Shown: positions 1-64,000 of the stretch, piece by piece
How positions within the stretch are numbered: position 1 is the first letter of the stretch
Layout of the letters: each line of letters opens with the position of its first letter
Source: Pyrobaculum ferrireducens
GTDB lineage: Archaea > Thermoproteota > Thermoprotei > Thermoproteales > Thermoproteaceae
Direction of reading: 5' to 3'
Length of the DNA: 64,000 bases
Assembly (NCBI RefSeq): GCF_000234805.1
Contig: NC_016645.1
Coordinates: 2,084,391 to 2,148,390 of the forward strand
Notes under the pieces: model-generated
What the model was told of the DNA's origin: nothing
The model's input: only the letters and a program-made list of their open reading frames with translations
Database searches by the model: none
Translations under genes and position numbers: made by a program

Positions 1-1
1 G

Positions 2-187
2 CCGGCGTGGGCCTACATCGGGTTCTGGTTCCTCTACCAGCTCTTCTACGGCGCCCTGGAGTTCATAACCTTGTCGCAGAGCGGCGTCGCCTATTTCGCC
101 CACATAGGCGGCTTCATCGCAGGCGCCCTAACAGCGCTGGTATACAAAAAGAGGAGAGCTACATACCACTGGTACTGGACTTACTAG
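2..187 (+). CDS. Rhomboid-family intramembrane protease, C-terminal fragment (runs off left edge)
   Basis: Only the last 61 codons are in the window, read in the frame starting at base 2. The segment has two hydrophobic stretches and the motif HIGGFIAG. In rhomboid serine proteases that His is the catalytic partner of the Ser in GxSG, which would lie upstream of the window. The protein ends in a basic cytoplasmic tail (KKRR). A second rhomboid at 18988-20067 has the matching motif HMGGFVAG, so this region encodes two paralogs. The function would be cleavage of membrane proteins within the bilayer; the substrate is unknown. The family call is firm, but activity cannot be judged without the missing half. 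Confidence 0.8.
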   Translation, partial: PAWAYIGFWFLYQLFYGALEFITLSQSGVAYFAHIGGFIAGALTALVYKKRRATYHWYWTY

Positions 188-339
188 TCTGTGAGCGGCT
201 TGCCTACAACGTTACAATTTTCTAGGCTTTGCAGTAGTTTAATTGAAACAGCTAACAGATCGAATAACGGCACCCCACACGCTGTGTAAGTGGTCTAGAG
301 TGTTGCGTTGGGTCTATGGATAAGCTTATTTGGCAATGA

Positions 340-609
340 CTACGCCGTGTGTCTTGTGCCCTTTGTTTCAGTCTTGGCTAGTGCTTTCTCTACTGCGTCT
401 AGCTTCCTAATGAGGTTTGGACAGTTTATAATATATATAGTTGTGTTGTTTATCTTGACGGATTTTACATAGCCGTTGTTTTCAAGCCAGAAGAGGTGCC
501 ACTGGGCGGCGCCCCACGTTATGCCTAGGTCTTTAACTACATCGGTTACCGTGGTGTAGCCCTGGGTCGCGATTTTTCTCAAGATCTGAACCTTGACGTT
601 GTCCAGCAC
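340..609 (-). CDS. Small winged-helix (ArsR/MarR-like) DNA-binding protein
   Basis: An 89-residue protein. Residues 5-70 read as a winged helix: QILRKIATQGYTT is helix 1, TVTDVVKDLGITWGAAQWHL is the helix-turn-helix, and VKSVKINNTTIYII forms the wing. It is probably a local transcription regulator in the cytoplasm. The start is GTG at 609, because a TTTTAATA box on the reverse strand lies about 25 bp upstream (near 634), giving a leaderless transcript. The gene stands alone between a rhomboid and an NfeD-like gene. Its target and ligand are unknown, and I see no sensor domain. Confidence 0.7.
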   Translation of the reverse strand: MLDNVKVQILRKIATQGYTTVTDVVKDLGITWGAAQWHLFWLENNGYVKSVKINNTTIYIINCPNLIRKLDAVEKALAKTETKGTRHTA

Positions 610-772
610 TGCATCTAATTCTTAGTGGTTTTAATAATTTGCGGAGGTTAGTTTATAAGGTGGTGGCGTGTCTATACGCGCCCCTGGCGTGGGGTGTCGA
701 GGCGCCGTCTCGGCGGCTGTGAAAACGCCCCCTCCAAGGGGCGGACATTTAAACCCGTGTGGAGTGGGTCAT

Positions 773-1132
773 GTGGATGTGGTTATCTCTGCGTCGGCTC
801 TGGGCCTCGTCGGTGGACTCGTCCTCTTCTTCACCTTTCTCGGGCGGATACCGCCGTGGCTGGGGTACCCCCTCGGCGGCGCGCTCCTCTCGATCTACGT
901 GCTGATCGTGGTGGTGGGTCTCAAGTCTAGCCGGGAGTTCAAGAGGAGACCGCCTCCCTCTGCCTCTGTGGTGGGGAGGAGGGGGGTGGTGGTGGAGGTG
1001 GAGGGCGGCTGGGCTTTGGTGAAGCTGGAGGGGGCCTACTGGAGGGTGTACTGCGGCTCCTGCGCGCCTGGGGACGTGGTGGAGGTTGTGGAAATCGGCG
1101 ACGTGGGGGTTGTCGCGAGGAGGGTGGAATGA
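773..1132 (+). CDS. NfeD-like short membrane protein with OB-fold tail
   Basis: A 119-residue protein. Two membrane helices (about residues 3-22 and 30-48) are followed by a soluble beta-rich domain (about residues 60-119, from VVGRRGVVVEV to VGVVARRVE) matching the OB fold of NfeD proteins. NfeD partners stomatin-type membrane scaffold proteins, though no stomatin gene lies nearby. An upstream GTG at 668 is also in frame, but TTTAAA at 748-753 predicts transcription from about 775 and the extra residues look non-coding. I therefore prefer GTG 773 (or 779). It overlaps the next gene by 4 bp, suggesting translational coupling. Confidence 0.65.
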   Translation: MDVVISASALGLVGGLVLFFTFLGRIPPWLGYPLGGALLSIYVLIVVVGLKSSREFKRRPPPSASVVGRRGVVVEVEGGWALVKLEGAYWRVYCGSCAPGDVVEVVEIGDVGVVARRVE

Positions 1133-1617
1133 TCTACGTAGCCGCAGTCGCCGTCGCCGCCATCGTCGCCGTTCTCCACTTCCTGTGGCCCTACCTCGTG
1201 GGTAGGGGTGGGGCTTACAGTACGTCGAGTAGAAGGGCGGCGGAGTGGGCCTTTAGGAGGATCGGCGTGGCGGGCAAGAAGGTGTACGATCTGGGGTGTG
1301 GATACGGCGGGGTGCTGGCCCTGGCGAAGGCGATGGGCGCCGTTCCCGTGGGCGTGGAGATAGACCCCGTTAGGTGGCTGGTCTGCGCGCTCCGTTGCGG
1401 GTGCAGGGTGGTGCTTGGCGACATGTTCAAGACGCCGCTTAGAGACGCCGATGTTGTCTATATCTTCCAGTGGCCTTCTGTAAACGCCAGGCTTGCCGAG
1501 AAGTTTAGGAGGGAGCTGAGGTCGGGGGCCTACGTGGTCTCCTACATGTGGGAGGTCCCTGGGCTGAGGCTGGTGGCTTACAACCCGGCTCTTAGGGTGT
1601 ATGTATACCAGGTTTAA
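1129..1617 (+). CDS. Membrane-anchored SAM methyltransferase, FAM173/aKMT-like lysine methyltransferase
   Basis: A 162-residue protein with an N-terminal membrane helix (residues 1-23) and a compact class I methyltransferase domain. Motif I is VYDLGCGYGG (about 53-62), with acidic motif II VGVEID (about 75-80) and DADVVYIFQWP as post-motif strands. This layout matches the archaeal aKMT / animal FAM173 protein-lysine methyltransferases, which are similarly short and often membrane-anchored. The predicted role is SAM-dependent methylation of protein lysines near the membrane; the target is unknown. It is coupled to the NfeD-like gene by an ATGA overlap. Its last codons contain the TATA box of leuS. 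Another small-molecule methyltransferase remains possible. Confidence 0.65.
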   Translation: MIYVAAVAVAAIVAVLHFLWPYLVGRGGAYSTSSRRAAEWAFRRIGVAGKKVYDLGCGYGGVLALAKAMGAVPVGVEIDPVRWLVCALRCGCRVVLGDMFKTPLRDADVVYIFQWPSVNARLAEKFRRELRSGAYVVSYMWEVPGLRLVAYNPALRVYVYQV

Positions 1618-1639
1618 ATACACGGGGCATTTAGAGGCT

Positions 1640-4477
1640 ATGAGCGAGTTGGCTAGGTTCTTCCTTGAGCTGGGGGAGAGGTGGCAGAGGAGGTGGGCCG
1701 AGGCCAGGGTTTTCGAGCCGGAGCCGGAGGTGGGGAGGCCGAAGTACTTCATCACGGCGGCGTATCCCTATCCCAACGGCGCCATACATATCGGCCACGG
1801 GCGGACGTACCTAATAGCCGACGTGCTGGCCCGTTTCTATAGACACATGGGCCGGATCTCCCTCTTCCCCATGGGTTTCCACTACACCGGCACGCCGATT
1901 TTGACCATCGCCGAGGCCATAGCCTCAGGCGACGCGGCGGTGGCGGAGGAGTACATGACCATATACGGGGTGCCGGAGTCCGAGATTAAGAAGATGGGGA
2001 ACCCGCTGTACCTGGCTCGGTACTTCCACGAGCAGTCTAAGAGGGCGATGCAGAGGTTCGGCCTTGGCATAGACTGGAGTAGGGAGTTCACCACCATCGA
2101 TCCGGAGTACCAGCGTTTTATCCAGTGGCAGTTTGAGAAGCTGAGGAAGAAGGGGCTCATCGTCCGGGGGAGGCACCCCGTGGGCTGGTGCCCGAGGCAC
2201 TCCATGCCCGTGGGGGCCCACGACACCAAGGACGACAAGGAGCCGGACATCGGCCAGTGGACGCTGATATACTTCGCAGACGGCGAGGGACTTGTGTTCC
2301 CGGCGGCCACCCTGAGGCCGGAGACTGTGCCCGGCGTGACTAACATGTGGATTAATCCTGAGGCTGAATACGTCGTGGCTGAGTACGACGGCCGCAGAAT
2401 GGTGCTCAGCAGAGACGCGGCCCGCCGCCTCTCCTTCCAAGGCGGCGTCAAGGTGCTGAGGGAGGCCAAGGGGAGGGAGTTCGTGGGGAGGGCGGTGCAG
2501 AACCCGGTAACTGGGGAGTGGGTGCCTGTGTACGAGGCGAGGTTTGTAGATCCCGGGGTGGGCACCGGGGTGGTTATGTCTGTGCCGGCGCACGCCCCCT
2601 ACGACTACGCCGCTCTCCGCGACATGGGCGCGGTGAGGCTCATCCCTCTGATCAGGGTTGAGGGCTACGGGGACTACCCCGCGAAGGAGGTGGTGGAGCG
2701 CATGGGTATAAAGAGCCAGACAGACCCAGCTCTGGAGGAGGCTACTAAGGAGGTCTACTCCGCTGAGTACGCCAGGGGCTACATGCGGGAGGACGTGGCG
2801 GAGCTGGTGGGGGGGCACCTCCCCGAGCCTGCCCGGTCCATGGTGAGGGCTGTCTTCAAGATGTACTTCGCGGGGAGGCCGGTGAGGGAGGCCCGGGAGT
2901 TTATCTCGAAGTGGCTTGTAGAGTCCGGCCTGGGCGGGGTGATGTACGACATTATGAATAAGCCTGTGTACTGCCGTTGCGGCACTGAGATTGTGGTGAA
3001 GGTGTTGGAGGATCAGTGGTTTATAAACTACGGCGAGTCTAGGTGGAAGGAGCTGGCTAGGGAGCTGGTCGGCGCCATGTCTATAATCCCGCCGGAGGCG
3101 AAGCCGCATTTCTACGCCACTATCGACTGGCTGGACAAGAGGGCGTGTGCGAGGACGAGGGGCCTCGGGACGCCTCTGCCGTGGAGCGGCGGCTGGGTTA
3201 TAGAGAGCCTCAGCGACTCGACGATATACATGGCGTACTACACCGTGATCAAGAAGATAAGGCACTTCGGCCTAAAGCCGGAGCAGCTCACCGAGGAGTT
3301 CTGGGACTACGTCTTCCTAGGCGTGGGCACCGCTGAGGAGGTGGCCAGGAGGATCGGGGCCTCTCCAGAGGCTCTCAAGGCTATTAGAGAGGAGTTTGAG
3401 TACTGGTACCCCCTGGACTCGAGGAACTCCGGCAAAGACTTGATACCCAACCACTTGACGTTCTTCATCTTCAACCACGTGGCCATATTCCCCAGGGAGA
3501 AGTGGCCGAGGCAGATCGTGGCCAACGGCTGGGTGTTGAGGGAGGGCGAGAAGATGTCTAAGTCTAAGCGCAACGTCCTGCCTTTAGACAGGGCGGTTGA
3601 GATGTACGGCCCCGACCCGCTGAGGGCGACGCTGGCGATATCGGCTGAGGTGGAGCAGGACCTCGACTTCAGAGACGCCGAGGCTCGTAGAAACGCGCAA
3701 CAGCTGATGTCGATCTACAACTTGGCGCAGAGGCTGGCCCAGGGGGCTGAGGACCGGAGGCCGAATTGGCTAGACATGTGGCTTGTGTCGGAGGTGGCGC
3801 TGTTGCTGGAGAGGGCGAGGGAGGCGTATGAAAAGGTCAGGGTGAGGCAGGCGGCGGTTGAGGTTCTCTACAACGCCAAGGCCGTCTTCGACCAGTACCT
3901 AGCCGCCGTGGAGAAGCCCTCCAAGCTGGCGGTGGAGGCGGCGAGGGCGTGGGCGGTGGCCATGGAGCCGATCGTCCCGCACCTAGCCGAGGAGGTGTGG
4001 TCGGTGCTGGGCGGCGAGGGGTTTGCGGCGAAGGCGCCCTGGCCGCGGCTGAAGGCGGAGCCCGCCGCCCTCCTGGCGAAGAGGTACGTGGATATGCTGG
4101 TCGAGGACGTGAAGAAGATACCGGCGTACGGGCCGGGGGTCAAGAGGGTCGTGGTGTACGTCAATTCCAACTTCTCCTGGGTCAAGGCGGCGCTCGGCGG
4201 CGACGTTAAGGCTGTCATAAACGCGGGGGCCCCGCCGCAGGCGGCTAAACGCGTCGTGGATTTGGTGAAGACGCTGGGGGACGAGGTGCGGTCGCTGGTT
4301 GCGTCGGCGGAGGGGTTTAACGAGGTGGAGGCCCTGTCGTCGTACAGGGGTTACGTCGAAAAGGCGCTAGGCGCCCCAGTGGAGGTGTACCTAGCCGACG
4401 ACCCGGAGGCCCCCGACCTGGGCGGGAAGAAGAGGGCGGCTCTGCCCCTCAAGCCAGGTATATACATAGAGAAGTAG
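1640..4477 (+). CDS. leuS: Leucyl-tRNA synthetase (archaeal/eukaryotic type)
   Basis: A 945-residue class I aminoacyl-tRNA synthetase that charges tRNA-Leu. It shows the HIGH motif (HIGHG, residues 50-54) and KMSKS (residues 638-642). Between them is a large CP1 editing insertion with the TLRPET and GTGVVMSVPAHAP motifs. A C-terminal anticodon-binding region follows. The length is normal for archaeal LeuRS. An upstream ATG at 1601 is in frame but overlaps the methyltransferase gene. TTTAAATA at 1613-1620 places the leaderless start at ATG 1640, and the homologous sequence begins at MSELARFF. The neighbour on the opposite strand converges 10 bp downstream. Confidence 0.96.
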   Translation: MSELARFFLELGERWQRRWAEARVFEPEPEVGRPKYFITAAYPYPNGAIHIGHGRTYLIADVLARFYRHMGRISLFPMGFHYTGTPILTIAEAIASGDAAVAEEYMTIYGVPESEIKKMGNPLYLARYFHEQSKRAMQRFGLGIDWSREFTTIDPEYQRFIQWQFEKLRKKGLIVRGRHPVGWCPRHSMPVGAHDTKDDKEPDIGQWTLIYFADGEGLVFPAATLRPETVPGVTNMWINPEAEYVVAEYDGRRMVLSRDAARRLSFQGGVKVLREAKGREFVGRAVQNPVTGEWVPVYEARFVDPGVGTGVVMSVPAHAPYDYAALRDMGAVRLIPLIRVEGYGDYPAKEVVERMGIKSQTDPALEEATKEVYSAEYARGYMREDVAELVGGHLPEPARSMVRAVFKMYFAGRPVREAREFISKWLVESGLGGVMYDIMNKPVYCRCGTEIVVKVLEDQWFINYGESRWKELARELVGAMSIIPPEAKPHFYATIDWLDKRACARTRGLGTPLPWSGGWVIESLSDSTIYMAYYTVIKKIRHFGLKPEQLTEEFWDYVFLGVGTAEEVARRIGASPEALKAIREEFEYWYPLDSRNSGKDLIPNHLTFFIFNHVAIFPREKWPRQIVANGWVLREGEKMSKSKRNVLPLDRAVEMYGPDPLRATLAISAEVEQDLDFRDAEARRNAQQLMSIYNLAQRLAQGAEDRRPNWLDMWLVSEVALLLERAREAYEKVRVRQAAVEVLYNAKAVFDQYLAAVEKPSKLAVEAARAWAVAMEPIVPHLAEEVWSVLGGEGFAAKAPWPRLKAEPAALLAKRYVDMLVEDVKKIPAYGPGVKRVVVYVNSNFSWVKAALGGDVKAVINAGAPPQAAKRVVDLVKTLGDEVRSLVASAEGFNEVEALSSYRGYVEKALGAPVEVYLADDPEAPDLGGKKRAALPLKPGIYIEK

Positions 4478-4487
4478 CGCACGGGGC

Positions 4488-5396
4488 CTATCCGCGCTTC
4501 CACACGGCGCCGTAGAAGGGCATGGCTTTTATAAGACGGCGGTGGAGTACAAACGCCATCTCTAGTAGTTGCTCAACCTCCTTCCAGGTGAATACATTGA
4601 TGTGCGACACGGCCGCGGCGGCGTGAATCGCCAAGTACCCCGGCATAGACTCTACCACTGGCTGTGCTATGTACAGCTTGCCGCCCGGCTTCAAGATCTC
4701 TCTTATACATTTCAACTCGGTGGCGGGGTCTGTAAATAGGTGGAGCTTCTCCAGTAGAAGCACCACGTCGTAAGAGCCCTTAACTTCACAGCTACTATTA
4801 GCGACGACGAACTGCGCGTTTTTAACCATTTTCCTCGAGAGTTCGACTAGGGAGGGGTTGGGGTGGAAGCCGAGGTAGAGAGACGGCGTATATTCGCTAT
4901 ATACCAAAGTAGCCAGGTAGCCCTCGCCGCTCAGAGGCTCCAGCACTGAGAGGCCACCGGAGAACCCCGTAGCTTTTAAAAAAGCCCCAATCATGATCTT
5001 GTGCCACCCCTGTAGGTGTATGTCGCTGTGGAAAAGCTCGAGGGCGTTCCTATCCACTTGGTTCGTGGCTATCTTCACCGCGCCCAGCTCGTCAAATCTC
5101 TGGTGCATCTCTACCCACTCCCGGGCGTAGAGCCCCTTGGGCATCTCCGGCTTCTCCAATTCCTTCCCCAGCCGCCCGTCCTCGTGTATAACACCTCTCG
5201 CCAGTAGCGACGTGTACAACGCCTTTACAAAGGAGTTGCGTAAATCGGCCGCCCCGGCCTCCTTAACCTCTCTCCACCACTTATACGCGTACCACACACT
5301 CCAGTCAAGCGCCTTTTTCAGCTCAAATAAGCCCCCAGATGCCCTTATGTAGTCCTTGAAGTGTCTTAAGACCGAGGGGTAGTCTGTCAGAGGCAT
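4488..5396 (-). CDS. SAM-dependent methyltransferase with helical N-terminal domain
   Basis: A 302-residue protein. The first ~120 residues are helical (LRHFKDYIRASGGLFELKKA, WWREVKEAG) and resemble the dimerization/helix-turn-helix region of O-methyltransferase-like proteins. Residues ~140-290 form a Rossmann methyltransferase: motif I is LSVLEPLSGEGYLA, then YDVVLLLEKLHLF, and IREILKPGGKLYIAQPV is the classical post-motif segment. Motif I is degenerate (EPLSGEG instead of DxGxGxG), so the substrate and even activity are uncertain. Its ATG overlaps the 3' end of the zinc-ribbon gene by 10 bp, so the two are probably co-transcribed. It may be a metabolite methyltransferase or a regulator. Confidence 0.65.
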   Translation of the reverse strand: MPLTDYPSVLRHFKDYIRASGGLFELKKALDWSVWYAYKWWREVKEAGAADLRNSFVKALYTSLLARGVIHEDGRLGKELEKPEMPKGLYAREWVEMHQRFDELGAVKIATNQVDRNALELFHSDIHLQGWHKIMIGAFLKATGFSGGLSVLEPLSGEGYLATLVYSEYTPSLYLGFHPNPSLVELSRKMVKNAQFVVANSSCEVKGSYDVVLLLEKLHLFTDPATELKCIREILKPGGKLYIAQPVVESMPGYLAIHAAAAVSHINVFTWKEVEQLLEMAFVLHRRLIKAMPFYGAVWKRG

Positions 5397-5695
5397 ATCA
5401 ACGCCCCCACGTCTCTCAGCTTGGCGATTATGGGGAGGAGCTCCCTAGGGGCCCTCCCGGACTCCAAAGCCTTTAGAAGCAGGTCTTGAACCGCGTTGCT
5501 AAGCATGCCTATTCTCTCCCAGTCCCGGATCTCGCAGTCCTGCAACACGACGTACTCCACAGGAGCCGCGTTTTTAGGAGTGGAAAGAGCCCCGCAGTGG
5601 GGACATCTCACGGCGTCTCCTGCGAGTTCTCCCTCTTCTACTTCAAAAACCACGCCACATCTATCACACCCCACGCGGTAGAAGGTTTTCAACAC
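5387..5695 (-). CDS. Small zinc-ribbon protein
   Basis: A 102-residue protein. Residues 9-34 hold a zinc ribbon of the type CDRCG...CPHCG (two CxxC pairs spaced by about 18 residues), as in FmdB/TFIIS-like ribbons. The remainder is helical (residues 55-100) with no recognised fold. The start is GTG 5695, with a TATA-like box on the reverse strand near 5722. It is the first gene of a two-gene operon with the methyltransferase downstream. Its role is probably nucleic-acid or protein binding; no enzymatic motif is visible. Confidence 0.6.
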   Translation of the reverse strand: MLKTFYRVGCDRCGVVFEVEEGELAGDAVRCPHCGALSTPKNAAPVEYVVLQDCEIRDWERIGMLSNAVQDLLLKALESGRAPRELLPIIAKLRDVGALICL

Positions 5696-5755
5696 GTAAA
5701 TTGAGAGCCTCTCTATAAATGTGTTGTTGTATACACGCCGAAGTGCACTGGAGAT

Positions 5756-8700
5756 TTACGTCTTGGATAGGCTGGGCAGTACGTTTATCTTAAACTCGTT
5801 GTACAGCTCCTGTAGCACTTCTTCGTATACAGCCTTGCCGGCTTCGATCGCGTCCATAAGCTGTTCTATCAGCCTTGTCCGCTCCTCGTCGACAAGTTTA
5901 CTAAATGTATTCTCTAGGTAGTGGTATACCTCAATACCGCGTTTAGTGGGCACCATGATCTTACTACGGCCCGTCACGTAGACGTAGTACCTCTTGGCCA
6001 GCACCTGCAGTATGCGGGCGTAGGTGCTGGGCCTCCCGATGCCCCTCTGCCTCATCAACGCCAGCACGTCGGCTTGCGACAGCACCCTCCGGATGACGCG
6101 GTACCGCTTAACCACGACGTCTATGGTGCCCGTGGGGAGCTCCGGCTCCACTGGCGTCACCTGGTACACCACCTGGAAGCCCTGCCTCTCGATGTCGACA
6201 ACCCGCTCGAGGGTTAAGACGTGGCCGTCTACCTCCAGCTCGTACTTGGCGACGCGCGCCACGCTCGGCTCCATCTGACTCGCCACGAAGCGCCGGAAGA
6301 CCAAGTCGTAGAGCTGGTAGTGGCTCCGGGTTGGCTGGATGGCGAGCTGGATGACGCCGGCGTTTACAAGGCCGCGGAGCTCCTCGACGTCTATCGGCCT
6401 CGTGGGCCTAATGGCCTCGTGCGCCCCCTCCCCCTCCTCGCCCCACGTCCTCGGCTTGAAGGCCCCCTCGCCGAATTTCTTGACGATGTACTCCCTTGCT
6501 ATGGCGACTCCCGCAGTGGACACCCTTGTGCTGTCGGTTCGGTGGTATGTTATGAGGCCGCTTTCAAAGAGGTCCTGGGCTAGCCTCATGGCGTAGTCGG
6601 CTGAGAGGCCCAGTTTGTTCACGGCGTCTCTAAGCAACTCGTCTGTGGTGTAGGGCGGCGGTGGGTTGACCACGCGGCTCTCCCTCCCCAGAAGCTTAAC
6701 CGCCAACCGCTTCTTCTTGCGCAGAACGTCCAGCACGTCTCTGGGTATCTGTAGCCTGAGGTCGACGTCGTCTAGCTGGAGATCTACGTTGTACATGCGG
6801 TTCCTCAGCGACTCCTCGTAGGTCTTCACCACCCAGCCCAGCACCGGCGTCTGGACTCTGCCGGCCGAGAGATTGGGGTTGCCGAACCTCTCCTGAAGCA
6901 CCTTGCTCAAGCCGAAGCCTATCCAGCGGTCCTCCACCCTCCTCACAATCTGCCCCTTCACCAAGGGGAAGCTCACCCCCCGGGGGCTCGCCAGGGCGTT
7001 GAGAATAGCCCTCCTAGTGACTTCGTGAAACTCAATGCGCCTTATGTCAGAGACGTAAGGCCGGAGGCCCATGTAGAGGTCGAAGGCTATCTTCTCGCCC
7101 TCGGAGTCAGGATCTGTGCCTATTAGGACTGTGTCTACCTCCACGGCGATGTTTCTAATAGACTCCAGCACGTCCAGCGGCTTGCAGTTTTGTGGAATAT
7201 CCACGTCGTCTACGTAGACGCCGCCCCGGCACCTCCAGATCTTGTTGTAAACCGGGACGAAGCCGCTCTTTGTGACAATCACGGCGTAGTCCTCCCCGTT
7301 GTAGCCGTCGTGTTTAAAGTCGCCGAACCACTTAGCTAGGACCTCTCTCTGCCTCTGCTCAATCCTAGCTAGGGAGGTGGGGAGCTCGTAGATGTGTCCG
7401 AGAGAGGCGGTGACCATCAAGACGGCGTCCCCCGTGGAGACCTCGTAGATGGGAACCCCGTCGGCGATTATCAGGCTGGGCCTCCCGAAGAAGTTGGCAA
7501 TTGTCCTGGCCTTGGTGGGGGACTCGACAATCATGAGGATGGTCTTCATAAGCTCGACGCCGGTCGCCGCGGGGGCCGCCCTCCCCTCTATGATATCCCT
7601 AATAGCCCTCCTATCCCGGTCCACCTCTTCTAGAACTTTGCCGAGATCCACCTCGTCCAGCCTCCTGAACTCCGCCTCGTCGAATCTGAGCTTCAGCTCC
7701 CGCCTCAGCGCGTGGAAGACCTTGGCGTCGTCCACCAACACAACGCTAAGCCCCTTTGAGAGCCCCCCGGCGTATAGACGCGACGTCCGGCCGCTACCCT
7801 GTATGTAGGTTGTGACGTCGGGCACCAAGACGTACATCTCCCCGTTTATATACGCCAGCTTCACCTCGGTAGAGGTCTCAACAGTTCTGCGGATCTCCTC
7901 TCTTCTCAGCAAGTCGCCGACGAACTCCACCGCGGACTTCACCACCTCCACGGAGTGTCTGTCGAAGCTGGAGAGCTCGCCGCCCTCGGCGGCTTTCCTC
8001 AACGCCTCCTGCACGCTCAGCGTGTAGGGCGCCAGCCTCTTCAGCTGGCCTATGAGCCTGTCAGCCCTGTACCTCAAGTCGCCGGATAGGACAGACCTCA
8101 CGTTATAGAGAAAGGTTAGGTAGGCGGGTATGGAGAACTCCTCCAGCCTAACTCTAAACTTAAACTTCGGCACCCCGGCAAAGACCACGTAGCGGATGAC
8201 GTGGGGCAGGTCGATCCCCCTGACAAGCGCAGATCTGGAAGAGGCGAGGCCCACCAGCGCCGCCAACTCCCCCCTCTCGAAGCGCTCCAAGACGCCGCGG
8301 CGCGGGCGGAAGAAGGTCTCCACGGCGATCCCCGCCTCCCTAGCCCGCTCGGCGATGGTCTCCCCCAGCTCCCTGTCCTGGACGTAGACAATGCCGCCGG
8401 GGCCCAGCCTCTTTAAGAGCTCCACCACCTGCCCCGCCAAGTCGCCGCCGGCCTCCGCGTAGAGGTCGACGACGTTCCTGAGGCCCTCCGCCCTGCCGCC
8501 GACGTCGAAGCCGAGGATCTCCCGGAAGAGCAACAGCCTCACGGTCCTCCTCGCCTTCGCCAGGGCGCCCGACGCGACGAAGACGCCGAGCTTAAGCTTC
8601 CCCACCTCCTCCCTAAGCCTAGCCCTCAGCGAGGCGATCTGCTGATCCAGCCTCTCCACCTCCTTTAGATCGCCGGCCACCTCAGCCTTCCGCATCTGCT

Positions 8701-9445
8701 TCGCCAGGTTGATAACCTCCAGCGCGGCGTTCAGCACCGAGTCGGAGACCCCCAGCAACCTTAGGATGCGGTCAATGTTTTTGCTGGTGGCCCGCAGTAT
8801 GCTGTCGACGTCGTCCGCGGCGACGAAGTCGAACTTGTACCGGCTCAACAAGTCGAAGCGCCTGGGGAGGAAGGCCGAGGTGGTGACCAGCACGTCGAAA
8901 TCCCCCCTCTCCAAAGCCTCCAGCACCTCCCTCCTCTCCTGCTCGGTGAGGAGGGAGTGGTAGGCAAGCGCCTTGACCCTGCGCCCCGCCCTCTCGGCGA
9001 AGGCCGTCAGCTTTTTATGTGCCTGGTGGGCGAGGGCCGAGGTGGGGAATATCAACAGGGCCCTCCTCCCGCCCCCCGCCAGGTATAGAGTGGCCACAAG
9101 TATAAACGTAGTCTTGCCGGAGCCCGTCGGCGCCATTATGGCGAAGCTCTTGCCCCGCACAAGGCGCCGGGCCCACAGCCTCTGCGCCCCCCACATCTCG
9201 AACCCCACGACCTCTTTGAAAAAGGCTGAGAACTCCTCGTAGCTACGGAGGTAGGCGTCTACCCACGCCAGGCCCCTAAGCGCCCGCCGCCTCCGCAGAG
9301 CCGCGACCACCTCGCGAATCGACGCGGCCTTGGAGCCCTCTGGGAGGCACTCCCGGCAGGGCAACCCCAGGGCGAGCCTGTCGGAAGTAATGGGCCCCCC
9401 GCAGTTGGGACACGAATGAAGATACACCACCAGCGGGATATCCAC
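5756..9445 (-). CDS. rgy: Reverse gyrase
   Basis: A 1229-residue fusion of an SF2 helicase-like module and a type IA topoisomerase. It introduces positive supercoils into DNA using ATP and is the hallmark enzyme of hyperthermophiles. It has an N-terminal zinc finger (Cys 12, 15, 30, 33) and Walker A APTGSGKT (about 105-112). The DDVDSILRATSKN motif and the helicase arginine-rich motif SGRTSRLYAGG follow. The toprim segment IVESPTKARTIANFFG and GTDPDSEGEKIAFD come next, and the catalytic Tyr lies in GLITYHRTDSTR. The second zinc finger, normally four Cys between GFVPVYN and the DPDSEGE motif, is reduced to two Cys here. The start is GTG 9445, with a TATA box near 9467. Confidence 0.96.
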   Translation of the reverse strand: MDIPLVVYLHSCPNCGGPITSDRLALGLPCRECLPEGSKAASIREVVAALRRRRALRGLAWVDAYLRSYEEFSAFFKEVVGFEMWGAQRLWARRLVRGKSFAIMAPTGSGKTTFILVATLYLAGGGRRALLIFPTSALAHQAHKKLTAFAERAGRRVKALAYHSLLTEQERREVLEALERGDFDVLVTTSAFLPRRFDLLSRYKFDFVAADDVDSILRATSKNIDRILRLLGVSDSVLNAALEVINLAKQMRKAEVAGDLKEVERLDQQIASLRARLREEVGKLKLGVFVASGALAKARRTVRLLLFREILGFDVGGRAEGLRNVVDLYAEAGGDLAGQVVELLKRLGPGGIVYVQDRELGETIAERAREAGIAVETFFRPRRGVLERFERGELAALVGLASSRSALVRGIDLPHVIRYVVFAGVPKFKFRVRLEEFSIPAYLTFLYNVRSVLSGDLRYRADRLIGQLKRLAPYTLSVQEALRKAAEGGELSSFDRHSVEVVKSAVEFVGDLLRREEIRRTVETSTEVKLAYINGEMYVLVPDVTTYIQGSGRTSRLYAGGLSKGLSVVLVDDAKVFHALRRELKLRFDEAEFRRLDEVDLGKVLEEVDRDRRAIRDIIEGRAAPAATGVELMKTILMIVESPTKARTIANFFGRPSLIIADGVPIYEVSTGDAVLMVTASLGHIYELPTSLARIEQRQREVLAKWFGDFKHDGYNGEDYAVIVTKSGFVPVYNKIWRCRGGVYVDDVDIPQNCKPLDVLESIRNIAVEVDTVLIGTDPDSEGEKIAFDLYMGLRPYVSDIRRIEFHEVTRRAILNALASPRGVSFPLVKGQIVRRVEDRWIGFGLSKVLQERFGNPNLSAGRVQTPVLGWVVKTYEESLRNRMYNVDLQLDDVDLRLQIPRDVLDVLRKKKRLAVKLLGRESRVVNPPPPYTTDELLRDAVNKLGLSADYAMRLAQDLFESGLITYHRTDSTRVSTAGVAIAREYIVKKFGEGAFKPRTWGEEGEGAHEAIRPTRPIDVEELRGLVNAGVIQLAIQPTRSHYQLYDLVFRRFVASQMEPSVARVAKYELEVDGHVLTLERVVDIERQGFQVVYQVTPVEPELPTGTIDVVVKRYRVIRRVLSQADVLALMRQRGIGRPSTYARILQVLAKRYYVYVTGRSKIMVPTKRGIEVYHYLENTFSKLVDEERTRLIEQLMDAIEAGKAVYEEVLQELYNEFKINVLPSLSKT

Positions 9446-9558
9446 GTCACGCTGAGATGTGGGTATTAAAAACCTTTAGACAAAATGGGGACACAGAGGC
9501 GAGGGGGCCGGCCCGGCGCGGATAGCTAATATTTAAATAGTAGGCCCGTGGAGGGCAA

Positions 9559-9951
9559 ATGGAAAAGATAATCCAGTGGATAGAGGTCTTTAACCAAATT
9601 GCGAAAAACGAGAGCAACTACCACAGCTTCTACATCGAGAAGGGGGAGGACTTCGTCGACGCCTCCCTCACTCTTGAAGAGGTGAGCCACGTCGAGGAGT
9701 GCAGAGGAGGCGCCTACGCCGCCGCGTCTGTGACTATGAGAGGCGGCAAGGCGTATCTAGAAATGACGTCAGGGAGCTACAGGAAATGCCCAACCCAGAC
9801 GGGCTACACGGCGGAGTACACCCACACAACCCAGCAGAAGATAGAGCTGGGAGACGACCCGGAGGTGCTGGGCTTTGTAAAATCTATAAAAAACGAGGGC
9901 GATCTGGTTGCCCTACTGGAGGCGGTGCTCCAGGCAGCCGCAAAGCCCTAG
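9559..9951 (+). CDS. Conserved hypothetical protein
   Basis: A 130-residue soluble protein with no motif I recognise. It has an amphipathic helical start ([18 protein letters not shown]), a central beta-rich part with two Cys (VEECRGGAY and [10 protein letters not shown]), and a helical C-terminus. Start ATG 9559 sits 24 bp from the TATA box ATTTAAAT (about 9530-9540), consistent with a leaderless mRNA. It lies divergent to reverse gyrase (113 bp between start codons) and converges with the macrodomain gene, overlapping it by 4 bp. The two Cys could form a disulfide or bind metal, which is only a guess. Confidence 0.6.
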
Positions 9952-10481
9952 AAGATCTTTTTGAAAACCTCTAGGAATTTTTGATACGCCTCATCGCCGT
10001 AGAGCACCACAAGTACCCGCCGCACAGTCCTTAGGCCGGGGGCCGCCTCCTTTATCGCCCTCGCCATCTGCTCAGCCGCCGCCTCGTAGGGGCATCCGAA
10101 GACCCCCGTGCTGATCGCCGGAAAGGCTATAGAAGAGAGGCCCAGCTCCTCAGCCTTGGCAAGGGCGTTTCTGACGGCGTCTCCCAGCTTCTCGATAGGC
10201 TCGGCGCCGCACCGAGGCCCAACTGCGTGGATCACGTACCTCGCCTTGAGCCTCCCCGCGGAGGTCACGGCGACGCCGCCCACAGGCACGGGGCCGTGCC
10301 TCCTGACCCACTCCCGGCTCTCCTCCTGAATTACCTGGCCCCCCTTCCTCACTATGGCCCCCGCCACGCCCCCGCCGTGCTCGAGATAGGAGTTGGCCGC
10401 GTTGACAATGGCGTCGGCCTCCACCTCCGTTATGTCGCCCTTGGCCACCACCACCGACACGGCCCCGACCCTAAACTCCAT
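9948..10481 (-). CDS. Macrodomain protein (ADP-ribose / O-acetyl-ADP-ribose deacetylase family)
   Basis: A 177-residue single macrodomain. Diagnostic motifs are [21 protein letters not shown] near residue 15, GGGVAGAI, and [13 protein letters not shown]. The last contains the conserved GxxG loop that binds the diphosphate of ADP-ribose. The family hydrolyses ADP-ribose esters or removes mono-ADP-ribose from proteins or nucleic acids. A longer reading frame begins at 10538, but the homology begins at the ATG at 10481. That ATG is preceded by the strong Shine-Dalgarno-like AAGGAGGTGG about 13 bp upstream, unusual for this mostly leaderless genome. It probably acts in clearing ADP-ribose adducts. 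Confidence 0.85.
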
Positions 10482-10744
10482 AGAGAGAAGCGGCCACCTC
10501 CTTAAAAAACTTTTATCAGCGCAAATCGATCCGCTCATACTCGCGCTGGAGCTAGCTCATCACCGGCACACACGACGCCTAGTATAAAAACGCGTCGCGC
10601 CGCCGCTCCCGCCGCCGTCTAGCAACCCTCTCAACTTTACCACTTCAATACTTGATTAGGCGCTTCGAAGTCTGTAGATTAAGAGGTCCGCCGCGTTGTT
10701 TACTTTCGATGTACTCTCTCTTCTGTACTTATTGTTAGCTGTGC

Positions 10745-10753
10745 TGATATACA
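10745..10753 (+). promoter_or_regulatory. TATA box deciding the start of the PolB-like gene
   Basis: TGATATACA, centred about 24.5 bp before GTG 10774. This spacing is the same as at other leaderless genes in the window. It argues that the AT-rich, hydrophobic-looking extension upstream (10696-10773) is promoter and not protein. Confidence 0.5.
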
Positions 10754-10773
10754 TCATTGAAAATACTTGTTTT

Positions 10774-12432
10774 GTGTATGTAATTGGCCCCAGACCGTCT
10801 GTAAAGGCCGAGAGAGTCGACTTGGTGCCTCTGGTGAGGCGCGGGTTTGTATACACAGAGTCTAGCGACGCCGTGTGGCGGGTCGCCGAGCCGGCGAGGC
10901 GCTGGGGGCCCCTCAGGGCGAAGCTGGTCGCCAGGGGCTACAGAGTGGCGCAGTCCTACATACCCCCCTCCGTCCGCGCCTACCTCGAGGGGGCCAGGAG
11001 GCCGGAGCCCGGCGGCGGCGTCGCCGCGGTGCACCTGGCGGGCGGCGTCTGGAGGTGGCGGATGGGGGAGGAGCGGGGGGTCGGTTGCCCCCCTGCGCGG
11101 TACGTGGCGTACTGGGGGCGGCGGCCGCGTTGCGGCGGCGTCTTGGTGGATCTCCGCCTGATCTACAGGAGGGGGTTCTGGATAGAGGCCGCGGAGAGGT
11201 TCGGCGACGTGTGGCTTCTCAAGGCGTGGAGGGGGGACCCCGGCGACGTGCTGGACGCCCTCTACCTCCTCGCGGCCGAGGCTGTGCGTCTGCTGGAGGC
11301 CTTTTCCTCGGTTACTGGGGTCGGGGTGGACGCCGTCTTGGATGTCTTGGAGACCAACTCAGCCGCGGCGCTGGCCGAGGCGGTTTTCCACTTCGAGGCT
11401 GAGAGGAGGGGCTACGTGGTGGAGGACTCGCGGCGGAGTTTCGACATGCCGTATTTCGACATGGCCAGGGCCAGGTCGCCGGGGATCTACAGACGCGTGG
11501 CTGAGCTCGACTTCAAATCCCTCTTCCCATCGCTGGTGGTGAAGTACGGCGTGGATCCAACCACGGCGAGGCCCTGCGCCTCCGGGCTGGAAGCCGGGGT
11601 GCTGGGTAGATACTGCTTCGACGGGGGCCCCGTGGCCGACGTCGTCGGCAGGTGGCTGAGGAGGAGGCTGGGCGCGGCGGATAGGTGGGAGTCCGAGGCG
11701 CTTAAGTGGCTTATGAACGCCGGCATAGGGGCGTGGGGCAAGGCGGGGTGGGGGATGATATGTGAGCCGTGTCTCCTCGCGGTTCGGGCCGAAGCCGCCC
11801 GCCTCTTCGACGAGGCCTGGCGCCTCTTCTCGCCTATCTACGGCGACACGGACTCCATCTACGTCGAGGAGAAGCGCGCAGGTGACGTGCTCCGCTGGGC
11901 CGAGTCCCTCGGCGGGCTGAGGCTCGAGCTGAAGGGGGTGTGGGACGTCCTCCTCCTGGCGCCGGCGAGGGGAGGCGGCGCCGCTGAGAAGAACTACGTC
12001 AAGATGGGGGCCGGGGTCTGGGAGGTGAAGGGGGGGCTTCTGAGGCCGCACGACCTCCCCCTGGCGGTGAGGCTTAGGTACCGCGACGTTGTGCGGGCCG
12101 CGGTGGAGGGCGGCGACCCGCTGGGCGTTGCCGTCGGGGCTCTGCTGGAGGCCCCGCCCGAGCAGTTGTTTATCTACAAGGCTGTGTGGAGGCGGAGGCT
12201 CGCCGAGGTGAAGAAGGCGACTCCCCTCCACGTCGCGGCGCGGTACTTCGCCGAGAGGTGCACATGCGACCCGGTGGACGTGTTCTACCTGCCGGGCTGC
12301 GGCGCCGTCTACGTCCCCTGGCTGGCGCTGGGCGGGGAGCCCAGGCCGGCGGCTCTTGAAGAGGTGAGGAGAGCCGCCGTTGAGTACGTGGAGAGGCTGT
12401 GGAAGCTCCACGCCCTTGCGCTGGCCTCATGA
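10774..12432 (+). CDS. Minimal family B DNA polymerase (PolB2-like), no exonuclease domain seen
   Basis: A 552-residue protein with all three family B polymerase motifs. Motif A is LDFKSLFPS (catalytic Asp 246), motif B is KWLMNAGIG (Lys 311, Asn 315; the canonical Ser and Tyr are replaced), and motif C is YGDTDS (residues 356-361, Asp 358 and 360). Canonical archaeal PolB1 and PolB3 are near 780-880 residues and carry a DxE exonuclease motif before motif A; I see none in residues 1-245. The size resembles the crenarchaeal PolB2 group, many of whose members have altered catalytic Asp; here they are intact. It is coupled by ATGA to the next gene. The likely role is translesion or repair synthesis. 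Confidence 0.75.
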   Translation: MYVIGPRPSVKAERVDLVPLVRRGFVYTESSDAVWRVAEPARRWGPLRAKLVARGYRVAQSYIPPSVRAYLEGARRPEPGGGVAAVHLAGGVWRWRMGEERGVGCPPARYVAYWGRRPRCGGVLVDLRLIYRRGFWIEAAERFGDVWLLKAWRGDPGDVLDALYLLAAEAVRLLEAFSSVTGVGVDAVLDVLETNSAAALAEAVFHFEAERRGYVVEDSRRSFDMPYFDMARARSPGIYRRVAELDFKSLFPSLVVKYGVDPTTARPCASGLEAGVLGRYCFDGGPVADVVGRWLRRRLGAADRWESEALKWLMNAGIGAWGKAGWGMICEPCLLAVRAEAARLFDEAWRLFSPIYGDTDSIYVEEKRAGDVLRWAESLGGLRLELKGVWDVLLLAPARGGGAAEKNYVKMGAGVWEVKGGLLRPHDLPLAVRLRYRDVVRAAVEGGDPLGVAVGALLEAPPEQLFIYKAVWRRRLAEVKKATPLHVAARYFAERCTCDPVDVFYLPGCGAVYVPWLALGGEPRPAALEEVRRAAVEYVERLWKLHALALAS

Positions 12433-12908
12433 CTACACACGGCTTCGTCAAGGCGGGCGACTTGCTGAAGGCGGCTGAGATGGCCAGGGGGCTGGGTGGG
12501 GAGGTGACCTTCTGGCACCTCTACAGGCGGTGGGGCGACTACGCCTTCGCCGTGATCGAGGCGGCACAGTTGCTGGGGGTGCTGAGGTGGGCTAGGGCGG
12601 AGAGGGGCGGGAGGACCAGGGTGGTGTATGTGTTGGGGAGGCGCGGGGCTGCTCTGCTGGACATGCTGGCCGACCCCTGCCCGGTGGAGGCGTATGTGTA
12701 CAGGGGCAGGCTCAGGCTAGTGACCCCGCTGGGGGCGTACGAGGCGGAGCCCGACCCGGGCCACCTCCTCTCGCTTGCGTATAAGCTGGCAGAGGCCTGC
12801 GGCGGGGATCCCAGAGAGGTGGCGGCTAGGCTGAGGTCTGCGGCTGAGAGGGCGGCGAGGGGCGCCAGGGGCCTCGAGAGGTGGTTGCTTGCGGGGCGCC
12901 TACCGTGA
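12429..12908 (+). CDS. Polymerase-coupled protein with predicted winged helix
   Basis: A 159-residue protein starting at ATG 12429, which overlaps the polymerase stop codon as ATGA, so translation is probably coupled. Residues 1-75 read as a winged-helix domain: GDLLKAAEMARGLGGEVTF, HLYRRWGDYAFAVIEAAQLLGVL, and a wing RTRVVYVLGRRG. The second half is basic and Ala/Arg-rich, with a probable helical bundle (VAARLRSAAERAARGARG). It is probably a DNA-binding partner or accessory subunit of the minimal polymerase; this is inference from context. It converges with the ATPase gene with a 9 bp overlap. Confidence 0.6.
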   Translation: MTTHGFVKAGDLLKAAEMARGLGGEVTFWHLYRRWGDYAFAVIEAAQLLGVLRWARAERGGRTRVVYVLGRRGAALLDMLADPCPVEAYVYRGRLRLVTPLGAYEAEPDPGHLLSLAYKLAEACGGDPREVAARLRSAAERAARGARGLERWLLAGRLP

Positions 12909-14204
12909 GGTGTTGCATGGAGCGGCTTCGAATATGTCGCCGGCGTCTAGGAGCCAGGGGGGCTTCTCCCCCAGGGCCCTCCTTGCCACGACGTAGTAGC
13001 GGCCCTCTCTGCCGCCGCTCTTAGCCTTGAGCTCCCTCAGCACCTCCTCCGCCTCGTCCCGGGTTAAGTCGGCCCACTTGACTTCAAACGCCGCGTAGCC
13101 CCCCTCCCCCACGCAGACCAGGTCGATCTCCACGTCTCCGCTCCAGTACCTCCCGCATCTGCCCCCAGCCGCCGCGAGTCCCCTCTCCCGCAGACGGGGG
13201 AGGGCCCTCCGCACCACCTCCTCGTAAGCCGACTGCATGTACCTATCCACATCCGCAGGTGCGGCGCCTCCCAGCTCTACAAGCTCCCTGTGTCTATAGA
13301 CGGCGCGGATCCAGAACTTGACGTAGAGATCCGACACGACGTAGATAGGCCTGGCTTTTCCCAACACAGGAACCTCCCGCCTAACGACCTCCAACCTCTC
13401 AAGCACGGCTAGGTACTTGGCGAGGGTCTGGGAGGGGATTCGGGACCTGTCCGCGATCTCGGAGTACGTAGTCGCCCCCTCCTCGATGGCCCTCACGATG
13501 TTTAGATAGACGTGGGGCTCCCTCACCTCGAAGCGGAGCAGGTTCTCCGCCTCCTCGTACAGAGGCCCCCACTTGGAGAAGAGCCGCTCCAAATTACCCC
13601 AGAGCCCCCGCCCCGCCTCAAAAAGCGATATGTAGTACGGCACGCCGTTGGTCACCGCGTAGGCCACAGCCAGCTCCTCGGCGCAGAAAGGCAACATTAG
13701 ACGAGCCACATGCGGGGCGAACGGGCCCAGCCTCAGCTGGGCGGTCCGCCTCCCGAAGAGCCCCCCGCCGTAGGACAGAGACTTCTCCACAAGCGACACG
13801 GTCGACGACAGGAGGATTAGAAACAGGGGAGCTCTAGAAGACACCTCGTCCCACAGCTGCTGGAGCTTAGACAGCACCCCGGGGTCCTCCTCCACCCAGT
13901 AGGTAAACTCGTCAACAGCCAGCACAAACCTCCCAGCCCCCGCCAGCGCCTCCGCCACAGACCCCCAGTCAGCCCTCACGTACGTCCCCAATGCCCTGGA
14001 GAGGGCCTCGGCAAGCCTCTCCAGCTCCACCCCCATCGGCTGGCGGAGCGCGTGTATATACACGCCCCGCTTCCCCTCCAGAAACTTCTTAACCAGCCAA
14101 GTCTTCCCAACCCTACGCCTGCCATAGACCACCACAAGCTGCGGCCTGCCCCCTCTATACAGCTCCTCCAAAAACCCCAGCTCCCCCTCCCTATCAATAA
14201 ACAC
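12900..14204 (-). CDS. Archaeal AAA-type ATPase with DUF234-like C-terminal domain
   Basis: A 434-residue STAND/AAA-like ATPase of the archaeal ATPase_2 family. It opens with FIDREGELGFLEELY, then Walker A VVYGRRRVGKTWL (about 25-37) and Walker B FVLAVDEFTYW, followed by a sensor strand LFLILLSSTVSL. A winged helix sits near residues 235-275 (YSEIADRSRIPSQTLAKYLA). The C-terminus is a DUF234/PD-(D/E)xK-like domain (DVEIDLVCVGEGGYAAFEVKW). These proteins are abundant in hyperthermophilic archaea and have no settled function; some resemble toxin or mobile-element ATPases. Start GTG 14204 lies 25 bp from a TATA box embedded in two palindromes (14222-14250), suggesting autoregulation. Confidence 0.8.
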   Translation of the reverse strand: MFIDREGELGFLEELYRGGRPQLVVVYGRRRVGKTWLVKKFLEGKRGVYIHALRQPMGVELERLAEALSRALGTYVRADWGSVAEALAGAGRFVLAVDEFTYWVEEDPGVLSKLQQLWDEVSSRAPLFLILLSSTVSLVEKSLSYGGGLFGRRTAQLRLGPFAPHVARLMLPFCAEELAVAYAVTNGVPYYISLFEAGRGLWGNLERLFSKWGPLYEEAENLLRFEVREPHVYLNIVRAIEEGATTYSEIADRSRIPSQTLAKYLAVLERLEVVRREVPVLGKARPIYVVSDLYVKFWIRAVYRHRELVELGGAAPADVDRYMQSAYEEVVRRALPRLRERGLAAAGGRCGRYWSGDVEIDLVCVGEGGYAAFEVKWADLTRDEAEEVLRELKAKSGGREGRYYVVARRALGEKPPWLLDAGDIFEAAPCNTSR

Positions 14205-14221
14205 AAAAGACGGAGATATGC

Positions 14222-14250
14222 AAGATAAAAATCTTCAAGATCAAAATCTT
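14222..14250. promoter_or_regulatory. Tandem 14-bp palindromes overlapping ATPase promoter (candidate operator)
   Basis: Two consecutive near-perfect palindromes, AAGATAAAAATCTT (14222-14235) and AAGATCAAAATCTT (14237-14250), repeat with a 15-bp period. The first overlaps the TATA region of the ATPase gene, and the second abuts the stop codon of the PaREP1 gene. Such placement is typical of a repressor site. Confidence 0.45.
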
Positions 14251-14745
14251 CTAACCCGCCCCCAGCCTCGCCGCCAGCTCCAAAACGGCGGCGGCGAGCC
14301 TCTTCACGTCCTCCTCCACAAACTCAAGAGAGGGATATCTGCCGAAGACCCCCGCCCTATCCAGCCCGTTGTATTGAAGCTCGTGCAGATTCAAAGCCAC
14401 GTTCGTCAAACCCACGAGGCCGACCCCAGCCGCCTTCTCAAGCACACTAGCCACCGCCAGCATGTAGCCCGTAGGCATAAACGCCGCAATGAAGTCGGCA
14501 AGCCTAACCCTCCTACCCTCCCTAGTACCCCTAACCCCACGGAAGCGCTCCGCCAACACCTCAACGTAGTCAACAGCCAACGCCGCCAGCAACGCTCTCC
14601 AAGCTCCAAAAGCCTTGCCAGCCGCATTCCGGTAGAGACCCTCCTCCAGAAACCTCAAAGCAAGCTCAGCCTCGTACCGCGCCTCCAGAAGCCTCCCCCT
14701 CTTGTAGCCAGCAGGATCCCTCCAAGGCTTCGAAAACTCAAGCAC
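14251..14745 (-). CDS. PaREP1-family protein
   Basis: A 164-residue, largely helical protein. It aligns by eye with the protein at 23790-24296: KPWRD, then LLEARYEAELALRFLEEGLYRNAAGKAFGAWRALLAAL, then the LxxLQYNGLD motif. PaREP1 is a family expanded in Pyrobaculum whose biochemical role is unknown; the first helices resemble HEPN-like four-helix proteins. A longer frame extends to 14832. A TATA-like ATATATTT near 14767 and the alignment favour GTG 14745, giving a length like the 168-residue paralog. It is transcribed toward the ATPase promoter. Confidence 0.7.
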   Translation of the reverse strand: MLEFSKPWRDPAGYKRGRLLEARYEAELALRFLEEGLYRNAAGKAFGAWRALLAALAVDYVEVLAERFRGVRGTREGRRVRLADFIAAFMPTGYMLAVASVLEKAAGVGLVGLTNVALNLHELQYNGLDRAGVFGRYPSLEFVEEDVKRLAAAVLELAARLGAG

Positions 14746-15130
14746 AAAACCCCCAGACACGTAAATATATGTTTCCACCACAACCCACGACAAGACCCAC
14801 GGCGCCCCCCCAAGCAGAGGCCCCCAGGCCACGCCAAGCGGCGGCGAGAAGGCCGCGGCGGCTGAGCCTCCGGTCGCGCCCTACACGCCGGTATTCGTCT
14901 GCAAGGAGAGGAGGTTACCTAAGGGCCGAACGCGCCCTCCACAATCTCCTCTTATGCAGGCGGCAGATGCCTCTCTACGAGAAGGCCTCGGAGATAGCTG
15001 TGACGTATGTAGCTGAGGCTGTGGTGGAGTACATAGGCCTCGTCGAAGCCGATAAAAAGAGCCAGACATAACCATTGAGTTGATAAATGTAAAAAAAGGA
15101 AAGTTTTTAAAGTTGCCTCCCACTTCTATT
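14746..15130. other. Intergenic stretch with a possible gene remnant
   Basis: No complete gene is evident. On the plus strand, bases ~14908-15071 encode a protein-like C-terminal segment (ALHNLLLCRRQMPLYEKAS followed by EIAVTYVAEAVVEYIGLVE) without a convincing start, possibly a decayed gene. The right end holds TTTTTAAA (15104-15111), a TATA box that points to a transcript starting near 15131. Confidence 0.3.
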
Positions 15131-15274
15131 ATGGTCAACGAAGTAGAAGGAGAGATATATGAAAGGTCCGAGGCAGAACCGTCGGTAGGCGCGTGTGGGG
15201 ACGTGGGCAGAGACGCGCCGCTGGATCAAAGTGGCGTCGCTGGCCCCTCATGGCGTGGATTAAGCGGAACGTAG
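15131..15274 (+). CDS. Possible 47-codon upstream reading frame before the MFS transporter
   Basis: The ATG at 15131 lies about 24 bp from the TATA box TTTTTAAA, exactly where a leaderless transcript should begin. It opens a 47-residue frame (MVNEVEGEIYERSEAEPSVG...) that ends 24 bp inside the transporter gene in another frame. It could be a real small protein, a translated leader that modulates the transporter, or an artefact of a mis-set transporter start. The sequence has no recognised motif. Confidence 0.3.
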   Translation: MVNEVEGEIYERSEAEPSVGACGDVGRDAPLDQSGVAGPSWRGLSGT

Positions 15275-16413
15275 CTATACTCTACGGAGTTGGCTACAGT
15301 AAGGGGTTTATAAACGGGTTTCTGACGTGGTACCTATCCCTCAAGCTGTACGACTGGGGCCTCGCCGTCTTCGCCGTGGTGAGGCTCGCGGCGCAGGTGC
15401 TAGACTCCGCCGCCAACCTGGCGGGGGGCTACCTAGCCGATAGAATTGGGCGGAAGCCCACGTTGATAATTACAGACGTGGTGTACATCTCCTCAATCCT
15501 ATGCCTCTTGAAGCCGGAGCTCCTCCCGCTGGCGGTGTTGCTGTTCCACATCGCAGACGGCCTCCCCACGTCGGCCTCCTTCGTCATGCGTATAGAGTCC
15601 GTCCCCGAGAACTGGAGGGGGAAGATCATCTCAATAGGCCCCGCCCTCTCATACGCCTCGTACGCCGCCGGCTCCTTTGCCCTGGGGCTAGTCGCCGCCT
15701 CCCACGGACATACGTGGGCTGTCTACGTCATATTGGCGATATCAGCCGCGGGCCTCGCCGCCAGATTCCTCCTCATAGAGACCGCGAGGAGGACCTCGAC
15801 CTCCACCTCCCTCAGCTACCTCAGGGAGTTGAAAACTGTATTCACCTCGCGCATCTACGGCAGAGTGCTCGCCGTGATGACGCTTCTCGGCATCTCCTTC
15901 GCAATCTCGACCTTCATAGCACCCTTCCTAAAAGAGGTGGTGGGCATGTCGGAGCGCGAGATCGCCATGTTCTTTACCCTCTACAACCTCGTGCCCATAC
16001 CCATCTCGCTGGCGCTGGGCCACCTCGTGGATAAGTACAGAGAGTCGATCCCCCGGCTCATGGCGGCTCTGCTACTCGCAGACTTCCCCTTCACCGCCTT
16101 ATTCGCGTTGCTCAGCCCGGCGGCGCCCATCTTCGCCTACGCCATGCTGGGAAGCGTCTCTCTGGCCTCGATATACAGAGCGGCGTTAAACATATACGTC
16201 TCAGAGGTCTTTAAAACCCACAGAGGCCTGCTGGTGGCCCTCAACGCGGTACTCACAGCCAACCTCCCCGGCGTCGCTACCCCCCTGGTTGCCGCGTTAT
16301 GGGCCGCGCTAGGCCCCACGCCGGCTATACTCCTAGTGGCGGCGGCCAGACTCGCCGCCGCGGCCGCACTGCTGGCCAGCTACGGGAAGAGATCCACCGG
16401 GCCCCCCACCTGA
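15250..16413 (+). CDS. Major facilitator superfamily transporter
   Basis: A 387-residue integral membrane protein with about 12 helices. The MFS loop 2-3 signature GGYLADRIGRKP is present near residue 57, and a related GHLVDKYRES appears at the start of the second half (about residue 257), as expected for the internal duplication of MFS carriers. The substrate cannot be told from sequence. ATG 15250 is chosen because MAWIKRN is followed directly by helix 1; an in-frame GTG at 15193 would add a polar, arginine-rich leader that looks non-coding. The preceding transcript start seems to be at 15131, giving this gene a leader of about 120 nt, which is unusual here. Confidence 0.8.
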   Translation: MAWIKRNVAILYGVGYSKGFINGFLTWYLSLKLYDWGLAVFAVVRLAAQVLDSAANLAGGYLADRIGRKPTLIITDVVYISSILCLLKPELLPLAVLLFHIADGLPTSASFVMRIESVPENWRGKIISIGPALSYASYAAGSFALGLVAASHGHTWAVYVILAISAAGLAARFLLIETARRTSTSTSLSYLRELKTVFTSRIYGRVLAVMTLLGISFAISTFIAPFLKEVVGMSEREIAMFFTLYNLVPIPISLALGHLVDKYRESIPRLMAALLLADFPFTALFALLSPAAPIFAYAMLGSVSLASIYRAALNIYVSEVFKTHRGLLVALNAVLTANLPGVATPLVAALWAALGPTPAILLVAAARLAAAAALLASYGKRSTGPPT

Positions 16414-16679
16414 GGAGCAGTATGCGGAGGAACTACGGCGAAGACTATATGCGGCTTCTGGCACCTCCCAAGAGAAGAAAGGGTAGCGCCAGGCGGATTA
16501 CCAAAAGACAGTTGCCGCGTTGAAGGACTTGGGAATGAAGAGATGGAGCAGAGAAGAAAGGCGGATGCGCCTCGCCAGAGGCGCACCTGAGGCGTCGATC
16601 CGCCTAGAGCCCACATGCGCCGACCTGGGCATACCCCCAGAGAAAAACTTAAAAAACAAGCACAGTTATAGAAGCGAGG
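16414..16679 (+). pseudogene. Gene-like remnant interrupted by an amber codon, plus tRNA promoter
   Basis: Right after the transporter, one plus frame reads like protein on both sides of a single TAG at 16484-16486: PPPEEQYAEELRRRLYAAS before it and QADYQKTVAALKDLGMKRWS after it. The family is not recognised. The stretch also contains the perfect inverted repeat TGCGCCTC-GCCA-GAGGCGCA (16566-16585). The AT-rich tract ending AACTTAAAAAAC (about 16647-16658) is the likely promoter of the tRNA that starts at 16680. Confidence 0.3.
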
Positions 16680-16805
16680 GGGCCCGTAGCTCAGCCAGGT
16701 GGAGCGCCCTGGGGCGGCGCCCCGCGTATGGCTCATAACCGGGCGGTCCCGTCAAGCCCCCGCGTGGGGGCTTGGGATAAGGTTCAAATCCCGGCGGGCC
16801 CACCA
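16680..16805 (+). tRNA. tRNA with CAT anticodon and two non-canonical introns (probably tRNA-Ile2)
   Basis: The 7-bp acceptor stem GGGCCCG / CGGGCCC (16680-16686 and 16795-16801) is followed by an encoded ACCA (16802-16805). The D-arm GCTC...GAGC is intact. A cloverleaf forms only if two segments are removed. A ~20 nt intron (16710-16729) lies between positions 29 and 30 of the anticodon stem, and a ~29 nt intron (16752-16780) lies between positions 51 and 52 of the T stem; exact ends are ambiguous by a base or two. After removal, stems CCCGG/CCGGG and CCGGG/CCCGG pair perfectly. The anticodon CAT is at 16734-16736. The acceptor resembles archaeal tRNA-Ile, so tRNA-Ile2 (agmatidine-modified CAU) is favoured over elongator Met. 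Confidence 0.9.
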
Positions 16806-16872
16806 CCTTGCCTCTGGGTGTATTTTGCGTAGTTTTTCTTGGATTTTGCTGGTTGTGGATGCTCTCAAATGA

Positions 16873-17079
16873 TTAGGGGTGGCATTTTTGTTGTGGCTTG
16901 CCTATGCTCTTTAGGCATTCCGCTGGGATGTATTTCAACGTCTCGTCTCTTTGGCTATGTGCCGTGATGTAGGGGTAGAAATATCGTGGTGTTGGTATAA
17001 TCCTCAGTTTGTAGGGCTTTTGCCATGGGGAGTAAACTTGGGCTCGAAATCCGGCGTCTCCATCAATCCCTCCCCGGTC
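16873..17079 (-). pseudogene. Probable gene remnant downstream of the tRNA
   Basis: On the minus strand a frame of about 68 codons without a usable start reads like genuine protein: GFRAQVYSPWQKPYKLR, IIPTPRYFYPYITAHS, then ETLKYIPAECLKSIG, ending at TAA 16873-16875. An ATG at 17063 opens a second frame (METPDFEPKFTPHG) that soon stops, suggesting a frameshifted gene. A TATA-like CTTATAAA lies upstream near 17101. The family is not recognised. The rest of 16806-17262 shows only a T-rich tract after the tRNA and a 26-codon frame at 17165 behind a TTTTTATA box. Confidence 0.35.
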
Positions 17080-17262
17080 TCAGTTGGCGACCTGGCCCTT
17101 TATAAGTCGAGTATATCTTATTTTCAGTTTTCTCTCTCCTAGAGTTTTTATACGTGGAGAAGATATGAATGTCCCTACTACTGCTGTCTGTGGTTTGGCT
17201 GGTCGCCAGGTGGAGCGGCGTGGTGAGTCTTTTAATCTGCTTTAGATTGCTGGAGTGGGTGT

Positions 17263-18918
17263 ATGCCAGCTGTAGCTAGGTGTTTCTGGGGTTTTCTCCA
17301 CTTGGGGGATCAGATCTTGTGTCGTTCTATTGATTGGATAAGGGGGGCGCGTTATCTGCCGTGTGAGGTGTCGTCTGCTGGGCTTCCCAATGTTGACGAT
17401 TTTGTTGCTCTCTGCTTTTACTACTCCAAGGAGGCTGGTTTTGGGAACCAAGCGTCTCTTGAGACTCTGAGACTTAAGAAATCTGCAGAAGTTGCTAAAT
17501 GGCTGGGAATAGCTATGGCGTTTGTAATAGAGGATAGGTGGTCGAGCGACTTAAACAGAGCGGTTGTTGTTCCAATGCCCAAGCACCCAGAGGAGAAGAA
17601 GGGATACAACCAGGCGCTTGAGCTCGCCAGAGTTGTCGTAGATAGCTTAACTCAACAAGGATATCGCATAGTACTCGAAGATGACGTTGTGGGGAAGAAA
17701 TTGCCGATATCGTCTACTGAAATTAGAAGTTCCTGTAGAAAAGATTTTGATTGTGCTGTGAGGCGCCACGAAGAGAACTTGGTGGTGCTTAAACAGCTGG
17801 ATAGGCCTGTGGCGGTTATTATCGACGACGTTAGGACTACGGGCGCCTCTGTGGCGGCGTTGGCTAAAAAGCTGAGAGAGGCGGGGGCCAGGAGGGTATA
17901 CGCTGCAGTCATCTCACGCGATGCTGTAATAAAGGACGTAGGTAGGTGTATCGTGAAAGAGATATATGAGGTTCATGATTATTATGACGACAATTATCCT
18001 TATACTCTGGACGAGCTGGCTGAGATATACAGCGCGGCCATACACTGGCGGAGGGAGTGGGGTCCCATAAGGAGTCTAGCCGCTAAACTGAAGGACGGAG
18101 CTGAGCTTATAGGCTTACTTAGACAGCTTCCTTCATTTAGCCTTGCTCAGCAAAAGGCCGCGGAGCTGAGGGGCTCGCTGGAGTTAGCCATTAAGCTGGG
18201 GGCTGTGCCGCTTCCCATGGGGTGGGGCGAGTACCCAAAGCTCCTCATGGAATACGGCCGCGGCGTGGTGGACCCACCATTGTTAATTTTTCGTATGGGG
18301 AGGCCTCTCAACTTCGTCGAGTGGCCTGTGGCTGTGGTGGGGACCAGAGATCCCACTGAAAGCGGGCTCAAGGCGGCGGCGGAGGTGGGCCGCCTCCTAG
18401 CTAAGAGGGGCGTGCCGGTGGTGACGGGTTTAGCCAGGGGCGTCGACACGGCGGCGGTAAAGGGCGCGCGCTCAGCCGGCGGCTGGGTCATAGGCGTGTG
18501 GCCAGCGCTGTGGAGAAGAGTGCTGGAGTCCACCGAGCCGCGCCGAACGCATATAGTGCTGTACCGCGAGATTTCGTATTTTCTCAAAAGAGGCAACTCA
18601 ACTGTGGTGGCTGAGTACGCCTTTGGTGACGACGCTAGGCGAGGCTTCGACCAGATGCTGGCCGCGAGAAATAGGATAATTTCGGGTATGTCGAGAGCTG
18701 TAATCATCCCGGAGTCTAGGTACAGAGAAAGGGGCTGGGGCACCAAGTACCAGGTGAAGTACGGCATTAAAGCCGGCAGAGTCGTAATAGTAATGAAGCC
18801 CAGCACAGACGCAGAAGACGTGTGGCGTGCATTTAAGTACTTTGTAGACAGAGGGGCGGTGGAAGCCAAAGACCCCGAGGATGCGGTAGAAATCGCGCTC
18901 AGCACAAACCCCCTCTAG
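17263..18918 (+). CDS. ComF-like phosphoribosyltransferase fused to DprA/Smf (SLOG) domain
   Basis: A 551-residue two-domain protein. Residues 1-230 resemble ComF/ComFC: paired Cys near the start (Cys 20, 34), VVVPMPKHPEEKKGYNQALE (102-121) and the PRPP-binding loop VIIDDVRTTGAS (185-196). Residues 310-545 match DprA/Smf: VAVVGTRDP (356-364), TGLARGVDTAA (388-398) and ARNRIISGMS (468-477). In bacteria ComF and DprA are separate competence proteins. DprA binds ssDNA and loads RecA, and its Rossmann fold belongs to the SLOG class, which also occurs in nucleotide-signal immune systems. A single-chain fusion suggests one reaction or pathway links them. ATG 17263 has no strong TATA box at the usual distance. 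Confidence 0.8.
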   Translation: MPAVARCFWGFLHLGDQILCRSIDWIRGARYLPCEVSSAGLPNVDDFVALCFYYSKEAGFGNQASLETLRLKKSAEVAKWLGIAMAFVIEDRWSSDLNRAVVVPMPKHPEEKKGYNQALELARVVVDSLTQQGYRIVLEDDVVGKKLPISSTEIRSSCRKDFDCAVRRHEENLVVLKQLDRPVAVIIDDVRTTGASVAALAKKLREAGARRVYAAVISRDAVIKDVGRCIVKEIYEVHDYYDDNYPYTLDELAEIYSAAIHWRREWGPIRSLAAKLKDGAELIGLLRQLPSFSLAQQKAAELRGSLELAIKLGAVPLPMGWGEYPKLLMEYGRGVVDPPLLIFRMGRPLNFVEWPVAVVGTRDPTESGLKAAAEVGRLLAKRGVPVVTGLARGVDTAAVKGARSAGGWVIGVWPALWRRVLESTEPRRTHIVLYREISYFLKRGNSTVVAEYAFGDDARRGFDQMLAARNRIISGMSRAVIIPESRYRERGWGTKYQVKYGIKAGRVVIVMKPSTDAEDVWRAFKYFVDRGAVEAKDPEDAVEIALSTNPL

Positions 18919-18987
18919 TAAACAAATTGCGCTGTTAGAAATAACTAGTGGCGTTGTCCTTAAATTTTACGTATATGATCTGTTTTA

Positions 18988-20067
18988 GTGCCTAGGTGGG
19001 AGGACGAGGAGGAGGATGGGAAGTGGACTCATGGCTTTGATGCTGCGTGGCGGGAGTTGCAAGACACCTCTCCTAGGCATTCGCCGGATGTTACTTACGG
19101 CTTGATTATTGTTAACGTCATTGTTTTTCTCGTGACTTTGGGTATGATGTTTGAGAATCCGTGGGCTGTGGGAGTAACTGCTTCTGAGTTTGTGGAGAAC
19201 CCGCTTAACCCTAAGGTTATTCTTTCTATGTTTGCCCATGCCGGCGTGTTGCATATTTTGGGAAATATGCTTTTTCTATATAAATATGGCGATAACGTCG
19301 AGGCGGCGATGGGGAGGCTGAGATACCTCGTCTTTTATATGGCTTGTGGCTACGTTGCGGTGGCGGCTCAGGTGCTGTTTGCCTCTGCTGTGGGTACGCC
19401 GAGGTACATGCTGGCTCCCATGATGGGAGCCTCCGGAGCTATTAGTGGCGTTTTGGGCGCATACATATATCTCTGGCCCGGGTCAACCACATACCGCTGT
19501 TTTTGTATCCGCTTTTCGTGCTACTGTATGAAGATGTCGGCCCGCTACGACATAGCCATATGGGCTGGGTTCCAGTTTCTACTGCCCCTGATAGAGCCCT
19601 CTGTCGCCGTTTTTGCCCACATGGGGGGCTTCGTCGCCGGCATCGCCATGGCCCCCATTTTTGCCAAGAGGGAAAAGGTGGAGAGGTTGAGGGAGGAGAT
19701 TAAGAATGGTATGTACCGGGGCCCCCCGCCTAGAGAGCATGAGCTGGCTGAGAGGGGTTGGGACGGCGTTGTGAAGTGGGTAGTCGGGGCTGTAGCGGCG
19801 GCGGTGTTAATAACAGCGGTGATTGGAATTAAAAGCCATATGTGGGTGGTATACACAGTGAAATTAGAGCCATGGGGGTTCGCCGGGGAAGAGGCGAGGC
19901 CAGGCTCGCCGCAACCCCTAACTGTGTTGAAGTCTGGTCACCATGTTTTAGTGGCTCACGGCCCTGCTTCAAACGCCGGAGTAGCGGTCTCTGTTGCGAT
20001 AATAGCCGCCTCGTTGCTTCTACTTGTCCGTGCGCTGGAGAAACAAGTGGATTGGGAGATCTTGTGA
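18988..20067 (+). CDS. Rhomboid-family intramembrane serine protease with extended C-terminus
   Basis: A 359-residue membrane protein. After an acidic cytoplasmic N-terminus (WEDEEEDGKW), six core helices carry the rhomboid motifs: HAGVLHILGNMLFLYKYGDNVE, catalytic GASGAISG (Ser about residue 151) and catalytic His in HMGGFVAG (about 212). Beyond the core there is a charged linker (KREKVERLREEIKNG), another membrane helix and a final helix near residue 340. That arrangement is longer than minimal rhomboids. It cleaves membrane protein segments; the substrate is unknown. Start GTG 18988 is leaderless, with TTAAATTT around 18962. A cysteine-rich insert (YRCFCIRFSCYC) between helices is odd and may be a species-specific loop. 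Confidence 0.85.
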   Translation: MPRWEDEEEDGKWTHGFDAAWRELQDTSPRHSPDVTYGLIIVNVIVFLVTLGMMFENPWAVGVTASEFVENPLNPKVILSMFAHAGVLHILGNMLFLYKYGDNVEAAMGRLRYLVFYMACGYVAVAAQVLFASAVGTPRYMLAPMMGASGAISGVLGAYIYLWPGSTTYRCFCIRFSCYCMKMSARYDIAIWAGFQFLLPLIEPSVAVFAHMGGFVAGIAMAPIFAKREKVERLREEIKNGMYRGPPPREHELAERGWDGVVKWVVGAVAAAVLITAVIGIKSHMWVVYTVKLEPWGFAGEEARPGSPQPLTVLKSGHHVLVAHGPASNAGVAVSVAIIAASLLLLVRALEKQVDWEIL

Positions 20068-20193
20068 CTACCCGCTTCCCACCTCCTTTTCACTCTCAAG
20101 CGTCTCTGAAGCTTGTAGTATGTGGATCCGTAGCGTGTGCAGACGGGACGCGTCTGATGGCCCTTCGGCGCTCCGTTTCTTAACCCGCTTTCT

Positions 20194-20406
20194 CTACATG
20201 TCCATCTTTGAATAACGGGGGGCCGTTGCGGAAACTCTCCCATTAAGCGTTGATTCACCGCAGGGACTTTCTAAATTTCGAGAGTTGAAGTATTTCAGCA
20301 AACTGATCCACTCCACGGGGCCGTTTAGACACGCTGTTATTAGCTCTGCGCCGTTGTGATCTACAAGCCCGTTAAGCGCTGAGCGGGTAAGCACCTGGGG
20401 GGTCAA
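20194..20406 (-). CDS. Small hypothetical protein or gene remnant (70 aa)
   Basis: A 70-codon frame from TTG 20406: residues 5-40 look protein-like (VLTRSALNGLVDHNG, LITACLNGPVEWISLLKYF), but I recognise no family. Support comes from position: TTTAAATTTA (20426-20435) lies 24 bp upstream and the same box serves the aldo-keto reductase in the other direction. The remaining bases of 20068-20193 hold nothing I can name. Confidence 0.35.
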   Translation of the reverse strand: MTPQVLTRSALNGLVDHNGAELITACLNGPVEWISLLKYFNSRNLESPCGESTLNGRVSATAPRYSKMDM

Positions 20407-20425
20407 GCAACTCCCGTTGAGTGTG

Positions 20426-20435
20426 TTTAAATTTA
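20426..20435. promoter_or_regulatory. Shared TATA box between divergent starts 20406 and 20453
   Basis: The palindromic TTTAAATTTA sits midway between the two start codons (about 24 bp to each). The plus-strand use is well supported by the reductase gene; the minus-strand use depends on the small frame being real. Confidence 0.45.
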
Positions 20436-20452
20436 TCAGTCGGGGTCTTGCT

Positions 20453-21391
20453 ATGCGTTATAGGGAGTCGATGGGGCTTAGGCTTTCTGAAATTGGTTTT
20501 GGCGGGTGGGTTGTTGGGAGCGACTTGTACAGAGTTGACGACGACGTGGCGAGGGCCCTTGTGAAGAGGGCGCTTGATCTTGGTATAAATTTTTTCGACA
20601 CGGCCGACGTGTATGGGAGGGGGAGGAGCGAGGCTCTGCTGGGGGAGTGGCTGAGAGGGCACGACGTGGTCATCTCCACGAAGGTTGGGTACGACTTCTA
20701 CGGCGGGGGGAGGCCGGCGAGGAGGTTTGACCCCCGGTACCTCGAGATGGCCGTGTCGCGGTCGGCGGAGAGGCTTGGGAGGAGGCCGAATATACTAATG
20801 CTCCACAACCCCCCGGCCGGGGCTGTTCGGGAGGTGGCTGGCTATGTTCTGTCTAGGCGCGGGGTGTGGGCGGATTACGTAGGGGCCGCGCTGGGGCCTG
20901 AGGTGGATGTGTTGGAGGAGGGCATCGCGGCGCTGGAGGCCGGGCTCGACGCGTTGATGTTTGTATTTAATATCTTGGAGCAGGAGCCGGGGCTTGAGCT
21001 CATTAGGCGGGGGGCCGGGAGGATTCTCCTGGCTAGGGTGCCCCACGCCAGCGACGTCTTGACAGACAGCTTCAAGCCGGAGTTCCCGCCGGAGGACCAC
21101 AGGTCGCTGAGGCCGAGAGAGTGGCTAGTGAAGGCAAGGCGGCTTGTGGAGGCGGAGATTGCCCCCCTCGCCAGGGAGCTGGGCCTCTCCCTGGGGCAGT
21201 ACGCGGTTAAGTTTGTCCTCTCCTTCCCCGTCACCAGCGTGGTTGTCACCGCCACATCTCTGGAGGAGCTGGAGGAGTACGCCTCGGCGTCTGACGGCAA
21301 GCCTCTCCCCAGGGACCACTTGGAGAGGATTGGGGAGTTTTGGGCTAAGTATAGGGAGGTTTTGCAGAGCCCTCCGCCTGCCTTGGCTTGA
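20453..21391 (+). CDS. Aldo/keto reductase family oxidoreductase
   Basis: A 312-residue (beta/alpha)8 barrel enzyme that uses NADPH to reduce carbonyls. The catalytic tetrad is visible: Asp and Tyr in FFDTADVYGRGRSE (about 45-58), Lys in ISTKVGYD (about 75-82) and His in LMLHNPP (about 117-123). The substrate is unknown. An upstream TTG start would add 12 residues, but the leaderless ATG 20453, 23 bp after TTTAAATTTA, fits better. Its last 47 bp overlap the 3' end of the convergent DUF996 gene, so both reading frames share sequence there. Confidence 0.88.
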   Translation: MRYRESMGLRLSEIGFGGWVVGSDLYRVDDDVARALVKRALDLGINFFDTADVYGRGRSEALLGEWLRGHDVVISTKVGYDFYGGGRPARRFDPRYLEMAVSRSAERLGRRPNILMLHNPPAGAVREVAGYVLSRRGVWADYVGAALGPEVDVLEEGIAALEAGLDALMFVFNILEQEPGLELIRRGAGRILLARVPHASDVLTDSFKPEFPPEDHRSLRPREWLVKARRLVEAEIAPLARELGLSLGQYAVKFVLSFPVTSVVVTATSLEELEEYASASDGKPLPRDHLERIGEFWAKYREVLQSPPPALA

Positions 21392-21911
21392 GCTCAAATG
21401 CGCCTATTATTGCGAAGATCAGCCCTATTATGTATATCAAAATGCCGACGAATACCACGTAAGTCAAGGCCCCTATCCACACAAAAGTCGCCGCTTTTTG
21501 GAAATTGTCGGAGCCGGTTACCTCGTGGAGGGCTCTGTACGCCCTCCTCTCAAAGTTGGTGGCAGCCACCTTTATGAGCCACACCATTACCCAGATCCCT
21601 ACGGCGATAAACACGATTCCGTAGAGATCTTTGGGTAGTGCCCACGGCGCGTAGATGGCGGTGTGTATAAGCCAGCCCACCAGCGCCACCGCGGCTATTA
21701 CCACTCCCACGATGGCTGTTATGTAGGCGTATAGGAGGTTGTTGAATATGTCGCGGCGGTTGTAGTAGTCGGCGAGGCCGTGGGCGCCGACCAGTGCCAG
21801 GACTGCGCCGACCAACATGACGGCCCCAAGATCTCCCAGCCAGGTAAAGGAGCCTATGATCTGCAGAATAAGCCCAACGCCGAGGAGTATCTTAGCAGTT
21901 TCAAAATCCAT
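21345..21911 (-). CDS. DUF996-like integral membrane protein
   Basis: A 188-residue membrane protein with about five or six helices (for example LLGVGLILQIIGSF, AVMLVGAVLALVGAHGLADYY, LYGIVFIAVGIWVMVWLI, TYVVFVGILIYIIGLIF). The pattern and the start MDFETAKILLGVGLIL match the archaeal DUF996 family, whose function is unknown. The longer frame to 22067 is rejected: the Arg/Gly-rich extension overlaps the upstream gene, and TTATATACC near 21935 gives a leaderless ATG at 21911. It is convergent with the aldo-keto reductase, with a 47 bp coding overlap. Confidence 0.75.
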   Translation of the reverse strand: MDFETAKILLGVGLILQIIGSFTWLGDLGAVMLVGAVLALVGAHGLADYYNRRDIFNNLLYAYITAIVGVVIAAVALVGWLIHTAIYAPWALPKDLYGIVFIAVGIWVMVWLIKVAATNFERRAYRALHEVTGSDNFQKAATFVWIGALTYVVFVGILIYIIGLIFAIIGAFELKPRQAEGSAKPPYT

Positions 21912-21940
21912 AGCTAATGCAGAGGCCTGGTATATAAGCC

Positions 21941-22342
21941 TTACTTTACCAGATCCAGGGCGAATTTTGTAATGGCCCAGGGGTCCCAGCTCCCCGTGGG
22001 CATGTGGGGCCTGCCCCGGGGCATCTCCACAGCCTCCACGGCGTCTCTGGGCCCCAGCGCGGCGCATATGGCCTCCGCGGCCCCTGCGGCTGAGTAGGCG
22101 AGTGCGTCTCTAATCTGGCTCGTCTTTGCGAGGAAGACGAGTGCGGATATGTTTGGATTCTTGGCGGGGCCTTTCCAGTGGTAGGCGTAGTACAGCGCCT
22201 GCGCCAGCTCCAGCCAGTGGGCCACGGCCTGGGGCTTGACGCAGATAGACACGGCGCCGCGGGACTCGATCTTTATCTCCTCCGGCGGCCTTTCGAATAC
22301 CACGAGCTCCAAACGTAGGCAGAGGTCGCCGGCGCAGATCAC
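21941..22342 (-). CDS. Cgi121-like protein (possible KEOPS subunit)
   Basis: A 133-residue protein. Residues 60-85 (GPAKNPNISALVFLAKTSQI followed by RDALAYSA) resemble the diagnostic block of Cgi121/TPRKB, usually written KNPxxExLLxLAGTRQIxxA. Cgi121 binds tRNA CCA ends and helps the KEOPS complex make the t6A modification at position 37. The match is moderate, because the acidic residue and the TRQI element are changed (TSQI). Start GTG 22342 has a TATA-like GATAAAAAC 24 bp upstream. No other KEOPS gene is adjacent. If this is not Cgi121, it is an uncharacterised protein. Confidence 0.5.
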   Translation of the reverse strand: MICAGDLCLRLELVVFERPPEEIKIESRGAVSICVKPQAVAHWLELAQALYYAYHWKGPAKNPNISALVFLAKTSQIRDALAYSAAGAAEAICAALGPRDAVEAVEMPRGRPHMPTGSWDPWAITKFALDLVK

Positions 22343-22414
22343 GTCCCCGGGGGGAGCTCCGGGTTTTTATCGGTTTTTCTCAATGCTTAAAAATTACATT
22401 CGGATTCGGGTTCC

Positions 22415-23581
22415 ATGAAGAAGGTGGTAATAGTCGGCGGGGGCATCGCGGGGTTGACTGTCGCCAAGACGCTTCTAGAGGGGAAGATGCAGGCCGAAAT
22501 CACGGTGGTAAACAACGCGCCTCACTACTTCGCCGGGCCCAGCAGACCTCTTCTGCTCACAGGAGAGCAGTCGCTTGACCGCATTGTGAGGGGCTACGAA
22601 GAGGTGGCGCGCAGGGGCGTGAAGGTGGTGGTGGGTACGGTGTACTCCGTAGACCCCGCCAACAGGAGGGTTAGGCTCGTGGGGGGCTACGTGTCCGACG
22701 GCGGCGTGATGGAGCTTCAGTACGACTACCTAGTGGTGGCCCCCGGCGTGGTGCTGGACGGCTCCCAGATAACTGGCTACGACAAGTACCGAGGCAATGT
22801 GCTCAACGTCTACGACCCCGGGAGGGCGAGGCTTCTGAGGGACAAGGTGTGGAGCGCCGAGAGGGGCACCGTGGTAGTGTACGCACCTAAGGTGCCGTAT
22901 AGATGCGCCCCGGCGCCTACGGAAACCGCCCTGCTGATAGACGCCGTGCTGAGGCACAGGGGGGTGAGGGACAAGTTCAAGATAATCCACATCGACGCCA
23001 ACGACAAGACCCAGCCCCCCGTCATAGCAGACGTCGTCGGAGAGATATACAAAAAACAGGGCATAGAGGTGGTGACCGGCCAGGAGATTACCGAGATTGG
23101 GGAGAACTACGTGGTTACTAGAAGCGGGGAGAGGTATCAATACGACATCTTGGCGATGCTCGAGCCCAACAGGGCGCCCAAATTCGTGGCGGAGGCCGGC
23201 CTCGGGGGGCAGTGGGTAGAGGTCAGGTCGCCCCAAGACCTGCGGCACCCCAAGTTCGACGACGTGCTTGCGGCGGGGGACGCCGCAGGCCTGCAGTTCC
23301 CCAAAAACCAGGAGATTGCCTTCGAAAGCGCCCTCTTCGCCGCCAACAAGATACTAGAGATGGAGGGGCTCCCCCACAGAGCCAGCGTCCAGTACGCGTT
23401 CCTCGGCTGGGCTTACGTGGGCAACCCGGAGGGGAGGTTGCAGACGCTGTCGGTAATGTTCGGCCTAGACTTCACCACACAGCCGCCCAAACCCTCCAAA
23501 GACCCGCAGCCGAAGCGTGAATACACCGAGCGCAAAGACTCCTGGGAGCAGAGCTACCTAAAAAACCTATTCGGCCACTAA
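22415..23581 (+). CDS. FAD-dependent pyridine nucleotide-disulfide oxidoreductase, sulfide:quinone reductase-like
   Basis: A 388-residue flavoprotein. The FAD dinucleotide fold is [17 protein letters not shown] (residues 4-20), the second FAD contact is DYLVVAPGV, and VLAAGDAAG (about 285) binds the flavin ribityl chain. The Cys in [11 protein letters not shown] (about residue 167) corresponds to the conserved Cys of sulfide:quinone oxidoreductases and flavocytochrome c sulfide dehydrogenases. A C-terminal helical tail may attach it to the membrane. It probably feeds electrons into the menaquinone pool, fitting the mqn genes of this window. ATG 22415 is leaderless, with TTAAAAATT at about 22387-22395. 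A terminator follows at 23595-23636. Confidence 0.8.
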
Positions 23582-23594
23582 TCCGTTAACAATA

Positions 23595-23636
23595 AGCCCT
23601 CCTTTGTGATCACTCTCCTACGAGGGGGCTTTTTTT
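23595..23636 (+). terminator. Hairpin plus T7 terminator after the SQR-like gene
   Basis: AGCCCTC (23595-23601) pairs with GGGGGCT (23624-23630, one G-U pair) across a 22-nt loop and is followed by a run of seven T (23630-23636). Bacterial-looking hairpin terminators are uncommon in crenarchaea, but the T run alone would also suffice. Confidence 0.55.
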
Positions 23637-23789
23637 AACTCAAAACCACAGCGTCTTGTAGAGTAGTGGAGTCAAGGGATGCATGCAAGCAGGGAGGAGA
23701 TCCCATATCTAAGGAGAGACGCGGCCTATCAACATCTTTATTACAGCCTACGCTTAAGTATTTAATAGGTGCTAGGCCTTAGAATACTT

Positions 23790-24296
23790 ATGGAGTTCCC
23801 CCTGCTGACTAAGCCGTGGAGGGACATAGAGAAGTACCGCGACGCTAGGTTGCGCGAGGCGCGGATAGAAATGAGTCTAGCGCTTGAGTTTCTAGAGGAT
23901 GGGCTTCTTAGAAACGCCGCGGGTAAAGCCTTCCAGGCATGGAAGGCCTACCTAGCCGCGCAACTCGCCGAGAGGAGAGAGGCTTTAAAGAAGATCTACC
24001 CCGGCTCGAGGAGGATCAGAGTGGGGGAGGATGAGATCGAAGTGGAGGACGTCGATGTGGTTATCGCTCTGGTGCCCACTACCCATATGATAAAGCTCGC
24101 CGGAGTCGTAGGCGGCGACTCGGTGGAGTTCACTGTACTCGCCCCGAGCCTCTACCGCTACCAGTACAACGGCCCAGATCCGGAGGGCTTCTTTTCAGAT
24201 ATCCCCGACGACAGGTCAGCGGCCCTCCTCATCTGCCGCCTAGCCTCAAAGCTGGCGGGAGACTCAGAGCTCTACAAGAGGGTCTGCGGCGCCTAG
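23790..24296 (+). CDS. PaREP1-family protein
   Basis: A 168-residue helical protein, second PaREP1 member in the window. It shares KPWRD, REARIEMSLALEFLEDGLLR, NAAGKAF and LYRYQYNGPD with the protein at 14251-14745. Both keep a long central region and a conserved QYNGxD near the C-terminus, so they are full-length relatives, not fragments. The function of the family is unknown. ATG 23790 is preceded by TATTTAATA (about 23757-23765) at the leaderless distance. The gene overlaps the convergent DUF4349 gene by 4 bp. Confidence 0.7.
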   Translation: MEFPLLTKPWRDIEKYRDARLREARIEMSLALEFLEDGLLRNAAGKAFQAWKAYLAAQLAERREALKKIYPGSRRIRVGEDEIEVEDVDVVIALVPTTHMIKLAGVVGGDSVEFTVLAPSLYRYQYNGPDPEGFFSDIPDDRSAALLICRLASKLAGDSELYKRVCGA

Positions 24297-25642
24297 CGGC
24301 CCCTCGCGCCTCTCTTAGCCAGCTTGTTATAGGCGTAGTAGGCCCCGTAGGCCAGCGCCCCGACTGGCGCCAGCGCCAGCAACGCCGCCAGTAGCCACAC
24401 AGCCACCGTCGTCATCGCCGACAGTCCGGCCCCCAGCGCGTCTGCCAGGGGGTTCGCGGGTCTACGTAGCGAAATTATGAGCTGGGACTCCGGGGCGTAT
24501 GTGAGCTCCACCCTCCTGTCCACCAGCCTGCCGGGCAGAGACTTCTCCAGCCTCTCGACCTCTTCTGTAGGCACAGACAGCCGCACCTCGCCGCTCTGCT
24601 GAGAGGCGTAGGCGGACAGCACCCTGCCCACCCCCATCCCGGCTATGCGCCTCATGGCCTCCTCCACGTTGTCGACTTCTAAAACGAGGTGTATGGAGTA
24701 GGCCCTCTTCTTCTGCACAAAGTTGACGACGACGGTGGACGTGCCGGTCGCGGAGGGGGCGGAGGCGACTTTCCTCTCCACCACGGCGCCGGGGACCTGC
24801 GCCTCCAGCTGGGCGAGCTTCGTGGTGGCCACCACAGCCTCCACACGCCCCTCCCTGCCCGCGAACTGCATAGAGCTGATCCTGCCAGCCTTGGCCACGG
24901 CGTCTACAAACTTCCTCACGGCGTCCTCGACGTCCTCCACCTCCGCCGTCAGCGTCACGTGGTAGGACACGCCCCCGCCCACGAGATGCACCACCACCGT
25001 GGCGTAGGCGATCCTCCCCGCAAGAGATCTGAGCTCAGCCTCGAGCCTCTCCACCTCTGACCTCACTCTCTTCAACTCCTGCTCCACCTTCAAAATCTCG
25101 TCTACGCTCTGCGCCCTCTGCAACAGTTCAAGCAACCGGCGCTCCGTGGCCTTCGTTGAGTTCAGCCGGGCCCACAGATCGATATACACCTCCCCCACCT
25201 CCTCCGCCTTCACTGAAAACTGGTCCACGGGGCCTATCTCCCTAACCATGGCGAGGAACTGATCCAGCCTATCGCTAGGCACCTTAACCGTGAGCCTAAC
25301 CTCGCCCAGCCCACCCTCGCTCCCCGCTACGTATCCACCCACAGCCGCCGCGGCCCTCCTCACAGCCGACTCAGCCCCCTCCAAATCCTGGACAATAAGC
25401 CTAATGTACCCCTCCCTGACCTCTAGACGATCCTTGAATTCAGACGGCGCAGGTGGAGTCAAGGTCTGAGGAGTTGCGCCGGTCGCCGTCGACAAGTCTG
25501 CAGACGGGGCGCCGCGCAAGTCAAGAGCCCTCGGCGCGCCCGACGTTAGTACGGCAGACGTCGCGAGGAGGTGGGAGCCAACAAAGAGGGTGACCGCGGC
25601 CGACGCCGCGATAATTATGAGGAATAGGGTTCTACCCCTCAC
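24293..25642 (-). CDS. DUF4349-like membrane-anchored protein with coiled coil
   Basis: A 449-residue protein. An N-terminal hydrophobic segment (LFLIIIAASAAVTLFVGSHLL) is a signal anchor. Residues ~70-230 follow the DUF4349 pattern: GYIRLIVQDLEGAESAVRRA, VRLTVKVPSDRLDQFLAMVR and then a long coiled coil with RVRSEVERLEAELRSLAGRI. A repeat-like beta domain follows (RVEAVVATTKLAQLEAQVPG is echoed by EVRLSVPTEEVERLEKSLPG), then a C-terminal membrane helix (VWLLAALLALAPVGALAYGA). Most of it should be extracellular. Function is unknown; it is probably part of the envelope. It lies upstream-convergent to PaREP1 and downstream of atpB on the same strand. Confidence 0.75.
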   Translation of the reverse strand: MRGRTLFLIIIAASAAVTLFVGSHLLATSAVLTSGAPRALDLRGAPSADLSTATGATPQTLTPPAPSEFKDRLEVREGYIRLIVQDLEGAESAVRRAAAAVGGYVAGSEGGLGEVRLTVKVPSDRLDQFLAMVREIGPVDQFSVKAEEVGEVYIDLWARLNSTKATERRLLELLQRAQSVDEILKVEQELKRVRSEVERLEAELRSLAGRIAYATVVVHLVGGGVSYHVTLTAEVEDVEDAVRKFVDAVAKAGRISSMQFAGREGRVEAVVATTKLAQLEAQVPGAVVERKVASAPSATGTSTVVVNFVQKKRAYSIHLVLEVDNVEEAMRRIAGMGVGRVLSAYASQQSGEVRLSVPTEEVERLEKSLPGRLVDRRVELTYAPESQLIISLRRPANPLADALGAGLSAMTTVAVWLLAALLALAPVGALAYGAYYAYNKLAKRGARGR

Positions 25643-25689
25643 ATGCGTCGAGGAGCCCCTACTTAAAAACGTGATGTACTCTCAGTACA

Positions 25690-27093
25690 CTAAACCTGTA
25701 CGCTCTCAAAGATGTGTCTGCGGTAGAACTTCTGGGTTATCTGCGGCCTGGCGTTGGTCAGCTCGTCCTCCGGCAGAATAGACATGACGTCCCAGCCTAT
25801 GTCCAGCGTCTCCTCGAAGCTACGCCTCTCGTAGTACCCCTGTTTTATGAACTTCTGCTCGAAGGCGTCGGCGAAGCGGAGGTACCTGCGCTCCCTCCAG
25901 CCGAGGTTCCTCTCGCCCACCAACGTGGCGAGGTTTCTAATCTCGAGGGCTTTGGAGTAGGCTGCGATTAGGGTGTTGGCCACGTCTTTGTGATCCTCCC
26001 TGGTCTTCCCCTCGCCGATTGCGTCTTTGGCGAGGCGGCTCAGCGACATGATGACGTCGAAGGGCGGGTAGATCCCCTTGCCCCACATGGCGCGGCTGAG
26101 CACCAGCTGGCCCTCGGTTATGTAGCCGGTGAGGTCTGGAATGGGGTGGGTAATGTCGTCGTGGGGCATGGTCAAGATGGGGAACTGGGTCACCGAGCCC
26201 TTCCTCCCATGCGCCTTCCCAGCCCTCTCGTATATCGTCGCCAGGTCTGTATACATATAGCCGGGGTAGCCCCTCCTGCCGGGAAGCTCGCCGCGGCCCG
26301 AGGAAAGCTCCCTCAACCCCTCGCAGTAGTTAGTCATGTCCGTAATGACGACCAGGACGTGGTAGCCCAGTTGCCACGCGAGGTACTCCGCGATGGTGAG
26401 CCCCACGCGCGGGGCGAGGATGCGCTCCGCCACCGGGTCCGAGGCCAGGTTGAGGACGGCCACCGCCCTCCTGAGGGCGCCTGTCTTCCTAAACTCGTCC
26501 ATGAAGAAGAGGGCCTCCTCCGTCTTGATGCCGACGCCGACAAAGACGACGGCGAAGCCCTCCTCACTCCCCCTGACCGTGGACTGCCTCACCACCTGCG
26601 CAGCCATTAGGTTGTGGGGGAGGCCGGTGCCGGAGAAAATCGGCAACTTCTGCCCCCTCACCAGTGTGTAGAGGCCGTCTATCGCCGAGATGCCCGTCTC
26701 GATAGGCTCCTCCGGGTACTCCCGGGAGTAGGGGTTGAGAGGCTCCCCGTTTACGTCTCTGAAGTCCTCGGGCGGCGGCAGAGGCATGTGATCCCTCGGC
26801 TGGCCCTTGCCGTCTAGAATCCTCCCAATCAACTGCTCGGACACGGGCATCTTAAGCGTCTTGCCGTAGAACCTCACCGTCGAGCCCTTCGCCGGGAGGC
26901 CCAGGGTACCGCCGAGCACCTGGGCCACTGCGTAGTCCGTCCCCACCTCGATTACCTGAACCCTCCTCGGCTCGCCGTCTGGCCCAACCACCTCGCCCAC
27001 CTCCCCGTAGGCCACGCCCCTCGTCTTCTCAATAACTATAAGGGGGCCCTTCACCTCCCTCACAGTGGTGTAGGAAACTACCGGCGACAGCAT
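25690..27093 (-). CDS. atpB: A-type ATP synthase subunit B (non-catalytic)
   Basis: A 467-residue subunit B of the archaeal A1 ATP synthase, alternating with catalytic subunit A in the A3B3 head. It has the family features: start [51 protein letters not shown], in which the P-loop is degenerate as expected for B, and [20 protein letters not shown]. The other ATP synthase genes are not adjacent, so the complex is encoded at dispersed loci here. Start ATG 27093 is 23 bp from the TATA box centred at 27116, which it apparently shares with the divergent dehydrogenase gene. Confidence 0.95.
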
Positions 27094-27111
27094 AGGGGGT
27101 AGGAAAAACTA

Positions 27112-27120
27112 TTTTATATA
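27112..27120. promoter_or_regulatory. Shared divergent TATA box between atpB and HIBADH-family gene
   Basis: TTTTATATA is centred at 27116, exactly midway between start codons 27093 (minus) and 27139 (plus), 23 bp from each. No second TATA-like element is visible in the 45 bp between the genes. Confidence 0.55.
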
Positions 27121-27138
27121 CATTTGCGCACCCTCCTG

Positions 27139-27993
27139 ATGAAAGTAGGGGTCGTGGGGCTGGGACTCATGGGTGGGCCCATGGCTATGCATCTACACAA
27201 GGCGGGCCTCCTCGCCGCGGTTTACAACAGGACTAGGTCGAAGGCGGAGCCCTTCGAGAAGTTAGGCGTCTACGTCGCCCAGTCGCCGGCAGACCTGGCG
27301 GGGAGGGTCGACGTGGTTATCGTAATGGTGTCAGACGCCCCGGACGTGGAGCACGTCCTCTTCGGCCCCGGCGGCGTGGTGGAGGGCGCCAGGCCCGGCT
27401 TGGTTGTCGTGGACATGTCGACGAACTCGCCTGAGTGGGCGCGGCGGTTTGCCGAGAGGCTGGCCCGCCACGGGGTGGAGTTTATTGACGCCCCGGTCAC
27501 CGGCGGCCAGAAGGGCGCTGTTGAGGGCACCTTGACTATTATGGTGGGGGGCAGGGAGGAGTTGTTTAAGAGGCTTCTCCCGGTTTTCCAAGCCTTCGGC
27601 AGAAACATCGTCTACGTCGGCCCGGTGGGGTACGGCCAGGCGATGAAGCTGGTGAACCAGGTGGTCGTCGCGCTGAATACCGTGGCCATGGTGGAGGGAC
27701 TCAGACTGGCCAAGGCCCTAGGCCTAGACATGGAGAAGGTGGCGCAGGTTTTGACGGGCGGGGCGGCGAGGTCCGGCTCCATAGAGCTCTACCTCCCGAA
27801 ACTGCTGAGGGGCGACCTCTCGCCGGGTTTCAAAGCCGTCCACCTAAAGAAAGACCTAGGCTACGTAATGGAGTTGGCGAATAAAGCGAACCTATACCTC
27901 CCAGCCACTGCCATGGCCCTCGAGCTCTATAAAAAGATGGTGGAGAAGGGACTAGGTGAATTAGGTACTCACGCTCTTGGCGAAGTTTACTAG
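27139..27993 (+). CDS. NAD(P)-binding beta-hydroxyacid dehydrogenase (HIBADH/GLYR1 family)
   Basis: A 284-residue enzyme. An N-terminal Rossmann domain opens with VGVVGLGLMGGPMA (residues 3-16) and NRTRSKAEPF selects the cofactor. The substrate motif DAPVTGGQKGAVEGTL (about 118-133) and the catalytic Lys in GQAMKLVNQVV (about residue 168) mark the 3-hydroxyisobutyrate dehydrogenase / tartronate semialdehyde / succinic semialdehyde reductase class. Oxidation of a beta-hydroxyacid or reduction of glyoxylate-like aldehydes is likely. The leaderless ATG 27139 is preferred over an upstream in-frame start at 27124. Two family III CoA-transferases lie downstream and could share a pathway. Confidence 0.85.
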   Translation: MKVGVVGLGLMGGPMAMHLHKAGLLAAVYNRTRSKAEPFEKLGVYVAQSPADLAGRVDVVIVMVSDAPDVEHVLFGPGGVVEGARPGLVVVDMSTNSPEWARRFAERLARHGVEFIDAPVTGGQKGAVEGTLTIMVGGREELFKRLLPVFQAFGRNIVYVGPVGYGQAMKLVNQVVVALNTVAMVEGLRLAKALGLDMEKVAQVLTGGAARSGSIELYLPKLLRGDLSPGFKAVHLKKDLGYVMELANKANLYLPATAMALELYKKMVEKGLGELGTHALGEVY

Positions 27994-28027
27994 AATAATC
28001 TTTAAAAATCATTTTATTTTGTATCCT

Positions 28028-29341
28028 ATGAATTACTTTGACGTTATAGTGACATTTTTTAAAAATCCTATAGATAGCAAGCCACTAGAGGGGGTTAAAG
28101 TTGTAGAGTTTGCCCACTACATACTGGGGCCCAACATCCCGCGCCTACTTGCGCAATTGGGGGCAGAAGTGGTTAAGGTAGAGCCCCCACCTAGGGGTGA
28201 CAGGTGGAAATACGCATCTATGTGGGGCGGTAGGGGGTTTTTCAAAGGCATGAGAATTGACTACCTTTACCTCAACTCCAACAAGTACTTCCTGGGTCTT
28301 GACTTTAGGTCGGAGAAGGGCCGAGAGTTGATGCTTGAGCTCGTGAAGAGGGCAGATATCTTTGTGGAGAATATGGAACCCGGCACGCTGGATCGCTACG
28401 GCTTGGGCTACCTACAGCTGAGGGAGGTAAACCCCAGGCTCATATATGTAAGCGCCAGCGGCTACGGGCAGTTTGGCCCTCTCCACAAGTTGCCAAGTTA
28501 CGACATAATTGGCCAGGCTGAGTCGGGTATTATGGACACAACCGGGTGGGAGGAGGGCGAGGTGAATGAGCTGTACAGACTGCCCGACTACCCTGGCGAT
28601 TGGCTACCCTCAACCATGGCTGTAAGCGCCGTGATCGCCGCGTTGATATACCGAGTAAAAAGCGGCAGAGGCCAATACATAGATCTCTCCCAAGCGGCTA
28701 GCCTCCAGCGGTTTATGTACCACTTTGTATATATGTCGGCCACGGGCAGGAGGATGGGGAGAAGCGGCTTTTTCGACCCCTTTGCTGTGGTATCCGGCGT
28801 ATTTAAAACTGCCGACGGCAAGTTCGTCGCCGTGGCGGCAATGACCGAGCGCCAAGCAAAAGCACTCGCAGAAGTTGTTCCCGGCCTTGCAGAGGCTGTT
28901 GGAGATAAGTGGAGGAGCTACAAGGCCCTAGCCGAGTGGGTTGCGAAGATGACGCTGGGGGATGTCTTAGACGTATGTAAAAAGCTGGGGGTACCTGCGC
29001 AACCTGTAATGAACGACTTTGACGTGGTGAGTGATCCATGGAGGTGGGAAAGGGGTTCGGTGGTCAAGATAGTAGATAGGCTGTATGGAGAGATCGTGGT
29101 GCCCGGGCCGGTTGTTAAGATGGCAGGCGTTGACTTAGACGTGAAGTGGGTAGCAAGGCCCGTGGGGTACCACAACAAGCTGGTGCTTAAGAAGTGGCTT
29201 GGGTACGGCGCAGAGGAGGTAGACGAGCTAGTGAAGAGAGGCGTATTGGGCTATTGGGATGGCCAGATAGGCAATACGCCGCCGCCCGGCTGGCGGGCCG
29301 AGGATGACCCTGTATACCTCGGCGAGAGGGACGAGGTATGA
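28028..29341 (+). CDS. CaiB/BaiF family III CoA-transferase (first of a pair)
   Basis: A 437-residue protein. It begins with KPLEGVKVVEFAHYILGPNIPRLLAQLGAEVVKVEPPPRGD, the standard family III opening. LYLNSNKYFLGLDFRSEKGRELM and NPRLIYVSASGYGQFGP follow, then the catalytic Asp in LPSYDIIGQAESG (about residue 158). Family III enzymes transfer CoA between carboxylic acids through an aspartyl-CoA thioester intermediate. ATG 28028 follows TTTAAAAAT by 24 bp. It overlaps the second transferase gene by 4 bp (ATGA). Paired genes of this family form two-subunit enzymes such as succinyl-CoA:malate CoA-transferase, a plausible but unproven role here. Confidence 0.85.
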   Translation: MNYFDVIVTFFKNPIDSKPLEGVKVVEFAHYILGPNIPRLLAQLGAEVVKVEPPPRGDRWKYASMWGGRGFFKGMRIDYLYLNSNKYFLGLDFRSEKGRELMLELVKRADIFVENMEPGTLDRYGLGYLQLREVNPRLIYVSASGYGQFGPLHKLPSYDIIGQAESGIMDTTGWEEGEVNELYRLPDYPGDWLPSTMAVSAVIAALIYRVKSGRGQYIDLSQAASLQRFMYHFVYMSATGRRMGRSGFFDPFAVVSGVFKTADGKFVAVAAMTERQAKALAEVVPGLAEAVGDKWRSYKALAEWVAKMTLGDVLDVCKKLGVPAQPVMNDFDVVSDPWRWERGSVVKIVDRLYGEIVVPGPVVKMAGVDLDVKWVARPVGYHNKLVLKKWLGYGAEEVDELVKRGVLGYWDGQIGNTPPPGWRAEDDPVYLGERDEV

Positions 29342-30495
29342 TGGAGAGAGAAGCCACTTTGAAAGAGTTGTTTAGGCCGGAGGGCAAGCCCGTAGCGCTT
29401 GAGGGGGTCAAGGTACTGGAGATATGTGGTGTGAACTTCGGCTGTATGATCGCGGGCTCGCTTCTCCAGGAGCTGGGCGCTGAGGTCTACACGCTCTTCG
29501 ACGAGGAGGCGGCGAAGATCACCGCAGAGGGCGTATATATAGAGGGGGTAGGCATCCCGTATTTCGTCGAGGGGCGCGGCAAGAGGAGGGTGACGTGGGG
29601 GGAGGTGTCATCCTTACTGCCGACGGTTGATATATTAATAGACGGATTAGGGCCTGGCAAGCTGGCGGAGAGGGGGGTGGGCTATCCCCAGCTCGCAGAA
29701 AAGTACCCGTATCTAATCTACGTCGCGGTTTCTCCCTTTGGCCACTTCCCGACGCAGAAATCAAGAGAGTATGCAAACATGCCTGACTCAGATCTCACGG
29801 GACAGGCGTACAACGGCTATATGGCCATGCTCGGAAACCCAAGCCTTCCGGAGCCCTACTCCTACCCATTGAGAGCAGGAATCTGGCTTTCGTGGGCTTT
29901 TACAGGCGCCGCGGTTGCGCTGGGGGCCCTGGCGGCTTACTGGCAGAGGCTCAAGACAGGAAAGGGACGTTTCGTAGACGTAGCTACAAACGACGTGTTG
30001 TCCGTAGTCCACCCATATCAAGTCGGCGCTGGGTTTATCCTTGGGAGGGGCAGGAGGAGATCGCCGACCATCGACGCTAATCTACACGTCACCTACACTA
30101 CTGCAAAGGCAAAAGATCGCTTCGTGGCCATTGCCACGGTGATATGGCCAGAAATCGAGGCGTTCTTCGAAATAATTGGCAGGCCTGACCTCGCCGAGAA
30201 GTGGAGAGAGGCAATGACTAAGGTGGAAGAGAGGCCAGAGGAGCTCCACAGACTTGAGAAAGAGGTTTTTAACATCGTTGCGCAGATACCATCTGACGAG
30301 TTGATTAGGCGTAGCCGCGAGAAGGGAAGGCCCCCCATTGCCGTGGTTAAGACCCTAGAGGAGGTAGCGGCTCAGGAACACTGGCACATGAGACGCGCCA
30401 TCATGCAGGTTGACTGCAGAGGCAAGCGGTTATTAATGCCGGGCACCCCCTACGTCCTCTCGGAGACGCCGGGCAGAGCTAATCAGCCCTGTTGA
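29338..30495 (+). CDS. CaiB/BaiF family III CoA-transferase (second of a pair)
   Basis: A 385-residue paralog of the upstream gene, sharing VALEGVKVLEICGVNFGCMIAGSLLQELGAEV, YPYLIYVAVSPFGHF and a candidate catalytic Asp in MPDSDLTGQAYNGYM. Residues TGKGRFVDVATNDVLSVV match the family substrate-domain segment. It is translationally coupled to its neighbour (two consecutive ATG codons, at 29338 and 29341), consistent with a heteromeric transferase. It diverges more than the first from the CoA-binding consensus: the EPP of KVEPP is replaced by YTLFDEE, so one subunit may be structural. The 3' end overlaps the convergent small gene by 17 bp. Confidence 0.82.
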   Translation: MMEREATLKELFRPEGKPVALEGVKVLEICGVNFGCMIAGSLLQELGAEVYTLFDEEAAKITAEGVYIEGVGIPYFVEGRGKRRVTWGEVSSLLPTVDILIDGLGPGKLAERGVGYPQLAEKYPYLIYVAVSPFGHFPTQKSREYANMPDSDLTGQAYNGYMAMLGNPSLPEPYSYPLRAGIWLSWAFTGAAVALGALAAYWQRLKTGKGRFVDVATNDVLSVVHPYQVGAGFILGRGRRRSPTIDANLHVTYTTAKAKDRFVAIATVIWPEIEAFFEIIGRPDLAEKWREAMTKVEERPEELHRLEKEVFNIVAQIPSDELIRRSREKGRPPIAVVKTLEEVAAQEHWHMRRAIMQVDCRGKRLLMPGTPYVLSETPGRANQPC

Positions 30496-30751
30496 TTTTA
30501 TAAACCCCCTCCTCTACTTTTCTAAACGTAAATACTCCCTTTTCAGTCTTCACAGTTATCTGCCGCGGCCACCCTGACGCGTCTATCTCCACATGGAGGA
30601 ATCCCGCTTCTCTAAACACATCCTCCACCTCTCTCCTCGGCAGGTCCTCCGGTATCATGACTGCGTAGCTGAACACCCCCGCCTTCACCAACTGCGCAAG
30701 CTCCCGCCTGTCCTCCGGCTCCGTGATGTCATAGAAGGACCTCGGCTCCAC
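30479..30751 (-). CDS. Conserved hypothetical protein (90 aa)
   Basis: A 90-residue protein. The reading frame extends to 30973, but it would overlap the acetyltransferase gene and the extension is Arg/Pro-rich. TTATATAC on the reverse strand near 30775 gives a leaderless GTG at 30751 (VEPRSFYDITEPED). The fold looks like alpha/beta: AGVFSYAVMIPEDLPRREVE, EAGFLHVEIDASGWPRQITV, and a terminal beta hairpin. I recognise no family and no catalytic motif. It is convergent with the CoA-transferase pair and on the same strand as the acetyltransferase. Confidence 0.55.
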   Translation of the reverse strand: MEPRSFYDITEPEDRRELAQLVKAGVFSYAVMIPEDLPRREVEDVFREAGFLHVEIDASGWPRQITVKTEKGVFTFRKVEEGVYKINRAD

Positions 30752-30780
30752 GGCCTCTCGACACAGCCGGGTATATAACG

Positions 30781-31470
30781 TTAAAGCTCCATTGAGTACA
30801 GGACGTGGGCGGCGTAGCGCTCTCTGTATCCCTCCGGGCTTAGGGATGTGACGTCTTGATCGGGGTTGCCCTGGGCGGCGCCGAAGGAGAACCTGCCTAT
30901 ATACAGCGACTCGCCGAGACACGGCCTGCCCCGCGCCAGTAGCTCCCACGGAGTCACGGCGGTGCAGACCCAAGGCTCGTCGGGGAGGCAGGCGTAGCCC
31001 CTGCTACGCCCAAGGGCCTCGGCCAGCGCCTCGTAGGCCTCGGCGCCCTCCAGACACCTGCCGCCCCGGCCCCCCGCCGGCCTCCCGCCGTAGATATACA
31101 GCCGGGCCTTGAAGCCCACCTTCCTCACCAAGTTGTGGCTTGGGCCGTTCCACTCCGCCACTAGGAGGGTGGCTATAGACGCGCCGGCCCGCCTCGCCTC
31201 GTCCACCAGAAACCTCGTCATGGCCTCCCCAATGCCTCTGCCCCTCAGATCGGGCCTAACCCTGAGGCCCCGGAGGTAGGCCGACTTCCCCACTAGCAAC
31301 ATAGAGGCAACCGCGGCGATCCCGCCGTCCAGAAGCGCCACGTAGGCGTTGCCGTCGGCCACCCACCGCCCAATTACCCTCGGGATGTAGTCGCCCCACT
31401 CCCACGTGTCCATTGTGAAGGCCACGATCTCGGCGACGTCCTCCTCCCTCGCCTTCCTAAAAGTGAGCAT
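30781..31470 (-). CDS. GNAT-family N-acetyltransferase
   Basis: A 229-residue protein. The acetyl-CoA-binding motif A is LRGLRVRPDLRGRGIGEAMT (Q/RxxGxG/A type, about 66-85), preceded by the beta strands of the GNAT core and followed by VAEWNGPSHNLVRKVGFKARL. The C-terminal 90 residues extend beyond a minimal GNAT domain. GNAT enzymes acetylate amines of small molecules, peptides or proteins; the substrate is unknown. Its ATG 31470 is only 25 bp from the start of truA on the other strand, and each promoter overlaps the other gene's start codon. Confidence 0.85.
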   Translation of the reverse strand: MLTFRKAREEDVAEIVAFTMDTWEWGDYIPRVIGRWVADGNAYVALLDGGIAAVASMLLVGKSAYLRGLRVRPDLRGRGIGEAMTRFLVDEARRAGASIATLLVAEWNGPSHNLVRKVGFKARLYIYGGRPAGGRGGRCLEGAEAYEALAEALGRSRGYACLPDEPWVCTAVTPWELLARGRPCLGESLYIGRFSFGAAQGNPDQDVTSLSPEGYRERYAAHVLYSMEL

Positions 31471-31498
31471 TTAAGAGCCGGATTTATGCAGATATATG
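31468..31498. promoter_or_regulatory. Interlocked divergent promoters of GNAT and truA genes
   Basis: CATTTAAG (31468-31475), the TATA box for truA, covers the ATG of the acetyltransferase. ATATATC on the reverse strand (about 31491-31497), the TATA box for the acetyltransferase, covers the ATG of truA. Each lies about 24 bp from the start codon it serves. Confidence 0.55.
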
Positions 31499-32266
31499 CC
31501 TTACCTATACCGCATCGCCTACGACGGCACACTCTTTTATGGATTTACGGGCCACCCCAACTCCCTGGAGCCCCGGCTGAAGGCGGCCTTCGGCGAGATA
31601 CTGGGCAAAGGTAGCAGGACAGACCCCGGCGTATCCGCAGTAGCCAACGCGGTGCTGGCCCCCCAGAAGCTACACATCGGCTACGTCAACTCGAAGCTTC
31701 CGAGAGGCGTCTGGGCGTGGGCCGTGGCAGAGGTGCCCCCGGGCTTCAACCCCAGGCGGGCCAAGAGGAGGCGATATCTATACGTCGCCCCGCACTGGGG
31801 CGAGGACGTCGACGTCATGCGGGACGCCGCCAAGCTCCTCGCCGGCACCCACGACTACAGCTCTTTTATACAGCGCCGCGGAGACAAGACCACGCCAACC
31901 ATAACCACCGTGGAGAGTATAGACGTGGAGCTGAGGGGCCCCCTCATATACCTACACTTCGCGGGGAGGGGCTTTAGAAACAAGATGATCCGCAAGATGG
32001 CATGGGCAATTCTAGCCACGGGCCGCGGCGTCTTGAGGCTAGAGGATGTAGAAGACCTCCTGAAGAGGCCAAGGCCAGGCGCGGTGCCCAGCGCCCCGGC
32101 GGAGGGGCTCTTGTTGCTGGACATTGAGTACGACGTGGAGTTCCAAGTCGACCTAGCCGCCCTCAGAAAAGCCTACACATACTTCCTAGAGAAGTATAGA
32201 TACGCAACAGCCCACGCCGCGGCGCTGAAGGCCGCGGGCGAGGCACTGGCCATGTGGGAGAGGTAG
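31496..32266 (+). CDS. truA: tRNA pseudouridine synthase A
   Basis: A 256-residue enzyme that isomerises uridine in the tRNA anticodon arm (positions 38-40 in the family). It opens with YRIAYDGTLFYGFTGHPN, and the catalytic Asp lies in SRTDPGVSAVANAV (about residue 43). HDYSSFIQRRGDKTT and FRNKMIRKMAWAILATGRG are the other TruA motifs. Length is normal for archaeal TruA. ATG 31496 is leaderless. Its last 69 bp are duplicated at 34507-34575, along with part of the following intergenic sequence. Confidence 0.93.
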   Translation: MPYLYRIAYDGTLFYGFTGHPNSLEPRLKAAFGEILGKGSRTDPGVSAVANAVLAPQKLHIGYVNSKLPRGVWAWAVAEVPPGFNPRRAKRRRYLYVAPHWGEDVDVMRDAAKLLAGTHDYSSFIQRRGDKTTPTITTVESIDVELRGPLIYLHFAGRGFRNKMIRKMAWAILATGRGVLRLEDVEDLLKRPRPGAVPSAPAEGLLLLDIEYDVEFQVDLAALRKAYTYFLEKYRYATAHAAALKAAGEALAMWER

Positions 32267-32308
32267 GTCTTAAAAGAGGAATTAGGCGGAGCCCGGCGAG
32301 AAAGCCAG

Positions 32309-32378
32309 ACGGAGGCCGCGTAGCTGAGGCCGTCGTTTATATATGTGACAAGGCGGAGGCGGCGTAGCCGAGGACGCA
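32309..32378 (+). repeat. Imperfect direct repeat in the intergenic region after truA
   Basis: GGAGGCCGCGTAGCTGAGG (near 32312) recurs as GGAGGCGGCGTAGCCGAGG (near 32354). The copies flank a TATA-like TTTATATATG (about 32336-32345). The first copy sits in a small inverted repeat GACGG...CCGTC. No role is known. Confidence 0.4.
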
Positions 32379-32424
32379 GGATGGGAATACAAGAAATACA
32401 GACGCCAGACGCGCCAAGAAGGCC

Positions 32425-32607
32425 TCACTCATCCGCTGGAGGAGCGGCGGTAAAAGCCCTCCCAAGGCCGGGAACCGCCGCAACCCGCCTCGGCAACCGC
32501 GGAATCTCTTCTCCAGCTATGGCTACATCAGCCCACACGCCACCGCGTGTTGATTCGTAGCTGTGACAACCCACAGCGCCAGCCAAAACTCTCGTCGTGA
32601 CAACCAC
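32425..32607 (-). CDS. Possible small protein (60 aa)
   Basis: A 60-codon frame from GTG 32607, 23 bp from an AT-rich TATA-like tract (TTTTAATTTTTTA), the leaderless distance used elsewhere. The composition is plausible (GGVWADVAIAGEEIPRLPRR), but no family is recognised. The rest of 32267-32635 holds only the direct repeat noted separately. Confidence 0.35.
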   Translation of the reverse strand: MVVTTRVLAGAVGCHSYESTRGGVWADVAIAGEEIPRLPRRVAAVPGLGRAFTAAPPADE

Positions 32608-32635
32608 TAGACAATAAAAAATTAAAACAATGGTT

Positions 32636-34258
32636 TTAACAATTGTCGTAGGCTCCGGGTCTTATAAACAAGGCAGGTACATAGGCCTCGACACCTATAG
32701 ACTCCAGGTAGGTCAGTATGCCCATACCCCTTGTCTCGTAGTATACAGGACGTGTATAGCTAATGGCTATAAAGCCATTAATATGCTCACTAGTCTTGTA
32801 ATTCACGTCAATCGACGTCGCTATCGGTAATAAATAGCAGTAGCCAGCGGCGCAAGCCGCTCCGCCTAGTAGTGAAAGGAAGGGCTGGGCAAGGGATAAG
32901 GACCCACCCCTCTGTACAACTGCGTAGTTCTCGTAGGCGATGCCCACGCCGCATCCGCTACCTATGGTGAATCTTGATATGGGATATTCCTGGGTGTTGA
33001 AAAGTGCTGAGATGTACTCGATGTCTGGCGTGTTGACCGCGGCTTTTGGATACCACCAGTATATCCCATCACCCTTGGATTCTGCATACGGCACGGCCCA
33101 TAGGCCGTACACGGTATCTTCCTTGTACCGGGGTTGCCTCGTCCAGCCACTACCATTCCATTCATACACAACCCACCAAATTTCATACGTAACTATCCAC
33201 ACCGTGCCGGAGGCCCCCACCCCCAGCGAGGCGACGGACCCCCTAGAATACCTAGGCGGGGTGTCAAACTGATTACCGCGCAGAATGTCAAAGCAACTCG
33301 GAGAAATAGGCGAGGAATCTGGCGTAAATGAGCAACCTAGCGACATTAACGGTACGGAGGAGCTAAGCGTTACTGAGAAGCCGTATTTAAACAAGTAGTA
33401 CTTCCCTTTGCTAAGAGGAATTCCCCCCAGAGGCAGAGTTATCTTAAGGCCAGTTTTTTTATCAACTATAATTATTGAATATACTTCTACGTAACCGCTA
33501 TATAGCGTGTCGTAGTTTGTGAGATATGCCACTAGGGTGGGTATTAGCTGGTTTGTTAAAGCCTGGCTCGACACCAGCACCCACTCTATACATAAATATG
33601 AAAAGCCGGGTTGTGGGTATTGTGGACAGCTGGGGTTCTGAATTTTAGGCGGCGGAGTCGACTGTAGCTGTTGTTTCTGCGTCTGCGACGTGGATTGGCT
33701 CCCGTCTTTTTTGCGGTATGTGACGATCTGGGGCTTGAATTCTACGAATACCTCTATCTTATTTGGCCTCTCTGGCCTCAGCGGGATTGAGATGAGCATT
33801 CTCTCGACGGCGACGTGGGTCTCGTTGTGCTCTGTCTCTCTCAGCAAGTCTATCATGAGGCCGAACTCTACGTCTTTGGGCTTGTAGCCGTGTTCAGCCG
33901 CAATATTGGCTAGCTCCGCGTAGTAGCGGCCTAGCTTAACGCCCCCCCTCCCCCTCACCGCGGCGCCGGATTTAGGCCCCCCAACCGGGCCCACCACAGC
34001 AAAGGCGTAGTCCCTATTTGAGGGCCTCCCATTTTCAAATACTGTTATGCTTATCTCATCTTCATCTCCAGACGAGGAGATCTTAACGTAGCCCCAAGGC
34101 TCCTTAAGCACCTCGCCGCCAAGTAAAGACAGAGGAGGCATTGCCGAAAACTTAGGCGCCGTCACGAAGGCTAAGGCCGCGGCCAGAGCCAAAACCAGCC
34201 CTACAAAGTAGGTACGTAGCACACAGAGATCTAAAGGCCCCCTTTTAAGCAATTCCAT
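32636..34258 (-). CDS. Large secreted or membrane-anchored protein of unknown function
   Basis: A 540-residue protein with an N-terminal signal anchor (YFVGLVLALAAALAFVTAPKF, residues 17-37). The rest is exported: it is rich in Ser, Thr, Tyr and Pro and has a Q/T/S-rich linker (GSQSTSQTQKQQLQSTPPP) near residue 200. Eight or more Cys after that linker probably form disulfides (NPSCPQYPQP, YLCIEW, LGCSF, SCFDIL, GSGCG, AACAAGYCY). There is no C-terminal membrane helix. Function is unknown; a surface or appendage-associated role is likely. It sits between the intact truA gene and the duplicated truA tail, suggesting it belongs to an inserted or rearranged block. Confidence 0.7.
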   Translation of the reverse strand: MELLKRGPLDLCVLRTYFVGLVLALAAALAFVTAPKFSAMPPLSLLGGEVLKEPWGYVKISSSGDEDEISITVFENGRPSNRDYAFAVVGPVGGPKSGAAVRGRGGVKLGRYYAELANIAAEHGYKPKDVEFGLMIDLLRETEHNETHVAVERMLISIPLRPERPNKIEVFVEFKPQIVTYRKKDGSQSTSQTQKQQLQSTPPPKIQNPSCPQYPQPGFSYLCIEWVLVSSQALTNQLIPTLVAYLTNYDTLYSGYVEVYSIIIVDKKTGLKITLPLGGIPLSKGKYYLFKYGFSVTLSSSVPLMSLGCSFTPDSSPISPSCFDILRGNQFDTPPRYSRGSVASLGVGASGTVWIVTYEIWWVVYEWNGSGWTRQPRYKEDTVYGLWAVPYAESKGDGIYWWYPKAAVNTPDIEYISALFNTQEYPISRFTIGSGCGVGIAYENYAVVQRGGSLSLAQPFLSLLGGAACAAGYCYLLPIATSIDVNYKTSEHINGFIAISYTRPVYYETRGMGILTYLESIGVEAYVPALFIRPGAYDNC

Positions 34259-34333
34259 AGTGTTAACTACGGAATGGTATTACTTATTTCATTTTTATGC
34301 TAGATATATTGTAACTAAAAATTGAAAATATAG

Positions 34334-34507
34334 GTACGGGCCAAGGATCTGGGTGATCGTTATGTACCCCGACCGCACTCGGTCGGCGGCGCCGCAGGTC
34401 AAGTAGAGGTGTTGCGGGCGGTGGGCGTGGCCAAGAAATGGCGGAAAATACTCCGAGGCGTTGCCGCTGATAATAGCTACAGACTGGCGGCATGTGCAGA
34501 TTACTGA
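34334..34507 (+). pseudogene. Gene fragment before the duplicated truA tail
   Basis: A 57-codon open frame without a start reads like a protein C-terminus: AKDLGDRYVPRPHSVGG, QVEVLRAVGVAKKWRKI, then AADNSYRLAACADY. The family is not recognised. It contains the perfect hairpin CCGACC-GCACTC-GGTCGG (34369-34386). It ends one base before the truA-tail copy begins, so the two pieces of debris adjoin. Confidence 0.35.
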
Positions 34508-34575
34508 CATACATAACTGCCCACGTTGCGGCGCTGAGGGTGGCGGGCGAGGCGTTGGCCGTGTGGGAGAGGTAG
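34507..34575 (+). repeat. Duplicated 3' end of truA
   Basis: By hand count, 57 of 69 bases match truA 32198-32266, in the same frame and ending at the same stop (TAHVAALRVAGEALAVWER versus TAHAAALKAAGEALAMWER). Similarity continues past the stop into the TATA region (TTTTAAATAGGGAATTGG versus CTTAAAAGAGGAATTAGG). No upstream part of truA is present. Confidence 0.75.
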
Positions 34576-34603
34576 ATTTTAAATAGGGAATTGGTGTATA
34601 GCC

Positions 34604-35257
34604 ATGGGTTACTACTACTGCGACTTCGACGCGGCGGCGGCGGCGATAGACTCCATGCTGAGCGAGTTGGTCAAGGAGCAGCTGGGGGAGGTGCCCCGGG
34701 GGGAGTTGGAGGCGCTGAGGGAATTTGTATTTAGGGACTTTATGCACTATTTAGCCACGAGGGCTGGTATATACAACTGGGGGAGGTTTTCGGAACAGAA
34801 GGCGCGCTTGCGCCTCTGTATGTATGTAGAGAGGATGTGGGGGAGGCTTTGGGAAATCGCGGCGGAGTGGTTCAACTTGTGGAAGCTTAAGTGGAACCAG
34901 AGGGTGAGGCTTGTCTTCTCAGAGGAGGAGTTTAAGAGGGCTACCCAGTCGGTGAAGTGGAGCGCCGACCTCGACACCGCGTTGAAGAAGATAAACCTCA
35001 CCGAACTGCGGCTGTTCGTCATCGCCAACCTCGTGAGGAACGGGGAGGTGGCCGGGGTGGAGCAGATAGCCGACTACATAATTAGAGACGAGCTAAACGC
35101 CATTGTGGAGAGGTACGGCGCCGAGAAGGCCGTGGATATGTATAAAAGCGGCAAGCTAGCCGCGAGAATCCTCGAGAGGATATCAGCGTTGAGGAAGATG
35201 ACGGATCCCGTCCTCCTCCTGAAGTTCGACTTCAGCAGAGTCCAGCACCCCCCCTAG
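34604..35257 (+). CDS. Conserved hypothetical helical protein
   Basis: A 217-residue, almost entirely alpha-helical, soluble protein with no motif I recognise. Trp- and Arg-rich helices occupy residues 60-110 (YVERMWGRLWEIAAEWFNLW), and a second helical half (LRLFVIANLVRNGEVAGVEQI) could be a DNA- or protein-binding bundle. Start ATG 34604 is leaderless, 24 bp after TTTTAAATA. That promoter is part of the sequence duplicated from downstream of truA, suggesting that this gene once followed truA directly. It converges with the next gene with no gap. Confidence 0.6.
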   Translation: MGYYYCDFDAAAAAIDSMLSELVKEQLGEVPRGELEALREFVFRDFMHYLATRAGIYNWGRFSEQKARLRLCMYVERMWGRLWEIAAEWFNLWKLKWNQRVRLVFSEEEFKRATQSVKWSADLDTALKKINLTELRLFVIANLVRNGEVAGVEQIADYIIRDELNAIVERYGAEKAVDMYKSGKLAARILERISALRKMTDPVLLLKFDFSRVQHPP

Positions 35258-35737
35258 TCATCTAATAAAGATCTTCGTCTCCTTCGACACGTATGCGGGC
35301 TCCCTCGGCGAAATCTCCCTCACCAGGAGCTTAACCCAGCTCCCGTCCTCCGCCTGTACAAAACCTGTGAAGTTTGTAAATACCGGCACCCTGTAGACAA
35401 TCATGAGGTTGACGAGCTTCATTAGCTGGTCGGCGTCCAGCGCCCTGGCCGCCTCCACCCCCATAGCCACAGATCCCGCCTCGTATACCCTGCTCAGCCT
35501 CTTAATCAACACAGTTCTGAAGCCGCTCACCGCCATGTAGACGTCCACCGTAAGCAACAGCCCCGCCTTGACCGTCTCAACCACCTCCACTACCCGGGCC
35601 GAGGAGACCCCGGCCTTGCTCTCAATCCGCAAGCCGTCGCCCACCCTCACCCCCAGCGCCCTGGCGAGGTCCACCCCCAGCCAGGCCTTGAACCCCACCT
35701 CCTCGGTATAGCCGTAGAGCCTCGCAACGGCGTACAT
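35258..35737 (-). CDS. Conserved hypothetical protein with possible double-psi beta-barrel start
   Basis: A 159-residue protein. Residues 1-60 (FKAWLGVDLARALGVRVGDG, LRIESKAGVSSARVVEVVE) recall the N-terminal double-psi barrel of Cdc48/VAT (the LGVxxGDxVxI pattern), but there is no ATPase domain. The second half is mixed alpha/beta. Function is unknown; a substrate- or nucleic-acid-binding adaptor is possible. Start ATG 35737 is 26 bp from a TATA box near 35763, which in the other direction points to the candidate RNA at 35790. It abuts the end of the preceding convergent gene. Confidence 0.55.
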   Translation of the reverse strand: MYAVARLYGYTEEVGFKAWLGVDLARALGVRVGDGLRIESKAGVSSARVVEVVETVKAGLLLTVDVYMAVSGFRTVLIKRLSRVYEAGSVAMGVEAARALDADQLMKLVNLMIVYRVPVFTNFTGFVQAEDGSWVKLLVREISPREPAYVSKETKIFIR

Positions 35738-35789
35738 CGCGACAGCTTTTCAAAACCCAAATATAAGCTTAATGAATATATCAACAAGA

Positions 35790-35853
35790 AAGGCGGGGCG
35801 CAGACGCCTACGGTAAGCCTCTGTTACATACGTCCCTGCATCTGCGCCACATA
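35790..35853 (+). ncRNA. Candidate H/ACA-like guide RNA
   Basis: An 8-bp stem GGCGCAGA (35797-35804) / TCTGCGCC (35841-35848) is followed immediately by ACA (35849-35851) and three-base-scale 3' sequence. The 36-nt interior can form an upper stem GTAA/TTAC, leaving internal loop sequence that could act as a pseudouridylation pocket. The total of about 64 nt fits an archaeal single-hairpin H/ACA RNA. A TATA box AATATAAG near 35763 predicts a start at about 35788. No target was checked. Confidence 0.4.
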
Positions 35854-35902
35854 GCGGCGGGTAGCCGCTTAACATGTTTTTAAGAGGTGTCCACCTCCCG
35901 CC

Positions 35903-36664
35903 GTGTTTTTCCTCGTGGGGGTCGGGCCGGGGCCCGGCTACATTACGGAGGTAGCGGCTAGAATTATACGGGAGGCCGACTGCGTCTTTTACGAAGACTA
36001 CACCGGTCCTCTCGACGTGGAGGGGCTGAGGAGGGTGGCCAGGTCTGAGCCTGTGCGGCTCACCCGCCGCGACTTGGAGGAGGAGTCTGGTAGGAAAATT
36101 TTCGAGTGCCTGAGAGAAGGCCGCCGGGCTGTGCTGGTCACCGCCGGCGACCCCGCCCTCGCCACGGCGCACAGCGCCTTGGTGGCCCTCGCCAGGTCAA
36201 GGGGTTACCGGGCGGAGGTGGTGCCCGGGGTGTCTATCATATGCGCCGCCTTCTCCGTCAGCTGCCTGTCGATATACAAGATGGGGGGTGTGGCCACCGT
36301 GACGTACCCAAGAGGCGGCGTCTACTCCACAAGGCCCTACGAGCTGGTGGAGCAAAACCTGAAGCGGGGCTTCCACACCCTCCTCCTACTCGACGTCAGA
36401 GAAGACGGCGCGTTCATGCCGCCTAGAGACGCCGCCGCGGTGTTGATGCAGCTAGAGGAGCGGGAGAGGCGCGGCGTCTTCACCCCCGCTCTGCCGGTGG
36501 TTGTGGTGTACCGCCTCGGCTGGGGAGGCTCGGCGCTGTACACCACCCTCGGCGACTTGGCAACCAGCGGCATCGAGGGGCCGGCAGTCGTCATAGTCCC
36601 CTCCCAGCTGAGCCCGGTGGAGAGGGAATGCGTCGAGGGGCTCGCCAGGCGCCAAGCCGTTTAA
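35903..36664 (+). CDS. dphB: Diphthine synthase
   Basis: A 253-residue class III SAM methyltransferase (tetrapyrrole-methylase fold). It trimethylates the modified histidine of translation factor EF-2 in diphthamide synthesis. Signature blocks are FLVGVGPGPGYITEVAARII (residues 3-22), EDYTGPL, VTAGDPALATAHSAL (about 78-92) and VVPGVSII (about 110). Length matches archaeal DphB. Start GTG 35903 is leaderless, 23-24 bp after the TTTTTAA tract at 35876-35883. The downstream gene starts 22 bp later from its own TATA box. Confidence 0.93.
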   Translation: MFFLVGVGPGPGYITEVAARIIREADCVFYEDYTGPLDVEGLRRVARSEPVRLTRRDLEEESGRKIFECLREGRRAVLVTAGDPALATAHSALVALARSRGYRAEVVPGVSIICAAFSVSCLSIYKMGGVATVTYPRGGVYSTRPYELVEQNLKRGFHTLLLLDVREDGAFMPPRDAAAVLMQLEERERRGVFTPALPVVVVYRLGWGGSALYTTLGDLATSGIEGPAVVIVPSQLSPVERECVEGLARRQAV

Positions 36665-36685
36665 ATACCACCTTATGTATATGCC

Positions 36686-37207
36686 GTGGGTGAGGACATA
36701 ACCCCGGTATACGCCCAGGGGTTCTACATCGTGAGCCGCGGCGTGGTTAACATGGTGATTATCTTCGACTACTTGGATAGGGGGCAGTACTACCACAGCC
36801 TGCTTAGACGTGGGGGCGACGCCTTAGCTAGAGAGATTTCTACTGTGTGGGAGAATATGCAGAGGTTTATGGACGAGGAGATTGTGCGAATCAACGGGGA
36901 GAGGGTGAGGCCCGTAATCCACGACGTGTATATCGGCTTGAGGGGGGCGCCGACTAGGCCATACATCACCTTCCTAGGCTCGTTCCCGGCGCCGCTGAGG
37001 GAGGGCGAGAACCTCTACGAGAACTACTACGAGGAGGAGGTGGCTGACTACGACTACGAGGCTGTGTGGGTGTTTCCCCAGGGCGTGGAGGTGATGGAGT
37101 GGCACTTCGGCGGCGAGGTGGAGACCCCCGAGCCCAACATACTAAGAGTCCGCGTGGCGAAGGGCACCAACGTGGGGGGTAGGGAGTATATAAAGTTCAG
37201 GTTATAG
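36686..37207 (+). CDS. Conserved hypothetical protein
   Basis: A 173-residue soluble protein, acidic in its second half (ENYYEEEVADYDYEAVWVF). It has a core of alternating strands (RPVIHDVYIGLRGAPTRPY, ITFLGSFPAPLREG) and no recognised catalytic motif. Start GTG 36686 follows TTTAAATACC (about 36660-36668), so the gene has its own promoter. That box overlaps the dphB stop region. A small helical protein gene follows after 27 bp. Function is unknown. Confidence 0.6.
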   Translation: MGEDITPVYAQGFYIVSRGVVNMVIIFDYLDRGQYYHSLLRRGGDALAREISTVWENMQRFMDEEIVRINGERVRPVIHDVYIGLRGAPTRPYITFLGSFPAPLREGENLYENYYEEEVADYDYEAVWVFPQGVEVMEWHFGGEVETPEPNILRVRVAKGTNVGGREYIKFRL

Positions 37208-37234
37208 ACGGGGAGTACGCACCTCTCCGACTCC

Positions 37235-37612
37235 ATGCTTAAAAAACTACCCAGCTACATAGGTGTGGATGCGTGGTATAGGCTGAGGTATCTCTGGGCT
37301 AGTCTAGTGTTTAGAAACAAGCCCGTAATCCGCAGAGTCAAGCCTGTGGAGGAGCTAATCGACGAAGTCGTGAGGCACTGCCCCAGGCCCTACCGGATGA
37401 TGTGCTTCACAGCGGCGAGGGAACTCAACCTCAGCCTCCCGGCGATAGCCAGCTCCGGCAGAGACGTGCCGACCGCCGTGGCGCTGGCGCTTGAAGACGT
37501 CACCTCGGGAGACGCAGAATTGCCGCGCTTATGGCGTTACATAAAAACAGGCGACCCCGGCACAGACCCGGCGGAGCTGTTAAAAAAGTGGAGAAAGGCA
37601 TTTAAGCCCTGA
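37235..37612 (+). CDS. Conserved hypothetical basic protein
   Basis: A 125-residue basic, helical protein (LPSYIGVDAWYRLRYLWASL, VEELIDEVVRHCPRPYRMMC, then FTAARELNLSLPAIASSGRD). I see no known domain. The distribution of Arg/Lys and Trp suggests nucleic-acid binding, which is a weak inference. It lies in the same direction as the preceding gene after 27 bp, possibly in one transcript, and converges with the KaiC-like gene about 50 bp downstream. Confidence 0.55.
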   Translation: MLKKLPSYIGVDAWYRLRYLWASLVFRNKPVIRRVKPVEELIDEVVRHCPRPYRMMCFTAARELNLSLPAIASSGRDVPTAVALALEDVTSGDAELPRLWRYIKTGDPGTDPAELLKKWRKAFKP

Positions 37613-37662
37613 GGACCTCCAAACTCGCCTCAGTTCTCCAGATCCGGTGCCGGAGCCGCTTT

Positions 37663-38469
37663 TTACGAGATTTTCTCAAGGACTAGGCCCCTCCCGGACT
37701 CTATCCTCACTTTGAAGGCCTTGGTTTCGTGGGCGGTCATTCTCATCTTCTTTATTATCAGCCACCTCCGCACCTCCTTGGCTGTCTCCACCTCGTCCAT
37801 CCACATGTGTATCACCCCGTCGGCGATGTGTTCAAGGCCGAAGCCGTAGGCCTGCCTCGTGGTCGGGGCGTACTGGCTGGTGAGGAGCGCCGTCACGTTG
37901 TCTCGGTGGGTGGCTATCTTCAGCTGGTAGCTGTACTTCCTAGCCATGACGGGCTTATCCACCCAGAAGGCCGACATGGAGTCGATGACGAGCCTCACGT
38001 GCCGCTCCGGCGTGCCCCTCTCCCCCGCCACGGCTAGTATCTTATAGGCCTCGTTGATGGCCTCGATAAGGGTGTCGATGGAGAGGGCGGCGTAGCGCCT
38101 AACCTTCTCCGGGCTCTCCTCCCTGGCCCTCTCGGTGAGTTGTCTAGCCACCTTCAAAAGTCCGAATATATCGATCACCACGATCTCGGGTAGCTCCTCC
38201 GGCTCCTTCCTCCACGCGATGTTGTAGGCGGCGTACTGGGCTAAGTCCATGCCCAGCTGCTTGGCCTGCTCCATGACGTCTCTAAACTCCTGCTCTGTGG
38301 TGACGTAGACCACGGGGTCGCCGGCCCTCAGCCCCGCATATGCGAAGTGGATGCATAGAATAGATTTGCCCACCCCCGGCTCCCCCGTGGCCACCACCCA
38401 GGAGCCCTGGGGTATGCCCCCCTCCAGCGCTCTGTCCAGCTCCTCCACACCCGTGGAAATCCTCTTCAC
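37663..38469 (-). CDS. KaiC/RadA-like RecA-superfamily ATPase, single domain
   Basis: A 268-residue ATPase. It begins VKRISTGVEELDRALEGGIP, the usual start of KaiC-like proteins. Walker A is TGEPGVGKS (about 29-37), and FAYAGLRAGDPVVYVTTEQE and the Walker B-like VRLVIDSMSAFW follow. The last domain segment (WLIIKKMRMTAHETKAFKV) matches the KaiC C-terminus. Archaeal single-domain KaiC-like proteins are thought to act in signalling or regulation, with few tested. The longer frame to 38676 would overlap the divergent gene; GTG 38469 is preferred, 22.5 bp from the central TTTAAA. Confidence 0.85.
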   Translation of the reverse strand: MKRISTGVEELDRALEGGIPQGSWVVATGEPGVGKSILCIHFAYAGLRAGDPVVYVTTEQEFRDVMEQAKQLGMDLAQYAAYNIAWRKEPEELPEIVVIDIFGLLKVARQLTERAREESPEKVRRYAALSIDTLIEAINEAYKILAVAGERGTPERHVRLVIDSMSAFWVDKPVMARKYSYQLKIATHRDNVTALLTSQYAPTTRQAYGFGLEHIADGVIHMWMDEVETAKEVRRWLIIKKMRMTAHETKAFKVRIESGRGLVLEKIS

Positions 38470-38488
38470 AGGTACACCCTTGTTAGTG

Positions 38489-38494
38489 TTTAAA
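38489..38494. promoter_or_regulatory. Shared divergent TATA box (TTTAAA)
   Basis: This self-complementary TTTAAA is centred at 38491.5, between GTG 38469 on the minus strand and ATG 38515 on the plus strand, about 23 bp from both. One TATA box may serve two leaderless genes. Confidence 0.55.
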
Positions 38495-38514
38495 AAGGAG
38501 TTTAAGGAAATGCC

Positions 38515-38817
38515 ATGGCTAAGATGGTTGTAAGCCTCTCGGTAGTCCCCCTGGGCACCGGCACCCCGAGCCTGTCTAAATACGTGGCGAGGGTAACCGA
38601 GGTCATAAAGACGTCTGGATTTAGGTACAGGACGGGGGCCGGCTTCACCGACATAGAGCTCGACAGCTACCAGCAACTCGCAAACCTCCTCGAGAATATT
38701 GAAAAGACGCTGACTGACATGGGCGTGCAGAGGATATCTATCACGATCAAAATCGACCGCCGGCTCGACAAGGAGCTACACATCGAGGAGAAGATAGCTA
38801 AGGCCGAAGGTTTATAA
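38515..38817 (+). CDS. MTH1187/YkoF-like (UPF0045) thiamine-binding family protein
   Basis: A 100-residue protein with a ferredoxin-like fold. VVSLSVVPLGTGTPSLSKYV and the later YRTGAGFTDIEL match the MTH1187 family. Members form tetramers and several bind thiamine or a related ligand, perhaps serving as sensors or carriers. I infer no enzymatic role. The gene is divergent to a KaiC-like ATPase through a shared TATA box, which suggests co-regulation. Its final codons lie in a perfect palindrome AGGTTTATAAACCT (38808-38821) that may be the promoter of a downstream RNA. Confidence 0.82.
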   Translation: MAKMVVSLSVVPLGTGTPSLSKYVARVTEVIKTSGFRYRTGAGFTDIELDSYQQLANLLENIEKTLTDMGVQRISITIKIDRRLDKELHIEEKIAKAEGL

Positions 38818-38839
38818 ACCTGGGCGTACTCCAAGGAGG

Positions 38840-38893
38840 CAGGATCGGCCCCGGAGACGGCCCGCCGGGCCGCCGGTGATAGGGGCTCCGGCT
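38840..38893 (+). ncRNA. Candidate GC-rich structured RNA
   Basis: About 25 bp after TTTATAAA (in the palindrome 38808-38821) begins a GC-rich stretch. It can fold as an outer stem CCGGAG (38851-38856) / CTCCGG (38886-38891) enclosing the hairpin GGCCC-GCC-GGGCC (38859-38871). It ends at the stop of the convergent mazG-like gene. No box C/D or ACA element is clear; it may be only a terminator-like structure. Confidence 0.3.
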
Positions 38894-39233
38894 AAAACCT
38901 CCTCCTATTCTTTTCAAGCTTTTCGAAATAGGCCTTCTCGAGATCTACCCCCAGGAGCCCGGCTATGGTGAGCGTGTAGATAAACACGTCTGTCAACTCC
39001 TCGACGAGGGCGTCCCGCACGTCGCTTAGCTTCACGTCGCCGTGTCCATACACGGCGCTTCTCACCACCTTCTTCACGAGGTTAGCCGCCTCCCCCACCT
39101 CGCCGGCGAGGGCATTCGTCAAGTACTCAAGCCTCAGCGCCAGATCTCTCTCGTCCTTAACATCCCAAAACCTGGGGAACTTCTCCCTCGAAAAGGCTGT
39201 CTGTATCTCTACAAGCTTGGCGAGGTCCACCAA
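38892..39233 (-). CDS. MazG-like nucleotide pyrophosphohydrolase
   Basis: A 113-residue all-alpha NTP pyrophosphatase of the MazG/dUTPase-like superfamily, which hydrolyses NTPs to NMP and pyrophosphate. The metal-binding signature is visible: EVGEAANLVKK (ExxE, about 45-55), then EELTDVFIYTL (ExxD, about 80-90). Length equals a single-domain MazG protein. House-cleaning of damaged nucleotides is the usual role. The gene is divergent to the FHA gene, with about 78 bp between the start codons. Confidence 0.85.
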   Translation of the reverse strand: MVDLAKLVEIQTAFSREKFPRFWDVKDERDLALRLEYLTNALAGEVGEAANLVKKVVRSAVYGHGDVKLSDVRDALVEELTDVFIYTLTIAGLLGVDLEKAYFEKLEKNRRRF

Positions 39234-39311
39234 GTATACGCCGCGGCGGCGTATATATCAGGGACGTTGCAAAATAAGTAATGGCCAAAAAATACGCACG
39301 CCGCCGCCTTC

Positions 39312-39623
39312 ATGGAGATCTACACCGTAGAGATCTACCCCCAGTACCTCCTTCTGAAGACGAGAGACGGGAGGGCGACCTACAAAGTAGACGGCTACAG
39401 AGTGTTTGGGAGGGGTGACTTCATGTGGCATCCCCACAGCATATACATATCACGCCGCCACTTTGCCGTGGGGCGCCAGGGCGGGGGATACTTCATAGAG
39501 GATCTGGGGAGCACCAACGGGACTTTTGTAAACGGGGTAGACATCAGAGGCGTGGGACGCGTCGATATTAAGCCCGGAGATGTTATAAACGTGGCCAACG
39601 TGGTAGAGCTATTGGTAGACTAG
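39312..39623 (+). CDS. Stand-alone FHA-domain protein
   Basis: A 103-residue protein that is essentially one forkhead-associated domain. The phosphothreonine-binding residues are visible: FGRGD (Arg, about residue 34), SIYISRRHF (Ser and His, about 43-51) and DLGSTNGTFVNG (Asn, about 66-77). FHA domains bind phosphothreonine peptides, implying Ser/Thr kinase signalling in this archaeon. No kinase or phosphatase gene is adjacent. Start ATG 39312. The gene is followed by the degenerate protease region. Confidence 0.9.
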   Translation: MEIYTVEIYPQYLLLKTRDGRATYKVDGYRVFGRGDFMWHPHSIYISRRHFAVGRQGGGYFIEDLGSTNGTFVNGVDIRGVGRVDIKPGDVINVANVVELLVD

Positions 39624-39711
39624 CATTTAGTTTATTTAACTCCGGGGGCCGGCATGCCTATCTTAAGATTTCGGCGAGTTTTTCTGCGCATAAAGTCCTC
39701 AATCTCAGATA

Positions 39712-40266
39712 GTGGCTTATCATCAATTCTCTCAAGGCGAATTCCGATCCCAGCAACGTTATGTGTCTGTGTTTGCCGCTGTGGCGTTGCCGGTTGCCGC
39801 CGGGGCTGGGCCTGATCCTCTAAGCGGCGTGGATGTGTCTGGGAAGGCTGTTAACTACGTTGGGGGCCGCACGACGCCTCGGGGTAGGATCGCGGCTCTT
39901 TCCCACTACGACGTGTTGAAGACTACTGAGCCGCTGACGTGTTCAGACGGCGCCGCCAACTTCACATGTCTACTCTCCAAGACAGAGACAGTGGCTAAGG
40001 CTGGCGCCACGTCGGATATCACAGAGGGGCGATTAGAGAGCCATTACGTAGGTGTTGGCTACGGTAATGTTAAAGTCTTGGGCTTATTAAAAGCCCATAT
40101 GAGATGCCGAGATGGTGACAACGGCTCGCCTGTGTACAGAAGAGGGTGGCCAATCGGATTCAATAGTGTTAAGATTTATGCTTACGGCGTTGTGTCAGGC
40201 GCCTATGGTTATGTGTGCTTCTTTAGCTCACTTATAGCGCACCATCTGTATGTTAAATATGCGTAA
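39712..40266 (+). CDS. Degenerate chymotrypsin-like (S1) peptidase, N-terminally truncated
   Basis: A 184-codon frame that resembles the C-terminal two-thirds of an S1/streptogrisin-type serine protease. TVAKAGATSDITEGRLES equals the strand block before the active site, and CRDGDNGSPVYR equals the catalytic CxxGDSGGPV block, followed by a YGVVSGAYGYV strand. The part with the catalytic His is absent, and the catalytic Ser of GDSGG is Asn here (GDNGS). It starts with a GTG within a stretch lacking a clear promoter. It is most likely a decaying gene or an inactive binding protein. It overlaps the next gene by 17 bp. Confidence 0.5.
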   Translation: MAYHQFSQGEFRSQQRYVSVFAAVALPVAAGAGPDPLSGVDVSGKAVNYVGGRTTPRGRIAALSHYDVLKTTEPLTCSDGAANFTCLLSKTETVAKAGATSDITEGRLESHYVGVGYGNVKVLGLLKAHMRCRDGDNGSPVYRRGWPIGFNSVKIYAYGVVSGAYGYVCFFSSLIAHHLYVKYA

Positions 40267-41008
40267 AAAATATTTTGTTGTTACACTAATTTTGATTTTT
40301 CTATTAATAAGTTATATCTATGGCTATGACCCGTTTTGGTTTTTCCATAGTTATATTCATAACCTGTATATGACTCTCCATATTTTATATATTAATTTAT
40401 TTGTTAATGAAAAAGATGTGTGTTTTGTGAATTTTGATGTGTCCTGTACATCTGTGGGCAATATATCTGGTGTCGTGTATGGCCCTTGTGAGTACGGCGG
40501 TGTGGTTGAGGCCCCGCGCCCAGTGGAGGCGCGGAATTTCAGGTGCGTAGCCGCTGGGCGTGTTGGCAATAAGACGGCGGTGGTGTTTGTAGGTAAAGTA
40601 GTCACCGGCTATCCAGATCCCGAGGCGCCGTTTGACCTGCACCTAAAACAGCTTTGCGCCAACAAGAGGGGGTTCTACGCCTTCCCGCTTGCGCTTGTTG
40701 GCTACGACGCCGTGTATGTGATATACCCCGAGGACGGCGTGGGCTACCTCACCTTTGCCTACAACTATATGTGGTTTAACCATACCCACTTCCTCTTCAC
40801 CAGCGACGGTGTCTATGTGAAGGCCTTGCTTACACTCCCCGTGTCTAACAGATCCGTGGCTCTCGAAACGGGGGTCAAGACTGAGGTTATGGGCCAGGTG
40901 TTGAGAAACTGCGCTTATAGGTTGCTGGTGCCGAATTTCGACATGGCTAAGCTAAAAGTAGGCGCGCCGCTTTACAACACTTCTGGGTTCTACATAAAGG
41001 TGGGGTGA
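40250..41008 (+). CDS. Exported protein of unknown function
   Basis: A 252-residue protein with a strong N-terminal signal anchor (YFVVTLILIFLLISYIYGY, residues 8-26). The rest is exported and Tyr/Phe-rich, with seven Cys (including DVSCTSVG, GPCEYGG, FRCVAAG, QLCANKRG, RNCAYRLL), suggesting disulfides, and several NxT/S sites. No family is recognised. The first 200 bp are markedly AT-rich relative to neighbours, as is the preceding region, hinting at recent acquisition. It overlaps the degenerate protease gene by 17 bp and converges with mqnE 40 bp downstream. Confidence 0.6.
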   Translation: MLNMRKKYFVVTLILIFLLISYIYGYDPFWFFHSYIHNLYMTLHILYINLFVNEKDVCFVNFDVSCTSVGNISGVVYGPCEYGGVVEAPRPVEARNFRCVAAGRVGNKTAVVFVGKVVTGYPDPEAPFDLHLKQLCANKRGFYAFPLALVGYDAVYVIYPEDGVGYLTFAYNYMWFNHTHFLFTSDGVYVKALLTLPVSNRSVALETGVKTEVMGQVLRNCAYRLLVPNFDMAKLKVGAPLYNTSGFYIKVG

Positions 41009-41047
41009 GGCGCCGCCGAGGCTCTGCGGAGAGGTTCGGAGGGCGGT

Positions 41048-42136
41048 CTAGAGGTGCGCCAGTATTCTGTGGAAGGTGTCTCTCAGCGCCGGCCTCTTCC
41101 CGGCCTCCCTGGCGATGGCGGCCAGCTCCTCCACCGAGGCGCTGTGCCTCGCACCGGCTGAGGTGAGGACGGCTTCGTTGTACATGGTCCCTACGAGGTC
41201 GTTCGCCCCGGCGAGGAGGAGCGTCGAGGCTAGCTTCTTACCGACGGAGAGCCAGTAGGCCCCCACCTTGAGGGCGCCCCCCAGTATCAGCCTAGCTATT
41301 GCCACCACCTTTACGTCGTATGTAGAGGGGGCTGGCCGGGTCACCACGCCTCTGGCGTGTAGCTCGGTGTTGAGGGGGTTGAACTTGACGGGTATAAACA
41401 GCATCAAGCCGCCGGTCTTCTCCTGGAGCTCTTTTACGCGGAAGATGTGGTCCACCACGTGCTCCTCCCTCTCGACGTGGCCGTAGAGCATGGTGGCGTT
41501 GCTGGGGATGCCCAGCTTGTGGGCGACCTCCGCTATCTGTATCCACTCCTCGCCGGAGATTTTGTGGGGGGACACCACCCTCCTCACCTCGTCGGCGAAG
41601 ATCTCCGCGCCGCCCCCCGATATGGCGTCGAGACCTGCGTCCCTCCACCGGGCCAGCACCTCCCCCCAGCTCATCCCCCAGAGCTTTGCGTAGTACGCCA
41701 CCTCCGCCATTGTGGGGCCTTTGATGACGACGCGCGGCGCCCTCTTCTTCACAGCCTTGAAAAGCTCGTCGAAGTACTCGGGCTTTAGGAACGGGTTGAA
41801 GCCGCCGTTGACGTGTAGCTCCGTCACCCCCAGCTCCTTGGCGAAGCGCTCCACAAGCGCCCCCACCTCCTCAGGGCTCCTTAGGTAGCCCTCTCCGTGG
41901 CCGGGGAGTCTGTAGAAGGCGCATATGGGGCACTTAGCCACGCATATGTTTGTGTAGTTTATCACTACGTTGTTGACGAAGGTCACCACGTCGCCGAAGA
42001 GCTTCTGCGTATAGAGGTGCGCCGCCTCTGCCAAGGTGAAGAAGTCTACCTCGCGCATTAGGTAGACGGCGTCGCCCCTGTCCAAGCCCCTCGCGGCCAT
42101 CTCCAGAACCTCCCCCACAGTTGCCACGTACGTCAC
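41048..42136 (-). CDS. mqnE: Aminodeoxyfutalosine synthase (radical SAM)
   Basis: A 362-residue radical SAM enzyme. The [4Fe-4S] motif CVAKCPICAFY (CxxxCxxC) lies near residue 68. HVNGGFNPFLKPEYF, ISGGGAEIF (about residue 195), NATMLYGHVEREEHVVDH and the late GANDLVGTMYNEAV match MqnE, which joins a chorismate-derived enol to SAM's adenosyl group in futalosine menaquinone synthesis. The CofG/CofH FO-synthase family is the nearest alternative. The start may be GTG 42127, 26 bp from TTTAAA, instead of 42136. It is divergent to mqnC. Confidence 0.82.
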   Translation of the reverse strand: MTYVATVGEVLEMAARGLDRGDAVYLMREVDFFTLAEAAHLYTQKLFGDVVTFVNNVVINYTNICVAKCPICAFYRLPGHGEGYLRSPEEVGALVERFAKELGVTELHVNGGFNPFLKPEYFDELFKAVKKRAPRVVIKGPTMAEVAYYAKLWGMSWGEVLARWRDAGLDAISGGGAEIFADEVRRVVSPHKISGEEWIQIAEVAHKLGIPSNATMLYGHVEREEHVVDHIFRVKELQEKTGGLMLFIPVKFNPLNTELHARGVVTRPAPSTYDVKVVAIARLILGGALKVGAYWLSVGKKLASTLLLAGANDLVGTMYNEAVLTSAGARHSASVEELAAIAREAGKRPALRDTFHRILAHL

Positions 42137-42211
42137 GCGTTTCGCCCTTTTTAAATTTCTGTCAACGTGTGGCTAACTACAAAACTTATAAGATGCACAC
42201 GACGCCGGTCT

Positions 42212-43246
42212 GTGGAGTACGGGAGGGGGGATATCGAGAGGCTTTTGAAAGAGGACCTCTGGGCCCTGGGGAGGAGGGCGTATGAGATTCGGAAGAGGCT
42301 GTATGGAGACGCCGCAACGTACATCAGCAACATGGTGCTGAACTACACCAACGTCTGCGTGGTGGGCTGTAGCTTCTGCGCCTTCTACCGCCCGCCGGGG
42401 CACGGGGAGGCCTACAGCTACACGGTGGAGGAGGCGGTTAAGCGCGTGCTGGCGGTGGACGCGGTCCACGGCCTTAGGCAGGTGCTTATCCAGGGCGGGG
42501 TGAACCCCGACATCGGGATTGAGTATTTCGAAGAGCTCTTCCGCGCCCTCAAGGCGAAGGCCCCCCACATAGCCATCCACGCCCTGTCGCCGCTTGAGGT
42601 GGAGTACCTCTCCCGGAGGGAGAGGGCCACGTACCGCGAGGTGCTTGAGAGGCTCAAGGCGGCGGGTATGGACACCATGCCGGGGGGCGGCGGGGAGATC
42701 CTCGTGGATAGGGTGAGGAGGGGGATCGCGCCTAGGAAGATAGACAGTGCCACGTGGCTGAGGATTATGGAAGAGGCGCATAAACTCGGCATCTACACCT
42801 CCGCCACCATGATGTACGGCCACGTAGAGACACTGAGCGACATAGCCGAGCACATGTACAAAATCGCAGAGCTACAGAAAAAGACAGGTGGCTTCATGGC
42901 GTTCATTGCCTGGAACTTCGAGCCTGGGACGAGCGAGCTGGGTCGGAAGATCCCCTACCCTAAGACCTCCGCGACGCTTCTCAGGATGGTGGCCGTGGCC
43001 CGGATAGTTTTCGAGGGGCTGATTCCCCACATACAGGCTGGGTGGCTCACCACGGGGCCCGAGACGGCGCAGCTGGCGCTTTACTTCGGGGCGGACGACT
43101 TCGGCGGCACTCTGTACGAGGAGAAGGTGCTGGAGTGGAAAAGGGCCGAGGCGCCCATTGACAGGCGGGCCGACGTCGTCAATATCATCAAGTCGGCTGG
43201 GTTCACCCCGGTGGAGAGGGACAACTGGTACCGGCCGGTGTCGTGA
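42212..43246 (+). CDS. mqnC: Dehypoxanthine futalosine cyclase-like radical SAM enzyme
   Basis: A 344-residue radical SAM enzyme. The cluster motif is CVVGCSFCAFY (about residues 43-53). VLIQGGVNPDIGIEYFEELF, MPGGGGEILVDRVR, TSATMMYGHVETL and GADDFGGTLYEEKV match MqnC, which cyclises dehypoxanthinyl futalosine to the naphthoquinone precursor. The upstream in-frame start (42167) overlaps the promoter; GTG 42212 lies 25 bp from CTTATAAG. With mqnE opposite and mqnA at 55081, three futalosine pathway genes lie within 15 kb. It overlaps the next gene by 4 bp. Confidence 0.82.
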   Translation: MEYGRGDIERLLKEDLWALGRRAYEIRKRLYGDAATYISNMVLNYTNVCVVGCSFCAFYRPPGHGEAYSYTVEEAVKRVLAVDAVHGLRQVLIQGGVNPDIGIEYFEELFRALKAKAPHIAIHALSPLEVEYLSRRERATYREVLERLKAAGMDTMPGGGGEILVDRVRRGIAPRKIDSATWLRIMEEAHKLGIYTSATMMYGHVETLSDIAEHMYKIAELQKKTGGFMAFIAWNFEPGTSELGRKIPYPKTSATLLRMVAVARIVFEGLIPHIQAGWLTTGPETAQLALYFGADDFGGTLYEEKVLEWKRAEAPIDRRADVVNIIKSAGFTPVERDNWYRPVS

Positions 43247-43767
43247 CCCCCCTCGACCTGATAATAGCGCTCGTACTGTTGATAGGTGGGTGGTACTCCG
43301 CCTCTCATCTAGCGGCCCGCTTGTTCAACGCGAGGGCGGCGCGTCGTTGCCAATGCGAGGTGGTGAGGAGCATTGGAAACCCGGCCTCGCTCTTCCTCGA
43401 CTTAAACTGCGGCGGCGTCAAGCTGGAGCTCCTAATAAACAGATTGCCGTGGGACAACCCCATAAACCTCGCCGCCTCTGTGGTGGCGGGTAGGAGGCCC
43501 TACGCCCTAGTTAGGTTTAAGACGAGCCGCGACTTGGGCGTCTTCGACGCGTCGAGGTCGGGGGGAGGCCGGAGGGTAGGCAACTACTATCTTGTCAACA
43601 CGTCAGGCCCCCGCGAGGTGGTGGACAGGGCGCTGGAGCTCGCCGACAGCCTGGGGGCGTGGCGCGTGACTGCGTCTAACCACCTCGTCCAGTTGCTGTT
43701 TCCCTACGTGGACTGCCGCCGCGTGGTGGAGGCCTCGCTGAAATTTTACAATGGTCTATCATTATAA
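43243..43767 (+). CDS. Membrane-anchored hypothetical protein coupled to mqnC
   Basis: A 174-residue protein with one N-terminal membrane helix (LDLIIALVLLIGGWYSASHLA) and a soluble alpha/beta domain (KLELLINRLPWDNPINLAAS, VVDRALELADSLGAWRVTAS). Three Cys occur near residues 37-57 (CQCEVV, NCGGVK). GTG 43243 overlaps the mqnC stop codon (GTGA), so it is probably translated together with mqnC and may support membrane-associated menaquinone synthesis; that is inferred only from position. No family is recognised. Confidence 0.55.
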   Translation: MTPLDLIIALVLLIGGWYSASHLAARLFNARAARRCQCEVVRSIGNPASLFLDLNCGGVKLELLINRLPWDNPINLAASVVAGRRPYALVRFKTSRDLGVFDASRSGGGRRVGNYYLVNTSGPREVVDRALELADSLGAWRVTASNHLVQLLFPYVDCRRVVEASLKFYNGLSL

Positions 43768-43861
43768 ATTCTGAATTTTGGCTATAGTTAAAGTTTGTAA
43801 AACCGCAGAGTAACAAGTTTAGGCTAAATGAATTTTTATTAATGGCAAATAGACGTACCAC

Positions 43862-45625
43862 ATGCTCGACACTCCAGCACCCTACGTCCTGTTAGGTTTA
43901 ATACTGTATTTTTTGACTTTCCGCTTCTACGCAAGGTGGATTGATAAAAAGATCTGGGAGACCGACCCCAACAGGCCTACGCCGGCGAGGATGTACTTCG
44001 ACGGCGTGGAGTACTTCCCCGTCTCTAAATACGTCCTCTTTGGCTACCAGTTCAAGTCAGTGGCGGCGCTCGGCCCCATCGTGGGGCCTCTAACCGGTGT
44101 GTTGTTCTTCGGCTGGGTGCCCGCCCTGCTCTGGGTGATCTTCGGCAACATGTTCATAGGCTGGGCCCAGGACTACTCAGCCATGATGATGTCGGTGAGA
44201 AGCGAGGGCCGCTCCATGGGTCCCATTACCTACAAACTGCTGGGAGACAGGGCGAGGAAAATCCTCCTCGTCTATCTCATCTTCTACCTAATAATTATCA
44301 CCGCCGTGTTTGAGTGGGTTATCATAGACGTGTTAAACAGAGTGCCCGGCACCTTCACGGCAGTCCTCTTCGTCCTCTTCGGCGGTGTTGTCTTCGGCTA
44401 CTTGATATTCCAGAGGCGCATGGACGTGTTGGTAGCCACCGCGGTAGCCCTCCTCATTGTTTTAGTTGGCTACTTCACTGTGGCGCTGGTCCCCGCGGTG
44501 AGGCAGCCAGGCACCAACTTCTTGGACAGTCCTGACTTCTTCAAGACCTATAACTTCGATCCCAAGCTCACGTGGCCAGGCACCGCCACCGTCCTCTTCT
44601 GGCTAGTGATACTTTCCATACTGTACTACATCTCGGCAATTACGCCGATGCCTAGGTTCCTACTCCCAACGGTTTACGTGGGGTACCTACCGTCTATAAT
44701 TGCCTTGGTGTTGGTGTTGCTGGCGGCGATATTCAGCCCCTTGACCGGCCTCACCATAAAGCAACAGTCCTTTACGTCTCTCTACGTAGATCCGCTGAAG
44801 AACCCACAAGGCGGCCCCCTGTGGCCCATACTATTCGTCACTATAGCATGCGGCGCAATCTCCGGCTGGCACAGCCTCGTATCCTCCGGCTTAACTTCTA
44901 AACAATTGGAGTACGAGACAGATGCCCTGCCGGTCGGAGGCGGCGCCATGATGACAGAGGGCGCGGTGGCGCTCTCCTCAATCGCCGCAATTATGGTTTT
45001 GTCGCAACCTCCCGCTGGGGCCGCCGCCTATGTGCAGGGAGCCACGTTATTAACTGGTAGCCTCTTGAAAGTACCCGACGTGTACATGAATATCCTATAC
45101 GGTATATTTGTCACTGTTATGGGTCTAATAACATCAATGCTTTTCGTGAGAGTTTTTAGGCTCATCATGGCTGAGTTATTTGAAGAAAGCCCGCTGGGCA
45201 ATAAATACATATCGCCGATAGTAATATTGATACTTGCAGGCTTCCTGGCGTTAGTCGGGAGCTGGACAAATCTATGGATCTTTTTCGGAGGGACCAACCA
45301 GCTACTTGCCGGTCTAGCCCTGTTGCTAGTTGCCATATTCCTTAGCAGTGTAAAGAAGCCCAGCGCATATGTATTCATCCCGGGCATATTCATGGCGATT
45401 ACGACGCTGGCCGCCCTCGCCTGGGAGACCTACGTCTACGCGCTCTACGCCATTAACAACAAGCCCATCGGCGTACAAGCCGCAGCCGCGAAGCTCTACG
45501 GCCAGGGCTTGGTACAGGCGTCTAACCTCCTGTCGGCGGCATTCGGCGCACTCCTTCTGGTGCTGGGCGTAGTGATGACCTACTACCTAATAACGGGCTG
45601 GGCTAAATACAGAGCAAACAAATAA
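43862..45625 (+). CDS. cstA: CstA-family transporter
   Basis: A 587-residue polytopic membrane protein with about 16 hydrophobic segments. Conserved CstA blocks include FGYQFKSVAALGPIVGPLTG, GWAQDYSAMMMSVRSEGRSM, GAISGWHSLVSSGLTSKQLE and ALSSIAAIMVL. The family (carbon starvation protein A, BtsT) imports peptides or pyruvate in bacteria; the substrate here is unknown. It is shorter than E. coli CstA (about 700 residues), as archaeal members are. Start ATG 43862 has TTTTTATTAATGG about 24 bp upstream. The small protein/Get3 operon begins 22 bp downstream with its own TATA-like box. Confidence 0.9.
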   Translation: MLDTPAPYVLLGLILYFLTFRFYARWIDKKIWETDPNRPTPARMYFDGVEYFPVSKYVLFGYQFKSVAALGPIVGPLTGVLFFGWVPALLWVIFGNMFIGWAQDYSAMMMSVRSEGRSMGPITYKLLGDRARKILLVYLIFYLIIITAVFEWVIIDVLNRVPGTFTAVLFVLFGGVVFGYLIFQRRMDVLVATAVALLIVLVGYFTVALVPAVRQPGTNFLDSPDFFKTYNFDPKLTWPGTATVLFWLVILSILYYISAITPMPRFLLPTVYVGYLPSIIALVLVLLAAIFSPLTGLTIKQQSFTSLYVDPLKNPQGGPLWPILFVTIACGAISGWHSLVSSGLTSKQLEYETDALPVGGGAMMTEGAVALSSIAAIMVLSQPPAGAAAYVQGATLLTGSLLKVPDVYMNILYGIFVTVMGLITSMLFVRVFRLIMAELFEESPLGNKYISPIVILILAGFLALVGSWTNLWIFFGGTNQLLAGLALLLVAIFLSSVKKPSAYVFIPGIFMAITTLAALAWETYVYALYAINNKPIGVQAAAAKLYGQGLVQASNLLSAAFGALLLVLGVVMTYYLITGWAKYRANK

Positions 45626-45647
45626 ATACAGAAGTAGCATAGAAACC

Positions 45648-45896
45648 ATGGGTCTTCTAGATAGGTTGAGGGAAGTGGTCGAGGGCCTCACGGTACACGG
45701 CCAGTCGACGGCAATATTGAAGGTGAAGGCGCAGATAGACAACTTATTCATGATCATCACCCTGGGCGACATGTTGGGGATCCCCATCCTGCCGCCTTAC
45801 TACTCCATGAGGCTTCTGCCCTACGTCTTTCCAAATATCCAGAACTGGAAGAGGTACATGCTGAGGGAGAGGGACTTCACCGACTTAGTGACATGA
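45648..45896 (+). CDS. Small Get3-associated protein A (GIP/RLLPYV family)
   Basis: An 82-residue protein of no named family known to me. A hydrophobic segment (NLFMIITLGDMLGIPILPPY) is followed by YYSMRLLPYVFP and a charged tail. It is clearly paralogous to the 84-residue protein at 47872-48126: both carry GDxxGIP and then YYSxRLLPYVxP. Each small gene overlaps a Get3/ArsA-type ATPase gene by 4 bp, so the pairing is deliberate. The hydrophobic stretch could be a membrane helix or hairpin, making it a candidate membrane receptor or client of the ATPase. A TATA-like AAATAAATAC overlaps the cstA stop codon. Confidence 0.65.
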   Translation: MGLLDRLREVVEGLTVHGQSTAILKVKAQIDNLFMIITLGDMLGIPILPPYYSMRLLPYVFPNIQNWKRYMLRERDFTDLVT

Positions 45897-46501
45897 AGGG
45901 GCTTTCTGGCCTACTGCAGGAGAACCCCAGCCTGAGGGTGTTTATCTACGCGGGTAAGGGGGGTCTTGGGAAGACCACGCTGAGCGCCGCCACGTCTCTA
46001 AAACTCTCGTCTATGGGCAAGAAGACGCTGGTCTTCAGCACAGATCCCCAGGCGTCGCTTAGCGACGTGTTTGAGCAGAACGTCTTTGGGAAGGGGGAGG
46101 TGAAGCTGGCGGATAATCTCTGGGTGATGGAGATAGACGCTGATAAGAAGATCAACGAGTACGTATCCTCGATAAAGAAGAAGATTATCGACATGTACCG
46201 CCTCGACGCTCTGCCTAAGGATATTGAGGAGTACATCGACAGCGCGGCGGCTGAGCCTGCCATGTACGAAAGCGCGGTGTACGACGCCATGGTGGACGTG
46301 GTGTCAGAGGGGAAGTATGACTACTACGTCTTCGACATGCCCCCCTTTGGGCACGGCATCAGGATGATCGCAATTGCAGATGTGTTGAGCCAGTGGGTTG
46401 AGAAGATTACCGAGTTGAGGAAGCAGGCCTACGAGTACGGGAGGGTGGCGGCGTCTCTAAAAAAGGCAGAAGCTGACCTACGAAGACGAGATATTGAATG
46501 A
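45893..46501 (+). CDS. Get3/ArsA-type ATPase 1, N-terminal part (frameshifted at A6 run)
   Basis: A 202-codon frame carrying the deviant Walker A YAGKGGLGKTTL (signature Lys 22), switch I STDPQASLSDVF (Asp 51) and a switch II-like FDMPPFGHGIRM. These are the features of Get3/TRC40 and ArsA ATPases, which target tail-anchored membrane proteins or drive arsenite pumps. The frame ends at TGA 46499 in non-homologous residues (EADLRRRDIE). Reading one base fewer in the run of six A (46459-46464) gives ...ASLKRQKLTYEDEILNELEY and continues into the next frame to a normal ~335-residue protein. It is a real frameshift, a sequencing error or a site of transcriptional slippage. Confidence 0.8.
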   Translation: MKGLSGLLQENPSLRVFIYAGKGGLGKTTLSAATSLKLSSMGKKTLVFSTDPQASLSDVFEQNVFGKGEVKLADNLWVMEIDADKKINEYVSSIKKKIIDMYRLDALPKDIEEYIDSAAAEPAMYESAVYDAMVDVVSEGKYDYYVFDMPPFGHGIRMIAIADVLSQWVEKITELRKQAYEYGRVAASLKKAEADLRRRDIE

Positions 46502-46898
46502 GCTGGAGTACATTAGGGGGCGCATCGTCAAGTTTAGAGACATCATCATGAATACGAAGACCACGGCGTTTATGATGGTCATGACACCTGAGCGGATGAC
46601 TATTGTCGACACGGAGAAGGCACTGGAGATGTTCGACTCCCTGGGGCTTAAGCTCACCGGGATTGTCCTCAACCAGGTGTACCCCCCCGACCTCGCCAAG
46701 CGGCCGGACGCGCCTGCCTACATCAAGAGGAGGGTGGAGGAGCAGAGGAAGTACGTAGCGGAGATTGTGGACAAGTTTGGCAAATACCTCGTAGCTGTGA
46801 TACCTATGTTGAACAGGGAGCCCAAGGGGCTGGAGGTGCTTAGAGGCGTTGCTGAGGAGCTCTGGAAGCCTTCGAGGAGGGTGGAGGAGTACCTATGA
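46494..46898 (+). CDS. Get3/ArsA-type ATPase 1, C-terminal part
   Basis: A 134-codon frame, +1 relative to the preceding one, that encodes the rest of the same ATPase: ELEYIRGRIVKFRDIIMNTK, TTAFMMVMTPERMTIVDTEK, and LGLKLTGIVLNQVYPPDLAK, the NQV/NxxxP adenine-binding element of Get3/ArsA. Homology extends upstream of the nominal TTG start to about 46461, which shows that it is a continuation and not a separate gene. No Shine-Dalgarno sequence precedes it. It overlaps the second ATPase gene by 4 bp. The family's Cys-x-x-Cys zinc motif is missing, as in many archaeal homologs. Confidence 0.8.
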   Translation: MNELEYIRGRIVKFRDIIMNTKTTAFMMVMTPERMTIVDTEKALEMFDSLGLKLTGIVLNQVYPPDLAKRPDAPAYIKRRVEEQRKYVAEIVDKFGKYLVAVIPMLNREPKGLEVLRGVAEELWKPSRRVEEYL

Positions 46899-47875
46899 AG
46901 CAGTTGCTGGGGCAGAGGATTAAGTTCCTCTTCTTCGGCGGCAAGGGCGGCGTGGGTAAGACTGTCGTCGCGGCCGCCACGGCGCTGTACCTAGCCGAGG
47001 TGGCTGGGGAAAAGACGCTACTCGCCAGCTTCAACCCTGTGCACTCCCTCTCTTCTGTATTTGGACAGGACTTGTCTGGGGGGGTGGTTAAGGAGGTGGC
47101 GGGGGCGCGCAACCTCTGGGCCGTGGAGGTGCAGTACGACGACATTGTGGAGAGGTACAAGACGAGGATCACCACGTTGCTGAGGGAGATGCTTAAGATG
47201 GCCGAGCTCTCTGTGGACATCAAGCCGCTGGTGGACATCGCCACGACTAACCCGGCGTTTCACGAGGCCGCCGCCTTCGACAAGATGATGGACGTTGTCC
47301 TGAAGGAGGGCGCCAACTTTGACAGAGTTGTTTTCGACATGGCGGCGGTGGCCAACGCGGTGAGGCTCATCGGCTTGTCTAAGCTCTACGGCGCGTGGCT
47401 TCAGAGGACTATTAAGATGAGGATGGAGACCCTGTCCCTAAAGGAGCAGCTGTCATTCCGCAAGGATAAGGTAAGGCAGGAAATTGAAAGGGACCCCGTG
47501 CTCCACGAGTTGCAAGACCTCTACCAGAGGTATATGAAGGTCCGCGCCGTGTTGACCGACCCGGCCGCCACGCGTTTTGTCTTCGTGACGATACCCACTG
47601 TGCTGTCGATCTCCGTGGTGCAGAGGTTTATTGAGATGGTGAAGGCCTACGAGATACCGTTCGGCGGCGTGGTGGTGAACATGGTAATCCCCAGGGAGGA
47701 GGCTGAGAGAGACGCCACCGGCTTCCTAAAGAGTAAATACGACGAGCAACAGAGAAATCTCGAGCTGGTTAGGCGCTCCTTCGCGCCCCACATCCTGGCC
47801 TCCGTGAGGCTCTTTCCCGAGGACATAGTGGGGCTGGAGAGGCTGAGGCAGTTTATGAAGGAACTTGTTTCATGA
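46895..47875 (+). CDS. Get3/ArsA-type ATPase 2 with altered switch I
   Basis: A 326-residue paralog of the preceding ATPase. Walker A is intact (FGGKGGVGKTVV, signature Lys 17), but the switch I Asp is Asn (SFNPVHSLSSVF, Asn 47). The switch II GH element is lost (FDMAAVANAVRLIGL). In yeast Get3 the equivalent Asp-to-Asn change blocks hydrolysis and holds the closed state. The C-terminal part has PFGGVVVNMVIPREEAERDA, the nucleotide-base element. It is probably a nucleotide-binding, hydrolysis-poor partner that could form a heterodimer with ATPase 1; this is inference. It is coupled by ATGA to both neighbours. Confidence 0.82.
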   Translation: MKQLLGQRIKFLFFGGKGGVGKTVVAAATALYLAEVAGEKTLLASFNPVHSLSSVFGQDLSGGVVKEVAGARNLWAVEVQYDDIVERYKTRITTLLREMLKMAELSVDIKPLVDIATTNPAFHEAAAFDKMMDVVLKEGANFDRVVFDMAAVANAVRLIGLSKLYGAWLQRTIKMRMETLSLKEQLSFRKDKVRQEIERDPVLHELQDLYQRYMKVRAVLTDPAATRFVFVTIPTVLSISVVQRFIEMVKAYEIPFGGVVVNMVIPREEAERDATGFLKSKYDEQQRNLELVRRSFAPHILASVRLFPEDIVGLERLRQFMKELVS

Positions 47876-48126
47876 GGGCCGTCCGGGACTTCCTCTTCGG
47901 CCTCCTCTTCCTCGACCTCTACAGAGAGACGGCGAAGCTCCACCGGGAGATTAGACTTCTGCTGGAGATCCTCGTCTTCGGCGACTTTGTGGGTATACCC
48001 TTCTTGACGACTTACTACTCCCTGCGCCTCCTGCCCTACGTCTACCCAACCTTCTCCGAGCTTAGGAGAGAGGCTGTGAAGGAACACGACATTTTTGACC
48101 TGCTGGGGGAGTACCATGCACACTGA
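47872..48126 (+). CDS. Small Get3-associated protein B (GIP/RLLPYV family)
   Basis: An 84-residue paralog of the protein at 45648-45896. An amphipathic start (FLFGLLFLDLYRETAKLHRE) is followed by LVFGDFVGIPFLTTYYSLRL and LPYVYP, then a charged tail with EHDIFDLL (compare ERDFTDLV in protein A). It overlaps ATPase 2 by 4 bp and the next gene by 11 bp. The symmetric order small A, ATPase 1, ATPase 2, small B suggests a complex in which each ATPase has its own small membrane-associated partner. No annotated family is known to me. Confidence 0.65.
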   Translation: MRAVRDFLFGLLFLDLYRETAKLHREIRLLLEILVFGDFVGIPFLTTYYSLRLLPYVYPTFSELRREAVKEHDIFDLLGEYHAH

Positions 48127-48547
48127 CTACAGCTGGCACGCAATCGCCGTGGGGAACCGCATCCTCGGGCTTTACAACTTCATCGTTCTGACGGCCCCGC
48201 CGAACTGGCGGCTTGTCATAATGCCGATGGCCTCCGACGTCTTCCGCCACAGGGAGGTAGACGGAGTAAAGTGGGTGAGGGACGGGGAGGTTATGCACTT
48301 CATAAAAGACGGCGCAGAGGCGTACACCCTAAAGATCAAGGCGAGGCCGGGCAGGAAGGAGGGGCGGGGCGTCCCCATAACCGTAAACGGCCACCCCGGC
48401 CACTACGCGGTGGAGGAGCGCGGGGGGAGGCTGAACCTCACAGTGCAGTTCTACTGCGACCACACGGATAGGACTCTGAAAATCACCATAGAGGGGCTGA
48501 GAGACCTGTCGGCGCTTCAGTACATCACACACAGCCGTTGCCACTAG
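48116..48547 (+). CDS. Hypothetical protein at the end of the Get3-like operon
   Basis: A 143-residue protein with a beta-rich pattern (ILGLYNFIVLTAPPNWRLVI, RLNLTVQFYCDHTDRTLKIT) and no recognised family. ATG 48116 overlaps the small-protein gene by 11 bp, so it is part of the operon. Two Cys near the C-terminus (FYCDHTD, HSRCH) with nearby His could bind metal. Its role beside the two ATPases is unknown. An upstream start at 48095 is rejected because it would overlap more of the preceding gene. Confidence 0.55.
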   Translation: MHTDYSWHAIAVGNRILGLYNFIVLTAPPNWRLVIMPMASDVFRHREVDGVKWVRDGEVMHFIKDGAEAYTLKIKARPGRKEGRGVPITVNGHPGHYAVEERGGRLNLTVQFYCDHTDRTLKITIEGLRDLSALQYITHSRCH

Positions 48548-48585
48548 TTTAACAAAGCTTTTTAACCACAGAGGGATTGGAGGCG

Positions 48586-49137
48586 ATGGAAATGGAGACC
48601 TTCGGCGGGGGCACAGCCGCGCTTTACAACGTCTTGGTGGCTATGCGGCTTTTCCACTGGGCCTACGGCCTCGCGGCGAGGAGAGTCGCGGAGCTAGCCA
48701 GCCCCGGGGCGTGTGTGCTGGAGATAGGCCCGGGGGTAGGCGAACTGCTCAAGGCGCTGGAGCGCAGGGGGTACCGGGTGGTGGGGGTAGACGCCTCCCC
48801 GCCCATGTTGAAATACGCGCAGAGGAGGGCGCCCGGCGCGTCGGTGGCCGGGGTCAGCTTCAAGATGCCGGCGAGAGAGGCCGCCTTCGACGTCGCGGTC
48901 GCCCTCTTTACGGTGCACCACTGGGGTGACCACGGCCGCTCTGTTGCGGAGGTGTGGAGAGTGCTCAAGCCGGGGGGCTACTTCCTAGTCGTAGAGGTCG
49001 ACCTCAAGAGGATGCCCCTAGCCGGGTCCCACGGCTGCACCGAGCAGTGTCTAAGAGATGTGCTGGCCACACACTTCGCAGTGGCTGTGGAGAGGAGATT
49101 CCCCCTACTCATAGGCGTCGGCAGAAAGGCGGGTTAG
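48586..49137 (+). CDS. Class I SAM-dependent methyltransferase (UbiE/Methyltransf_11-like)
   Basis: A 183-residue methyltransferase. Motif I is VLEIGPGVGELLKAL (about 44-58), motif II VVGVDASPPML, and the post-motif VWRVLKPGGYFLVVEVD is typical of Methyltransf_11. FTVHHWGDH in between is the usual substrate-side segment. MenG/UbiE-type quinone methyltransferases belong to this class, so with the mqn genes nearby a role in menaquinone methylation is conceivable but not shown. ATG 48586 follows the TTTTTAA box by 24 bp; TTG 48577 is the alternative start. Confidence 0.75.
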   Translation: MEMETFGGGTAALYNVLVAMRLFHWAYGLAARRVAELASPGACVLEIGPGVGELLKALERRGYRVVGVDASPPMLKYAQRRAPGASVAGVSFKMPAREAAFDVAVALFTVHHWGDHGRSVAEVWRVLKPGGYFLVVEVDLKRMPLAGSHGCTEQCLRDVLATHFAVAVERRFPLLIGVGRKAG

Positions 49138-49198
49138 CCCCCTTATCTGGTTCCCTAAAAAACACCAGAGTTTATAAACACCTGGTTCTCTACTGGAT

Positions 49199-50443
49199 GT
49201 GGATATTGTGGACGTCCTCCGCTACTTCGCAGACTTCAACATACCCACGTCTCTGAAGCCGCGGGAGTTGAAGGTAGAGGAGATGCCGGGGAAGGCCGTG
49301 GTCATCACGGGGCCTAGGAGGGCTGGCAAGACCTACTACCTCTACTGGCTAATGTCGCGGCGCGGAGGTATCTACGTAGATTTCGAGCACCCCCTCTTCG
49401 AGGGGTTTAAGCCAAGAGACGTAGAGGTGCTCGTCGAGGCGCACGCGAGACTCGGCGGGCCGAAGGCGGCTTACCTCGACGAGGTTCAGACGGTGGAGGG
49501 GTGGGAGAAGGCCGTGCGGTACCTGCTAGACAGGGGCTACTCGGTGTACGCAACTGGCTCCACCTCGGCGCTCCTGGCGGGCGACGTGGCTAGGGAGATG
49601 AGGGGCAGGGGGTTGACGTATCTACTCCTCCCCCTCAGCTTCAGGGAGTACCTCCACTTCAAGGGCATCGACCCGAGGCCCGACCTCGTGTGGAGGCCTG
49701 AGAGACACGCCGTCGCCAAGTTGCAGGAGGAGTACCTCAAGTTCGGGGGCTTCCCCGAGGTGGCCCTAGGCGGAGATCCCTACAGGCTGTTGAAGGAATA
49801 CCTCCTTACAGTCGTCGTGAGGGACGTGGCCGATCGACACGGCGTGAGGAACAGAGCCGCCCTCGACGCGGTGGTTGCCTACGTCTTGAATAACTACGGG
49901 AGGTACCTGACCTACAGTTCGCTACACCGCCTGCTCAAGCAGAGGGGGGTCACCAAGAGGACTGTAATAAACTACGTCAAGTATCTGGAGGAAGCCTTCT
50001 TCCTATTCCAAGTCAAGAGATTTGCAAAGTCAACTAGAGAGGCGGAGGCCGCGCCGCGCAAGATCTACCTAGTAGACACAGGCTACGGACTGCTGGGCCG
50101 TAAAGACCCGAGCCGCGACTTGGAAAACGCTGTGTTTCTCGAACTACTCCGCAGAGCCCTAAGCTCCTCGCCCCCCGCCGAGATATACTACGCCGCGGGG
50201 GAGAAGTGGGAGGTCGACTTCCTCGTAACAGTGGGGGGACAGCCTGCGGAGGCCGTGCAGGTAGCCGCGGAGCTACACGAGGAGAACATGGAGAGGGAGG
50301 TGGAGGCGCTGGCCCGCGCCGCGAGGCGCCTAGGCGCGAGAAAAGCCACAGTGGTGACCCTCCACCAAGAGGCCAAGCTGGGCAAGGTGGAGGTGAAGCC
50401 CTTCTGGCGCTGGGCGCTGGAGGGCTGGAACCCCTACTCGTAG
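49199..50443 (+). CDS. ATPase of the AAA_14/DUF4143 family
   Basis: A 414-residue protein with Walker A ITGPRRAGKTYYL (about 36-48), Walker B AAYLDEVQTVEGWEKAV (about 83-99) and sensor 1 VYATGSTSALL. A winged helix (YLTYSSLHRLLKQRGVTKRT) follows, then the DUF4143 C-terminal domain with the nuclease-like strand EVDFLVTVGGQPAEAVQV. These proteins are widespread in hyperthermophiles with unknown function. GTG 49199 is leaderless, 25 bp after TTTATAAA (49171-49178). It converges with the FtsX-like permease with a 10 bp overlap. Confidence 0.82.
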   Translation: MDIVDVLRYFADFNIPTSLKPRELKVEEMPGKAVVITGPRRAGKTYYLYWLMSRRGGIYVDFEHPLFEGFKPRDVEVLVEAHARLGGPKAAYLDEVQTVEGWEKAVRYLLDRGYSVYATGSTSALLAGDVAREMRGRGLTYLLLPLSFREYLHFKGIDPRPDLVWRPERHAVAKLQEEYLKFGGFPEVALGGDPYRLLKEYLLTVVVRDVADRHGVRNRAALDAVVAYVLNNYGRYLTYSSLHRLLKQRGVTKRTVINYVKYLEEAFFLFQVKRFAKSTREAEAAPRKIYLVDTGYGLLGRKDPSRDLENAVFLELLRRALSSSPPAEIYYAAGEKWEVDFLVTVGGQPAEAVQVAAELHEENMEREVEALARAARRLGARKATVVTLHQEAKLGKVEVKPFWRWALEGWNPYS

Positions 50444-51438
50444 CGGAGAGCCGCCGCTGGCGACAATGCGTAGAGGCGCCTCAGCGCGGGCAGAGACGCC
50501 AGGGTAGAAGAGGCCAGGAGCACCGCCGCGGGAATGCCGACGCTCAGAGCGGGGTCCAAGCCGGAGCTAGCCGCGGCGGCCAGGGCAATGGGGACGCCCG
50601 TCAAGACGCCGGCGGCGACGGGGGTGAAGAAGAGTAGCGAGACAAGTCCCAGAAGGCCCCGCTTCTTCAAGCCCAGCACTCTCAACACGGCGAACTCCTT
50701 GAAGTGGAGGAAGTAGAGGGTGGTGGATAAGGTGTATATTAACGCCGCGACCGCGGTCACCACACTCACCGCCACGAGGCCTGCGGCCGCCAGATACACC
50801 AGCAACTGCCCCCACAGCGCAGAGATAACAAAGTCCGAGTCCATCACAGCGGCCTTGGGGAACAGCGCCCTAAGCCCCTCTAGACAGTTGCCTCCCCCAG
50901 CTTTACGGAGGACCAAGGCGCCGTACCTCCCCACGCCCAGCACAGACCTATCCACATAGACGTCGGCAGAGAAACCCATGAGGGAGAACATACGCGTAAA
51001 TGTCGAGTTTACAAAAAGCCTAACGAGGCGCCCCTCTACCTCCAGCATAACGACGTCCCCCCTTTCAGCCACTAGGCTAAAGGCCGTAGCCGCCGCGCCC
51101 GATGCGCCCATCACGCCGCTTGGCACGGCCCCCACCACGACGCCGCGCCTAGTGCCGTTGGGGAGCACCAAAACCCCCTGGAGGAAAGAAACGCCATACC
51201 CCTCTGAAAAACAGCCGAGAGACAAAGCCCTGGCCAAGTCGCCCTCCGTAAAGTCGCCGCCCGCCACCACCACAGTACCGGCGCCCAGCTGGGCTCTCAA
51301 ATCCTCCCCCAGCCTCCCCCCAACAGACCAAAACGCCACCACAGCCACAGACGCCAGAAACCCAAGCAGAGACAAAACATACAATGCCGCAACTGACCCC
51401 CTTCTCTCCCTCAAATATATTTGATAGAGCGACAACAC
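50434..51438 (-). CDS. FtsX/MacB-like ABC transporter permease
   Basis: A 334-residue protein with four membrane helices in the MacB/FtsX layout. One helix is near the N-terminus (VAALYVLSLLGFLASVAVVAF) and is followed by an extracellular domain of about 170 residues. Three C-terminal helices follow, with the FtsX signature KEFAVLRVLGLKKRGLLGLV between them. Such permeases work with a MacB/LolD-type ATPase to move lipoproteins or peptides or to transmit mechanical force; no matching ATPase is adjacent (the ATPase at 55745 is NatA-like). The gene for a Cys-rich secreted peptide lies 90 bp upstream in the same direction, an attractive but unproven substrate. Confidence 0.75.
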   Translation of the reverse strand: MLSLYQIYLRERRGSVAALYVLSLLGFLASVAVVAFWSVGGRLGEDLRAQLGAGTVVVAGGDFTEGDLARALSLGCFSEGYGVSFLQGVLVLPNGTRRGVVVGAVPSGVMGASGAAATAFSLVAERGDVVMLEVEGRLVRLFVNSTFTRMFSLMGFSADVYVDRSVLGVGRYGALVLRKAGGGNCLEGLRALFPKAAVMDSDFVISALWGQLLVYLAAAGLVAVSVVTAVAALIYTLSTTLYFLHFKEFAVLRVLGLKKRGLLGLVSLLFFTPVAAGVLTGVPIALAAAASSGLDPALSVGIPAAVLLASSTLASLPALRRLYALSPAAALRYE

Positions 51439-51491
51439 AAAGAAATGAAAACCAAATCTTTTAAAGAAATCTAATGCATAGCCAAGTTTTC

Positions 51492-51505
51492 AAAAAGAAA
51501 AAAAA
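51492..51505 (-). terminator. Oligo-T terminator after the peptide gene
   Basis: On the minus strand the sequence TTTTTTTTCTTTTT (T8-C-T5) starts about 24 bp after the peptide stop codon. Runs of this type are the usual archaeal terminator. It suggests that the peptide gene has its own transcript separate from the permease. Confidence 0.6.
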
Positions 51506-51528
51506 CACCTAGTCTTTGAAACAGAGTC

Positions 51529-51717
51529 TTAGAGGCAGATAAGAACTGGACCTATTTGGAAGCAAATCCATCCACAGCCAACTCCCTCAATGCATACGAA
51601 ATTTGGCTGTACGTTTCCAGCCAGCGCTTGGCCGGCCAGTAGCGTCGCTCCTAGCATTAGTGCGGGTGCAAGCTTTGCGGCGGTTTCTAGTCTTCTTATC
51701 TTTTTTAACGCGTTCAT
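51529..51717 (-). CDS. Small secreted cysteine-rich peptide precursor
   Basis: A 62-residue protein with a textbook signal peptide: a basic start (MNALKKIRRLE), a hydrophobic core (LAPALMLGATLLAG) and the cleavage-like QALA-GN near residue 34. The mature part would be about 28 residues, hydrophobic, and contain four Cys spaced VCIEGVGCGWICFQIGPVLICL-like (shown in part), enough for two disulfides or a modified peptide. ATG 51717 has TTTAAAAA 25 bp upstream and an oligo-T terminator follows, so it has its own transcription unit. It may be an antimicrobial (archaeocin-like), signalling or envelope peptide. Confidence 0.6.
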   Translation of the reverse strand: MNALKKIRRLETAAKLAPALMLGATLLAGQALAGNVQPNFVCIEGVGCGWICFQIGPVLICL

Positions 51718-51805
51718 GAAACCATGACTATCTGTTTTTTAAAGATTCACCATTTTTTTGTAATACTTTTCCGCTAAGTTTATAAAGCCACATTTTCCGC
51801 CTTAT

Positions 51806-52141
51806 GTGTTAAAAGGCTTAATTGCGGGGCTTGCGGTATTTGCAGTAAACGTTGTAATAGGTGGATTTAAACTAGAGTCGGTAGGCGGAGGGTTCCTCTA
51901 TATACTGCTGGGGGTTATACTAGACCTAGCGCTGGGGAGGAAGGGAGGCTTGTTAATAGCCGCAGTGGGATTCGCCATAACCACATCACTGTTTATACTG
52001 CCGCTCCTCTTAGGCATTGGAAAAGTCGAGGTGGTCGGTATGGATCCAGCCACTGGCCTAGTTCTATTTACAGCTGTAAACGCTCTTTACTGGGCGGTGT
52101 TTTACGGCGTGTATGAACTCGCGGACAGGTATCTGCGTTAG
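51806..52141 (+). CDS. Small integral membrane protein
   Basis: A 111-residue protein with four predicted helices (GLIAGLAVFAVNVVIG, GGGFLYILLGVILDLALG, GLLIAAVGFAITTSLFILPL, TGLVLFTAVNALYWAVFYGV) and little else. No family is recognised. Start GTG 51806 lies 24 bp from TTTATAAAG; a closer ATG is out of frame. It is divergent to the secreted peptide gene (89 bp between starts) and overlaps the large surface protein gene by 29 bp, so it is likely co-transcribed with that gene. Confidence 0.6.
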   Translation: MLKGLIAGLAVFAVNVVIGGFKLESVGGGFLYILLGVILDLALGRKGGLLIAAVGFAITTSLFILPLLLGIGKVEVVGMDPATGLVLFTAVNALYWAVFYGVYELADRYLR

Positions 52142-54176
52142 CCTACTACTACTGCTCGTGCACCTCGCCGCGGGTCAGGCGGTAGCAGGCGCCTCGGACA
52201 CCGCCGTCGTCTATTTCTATTACAAATGGGCCGAGCCCCCGCAGCAACCCGGGGGGCCCGGGGTCGTTGAGGTGGGGTTCTACACAAAGACAAAGCTTGT
52301 AGATCTATCTGTTGCGCTGATCCCCAGGTGTGGCTGGGTGAGGCCTCTGGAGGCGCACCGGGCGCTGGAGGCGGGGCCCGGCGCCGCCACGGCGCGTCTC
52401 GTAGTGGCCGTAGAGTGGCTAAACGCCACCTGTCCAGCCGCTCTTGTCTGGCGGTGGAGGTTTACAGAGCCCGGGCTGGGCCAGGGCGGGGAGCATATAG
52501 AGCACGTCGACATATACGTGCCCGCTGTTCCCGAGGCAGAGGCGTGGATCAGCGGCACAGCCGTCTACGGACTGCCCGCCGCCGTGAACCTCACCGTTGT
52601 CCTGAGGGGCGCTCTCGGAGGGGAGGCCAGGTTAGAGGGCTCCGGGGCGAGGGTTCTGTGGCCTGGATCGGCCGTGGCGCTGAGGCCGGGAGTCAACATA
52701 ATTCCTCTGAGACTCGTCGCCGAGAGCTACACGCCCACGGTGAAGGTGGCGGTCAACGCCGCCGACGCCGCGGGGAGGTTCTACACAAGAGAAATCCACC
52801 TCCAAATACCTGTGGCTCCCCCGCCCGCCGTCCAGCTCCAAGCCGATCGGCCGGCCCTCGCGCCGGGGACGCTTAACTACGTAAACGTCACTGTGGCGGT
52901 GCCCAGCGGCGCGGACGGCGTGGCCTATCTAACCGTCGCGGGGGGTTCCGCCAGCAGAAGCATATACGTCATAGAGGTGAGGGGCGGGCTCGGGAGGGGG
53001 GTGGTAGACGTGGTGCCCACCTCCCAGACGGTGCAGCTGAGGGCCGAGGTGTACTACACAATTGGCGGGGTGCTGAGGCGTGAAGAGGCGGTGCTCACCC
53101 TCGCCACGACTCCAGCGGCGGCGATGGCGAGAGTCTCCGCGGCGCCCGGCGTCTTGGTGAGAGGCGTGGTTAACAACGTAACGCTGTCCATCACCGCCCC
53201 CGGCGCCTTCAACGCCTCGATATACCCCGAGGGAGCCGCCTCCGCAGGCCCCACCCCCCTCACCGTCAGCGGGGTAAACGAGGCCAGGGCGGTGGCTAGG
53301 CTCATCCCACAGGGGCAGTCGGTGAGGCTTAGGGTAGTCGTGTCGTCGCAGAGGTGGAGCGAGGAGCACGTGGTGGAGCTCCCGGTGGTGGGCGGCGAGG
53401 CTTTCCTCATACTTCCCTCCAAATCTGCGGTGGCCGCGGGGAGGGGCGACGTGGTACCTATACGCATCTACTACATAGGCAGAGCCAGCAGGATAGAAGC
53501 CTACGTGGTGATCACCTCTAGATACTCCCCACCGCTCCTCCAGAAGGTAGGGCTCGTCCCGGGCGGCTACGCCGTGGTGAACTACACCGTAGACGTCCCC
53601 CTAACGGCGGCGGGCCCCGTGGAGATCACCTGCGACGTCTACTACACCACGCCGGAAGGCTTCGGCGGACAGGAGAGGAAGATCGTGGAGCTCGCCGTAG
53701 TAAGAGAACCCCGCGTGAAGATCGCCTCCATCGACGTGGCCCCGAGAAACCCAGAGGCGGGCCGCCCAGTCTCCCTCGCAGTCACGCTCCACAACTCAGG
53801 CTTCGCCACAGCCTACAACGTGGAGGTTAGAGTGTCCGCGCCCGGCGCCGCGGCGATAATCGGAGAGTCATACCTCGGCCAGATACAGCCACAGCAATCC
53901 ACAGCCACCTCGCTCCTCCTCAACGCCACAGCCCCGGGCAACTACACGGCGGTGATACAGCTCAGATACATGGACGAGGCGGGGCAGATCTACACAGAAA
54001 ACGCAACCGTCACCCTAGCCGTGAAGAGCCGCGCCCAGCCCCTAGGCGAGGCGGCGAACCCCGGCCCAGGCCTGGCGGCACTGGCGGCGGTGGCGGCGGC
54101 GCTGGTGGCGGCGGCCGCAGTAGCCAAGAGACGCGGCCGCCAGAAGACCGGGCCTGTAAAGAAGAGTGGCGACTAG
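52113..54176 (+). CDS. Large surface protein with CARDB/Ig-like repeats and C-terminal anchor
   Basis: A 687-residue exported protein. A signal peptide (CVSLLLLLVHLAAGQAVAGA) leads into a series of beta-sandwich repeats. The last resembles CARDB/NEW3 domains: VDVAPRNPEAGRPVSLAVTL, HNSGFATAYNVEVRVSAPG, and ATAPGNYTAVIQLRYMDEAG. It ends with one membrane helix (LAALAAVAAALVAAAAVAK) and a basic tail, so it stands on the cell surface. Such COG1361-like proteins often neighbour archaeal ABC exporters, as here (ABC-2 exporter at 55745-57621, FtsX-like permease at 50434). It is probably an adhesion or exporter-accessory protein. Confidence 0.75.
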   Translation: MNSRTGICVSLLLLLVHLAAGQAVAGASDTAVVYFYYKWAEPPQQPGGPGVVEVGFYTKTKLVDLSVALIPRCGWVRPLEAHRALEAGPGAATARLVVAVEWLNATCPAALVWRWRFTEPGLGQGGEHIEHVDIYVPAVPEAEAWISGTAVYGLPAAVNLTVVLRGALGGEARLEGSGARVLWPGSAVALRPGVNIIPLRLVAESYTPTVKVAVNAADAAGRFYTREIHLQIPVAPPPAVQLQADRPALAPGTLNYVNVTVAVPSGADGVAYLTVAGGSASRSIYVIEVRGGLGRGVVDVVPTSQTVQLRAEVYYTIGGVLRREEAVLTLATTPAAAMARVSAAPGVLVRGVVNNVTLSITAPGAFNASIYPEGAASAGPTPLTVSGVNEARAVARLIPQGQSVRLRVVVSSQRWSEEHVVELPVVGGEAFLILPSKSAVAAGRGDVVPIRIYYIGRASRIEAYVVITSRYSPPLLQKVGLVPGGYAVVNYTVDVPLTAAGPVEITCDVYYTTPEGFGGQERKIVELAVVREPRVKIASIDVAPRNPEAGRPVSLAVTLHNSGFATAYNVEVRVSAPGAAAIIGESYLGQIQPQQSTATSLLLNATAPGNYTAVIQLRYMDEAGQIYTENATVTLAVKSRAQPLGEAANPGPGLAALAAVAAALVAAAAVAKRRGRQKTGPVKKSGD

Positions 54177-54180
54177 AAAA

Positions 54181-54312
54181 ATGAGTCGGAGGCCATGCGA
54201 GGTGTCTCTAGAGGCTTTGAAACACCTCCATGGGGGCGCTATACTAGATATGCCTCTCTCCGGCTCAGCCGCGTCAAGCGCAGAAACCGGCAATACCTGC
54301 TTTGCTGAATAG
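54181..54312 (+). CDS. Possible small frame in the gap after the surface protein
   Basis: A 43-codon frame from ATG 54181 (MSRRPCEVSLEALKHLHGG...) looks protein-like but has no promoter and no recognised family; it may be a remnant. The remainder of 54177-54555 shows nothing I can name except the TATA box CTATATAAG near 54530 that serves the next gene. Confidence 0.2.
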   Translation: MSRRPCEVSLEALKHLHGGAILDMPLSGSAASSAETGNTCFAE

Positions 54313-54555
54313 CTTCTATAGGAAACCTAGTAGCATGTGTTGCCGGGAATGCGCCGGGTTACTCCCCTCTACGCGGCCTATTCCTTGCTCTGCGGCGTGT
54401 GCTGATTTTATCCACAGCATGAATATGTTTACTATGAGTGGGGACAGCACCGCACTGCCGTGTCTTATAAGGGCCGGGTACATATGTCTATCAGCGCGGC
54501 AACACATAGTTATCTAACACGAAAACTATATAAGGAAGCAACTTAGTGCTAAGAC

Positions 54556-54948
54556 GTGAGGTGTCATAATGTTCTGGCCCTGGGTATCCTTTTTTTAGCT
54601 ATGTTTCTACTTGGACTTCTCTCTGGTAATATATATCGCTCAAATATGTCGTTTTACTCTGCATTGGGCCTATTATTGGTAGGAGTGACAGCGGTAGTTT
54701 TATATTTCACACTAGATTTCAGAAGAGGAGTATTTTTTAGATGTAGGGGATCTATTGAATCTATCTTTGCTATCGGTGCCCTGTGGGTGATTGGTGTGGT
54801 ATTATCGTGGTTGGCGCTATTTAATGATTTAGCTCTACTTCGCTTTGTGTCATTTACATTGCTCATATTCTTCTTAGCGTTTGTGATGCTATCTGTGCCA
54901 TTGATAATTTATATCAAAATAAAGACAAGGAACCTAAAGGAAAAGTAG
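54556..54948 (+). CDS. AT-rich integral membrane protein
   Basis: A 130-residue protein with four hydrophobic helices (ILFLAMFLLGLLSGNIY, ALGLLLVGVTAVVLYFTLDF, IFAIGALWVIGVVLSWLALF, LLIFFLAFVMLSVPLIIYIK) and a basic C-terminus. Start GTG 54556 is leaderless, 25 bp from CTATATAAG. The codon composition is clearly more AT-rich than the neighbouring genes, suggesting recent transfer. No family is recognised. A long pyrimidine-rich terminator follows. It may be an immunity or transport-related membrane protein, but nothing in the sequence shows this. Confidence 0.6.
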   Translation: MRCHNVLALGILFLAMFLLGLLSGNIYRSNMSFYSALGLLLVGVTAVVLYFTLDFRRGVFFRCRGSIESIFAIGALWVIGVVLSWLALFNDLALLRFVSFTLLIFFLAFVMLSVPLIIYIKIKTRNLKEK

Positions 54949-54953
54949 AATAC

Positions 54954-55004
54954 ATTTATTTTTACTATTTGCTATTTTTTCTATTGTTTTCTTTTTCCTT
55001 TTTA
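54954..55004 (+). terminator. Pyrimidine-rich termination region
   Basis: A 50-base tract made almost only of T and C/A interruptions, with several runs of five or six T, directly after the AT-rich membrane protein gene. It resembles archaeal oligo-T terminators repeated several times. Confidence 0.5.
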
Positions 55005-55080
55005 CGGCTTAGTTTCTGTGTTGAATTGCTTTTTGAGGTGTTTCAACTCAATAGTAATATAGGGGTGTTTCTGTGGAGGT

Positions 55081-55800
55081 GTGCGCGTCGTAAGGATTCG
55101 CTATGTTCACAGCGAGCCGCTGTTCTGGAGGGCTAGGGTAGAGGTGGTCGAGGCGGGGAACATCGAGGCCGCTAGCTACGTGGCTGACGGCGTCGCCGAG
55201 ATGGGGTTCGTGCCGATTACCCTGGCGGCTGAGCTTGGGCTCCCGGTCGTGCCGCGGCTGGCTATATACAGCGTGGGGCCTATAATATCGGCTAGGCTCT
55301 TCCGGGGCAGGGGTCCGGGCGGCTACTGCGCGGTGTCGGATACCACGGTCAGCGCGCTTGTGTTGCGGAGGTTGCTTGGCTACAGCTTCACGAGGGTGGA
55401 GGATCCGTGGAGGGCGCTGGAGGAATGCGGCGGCGTGTTGGCTGTGGGGGACGAGGCTTTGAAGATGGCCGACAGAGGCGTGCCCCACATCGTCGACGTG
55501 GGGGAGCTCTGGTGGAGCCGGGTGGGATCGCCCCTGTTCTTCGCCGTGTTGGTGGCGAGGAGGTGGGGCCCCGAGGCCGAGGCGGCGGTGGCAGAGATGG
55601 AGAACTCCGTCGCGGCGTTTTACGAAAACCCGGCCCCCCTCGTGGAGGCGGTGGCGAGGAGGCTGGGGGTTAGGAAGGAGCTCGTTGAGGAGTACTTCAT
55701 GAGGTCGCGGTACCTGGTGGGGCCGGGGGGCAGGGAGGCCATGGCTAGGGAGGCGGAGCTCCTCGGCCTCCCGCCGCTGAGGTTTGTCGAAGCGCCTTGA
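55081..55800 (+). CDS. mqnA: Chorismate dehydratase-like menaquinone biosynthesis protein
   Basis: A 239-residue protein of the MqnA/MqnD periplasmic-binding-protein fold. VADGVAEMGFVPITLAAELG (the GxxDxGxVPI region), LPVVPRLAIYSVGPIISARL (the CIxSxGxVxSV region) and DTTVSALVLRRLLG (TS/TxVxLxxxL) match MqnA. That enzyme dehydrates chorismate to 3-enolpyruvyl-benzoate, the first step of the futalosine pathway. MqnD, of similar fold, is the alternative; the SVGPI block favours MqnA. Start GTG 55081 lacks a strong TATA box. Its 3' end overlaps the convergent ABC ATPase gene by 56 bp. Confidence 0.75.
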   Translation: MRVVRIRYVHSEPLFWRARVEVVEAGNIEAASYVADGVAEMGFVPITLAAELGLPVVPRLAIYSVGPIISARLFRGRGPGGYCAVSDTTVSALVLRRLLGYSFTRVEDPWRALEECGGVLAVGDEALKMADRGVPHIVDVGELWWSRVGSPLFFAVLVARRWGPEAEAAVAEMENSVAAFYENPAPLVEAVARRLGVRKELVEEYFMRSRYLVGPGGREAMAREAELLGLPPLRFVEAP

Positions 55801-56479
55801 CGAAGGCCTCTTCTAAATTCGCCGCGCCGTACCTCGCCGCAAGATCGCTTGGCCTCCCGCTGTCTATAACCACGCCGTTGTTGACGAAGTACACGACGTC
55901 GCACAGCGTCTCCACCTCCAGCATGTTGTGGCTTGAGTACAGCACGGCGGCGCCCCTGGCCTTCTCCCTCACAAGCTTTCGAATCTCCACCGCGTGTACC
56001 ACGTCCACCCCGGCGGTTGGCTCGTCCAGCATGAGGACTCTTGCCCCCACGGTGAGGAGAGCCGCCACGACGAGCCTCCGCTTCATCCCCTTGGAGTAGG
56101 TCTTCACCTTGTCCTCCACGCGGGGGCCGAGGCCGGAGATCTCCACAGCCTCCCCTACGTTGTCCACGCCGTACAGGCCGTGGATAAATTCAATAAAGGC
56201 CCTCCCGGTGAGGTTGTCGTAGGGCAGAACCTCCTCCGGCAGATACGCCAGCCACCTCTTCACCTTTCTAAACTCGGGCGAGTCCGTCCGGACGCCGAGG
56301 ACCTCGGCGAAGCCCCCGTCTGGCTTGATGAGGCCCGCCAGTATCCTCAGCGTCGTGGTCTTGCCGGCGCCGTTGGGCCCCACGAGGCCCGCCACCGTGC
56401 CCTCTCCCACCTCCAGCGACAGCCCCCTCAGCGCCTCGACGCGGCCAAACCTCTTCACCAAGCCGACCGCCCGTATCAT
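55745..56479 (-). CDS. ABC-2 type exporter ATP-binding protein (NatA/CcmA-like)
   Basis: A 244-residue ABC ATPase. It has Walker A GLVGPNGAGKTTTL (about 32-45), a Q-loop region YLPEEVLPYD, signature YSKGMKRRL (about 131-139), Walker B VLMLDEPTAGVD (about 150-161) and the switch His in YSSHNMLEVE. The signature is YSKGM, as usual for NatA-like drug or Na+ exporters. The start at ATG 56479 overlaps the permease stop (ATGA). A longer frame to 56593 lies inside the permease gene and is rejected. The 3' end overlaps mqnA by 56 bp. The substrate is unknown. Confidence 0.9.
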   Translation of the reverse strand: MIRAVGLVKRFGRVEALRGLSLEVGEGTVAGLVGPNGAGKTTTLRILAGLIKPDGGFAEVLGVRTDSPEFRKVKRWLAYLPEEVLPYDNLTGRAFIEFIHGLYGVDNVGEAVEISGLGPRVEDKVKTYSKGMKRRLVVAALLTVGARVLMLDEPTAGVDVVHAVEIRKLVREKARGAAVLYSSHNMLEVETLCDVVYFVNNGVVIDSGRPSDLAARYGAANLEEAFVKALRQTSAAGGRGAPPP

Positions 56480-57621
56480 CGCCTCGCCCTCCCCAGGACG
56501 AGGTACTCCGCTGTGACGGCCCTGGCAACTACCAGCGCCACAGCCGCCGCCAGGGCCCAGTCCAGCGCGAGGTATACATACGCCCTCTCCCACTCGCCTT
56601 GCAACACGGCGTAGGCCACCACAAGCGGGTGGACAAAGGGGTAGGCCTCCCAGCCCTCCACGGACCCGAACAGCGCCGCGAGCGAGGGGATCAACAGCGG
56701 GAAGACCACCAGGGGCACGACGCTCTGGGCTGTCTTCACGTCGTCGGTCTTGGTAGCGGCTAAGAAGGCGAGGCCCAGGAGGGCTAGGGCCAGCGCCAGG
56801 GAGGACAGAGCCACGGCGGCTACCAGCTGGGGACTCGGCGCGAAGCCAAGTTCAAAAGCCTCCCCAGACGGAGGCGGCGAGGCCGCCGCAGCGGCGGCGA
56901 TGTTGGCCATGTAGATAAAGAGCCCCGCCGTCATGACCCCGAATTGTACAATGGCCAGCAACAAGGTGCTGAGGAACTTCGCAGTGATGAGCGCCGTGGG
57001 GGTTACGGGCGTCGACAGTATGAGCTCGAAGGTTCGCTTCTCCTTCTCCATGCCGATGGACACAGCCGCCGTTGAGGCTATGATCAGTGGCACAATAAAC
57101 ATGAAAATCCACGACATGAGAAACAAGCCGAAGACTGCCCCGACGTCGCGGTCTGTCAGCACGCGGCGCCCCATGTAGACGTACAGCCTGGGCTCCATGA
57201 GGCGCGGCGGGACGCCCACCTCCTCGGCCAGCTTCGCCGCGGCGTTTTGGAGCACGTTCGGCGGGGCCAACGCCATGAGCCCCCGGTAGCGGATATAGAC
57301 GGGTAGCCGGGCCGGCAGTGAGAAGTTGCCGGGGATCACCACGACGTAGCCGTACCTATCCAGCAGATCAGGTGAGAAGCTGTGGTATATTTCGCCGCCC
57401 ATGGCGCGTAGTATTTCTGCATACCTCTCGCCGAGGGGGGTCGTGCCGTTGACCACAACGGCGAGTTTCTGCGTAGTGGCCTGCGCCGTCTTAACCACAG
57501 CCCCCATCGCATACCCCATGGCGATAAGCACGGCGAAGCCGCCGACAAGAGAGGCGAGGAAGTACCGCGACGACAGCACCTCCCCCAAGTCTTTCAAGAC
57601 AAGCGCAGCAAACGCGCCCAC
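56476..57621 (-). CDS. ABC-2 type exporter permease (NatB-like)
   Basis: A 381-residue membrane protein. A first helix (YFLASLVGGFAVLIAMGYAM) is followed by an extracellular domain of about 130 residues (QKLAVVVNGTTPLGERYAEI). Five to six C-terminal helices follow, with the conserved loop GMEKEKRTFELILSTPVTPT typical of the NatB/ABC-2 family. It pairs with the ATPase encoded downstream (4 bp overlap) to form an exporter. GTG 57621 is chosen because TATATATGCC near 57646 is 25 bp upstream; an in-frame ATG at 57651 would overlap that box. Confidence 0.85.
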   Translation of the reverse strand: MGAFAALVLKDLGEVLSSRYFLASLVGGFAVLIAMGYAMGAVVKTAQATTQKLAVVVNGTTPLGERYAEILRAMGGEIYHSFSPDLLDRYGYVVVIPGNFSLPARLPVYIRYRGLMALAPPNVLQNAAAKLAEEVGVPPRLMEPRLYVYMGRRVLTDRDVGAVFGLFLMSWIFMFIVPLIIASTAAVSIGMEKEKRTFELILSTPVTPTALITAKFLSTLLLAIVQFGVMTAGLFIYMANIAAAAAASPPPSGEAFELGFAPSPQLVAAVALSSLALALALLGLAFLAATKTDDVKTAQSVVPLVVFPLLIPSLAALFGSVEGWEAYPFVHPLVVAYAVLQGEWERAYVYLALDWALAAAVALVVARAVTAEYLVLGRARR

Positions 57622-58025
57622 AAACCCCACACCCCCTAGGCATATATACATTCAAGCCTTACACAACTGTCGCGGCGGTACGTAGAAAATTCACCCCACT
57701 CCACGAGGCACCTAATGGCCACCTGGCTAATCGGCCCCCCAGCCCCGCCGATGCCAACCGGTGGCTAAGTCTGCTATGAGATACAGAACACGTCTACCTT
57801 ATGCCTAGGGCCTTACACCAATGTACTTCACGGCTTCTCTACTTCATTACAACACCAACCCGTTACGGAATAACCGCAAGAACCTATACATATCGCCTTA
57901 ACAGCATGCTTATGCCCCGAAAAATTGCAGTACCAATTTGTTCTACACATCATTTTCGACACTAGCTAGATTATATATATAAATTGTCTAAAGCAAACTA
58001 AATAAAAGGTTATGTGTTGTTCACT
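57622..58025. other. Intergenic stretch with a possible minus-strand remnant
   Basis: No complete gene is evident. On the minus strand, about 57655-57770, a short frame (PPVGIGGAGGPISQVAIRCL followed by VEWGEFSTYRR) looks protein-like but lacks a start and has no recognised family. The last 60 bases are AT-rich and carry the TATA-like ACTAAATAAAA (about 57995-58005) of the next gene. Confidence 0.3.
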
Positions 58026-58655
58026 ATGCTACACCCCAAAATCCTCAAAACCGAAATCGTGATAAGTGTAGCACTTCTTGCAGTAGTGATGTCGCTCACA
58101 TTTAGTGTTAAGATGTTGTGCGCGGCTGGCGCATGCGATACCGAGGATTTCTATCCGTCTTCCTACATCCTGTACAAGAGCAGTTATACAGACTCGACCG
58201 GGAAAAAAGACGTTATATATTCACACTATCAATGGAGTAGTAAGTCAAAATATTTCCAAAGCGGGTACTGGTTTTCATTTGATTACTATAGAACTGTGAG
58301 CTGTAGTGACGGGACAGACAAAGACGTCTACGACTTCTTTAATGCATCAACTAACCTGCCCGCTCCAGTTAGAAAAGACATAGAAGAATGGAATCCTTGG
58401 AATCCCATATGTTACATAGTTCCGCGGCTTTGTAATGAAGAAGCAGAGATCGGGACTGAAAGCCCGCAGAATATCCAGTTAAATACATGGTATTATCTAC
58501 ATGTGTATTTCAATGTCAAGAGAGAGGAAAGCTACGGCATGCGTATTGAGCCAGAAGTGGAAACCGCAGGTGGAACGACTACCACTACTTCTTTCTGGGA
58601 AGATTGGTGTCTGCTAGCGTGTTACAATACAAGGGCTGGCTCAAGTGGGTGGTAA
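58026..58655 (+). CDS. Exported protein of unknown function
   Basis: A 209-residue protein with an N-terminal signal anchor (IVISVALLAVVMSLTFSVKM). The exported part is Tyr/Ser/Trp-rich with about eight Cys (LCAAGACD, VSCSDG, PICYIVPRLCNEE, WCLLACY), probably disulfide-linked. It is more AT-rich than most of the window. ATG 58026 is 25 bp from ACTAAATAAAA; an in-frame GTG at 58014 is possible. The next gene begins 1 base after its stop, so they form an operon. No family is recognised; an envelope or surface role is likely. Confidence 0.6.
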   Translation: MLHPKILKTEIVISVALLAVVMSLTFSVKMLCAAGACDTEDFYPSSYILYKSSYTDSTGKKDVIYSHYQWSSKSKYFQSGYWFSFDYYRTVSCSDGTDKDVYDFFNASTNLPAPVRKDIEEWNPWNPICYIVPRLCNEEAEIGTESPQNIQLNTWYYLHVYFNVKREESYGMRIEPEVETAGGTTTTTSFWEDWCLLACYNTRAGSSGW

Positions 58656-58656
58656 T

Positions 58657-59478
58657 ATGAAGGCGAAGATATTACTAGCCGTTGCCCTGACCCTCGCCAT
58701 TGCCGTGGTCGCCATCTACGCCGGCAGGCCTAGTGTGAAGGAGGGTAAGGTAACTGACGAGTTGGGAGAGAAACACGAAATTGTTATTGCCAATTCGTAC
58801 GTCCTCATAAAACACGGCCCCAGTGCTCATCAGAGAGATAGAGATTTTGACAAAATGATGGCTTATGTAGAAGCTAGACAGAAGTCGTGGGAGCGGTGGA
58901 GGAAGCTGGTGGAAAAGTACGGGAACGAGACGTACAAGGCTTACGTGGTGCCGTGTAGGTTATATACCGTGGAGGAGTTTGCCTCGTTTGCCAAAGAGCT
59001 AGGCATTGTCGAGAATATAGTAGAGATCATATTATATGTGTATTACAAAAACGGCACATATCATGGAATGGGATTCAGCGCTAAGAATGGGGACAATTTC
59101 AACGCTTGGCTGAAGTCGGCAGAGAGGGGGGCCCTTACCTCTGCAGGTCACTACATTCTATTCCTACGGTGGGTAAAAGAGAACAACGGTACGTTGCCTC
59201 CAAATGCCACGCCGCCGTTTGGCGTAGCTGAGGCTTTGGAGGTGGGGAAGTCGGAGGCCGAGGTGTATATCGGCGCCTTTGTAGTTGAGGCCCCGCTTAG
59301 GGAGCTTTACCAACTTTCTAAAAAACCGCAGATTTTAATAGTCGACTTGCCGCTTGACCTCATTTGGAAATATAGAGAGGAGGGCTACCAGGTAATTGTA
59401 AAGCGGGTCACATTCGGCGACGTATATCTCATAGAGAAGAAAAACCTCTGTCCTGAGGGGGCCGGGAGAGGGGGGTAG
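58657..59478 (+). CDS. Membrane-anchored exported protein of unknown function
   Basis: A 273-residue protein with an N-terminal membrane segment (ILLAVALTLAIAVVAIYAG, residues 5-23) and a soluble exported domain of mixed alpha/beta character (VEARQKSWERWRKLVEKYGN, VVPCRLYTVEEFASFAKELG, QILIVDLPLDLIWKYREEG). Several N-glycosylation-type sites (NGT, NET, NAT) occur. It follows the preceding secreted protein with one base between stop and start, so both are probably parts of one surface assembly. I recognise no family. ATG 58657 is preferred over an upstream GTG that overlaps the previous gene. Confidence 0.6.
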   Translation: MKAKILLAVALTLAIAVVAIYAGRPSVKEGKVTDELGEKHEIVIANSYVLIKHGPSAHQRDRDFDKMMAYVEARQKSWERWRKLVEKYGNETYKAYVVPCRLYTVEEFASFAKELGIVENIVEIILYVYYKNGTYHGMGFSAKNGDNFNAWLKSAERGALTSAGHYILFLRWVKENNGTLPPNATPPFGVAEALEVGKSEAEVYIGAFVVEAPLRELYQLSKKPQILIVDLPLDLIWKYREEGYQVIVKRVTFGDVYLIEKKNLCPEGAGRGG

Positions 59479-59509
59479 AGAATTTTTAATAGGCGGCGTT
59501 TCTTAAACC

Positions 59510-60643
59510 ATGGCGTATCTGCTGTCCTCCTCGCTTCATGAAGAGTTTGCAAAAAGGGTTGAGCAGTACGTAAGGCAGTACGTGGGGGAGCTGAGGGATC
59601 CAGCCGCCGCCTCTGGCGAGAAGTTTCCCCTAATTATACACGCGACTGGGGGCACCACACCCTCAGCGGTGGAGCTGGTGTCGAGGGCAGGGGCGCGGGG
59701 CGCCGTGCTTGTGGGCTTCGGCGAGCACAACAGCTTCGCAAGCCTCCTCCACACCAAGGCGGAGCTAGAGGCGATGGGGTTGCCCGTTGCGGCCTTCCAC
59801 TGCCCCAGCTACAAGGAGTGTGGAGACGTCTTGGCCAGGGCTAAGAAGGTGGCCGAGGCGGCTTCGGCGCTGATCGGGGCGAGGGCGGTTTTGATAGGCA
59901 ACGAGACGCCCCAGGCGAAAATCCTCCGGGAGAGGTTCGGCTGGTCTGTGGAGGTGATCCCCCTGGACAGGTTCGAGGAGCTTGTAGACTCCTCCCCTCC
60001 AGACGGCGAGGCTGTCGAGGTGTTCGGCGACGTGCAGATTGCGAAAATCACCGCGGCGCTCCGGATGGCGGGCAGAGGCGCCGACTTGGTGGCGATCCAG
60101 TGCTTCCCCTTCCTCATGAAGAGGAGGCTCACCCCCTGCCTCGCACTAGCCCTCCTCAACTCCAGAGGCGGGTTGGTGGCATGCGAAGGCGACCTGGCCT
60201 CCGGCTTCGCCATGTTGATGTCGAAGAGGCTCACCGGCTACAGCGGGTGGATTGCTAACGTCGTCCGCGGCTCCGGCCGAGAGGCGGTGTTTGCCCACTG
60301 CACCATCTCCCTCGACATGGTGAAGAGCTGGAGGGTTATGCCCCACTTTGAGTCCGGCTACCCCCACGGCCTCTCCGGGGAGCTCAGAGAGGCGGTGTAC
60401 ACGGTGGTCTCTGTGGCGCCTAGGTTCAACAGGGCGGCTGTGGGGGTGGCCGAGGTGGTTAAAAGCGGCAACTTTATGCAAGAGGCGTGCCGCACCCAAG
60501 CCGCGGTGAGGTTCGGCAGAGATCTACGTCTAGAGGCCGAGGCGCCGGCAAACCACCACGTCTTCATGCCGGGGGACGTGGCGGAGGAAGCGGAGGCCGT
60601 GTTCAAACTCCTCTCAATCCCCACCACCCGCTACCTAGTTTAA
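59510..60643 (+). CDS. L-fucose isomerase-like sugar-binding/isomerase family protein
   Basis: A 377-residue protein resembling the COG2407 family of L-fucose/L-arabinose isomerase-like proteins. An N-terminal alpha/beta domain (PLIIHATGGTTPSAVELVS, VLVGFGEHNSFASLLHTKA) is followed by VLIGNETPQAKILRERFGW. A region with possible metal ligands comes next: CEGDLASGFAMLMSKRL and FAHCTISLDMV with Glu, Asp and His. The final HHVFMPGD is also conserved in the family. Substrate and activity are uncertain because many members are annotated only by fold. ATG 59510 follows a TTTTTAATA box by 26 bp. The dehydrogenase gene follows after 22 bp. Confidence 0.65.
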   Translation: MAYLLSSSLHEEFAKRVEQYVRQYVGELRDPAAASGEKFPLIIHATGGTTPSAVELVSRAGARGAVLVGFGEHNSFASLLHTKAELEAMGLPVAAFHCPSYKECGDVLARAKKVAEAASALIGARAVLIGNETPQAKILRERFGWSVEVIPLDRFEELVDSSPPDGEAVEVFGDVQIAKITAALRMAGRGADLVAIQCFPFLMKRRLTPCLALALLNSRGGLVACEGDLASGFAMLMSKRLTGYSGWIANVVRGSGREAVFAHCTISLDMVKSWRVMPHFESGYPHGLSGELREAVYTVVSVAPRFNRAAVGVAEVVKSGNFMQEACRTQAAVRFGRDLRLEAEAPANHHVFMPGDVAEEAEAVFKLLSIPTTRYLV

Positions 60644-60665
60644 AAATAGCCGGTCTTCTCCAGCC

Positions 60666-61571
60666 ATGGAGCTGTACGTCAATTTTGAACTGCCCCGGGA
60701 GGCGGAGGAGGAGCTGGGGAGGTATTACAAAATTGTGAGGGGTGGCGATTTGAGCAACGTCGAGGTGGCGTTTGTCAGCAGGATAACCGCAGAGGAGCTG
60801 GCCAAGATGCCGAGGCTGAGGTTTATACAAGTGGTGACAGCTGGGCTTGACCACCTCCCGTGGGAGAGCATCCCGCCCCACGTCGTCGTTGCGGGAAACG
60901 CGGGGTCTAACGCAGACGCGGTGGCCGAATTCGCCATGGCTCTGCTCCTCGCTCCCTATAAACGCGTGGTGCAGTACAGCGAGAAGATGAGGCGTGGGGA
61001 CTACAGACGGGACTTGCCTATACCCCTCATCCACGGCAGGAAGATCGCCGTGCTGGGCCTCGGGGAGATCGGCACAAGAGTGGCTAAGATCCTCGCCGCC
61101 ATGGGGGCGGAGGTGTGGGGCTTCTCTAGAACGCCGAAGGAGGGGCCGTGGCGCTTTACCAACAGCCTAGAGGAGGCGCTCCGCGGCGCGAAGGCTGCGG
61201 TGTGCGCACTCCCCCTGAACAAATACACGAGGGGGATGGTGAAGTACGAACACCTCGCCCTCATGGCGGAGGACGCCGTATTTGTAAACGTCGGACGCGC
61301 CGAGGTGGTGGATCGCGAGGGGGTTCTGCGCATACTGAAGGAGCGCCCCAGCTTCATATTTGCAAGCGACGTCTGGTGGGGGAGGAGCGACTTCGCCAAA
61401 GACGCCGAGTTCTACGCCTTGCCCAACGTCTACGCGACGCCGTGGGTCGCCGGTGGCTACGGCAACGAGGAGGTGTGGATGCAGATGGTGAGAGAGGCGG
61501 TTAGGAACCTCATCACCTACGCCAGAGGCGGCGTGCCCAGAAACATCGCCAGGAGAGAAGACTATATATAG
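60666..61571 (+). CDS. D-isomer-specific 2-hydroxyacid dehydrogenase-like protein with atypical active site
   Basis: A 301-residue protein of the D-2-hydroxyacid dehydrogenase family. The NAD-binding fold is IAVLGLGEIGTRVAKILAAMG (about 124-144). The conserved catalytic Arg is present in VNVGRAEVVDREGVL. But the catalytic Glu position (normally DVFExEP) reads DVWWGRS, and the catalytic His (normally TPHxAG) is Trp in ATPWVAGGYG. Two of the three catalytic residues are therefore missing, so it may catalyse a different reaction or be a binding protein. It follows the isomerase-like gene after 22 bp. Confidence 0.8.
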   Translation: MELYVNFELPREAEEELGRYYKIVRGGDLSNVEVAFVSRITAEELAKMPRLRFIQVVTAGLDHLPWESIPPHVVVAGNAGSNADAVAEFAMALLLAPYKRVVQYSEKMRRGDYRRDLPIPLIHGRKIAVLGLGEIGTRVAKILAAMGAEVWGFSRTPKEGPWRFTNSLEEALRGAKAAVCALPLNKYTRGMVKYEHLALMAEDAVFVNVGRAEVVDREGVLRILKERPSFIFASDVWWGRSDFAKDAEFYALPNVYATPWVAGGYGNEEVWMQMVREAVRNLITYARGGVPRNIARREDYI

Positions 61572-61589
61572 ACGGGTGCATTTGGAGAT

Positions 61590-61928
61590 ATGAGCAAGGA
61601 GGTGATCTACTTCATGTTGCACTCAGAGGTGCTGAGGCTCCTCGAGGAGATGGGGCAGAGGAGGCTCGCCCTGGAGGTGGAGAGAGCCGGCATTAGCCAC
61701 GACATATACGACTTCCTCGACAGGGCCTTCTCCATGTACTACGCGGAGTACGGCGGGGTGAACTGCCGGTGGCTTAGAGACGCCATACGGCAGGACTGGG
61801 AGAGGGTGACGAGGGTTGTCCTGCCGCAGCTCTTGAGGCAGTACGCCGCTGGCGTGGCGCCGCGGACAACAGCCCGCGGAGAGGCCGCCGGCGAACGTCT
61901 GTTAAGGATCCGCTCCGCGTCTTCGTAA
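61590..61928 (+). CDS. Conserved hypothetical helical protein
   Basis: A 112-residue protein, helical through residue ~90 (VLRLLEEMGQRRLALEVERA, WERVTRVVLPQLLRQYAAGV), ending in a low-complexity basic tail. No family is recognised. It starts 18 bp after the dehydrogenase gene and could be in the same transcript. Its last 27 bp overlap the convergent HepT gene; the tail (RTTARGEAAGERLLRIRSASS) may be poorly conserved read-through. Confidence 0.5.
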   Translation: MSKEVIYFMLHSEVLRLLEEMGQRRLALEVERAGISHDIYDFLDRAFSMYYAEYGGVNCRWLRDAIRQDWERVTRVVLPQLLRQYAAGVAPRTTARGEAAGERLLRIRSASS

Positions 61929-62315
61929 CTCCTCTACTATTTTCACAGCCAGCTTAGCCACCTCTCTGTATTCCCTATCCCTTACAATTCTCTTCACCAC
62001 AGCGGCGTCCACGGCGCCGTATTGGTGTACCACAATATTTCTAAACCTCACCACGGCTCTGTACCTCTTAAACTCGTCCTCGTCTATAACTCCCGCGGTC
62101 CTCAGCTTCACGCCGGCGTCGATATAGCCCTCCACCTCCATGCCAAGCGCCGCCGCCGCCTTAACGGCTATGTCTATGAGCGCCTGGGCCTGCGCCTGGA
62201 GCATGTAGACAGCTGAGAAGAACTTATACACATCGTCGAGGTCCTCAACTTTCACGTTGTCGAGTAGCGACGTGTAGTACAGAAGGAGCTTAAGTATCCT
62301 CTCTACTGCGCCCAT
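61902..62315 (-). CDS. hepT: HepT-like HEPN toxin (DUF86)
   Basis: A 137-residue helical protein of the HEPN/DUF86 family. It has the RNase motif Rx4HxY in VRFRNIVVHQYG (about residues 89-100), the site where MntA-type antitoxins attach AMP to the Tyr. HepT toxins cleave RNA as dimers. It overlaps the nucleotidyltransferase gene upstream by 13 bp, the standard MntA-HepT arrangement. Archaeal hyperthermophiles carry many such pairs. The motif is complete, so the toxin is probably functional. Confidence 0.85.
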   Translation of the reverse strand: MGAVERILKLLLYYTSLLDNVKVEDLDDVYKFFSAVYMLQAQAQALIDIAVKAAAALGMEVEGYIDAGVKLRTAGVIDEDEFKRYRAVVRFRNIVVHQYGAVDAAVVKRIVRDREYREVAKLAVKIVEELRRRGADP

Positions 62316-62713
62316 TTCCTCATCACGGCCTTTATCTGTGTCTCTAAAAGCTCAAGCTTTTCCGAGTCGATCATAAAGTCGAAACAGGGATACAGCAACC
62401 TAGATCTAATTTCTAGAAACTCGTCGAGATTTCTGAAATAGAGAACTCTGCCCCGACCCAGCACGTCTATTATAAGCGAGCACGGGAGGCTCTCGTAGCC
62501 GTTTAGAACCACCAGATCCACGTCCTCCTCCCTGACCCCGAGAAATCTAGCCAAGGCGTACAAAAGATCCACGTCCCTATCCACGTCCTCTAGCCAGACC
62601 CCGATATCCCAATCACTCTTCACAGCTCTCCCCCACGCCCTCGAGCCGAACAGCACAGAGAAAACTACAGAAAACTCCCTCCACGGGAAGAGGCGTAGCT
62701 TTTCAATATCCAC
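62303..62713 (-). CDS. mntA: MntA-like minimal nucleotidyltransferase antitoxin
   Basis: A 136-residue protein. Residues 20-40 carry the MNT signature: GSRAWGRAVKSDWDIGVWLE (GSxxxGxxxxxSDxDxxV), and VDLVVLNG provides the third acidic residue. MntA enzymes transfer AMP to the Tyr of the HEPN toxin and so silence it. It is translated first and overlaps the toxin gene by 13 bp. It is slightly longer than minimal MNT proteins, with a C-terminal helical extension (FMIDSEKLELLETQIKAVMRK). Confidence 0.85.
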   Translation of the reverse strand: MDIEKLRLFPWREFSVVFSVLFGSRAWGRAVKSDWDIGVWLEDVDRDVDLLYALARFLGVREEDVDLVVLNGYESLPCSLIIDVLGRGRVLYFRNLDEFLEIRSRLLYPCFDFMIDSEKLELLETQIKAVMRKWAQ

Positions 62714-62776
62714 CTGAGAAACTAAGGGCTGGTAATAAATATTGAAATGCTTTTATAGTGGTTTTTGGTGCGTGGC

Positions 62777-63013
62777 GTGGAGCCCGACGTGACAGCCGCC
62801 ATGTTGCGCCGGGTGGAGGAGCTACAGCGCCTCGCGGACAGCATAGCGGAGCACCACCCCTACTGGCCTGCGTTGCACTTCACGCTTCAATTGCTCAGAA
62901 GGCTTGTGGAGAAGTGGCACGAGGACTTCAGCGGGGAGGAGTACGAAGAGCTGACTTGGCTGGCTGAGAAGGTGCTGGACAGCGTCAAGAAAATTCAGCC
63001 CCGACAGGAATGA
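62777..63013 (+). CDS. Small hypothetical helical protein
   Basis: A 78-residue protein, nearly all helical (LRRVEELQRLADSIAEHHPY, FTLQLLRRLVEKWHEDFSGE, LTWLAEKVLDSVKKI), possibly forming a helical hairpin. Three start codons are in frame (62765, 62768, 62777); GTG 62777 is preferred because CTTTTATAG lies about 25 bp upstream. It is divergent to the MntA-HepT pair and converges with malQ. No family is recognised. Confidence 0.5.
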   Translation: MEPDVTAAMLRRVEELQRLADSIAEHHPYWPALHFTLQLLRRLVEKWHEDFSGEEYEELTWLAEKVLDSVKKIQPRQE

Positions 63014-63074
63014 CATCACCAGTCAGGGGCGGCACACATCTTCACACAAAATCCCCGGGGCAGGCTTTAAATAC

Positions 63075-64000
63075 TCAACGCCCGTAGAGCCGGGCTAGGC
63101 TCCTCAGCCTCCTCCACTGGCGTGGCTCCGGTTGCTTTGCCATCCTCCAGCGCCAGTTGCCTCCAACTGTGCCGGGGCGGTTCATCCTCGCCTCGGGGCC
63201 CAGCCCCAGCACGTCTTGCATGGGGACAACGGCCACGTCTGCGACGGACATGTAGGCCAGCTTTATGAAGCACCAGTTGACCGCCTCTCTGCAGTTACTG
63301 TACTGCCGGAACTCCCGCCGGGCCCGGGGGCTTGCCTCTTGGAGATACCACCCCACAGCGGTGTTGTTGTCGTGGGTTCCAGTGTACACCACGGAGTTTT
63401 TCACATGGTTGTGGGGCTTGTGGGGGTTTGCCGGGTTCCCGTCCCAGGCGAATTGAAGCACCCTCATGCCGGGGAGGCCCAGTTCGTCTCTCAGCGCCTC
63501 CACGTCGGGGGTTATGTAGCCGAGGTCCTCCGCAATGAGCCTTCCCAGCTCCACCGCCGCCGAGGCGGCGTCGAAGAGCCTCTTCCCCGGCGACGGGGCC
63601 CACCTCCCCCTCGCAGCCGTCGTCTCTCCCCCGGGAATCTCCCAGTAGGCCAGGTACCCCCTGAAGTGGTCAAGCCTCACGTAGTCGAATACCTCCAGCA
63701 TGTGTCTCAGCCGCTCCACCCACCATCTGTAGCCGTCACGCTCGAGGGCCTCCCAGTTGTAGACGGGGTTGCCCCAGAGTTGTCCCGTGGCTGAGTAGTA
63801 GTCCGGCGGCACGCCGGCGACGTAAAGAGGCTTGCCGTCATCCCCCACTTTGAAGTACTGTCTGTACCTCCACACGTCTACGCTGTCTACGCTGGGGTAG
63901 AAGGGGAGGTCGCCGATGAGGAGGATCCCCAGGTCGTTTACATACTGCTTAAGTCTCTCCCACTGGCTCCAGAAGACGAACTGGGCGAATTTATACAGCT
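63075..64000 (-). CDS. malQ: 4-alpha-glucanotransferase (GH77), partial, runs off right edge
   Basis: The C-terminal 308 residues of a GH77 amylomaltase. The frame continues to base 64000 with LGILLIGDLPFYPSVDSVDVW. The catalytic Asp nucleophile is in VRLDHFRGYLAYWEIP, the acid/base Glu in IAEDLGYITPDVEALRDELG, and the transition-state stabiliser in YTGTHDNNTAVGWY. The enzyme transfers maltodextrin segments and acts in glycogen/maltose metabolism. The C-terminus (WRWRMAKQPEPRQWRRLRSL) is standard. The N-terminus lies outside the window. Confidence 0.95.
   Translation of the reverse strand, partial: LYKFAQFVFWSQWERLKQYVNDLGILLIGDLPFYPSVDSVDVWRYRQYFKVGDDGKPLYVAGVPPDYYSATGQLWGNPVYNWEALERDGYRWWVERLRHMLEVFDYVRLDHFRGYLAYWEIPGGETTAARGRWAPSPGKRLFDAASAAVELGRLIAEDLGYITPDVEALRDELGLPGMRVLQFAWDGNPANPHKPHNHVKNSVVYTGTHDNNTAVGWYLQEASPRARREFRQYSNCREAVNWCFIKLAYMSVADVAVVPMQDVLGLGPEARMNRPGTVGGNWRWRMAKQPEPRQWRRLRSLARLYGR

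Follow-up and report, generated by a model that had tools for sequence, protein, structure and literature searches.

The gene at positions 17263–18918 of the window, by which we mean the whole 64,000-nucleotide stretch of Pyrobaculum ferrireducens DNA analysed here, raises the question of whether a ComF-like phosphoribosyltransferase (PRTase) and DprA have been naturally joined in an archaeon and, if so, what the joined protein does. A sequence-only reading had proposed such a fusion, describing one 551-codon gene with a ComF PRPP loop and three DprA motifs. The open reading frame starts with ATG and encodes 551 amino acids plus a stop, with zero internal stops, and all of the motifs are present in it: VIIDDVRTTGAS at amino acids 185–196, VAVVGTR at 356–362, TGLARGVDTAA at 388–398, and ARNRIISGMS at 468–477. 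A single open gene at this position joins PRTase, linker, and DprA end to end, with the following features.

17230..17237, + strand: possible TATA-like element TTTTAATC, about 29 bp 5′ of the ATG and suggestive of a leaderless transcript (sequence)
17263..18918, + strand: ComF-like PRTase–DprA fusion gene (open reading frame, domain matches, and a 90%-identical orthologue in the sister species)
17263..17997, + strand: NH2-terminal ComF-like phosphoribosyltransferase half, amino acids 1–245 (family models, profile-profile comparison)
17563..17628, + strand: PPi-loop region with ComF-type signature VVVPMPKHPEEKKGYNQALELA, amino acids 101–122 (invariant alignment positions)
17815..17850, + strand: PRPP loop VIIDDVRTTGAS, amino acids 185–196 (aligned with DDIITTGTTL of HpComFC; PMC9005727)
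17998..18198, + strand: helical linker joining the halves, amino acids 246–312 (secondary structure of the model)
18199..18915, + strand: DprA (SLOG/Rossmann) half, amino acids 313–551, without a COOH-terminal winged helix (Pfam match, alignment, structure match)
18328..18348, + strand: DprA phosphate-binding motif VAVVGTR, in which R362 aligns with R115 of 3uqz (alignment)
18424..18456, + strand: DprA motif TGLARGVDTAA (sequence, alignment of relatives)
18664..18693, + strand: DprA motif ARNRIISGMS (sequence, alignment of relatives)

The search for the same domain order in other archaea yielded an intact fusion in the sister species (G003; 90% identical over its full length and at the same site beside tRNA-Met) as well as fusions at other sites in Thermoproteus sp. 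CP80, where the gene is truncated at a contig end, and in a Caldivirga MAG. A fifth genome (G039) carries the fusion spread across three reading frames of a single strand, as a result of either a broken gene or sequencing errors. Given that the fusion recurs in these independent assemblies, an assembly error, which had been named as a possible refutation, was ruled out as its source, and the fusion is a natural one that extends to two further genera. All fused copies lie within the order Thermoproteales, and their distribution is patchy, with a match in 10 of 81 genomes of the class and the fusion in only 2 of 11 genomes of the genus. No fused homologue covering 80% of the query was detected in phage or plasmid records, and none was detected in the viral contigs searched. 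A motif scan of genome contigs returned fusions only in Thermoproteus CP80 and Caldivirga, with patterns that were narrow and negatives that are correspondingly weak. The CP80 assembly (G018) also contains, at the end of contig C26 (L025, 1–315), a fragment of a second DprA, which may be a further copy or a piece of the same gene separated during assembly.

Family models matched the PRTase half weakly, with TIGR00201 (comF) giving 1.9e-7 and 31 bits against a cut-off of 234 (threshold of 233.6) bits and Pribosyltran giving 0.08. Comparison with canonical ComF by hhalign gave 99.3% and an E value of 5e-20, and the ComF-like identity of this half is thus firm at the level of profiles despite the weak family models. 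The PRPP loop, PPi loop, and ComF-type NQ motif that define the ComF/PRT family are all present. The PRPP loop is complete in the window protein and intact in every copy compared, and the ComF-type GYNQALELA motif, which is absent from ShosT, is kept. The NH2-terminal four-cysteine zinc finger of ComFC is missing, with only C7, C20, and C34 remaining, scattered in amino acids 1–45; the Caldivirga fusion and unfused relatives have a fuller Cys-rich finger, most of which is lost from the window and CP80 proteins.

For the DprA half, Pfam DNA_processg_A (PF02481) matched amino acids 322–516 (E value of 1e-26, 94 bits, cut-off of 30), and the extended Rossmann/SLOG fold and the GTR, GLAxGxD, and RNR motifs of that family were all found. 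The score against the TIGR00732 DprA equivalog was 85 bits, short of its threshold of 191 bits. The key motif residues are invariant across the aligned relatives of the fusion, and a basic residue is retained in the alignment near the K175 position. In an AlphaFold model of the full protein (mean pLDDT of 76.5, pTM of 0.59), the first 40 residues are unreliable, and the PRTase core (about amino acids 61–220) mostly has pLDDT values of 70–94. The SLOG fold expected by the sequence-only reading was recovered in this model as a DprA Rossmann fold, with Foldseek TM scores by target of 0.64–0.78 for DprA structures in the PDB and 0.59 for ShosA (8zva); LOG and Moco-carrier proteins were also among the matches. 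When the PRTase half was modelled by itself and with no alignment, the pLDDT was 44 and the model was of no use.

The gene had been described as lying just downstream of a tRNA gene amid gene debris, in a typical island position. It does adjoin a tRNA-Met gene (16680–16803), whose sequence is interrupted by an intron 5′ of the anticodon and, in the T-arm region, by a second insertion that the homologue of a related genome, G006, lacks; ARAGORN missed this gene and called no tRNA anywhere in the window. The supposed debris (16804–17262) has no match in the genus apart from the sister species, where it is conserved at 96%. G006 represents an empty site, in which tRNA-Met is followed by about 100 bp, a rhomboid gene, and then an aldo/keto reductase gene; relative to this arrangement, the fusion (about 2.2 kb including the upstream region) is inserted between the tRNA and rhomboid genes. 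A gene for an MFS transporter upstream of the tRNA (15193–16413, + strand) is present in the window and the sister species and absent between the same flanks in G006, and at the site in the sister species a PaREP1 gene is found in place of the rhomboid gene of the G006/window type. No duplicated tRNA end was found in the window, and integration at the tRNA was set aside on this basis; the locus yielded no attachment-site duplication and no integrase. It is not a clear defence island, with the sole neighbour match being to a candidate family, and no separate effector gene was found near the fusion.

12900..14204, − strand: ATPase_2/DUF234 protein, PADLOC candidate PDC-S27, 118 bits (PADLOC)

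The GC3 value is 0.49 for the PRTase half and 0.69 for the DprA half, compared with 0.74 ± 0.09 for 35 large open reading frames of the window. The value for the PRTase half lies outside this range, and at least the first half of the gene therefore looks foreign in composition. Comparison of the window with the sister species gave a dN/dS ratio of 0.46 for the fusion, versus 0.07–0.22 for three neighbours, a value from which the gene is judged to be under constraint. Identity between the sister species is 79% for amino acids 46–180, 97% for amino acids 181–245 (the part with the PRPP loop), and 92.5% for the DprA half. Divergence in the first of these segments (window 17398–17802) is raised at both silent and replacement sites, with a dS of 0.22 versus about 0.1 in most flanks, which suggests a recombined or fast-evolving tract.

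Genes for the two domains also occur side by side in unfused form. The clade of the window protein comprises four fusions and one frame-broken copy, two pairs (one with DprA first, one divergent), and one lone DprA. The DprA and ComF genes of T. tenax (G016) adjoin and overlap, with DprA first; those for DprA and PRTase are divergent in G048; and in G187 the PRTase gene is first and overlaps that for DprA. In the wider phylum, a PRTase gene directly adjoins DprA, usually with overlap, at 11 of the 14 assessable distant DprA loci fetched. The fused proteins fall together in the DprA tree, in a weakly supported group (85/67) whose sister is the lone DprA of G002 (97/92), followed by T. tenax and G048, and the PRTase tree, which has long branches and 13 open forks, broadly agrees. 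Given the grouping in the first tree and the broad match in the second, a single fusion event likely underlies all fused copies. An alignment that combined lone PRTases with lone DprA proteins was left out because it misaligned the PRPP loop with the GTR motif. In G002 (L027, 8098–8787 on the − strand and 10006–10938 on the + strand), an open reading frame that by eye resembles archaeal radA is found about 1.2 kb from the lone DprA, the sister of the fused DprA half.

DprA and PRTase pairs are carried by the phages Riah, Vasanti, and phiOH2 and by plasmids of Sphingobium, Embleya, Rhizobium, and the haloarchaeon Halopiger, in the last case beside an integrase. The Caldivirga fusion lies about 2.4 kb from an archaeal phage integrase, and an integrase was found nearby only for the Caldivirga and haloarchaeal copies. 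On plasmids of NT-25 and Rhizobium leguminosarum (L131, L132), two different DprA and PRTase pairs lie side by side in convergent orientation. On a Priestia plasmid (L120, 1140–3858), a 576–amino acid protein with PRTase-like and HAD hydrolase regions is encoded directly 5′ of a DprA gene. In G174 (L101, 3895–10000), a DISARM-type operon encodes DrmA (606 bits), DrmB (219 bits), a PRTase in third place, and then a 264–amino acid protein with a Cys-rich start. This PRTase groups with the archaeal clade of the fusion (94/95), which by its gene context is a hint of a defence role. The other relative examined (G390) has no DrmB at its locus, and the combination of DISARM and PRTase is thus a single case; we found no description of the DrmA-DrmB-PRTase combination in the literature.

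A further proposal had been that the protein is a defence or DNA-uptake module. ComEC (PF03772), the channel of the bacterial natural-transformation machinery, is absent from the complete genome of the organism, whereas control genomes were positive in 10 of 14 cases. Because the complete genome lacks ComEC, competence of the bacterial type, and with it a role for the fusion in such DNA uptake, is unlikely from gene content; the defence part of the proposal is a reasonable idea. The TTX_0242/0243 pair of T. tenax was published in 2011 as competence genes "so far unique within Archaea" (PMC3189178). Given the wider archaeal occurrence seen here, the label "unique" is unsupported, and our data suggest that these genes belong to a patchy, mobile DprA-PRTase system of several archaeal lineages rather than to DNA uptake.

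It had also been argued that a fusion places ComF and DprA in the same step. The two do belong to one functional unit, with the halves adjacent in relatives, and such linkage was already known: from ShosTA and the helicase-PRTase/DprA system RqlHI (PsyrTA) (PMC9122126, PMC5512222), from the binding of DprA by ComFC of Streptococcus and Campylobacter (PMC9005727), and from T. tenax. ShosTA, a toxin-antitoxin and anti-phage pair, protects E. coli against T7 and lambda (PMC9122126), and, according to a review (PMC12593503) citing Pu 2025, ShosT disturbs the cellular purines and ShosA is a DNA-binding protein. The window protein does encode a PRTase and a DprA-like protein as one unit, in a single open reading frame that corresponds to pairs in relatives. 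With PADLOC it scored 97 bits for ShosA and 31 bits for ShosT, compared with 309–328 and 143–151 bits, respectively, for true pairs from one phage and one plasmid. These scores do not discriminate as proof of ShosTA, given that the housekeeping proteins Smf (195 bits to ShosA) and YhgH (27 bits to ShosT) of E. coli score comparably or better. In profile comparison, the two halves scored 133 for canonical ComF versus 60 for ShosT and 158 for canonical DprA versus 112 for ShosA, and in both trees they fall in their own archaeal clade, apart from those of ShosT (100/99) and ShosA. We therefore rejected membership of ShosTA for both halves on profiles and trees; likeness in mode of working is a separate question.

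We favour, with a probability of about 0.48, a single-chain DprA-PRTase module outside the ShosT and ShosA families that works in the manner of ShosTA, its one polypeptide serving as both sensor/antitoxin and effector. The fusion would be a mobile two-gene system, recurrent in unfused form, with its partners joined end to end. Its DprA half would bind ssDNA or abnormal replication or recombination intermediates arising from virus infection or DNA damage and would gate the PRTase half, either holding or releasing it. The PRTase half may bind or consume PRPP or nucleotides and, on release, would upset nucleotide pools and so halt growth or virus replication, as with ShosT. The recurrent pairing, mobile carriage, patchiness, lack of ComEC, the DISARM PRTase of G174, the precedent of ShosTA, and the constraint on the gene indicate that the module, as a mobile device, probably serves in defence or under DNA stress and not in DNA uptake. 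The ShosTA-like reading is weakened by the greater closeness of the halves to ComF and DprA, the non-discriminating PADLOC scores, the lack of a clear defence island, and the position of the lone G002 DprA near a radA-like gene. In addition, a fused antitoxin cannot be lost or degraded apart from its toxin, which counts against a toxin/antitoxin reading. Less likely than not, in our view, is that the protein acts as a one-polypeptide, ssDNA-triggered PRTase immune effector of hyperthermophilic archaea, with DprA detecting viral or damaged DNA and the response being an attack on the PRPP or nucleotide pool; if true, two proteins known from competence, ComF and DprA, would be tied to antiviral immunity in archaea, and the DprA-PRTase contact could be studied within a single protein.

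The observation that ComF and DprA are the nearest canonical families of the halves would also fit a recombination mediator, in which both halves jointly bind ssDNA and pass it to RadA, in repair or after DNA import by another route, with PRPP or nucleotide binding being regulatory rather than toxic. HpComFC binds both PRPP and ssDNA, and its counterparts in Streptococcus and Campylobacter bind DprA (PMC9005727); the lone DprA of the same clade lies near a radA-like gene; and both R362 and the basic residue near the K175 position are kept. Such a role is a serious rival that is nonetheless made less likely by the very patchy distribution, phage and plasmid carriage, the missing ComEC, and the loss of most of the zinc finger from the window and CP80 proteins, as well as a PRPP loop that is intact in every copy even though the cytosolic ssDNA role of ComFC in H. 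pylori is independent of nucleotide binding (PMC9005727).

The conserved PRPP-loop residues, together with the place of DprA within the SLOG superfamily and the Foldseek matches to LOG and Moco-carrier proteins, might instead indicate a signalling device, with the PRTase half converting PRPP into a nucleotide-derived signal and the DprA half binding it, as in other conflict systems centred on nucleotides. SLOG domains of the DprA type are DNA binders rather than signal binders, however, the GTR and ARNRI motifs match the DprA type, and no separate effector lies nearby, and we consider this possibility very unlikely. A decaying or neutral fusion, left without function as a remnant of a mobile element, would account for the elevated dN/dS, the rapid change in amino acids 46–180, and the broken frame in G039; it is highly improbable for a gene that has stayed intact in both sister species as well as in two other genera, is so well conserved between the sisters in amino acids 181–245 and the DprA half, and has invariant key motif residues.

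Whatever the function of the protein, fusion fixes a 1:1 stoichiometry and the closeness of partners whose joint action is debated, both for ComFC-DprA in competence and for ShosTA in defence, and a thermostable form in a single chain lends itself in practice to structural and biochemical analysis. The domain pair and its linkage were already known; in the open-access literature, we found no description of the fused single chain or of the Thermoproteales clade.

Among known systems, ShosTA resembles the window protein in having the same two domain classes as a unit, in mobility, in its intact PRPP loop, and in its DprA fold, whereas the window protein is fused in one chain, is archaeal, contains GYNQALELA, and belongs to a separate clade in both trees. 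PsyrTA/RqlHI likewise couples PRTase and DprA functionally, whereas the window protein has no helicase domain and its PRTase is fused straight to DprA. The DISARM-type operon of G174 contains a PRTase of the same archaeal clade, but one partnered with DrmA and DrmB rather than with DprA. Canonical ComFC and DprA/Smf are the nearest known families by profile comparison, but they are encoded by separate genes and require ComEC, whereas the window protein has largely lost the zinc finger and scores below the NCBI equivalog cut-offs. The halves of the window protein match the profile group of archaeal pairs with E values of 2e-41 (DprA) and 6e-33 (PRTase), and the closest unfused pair in the family is TTX_0242 (DprA) and TTX_0243 (ComF) of T. 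tenax, which differs in consisting of two genes with DprA first.
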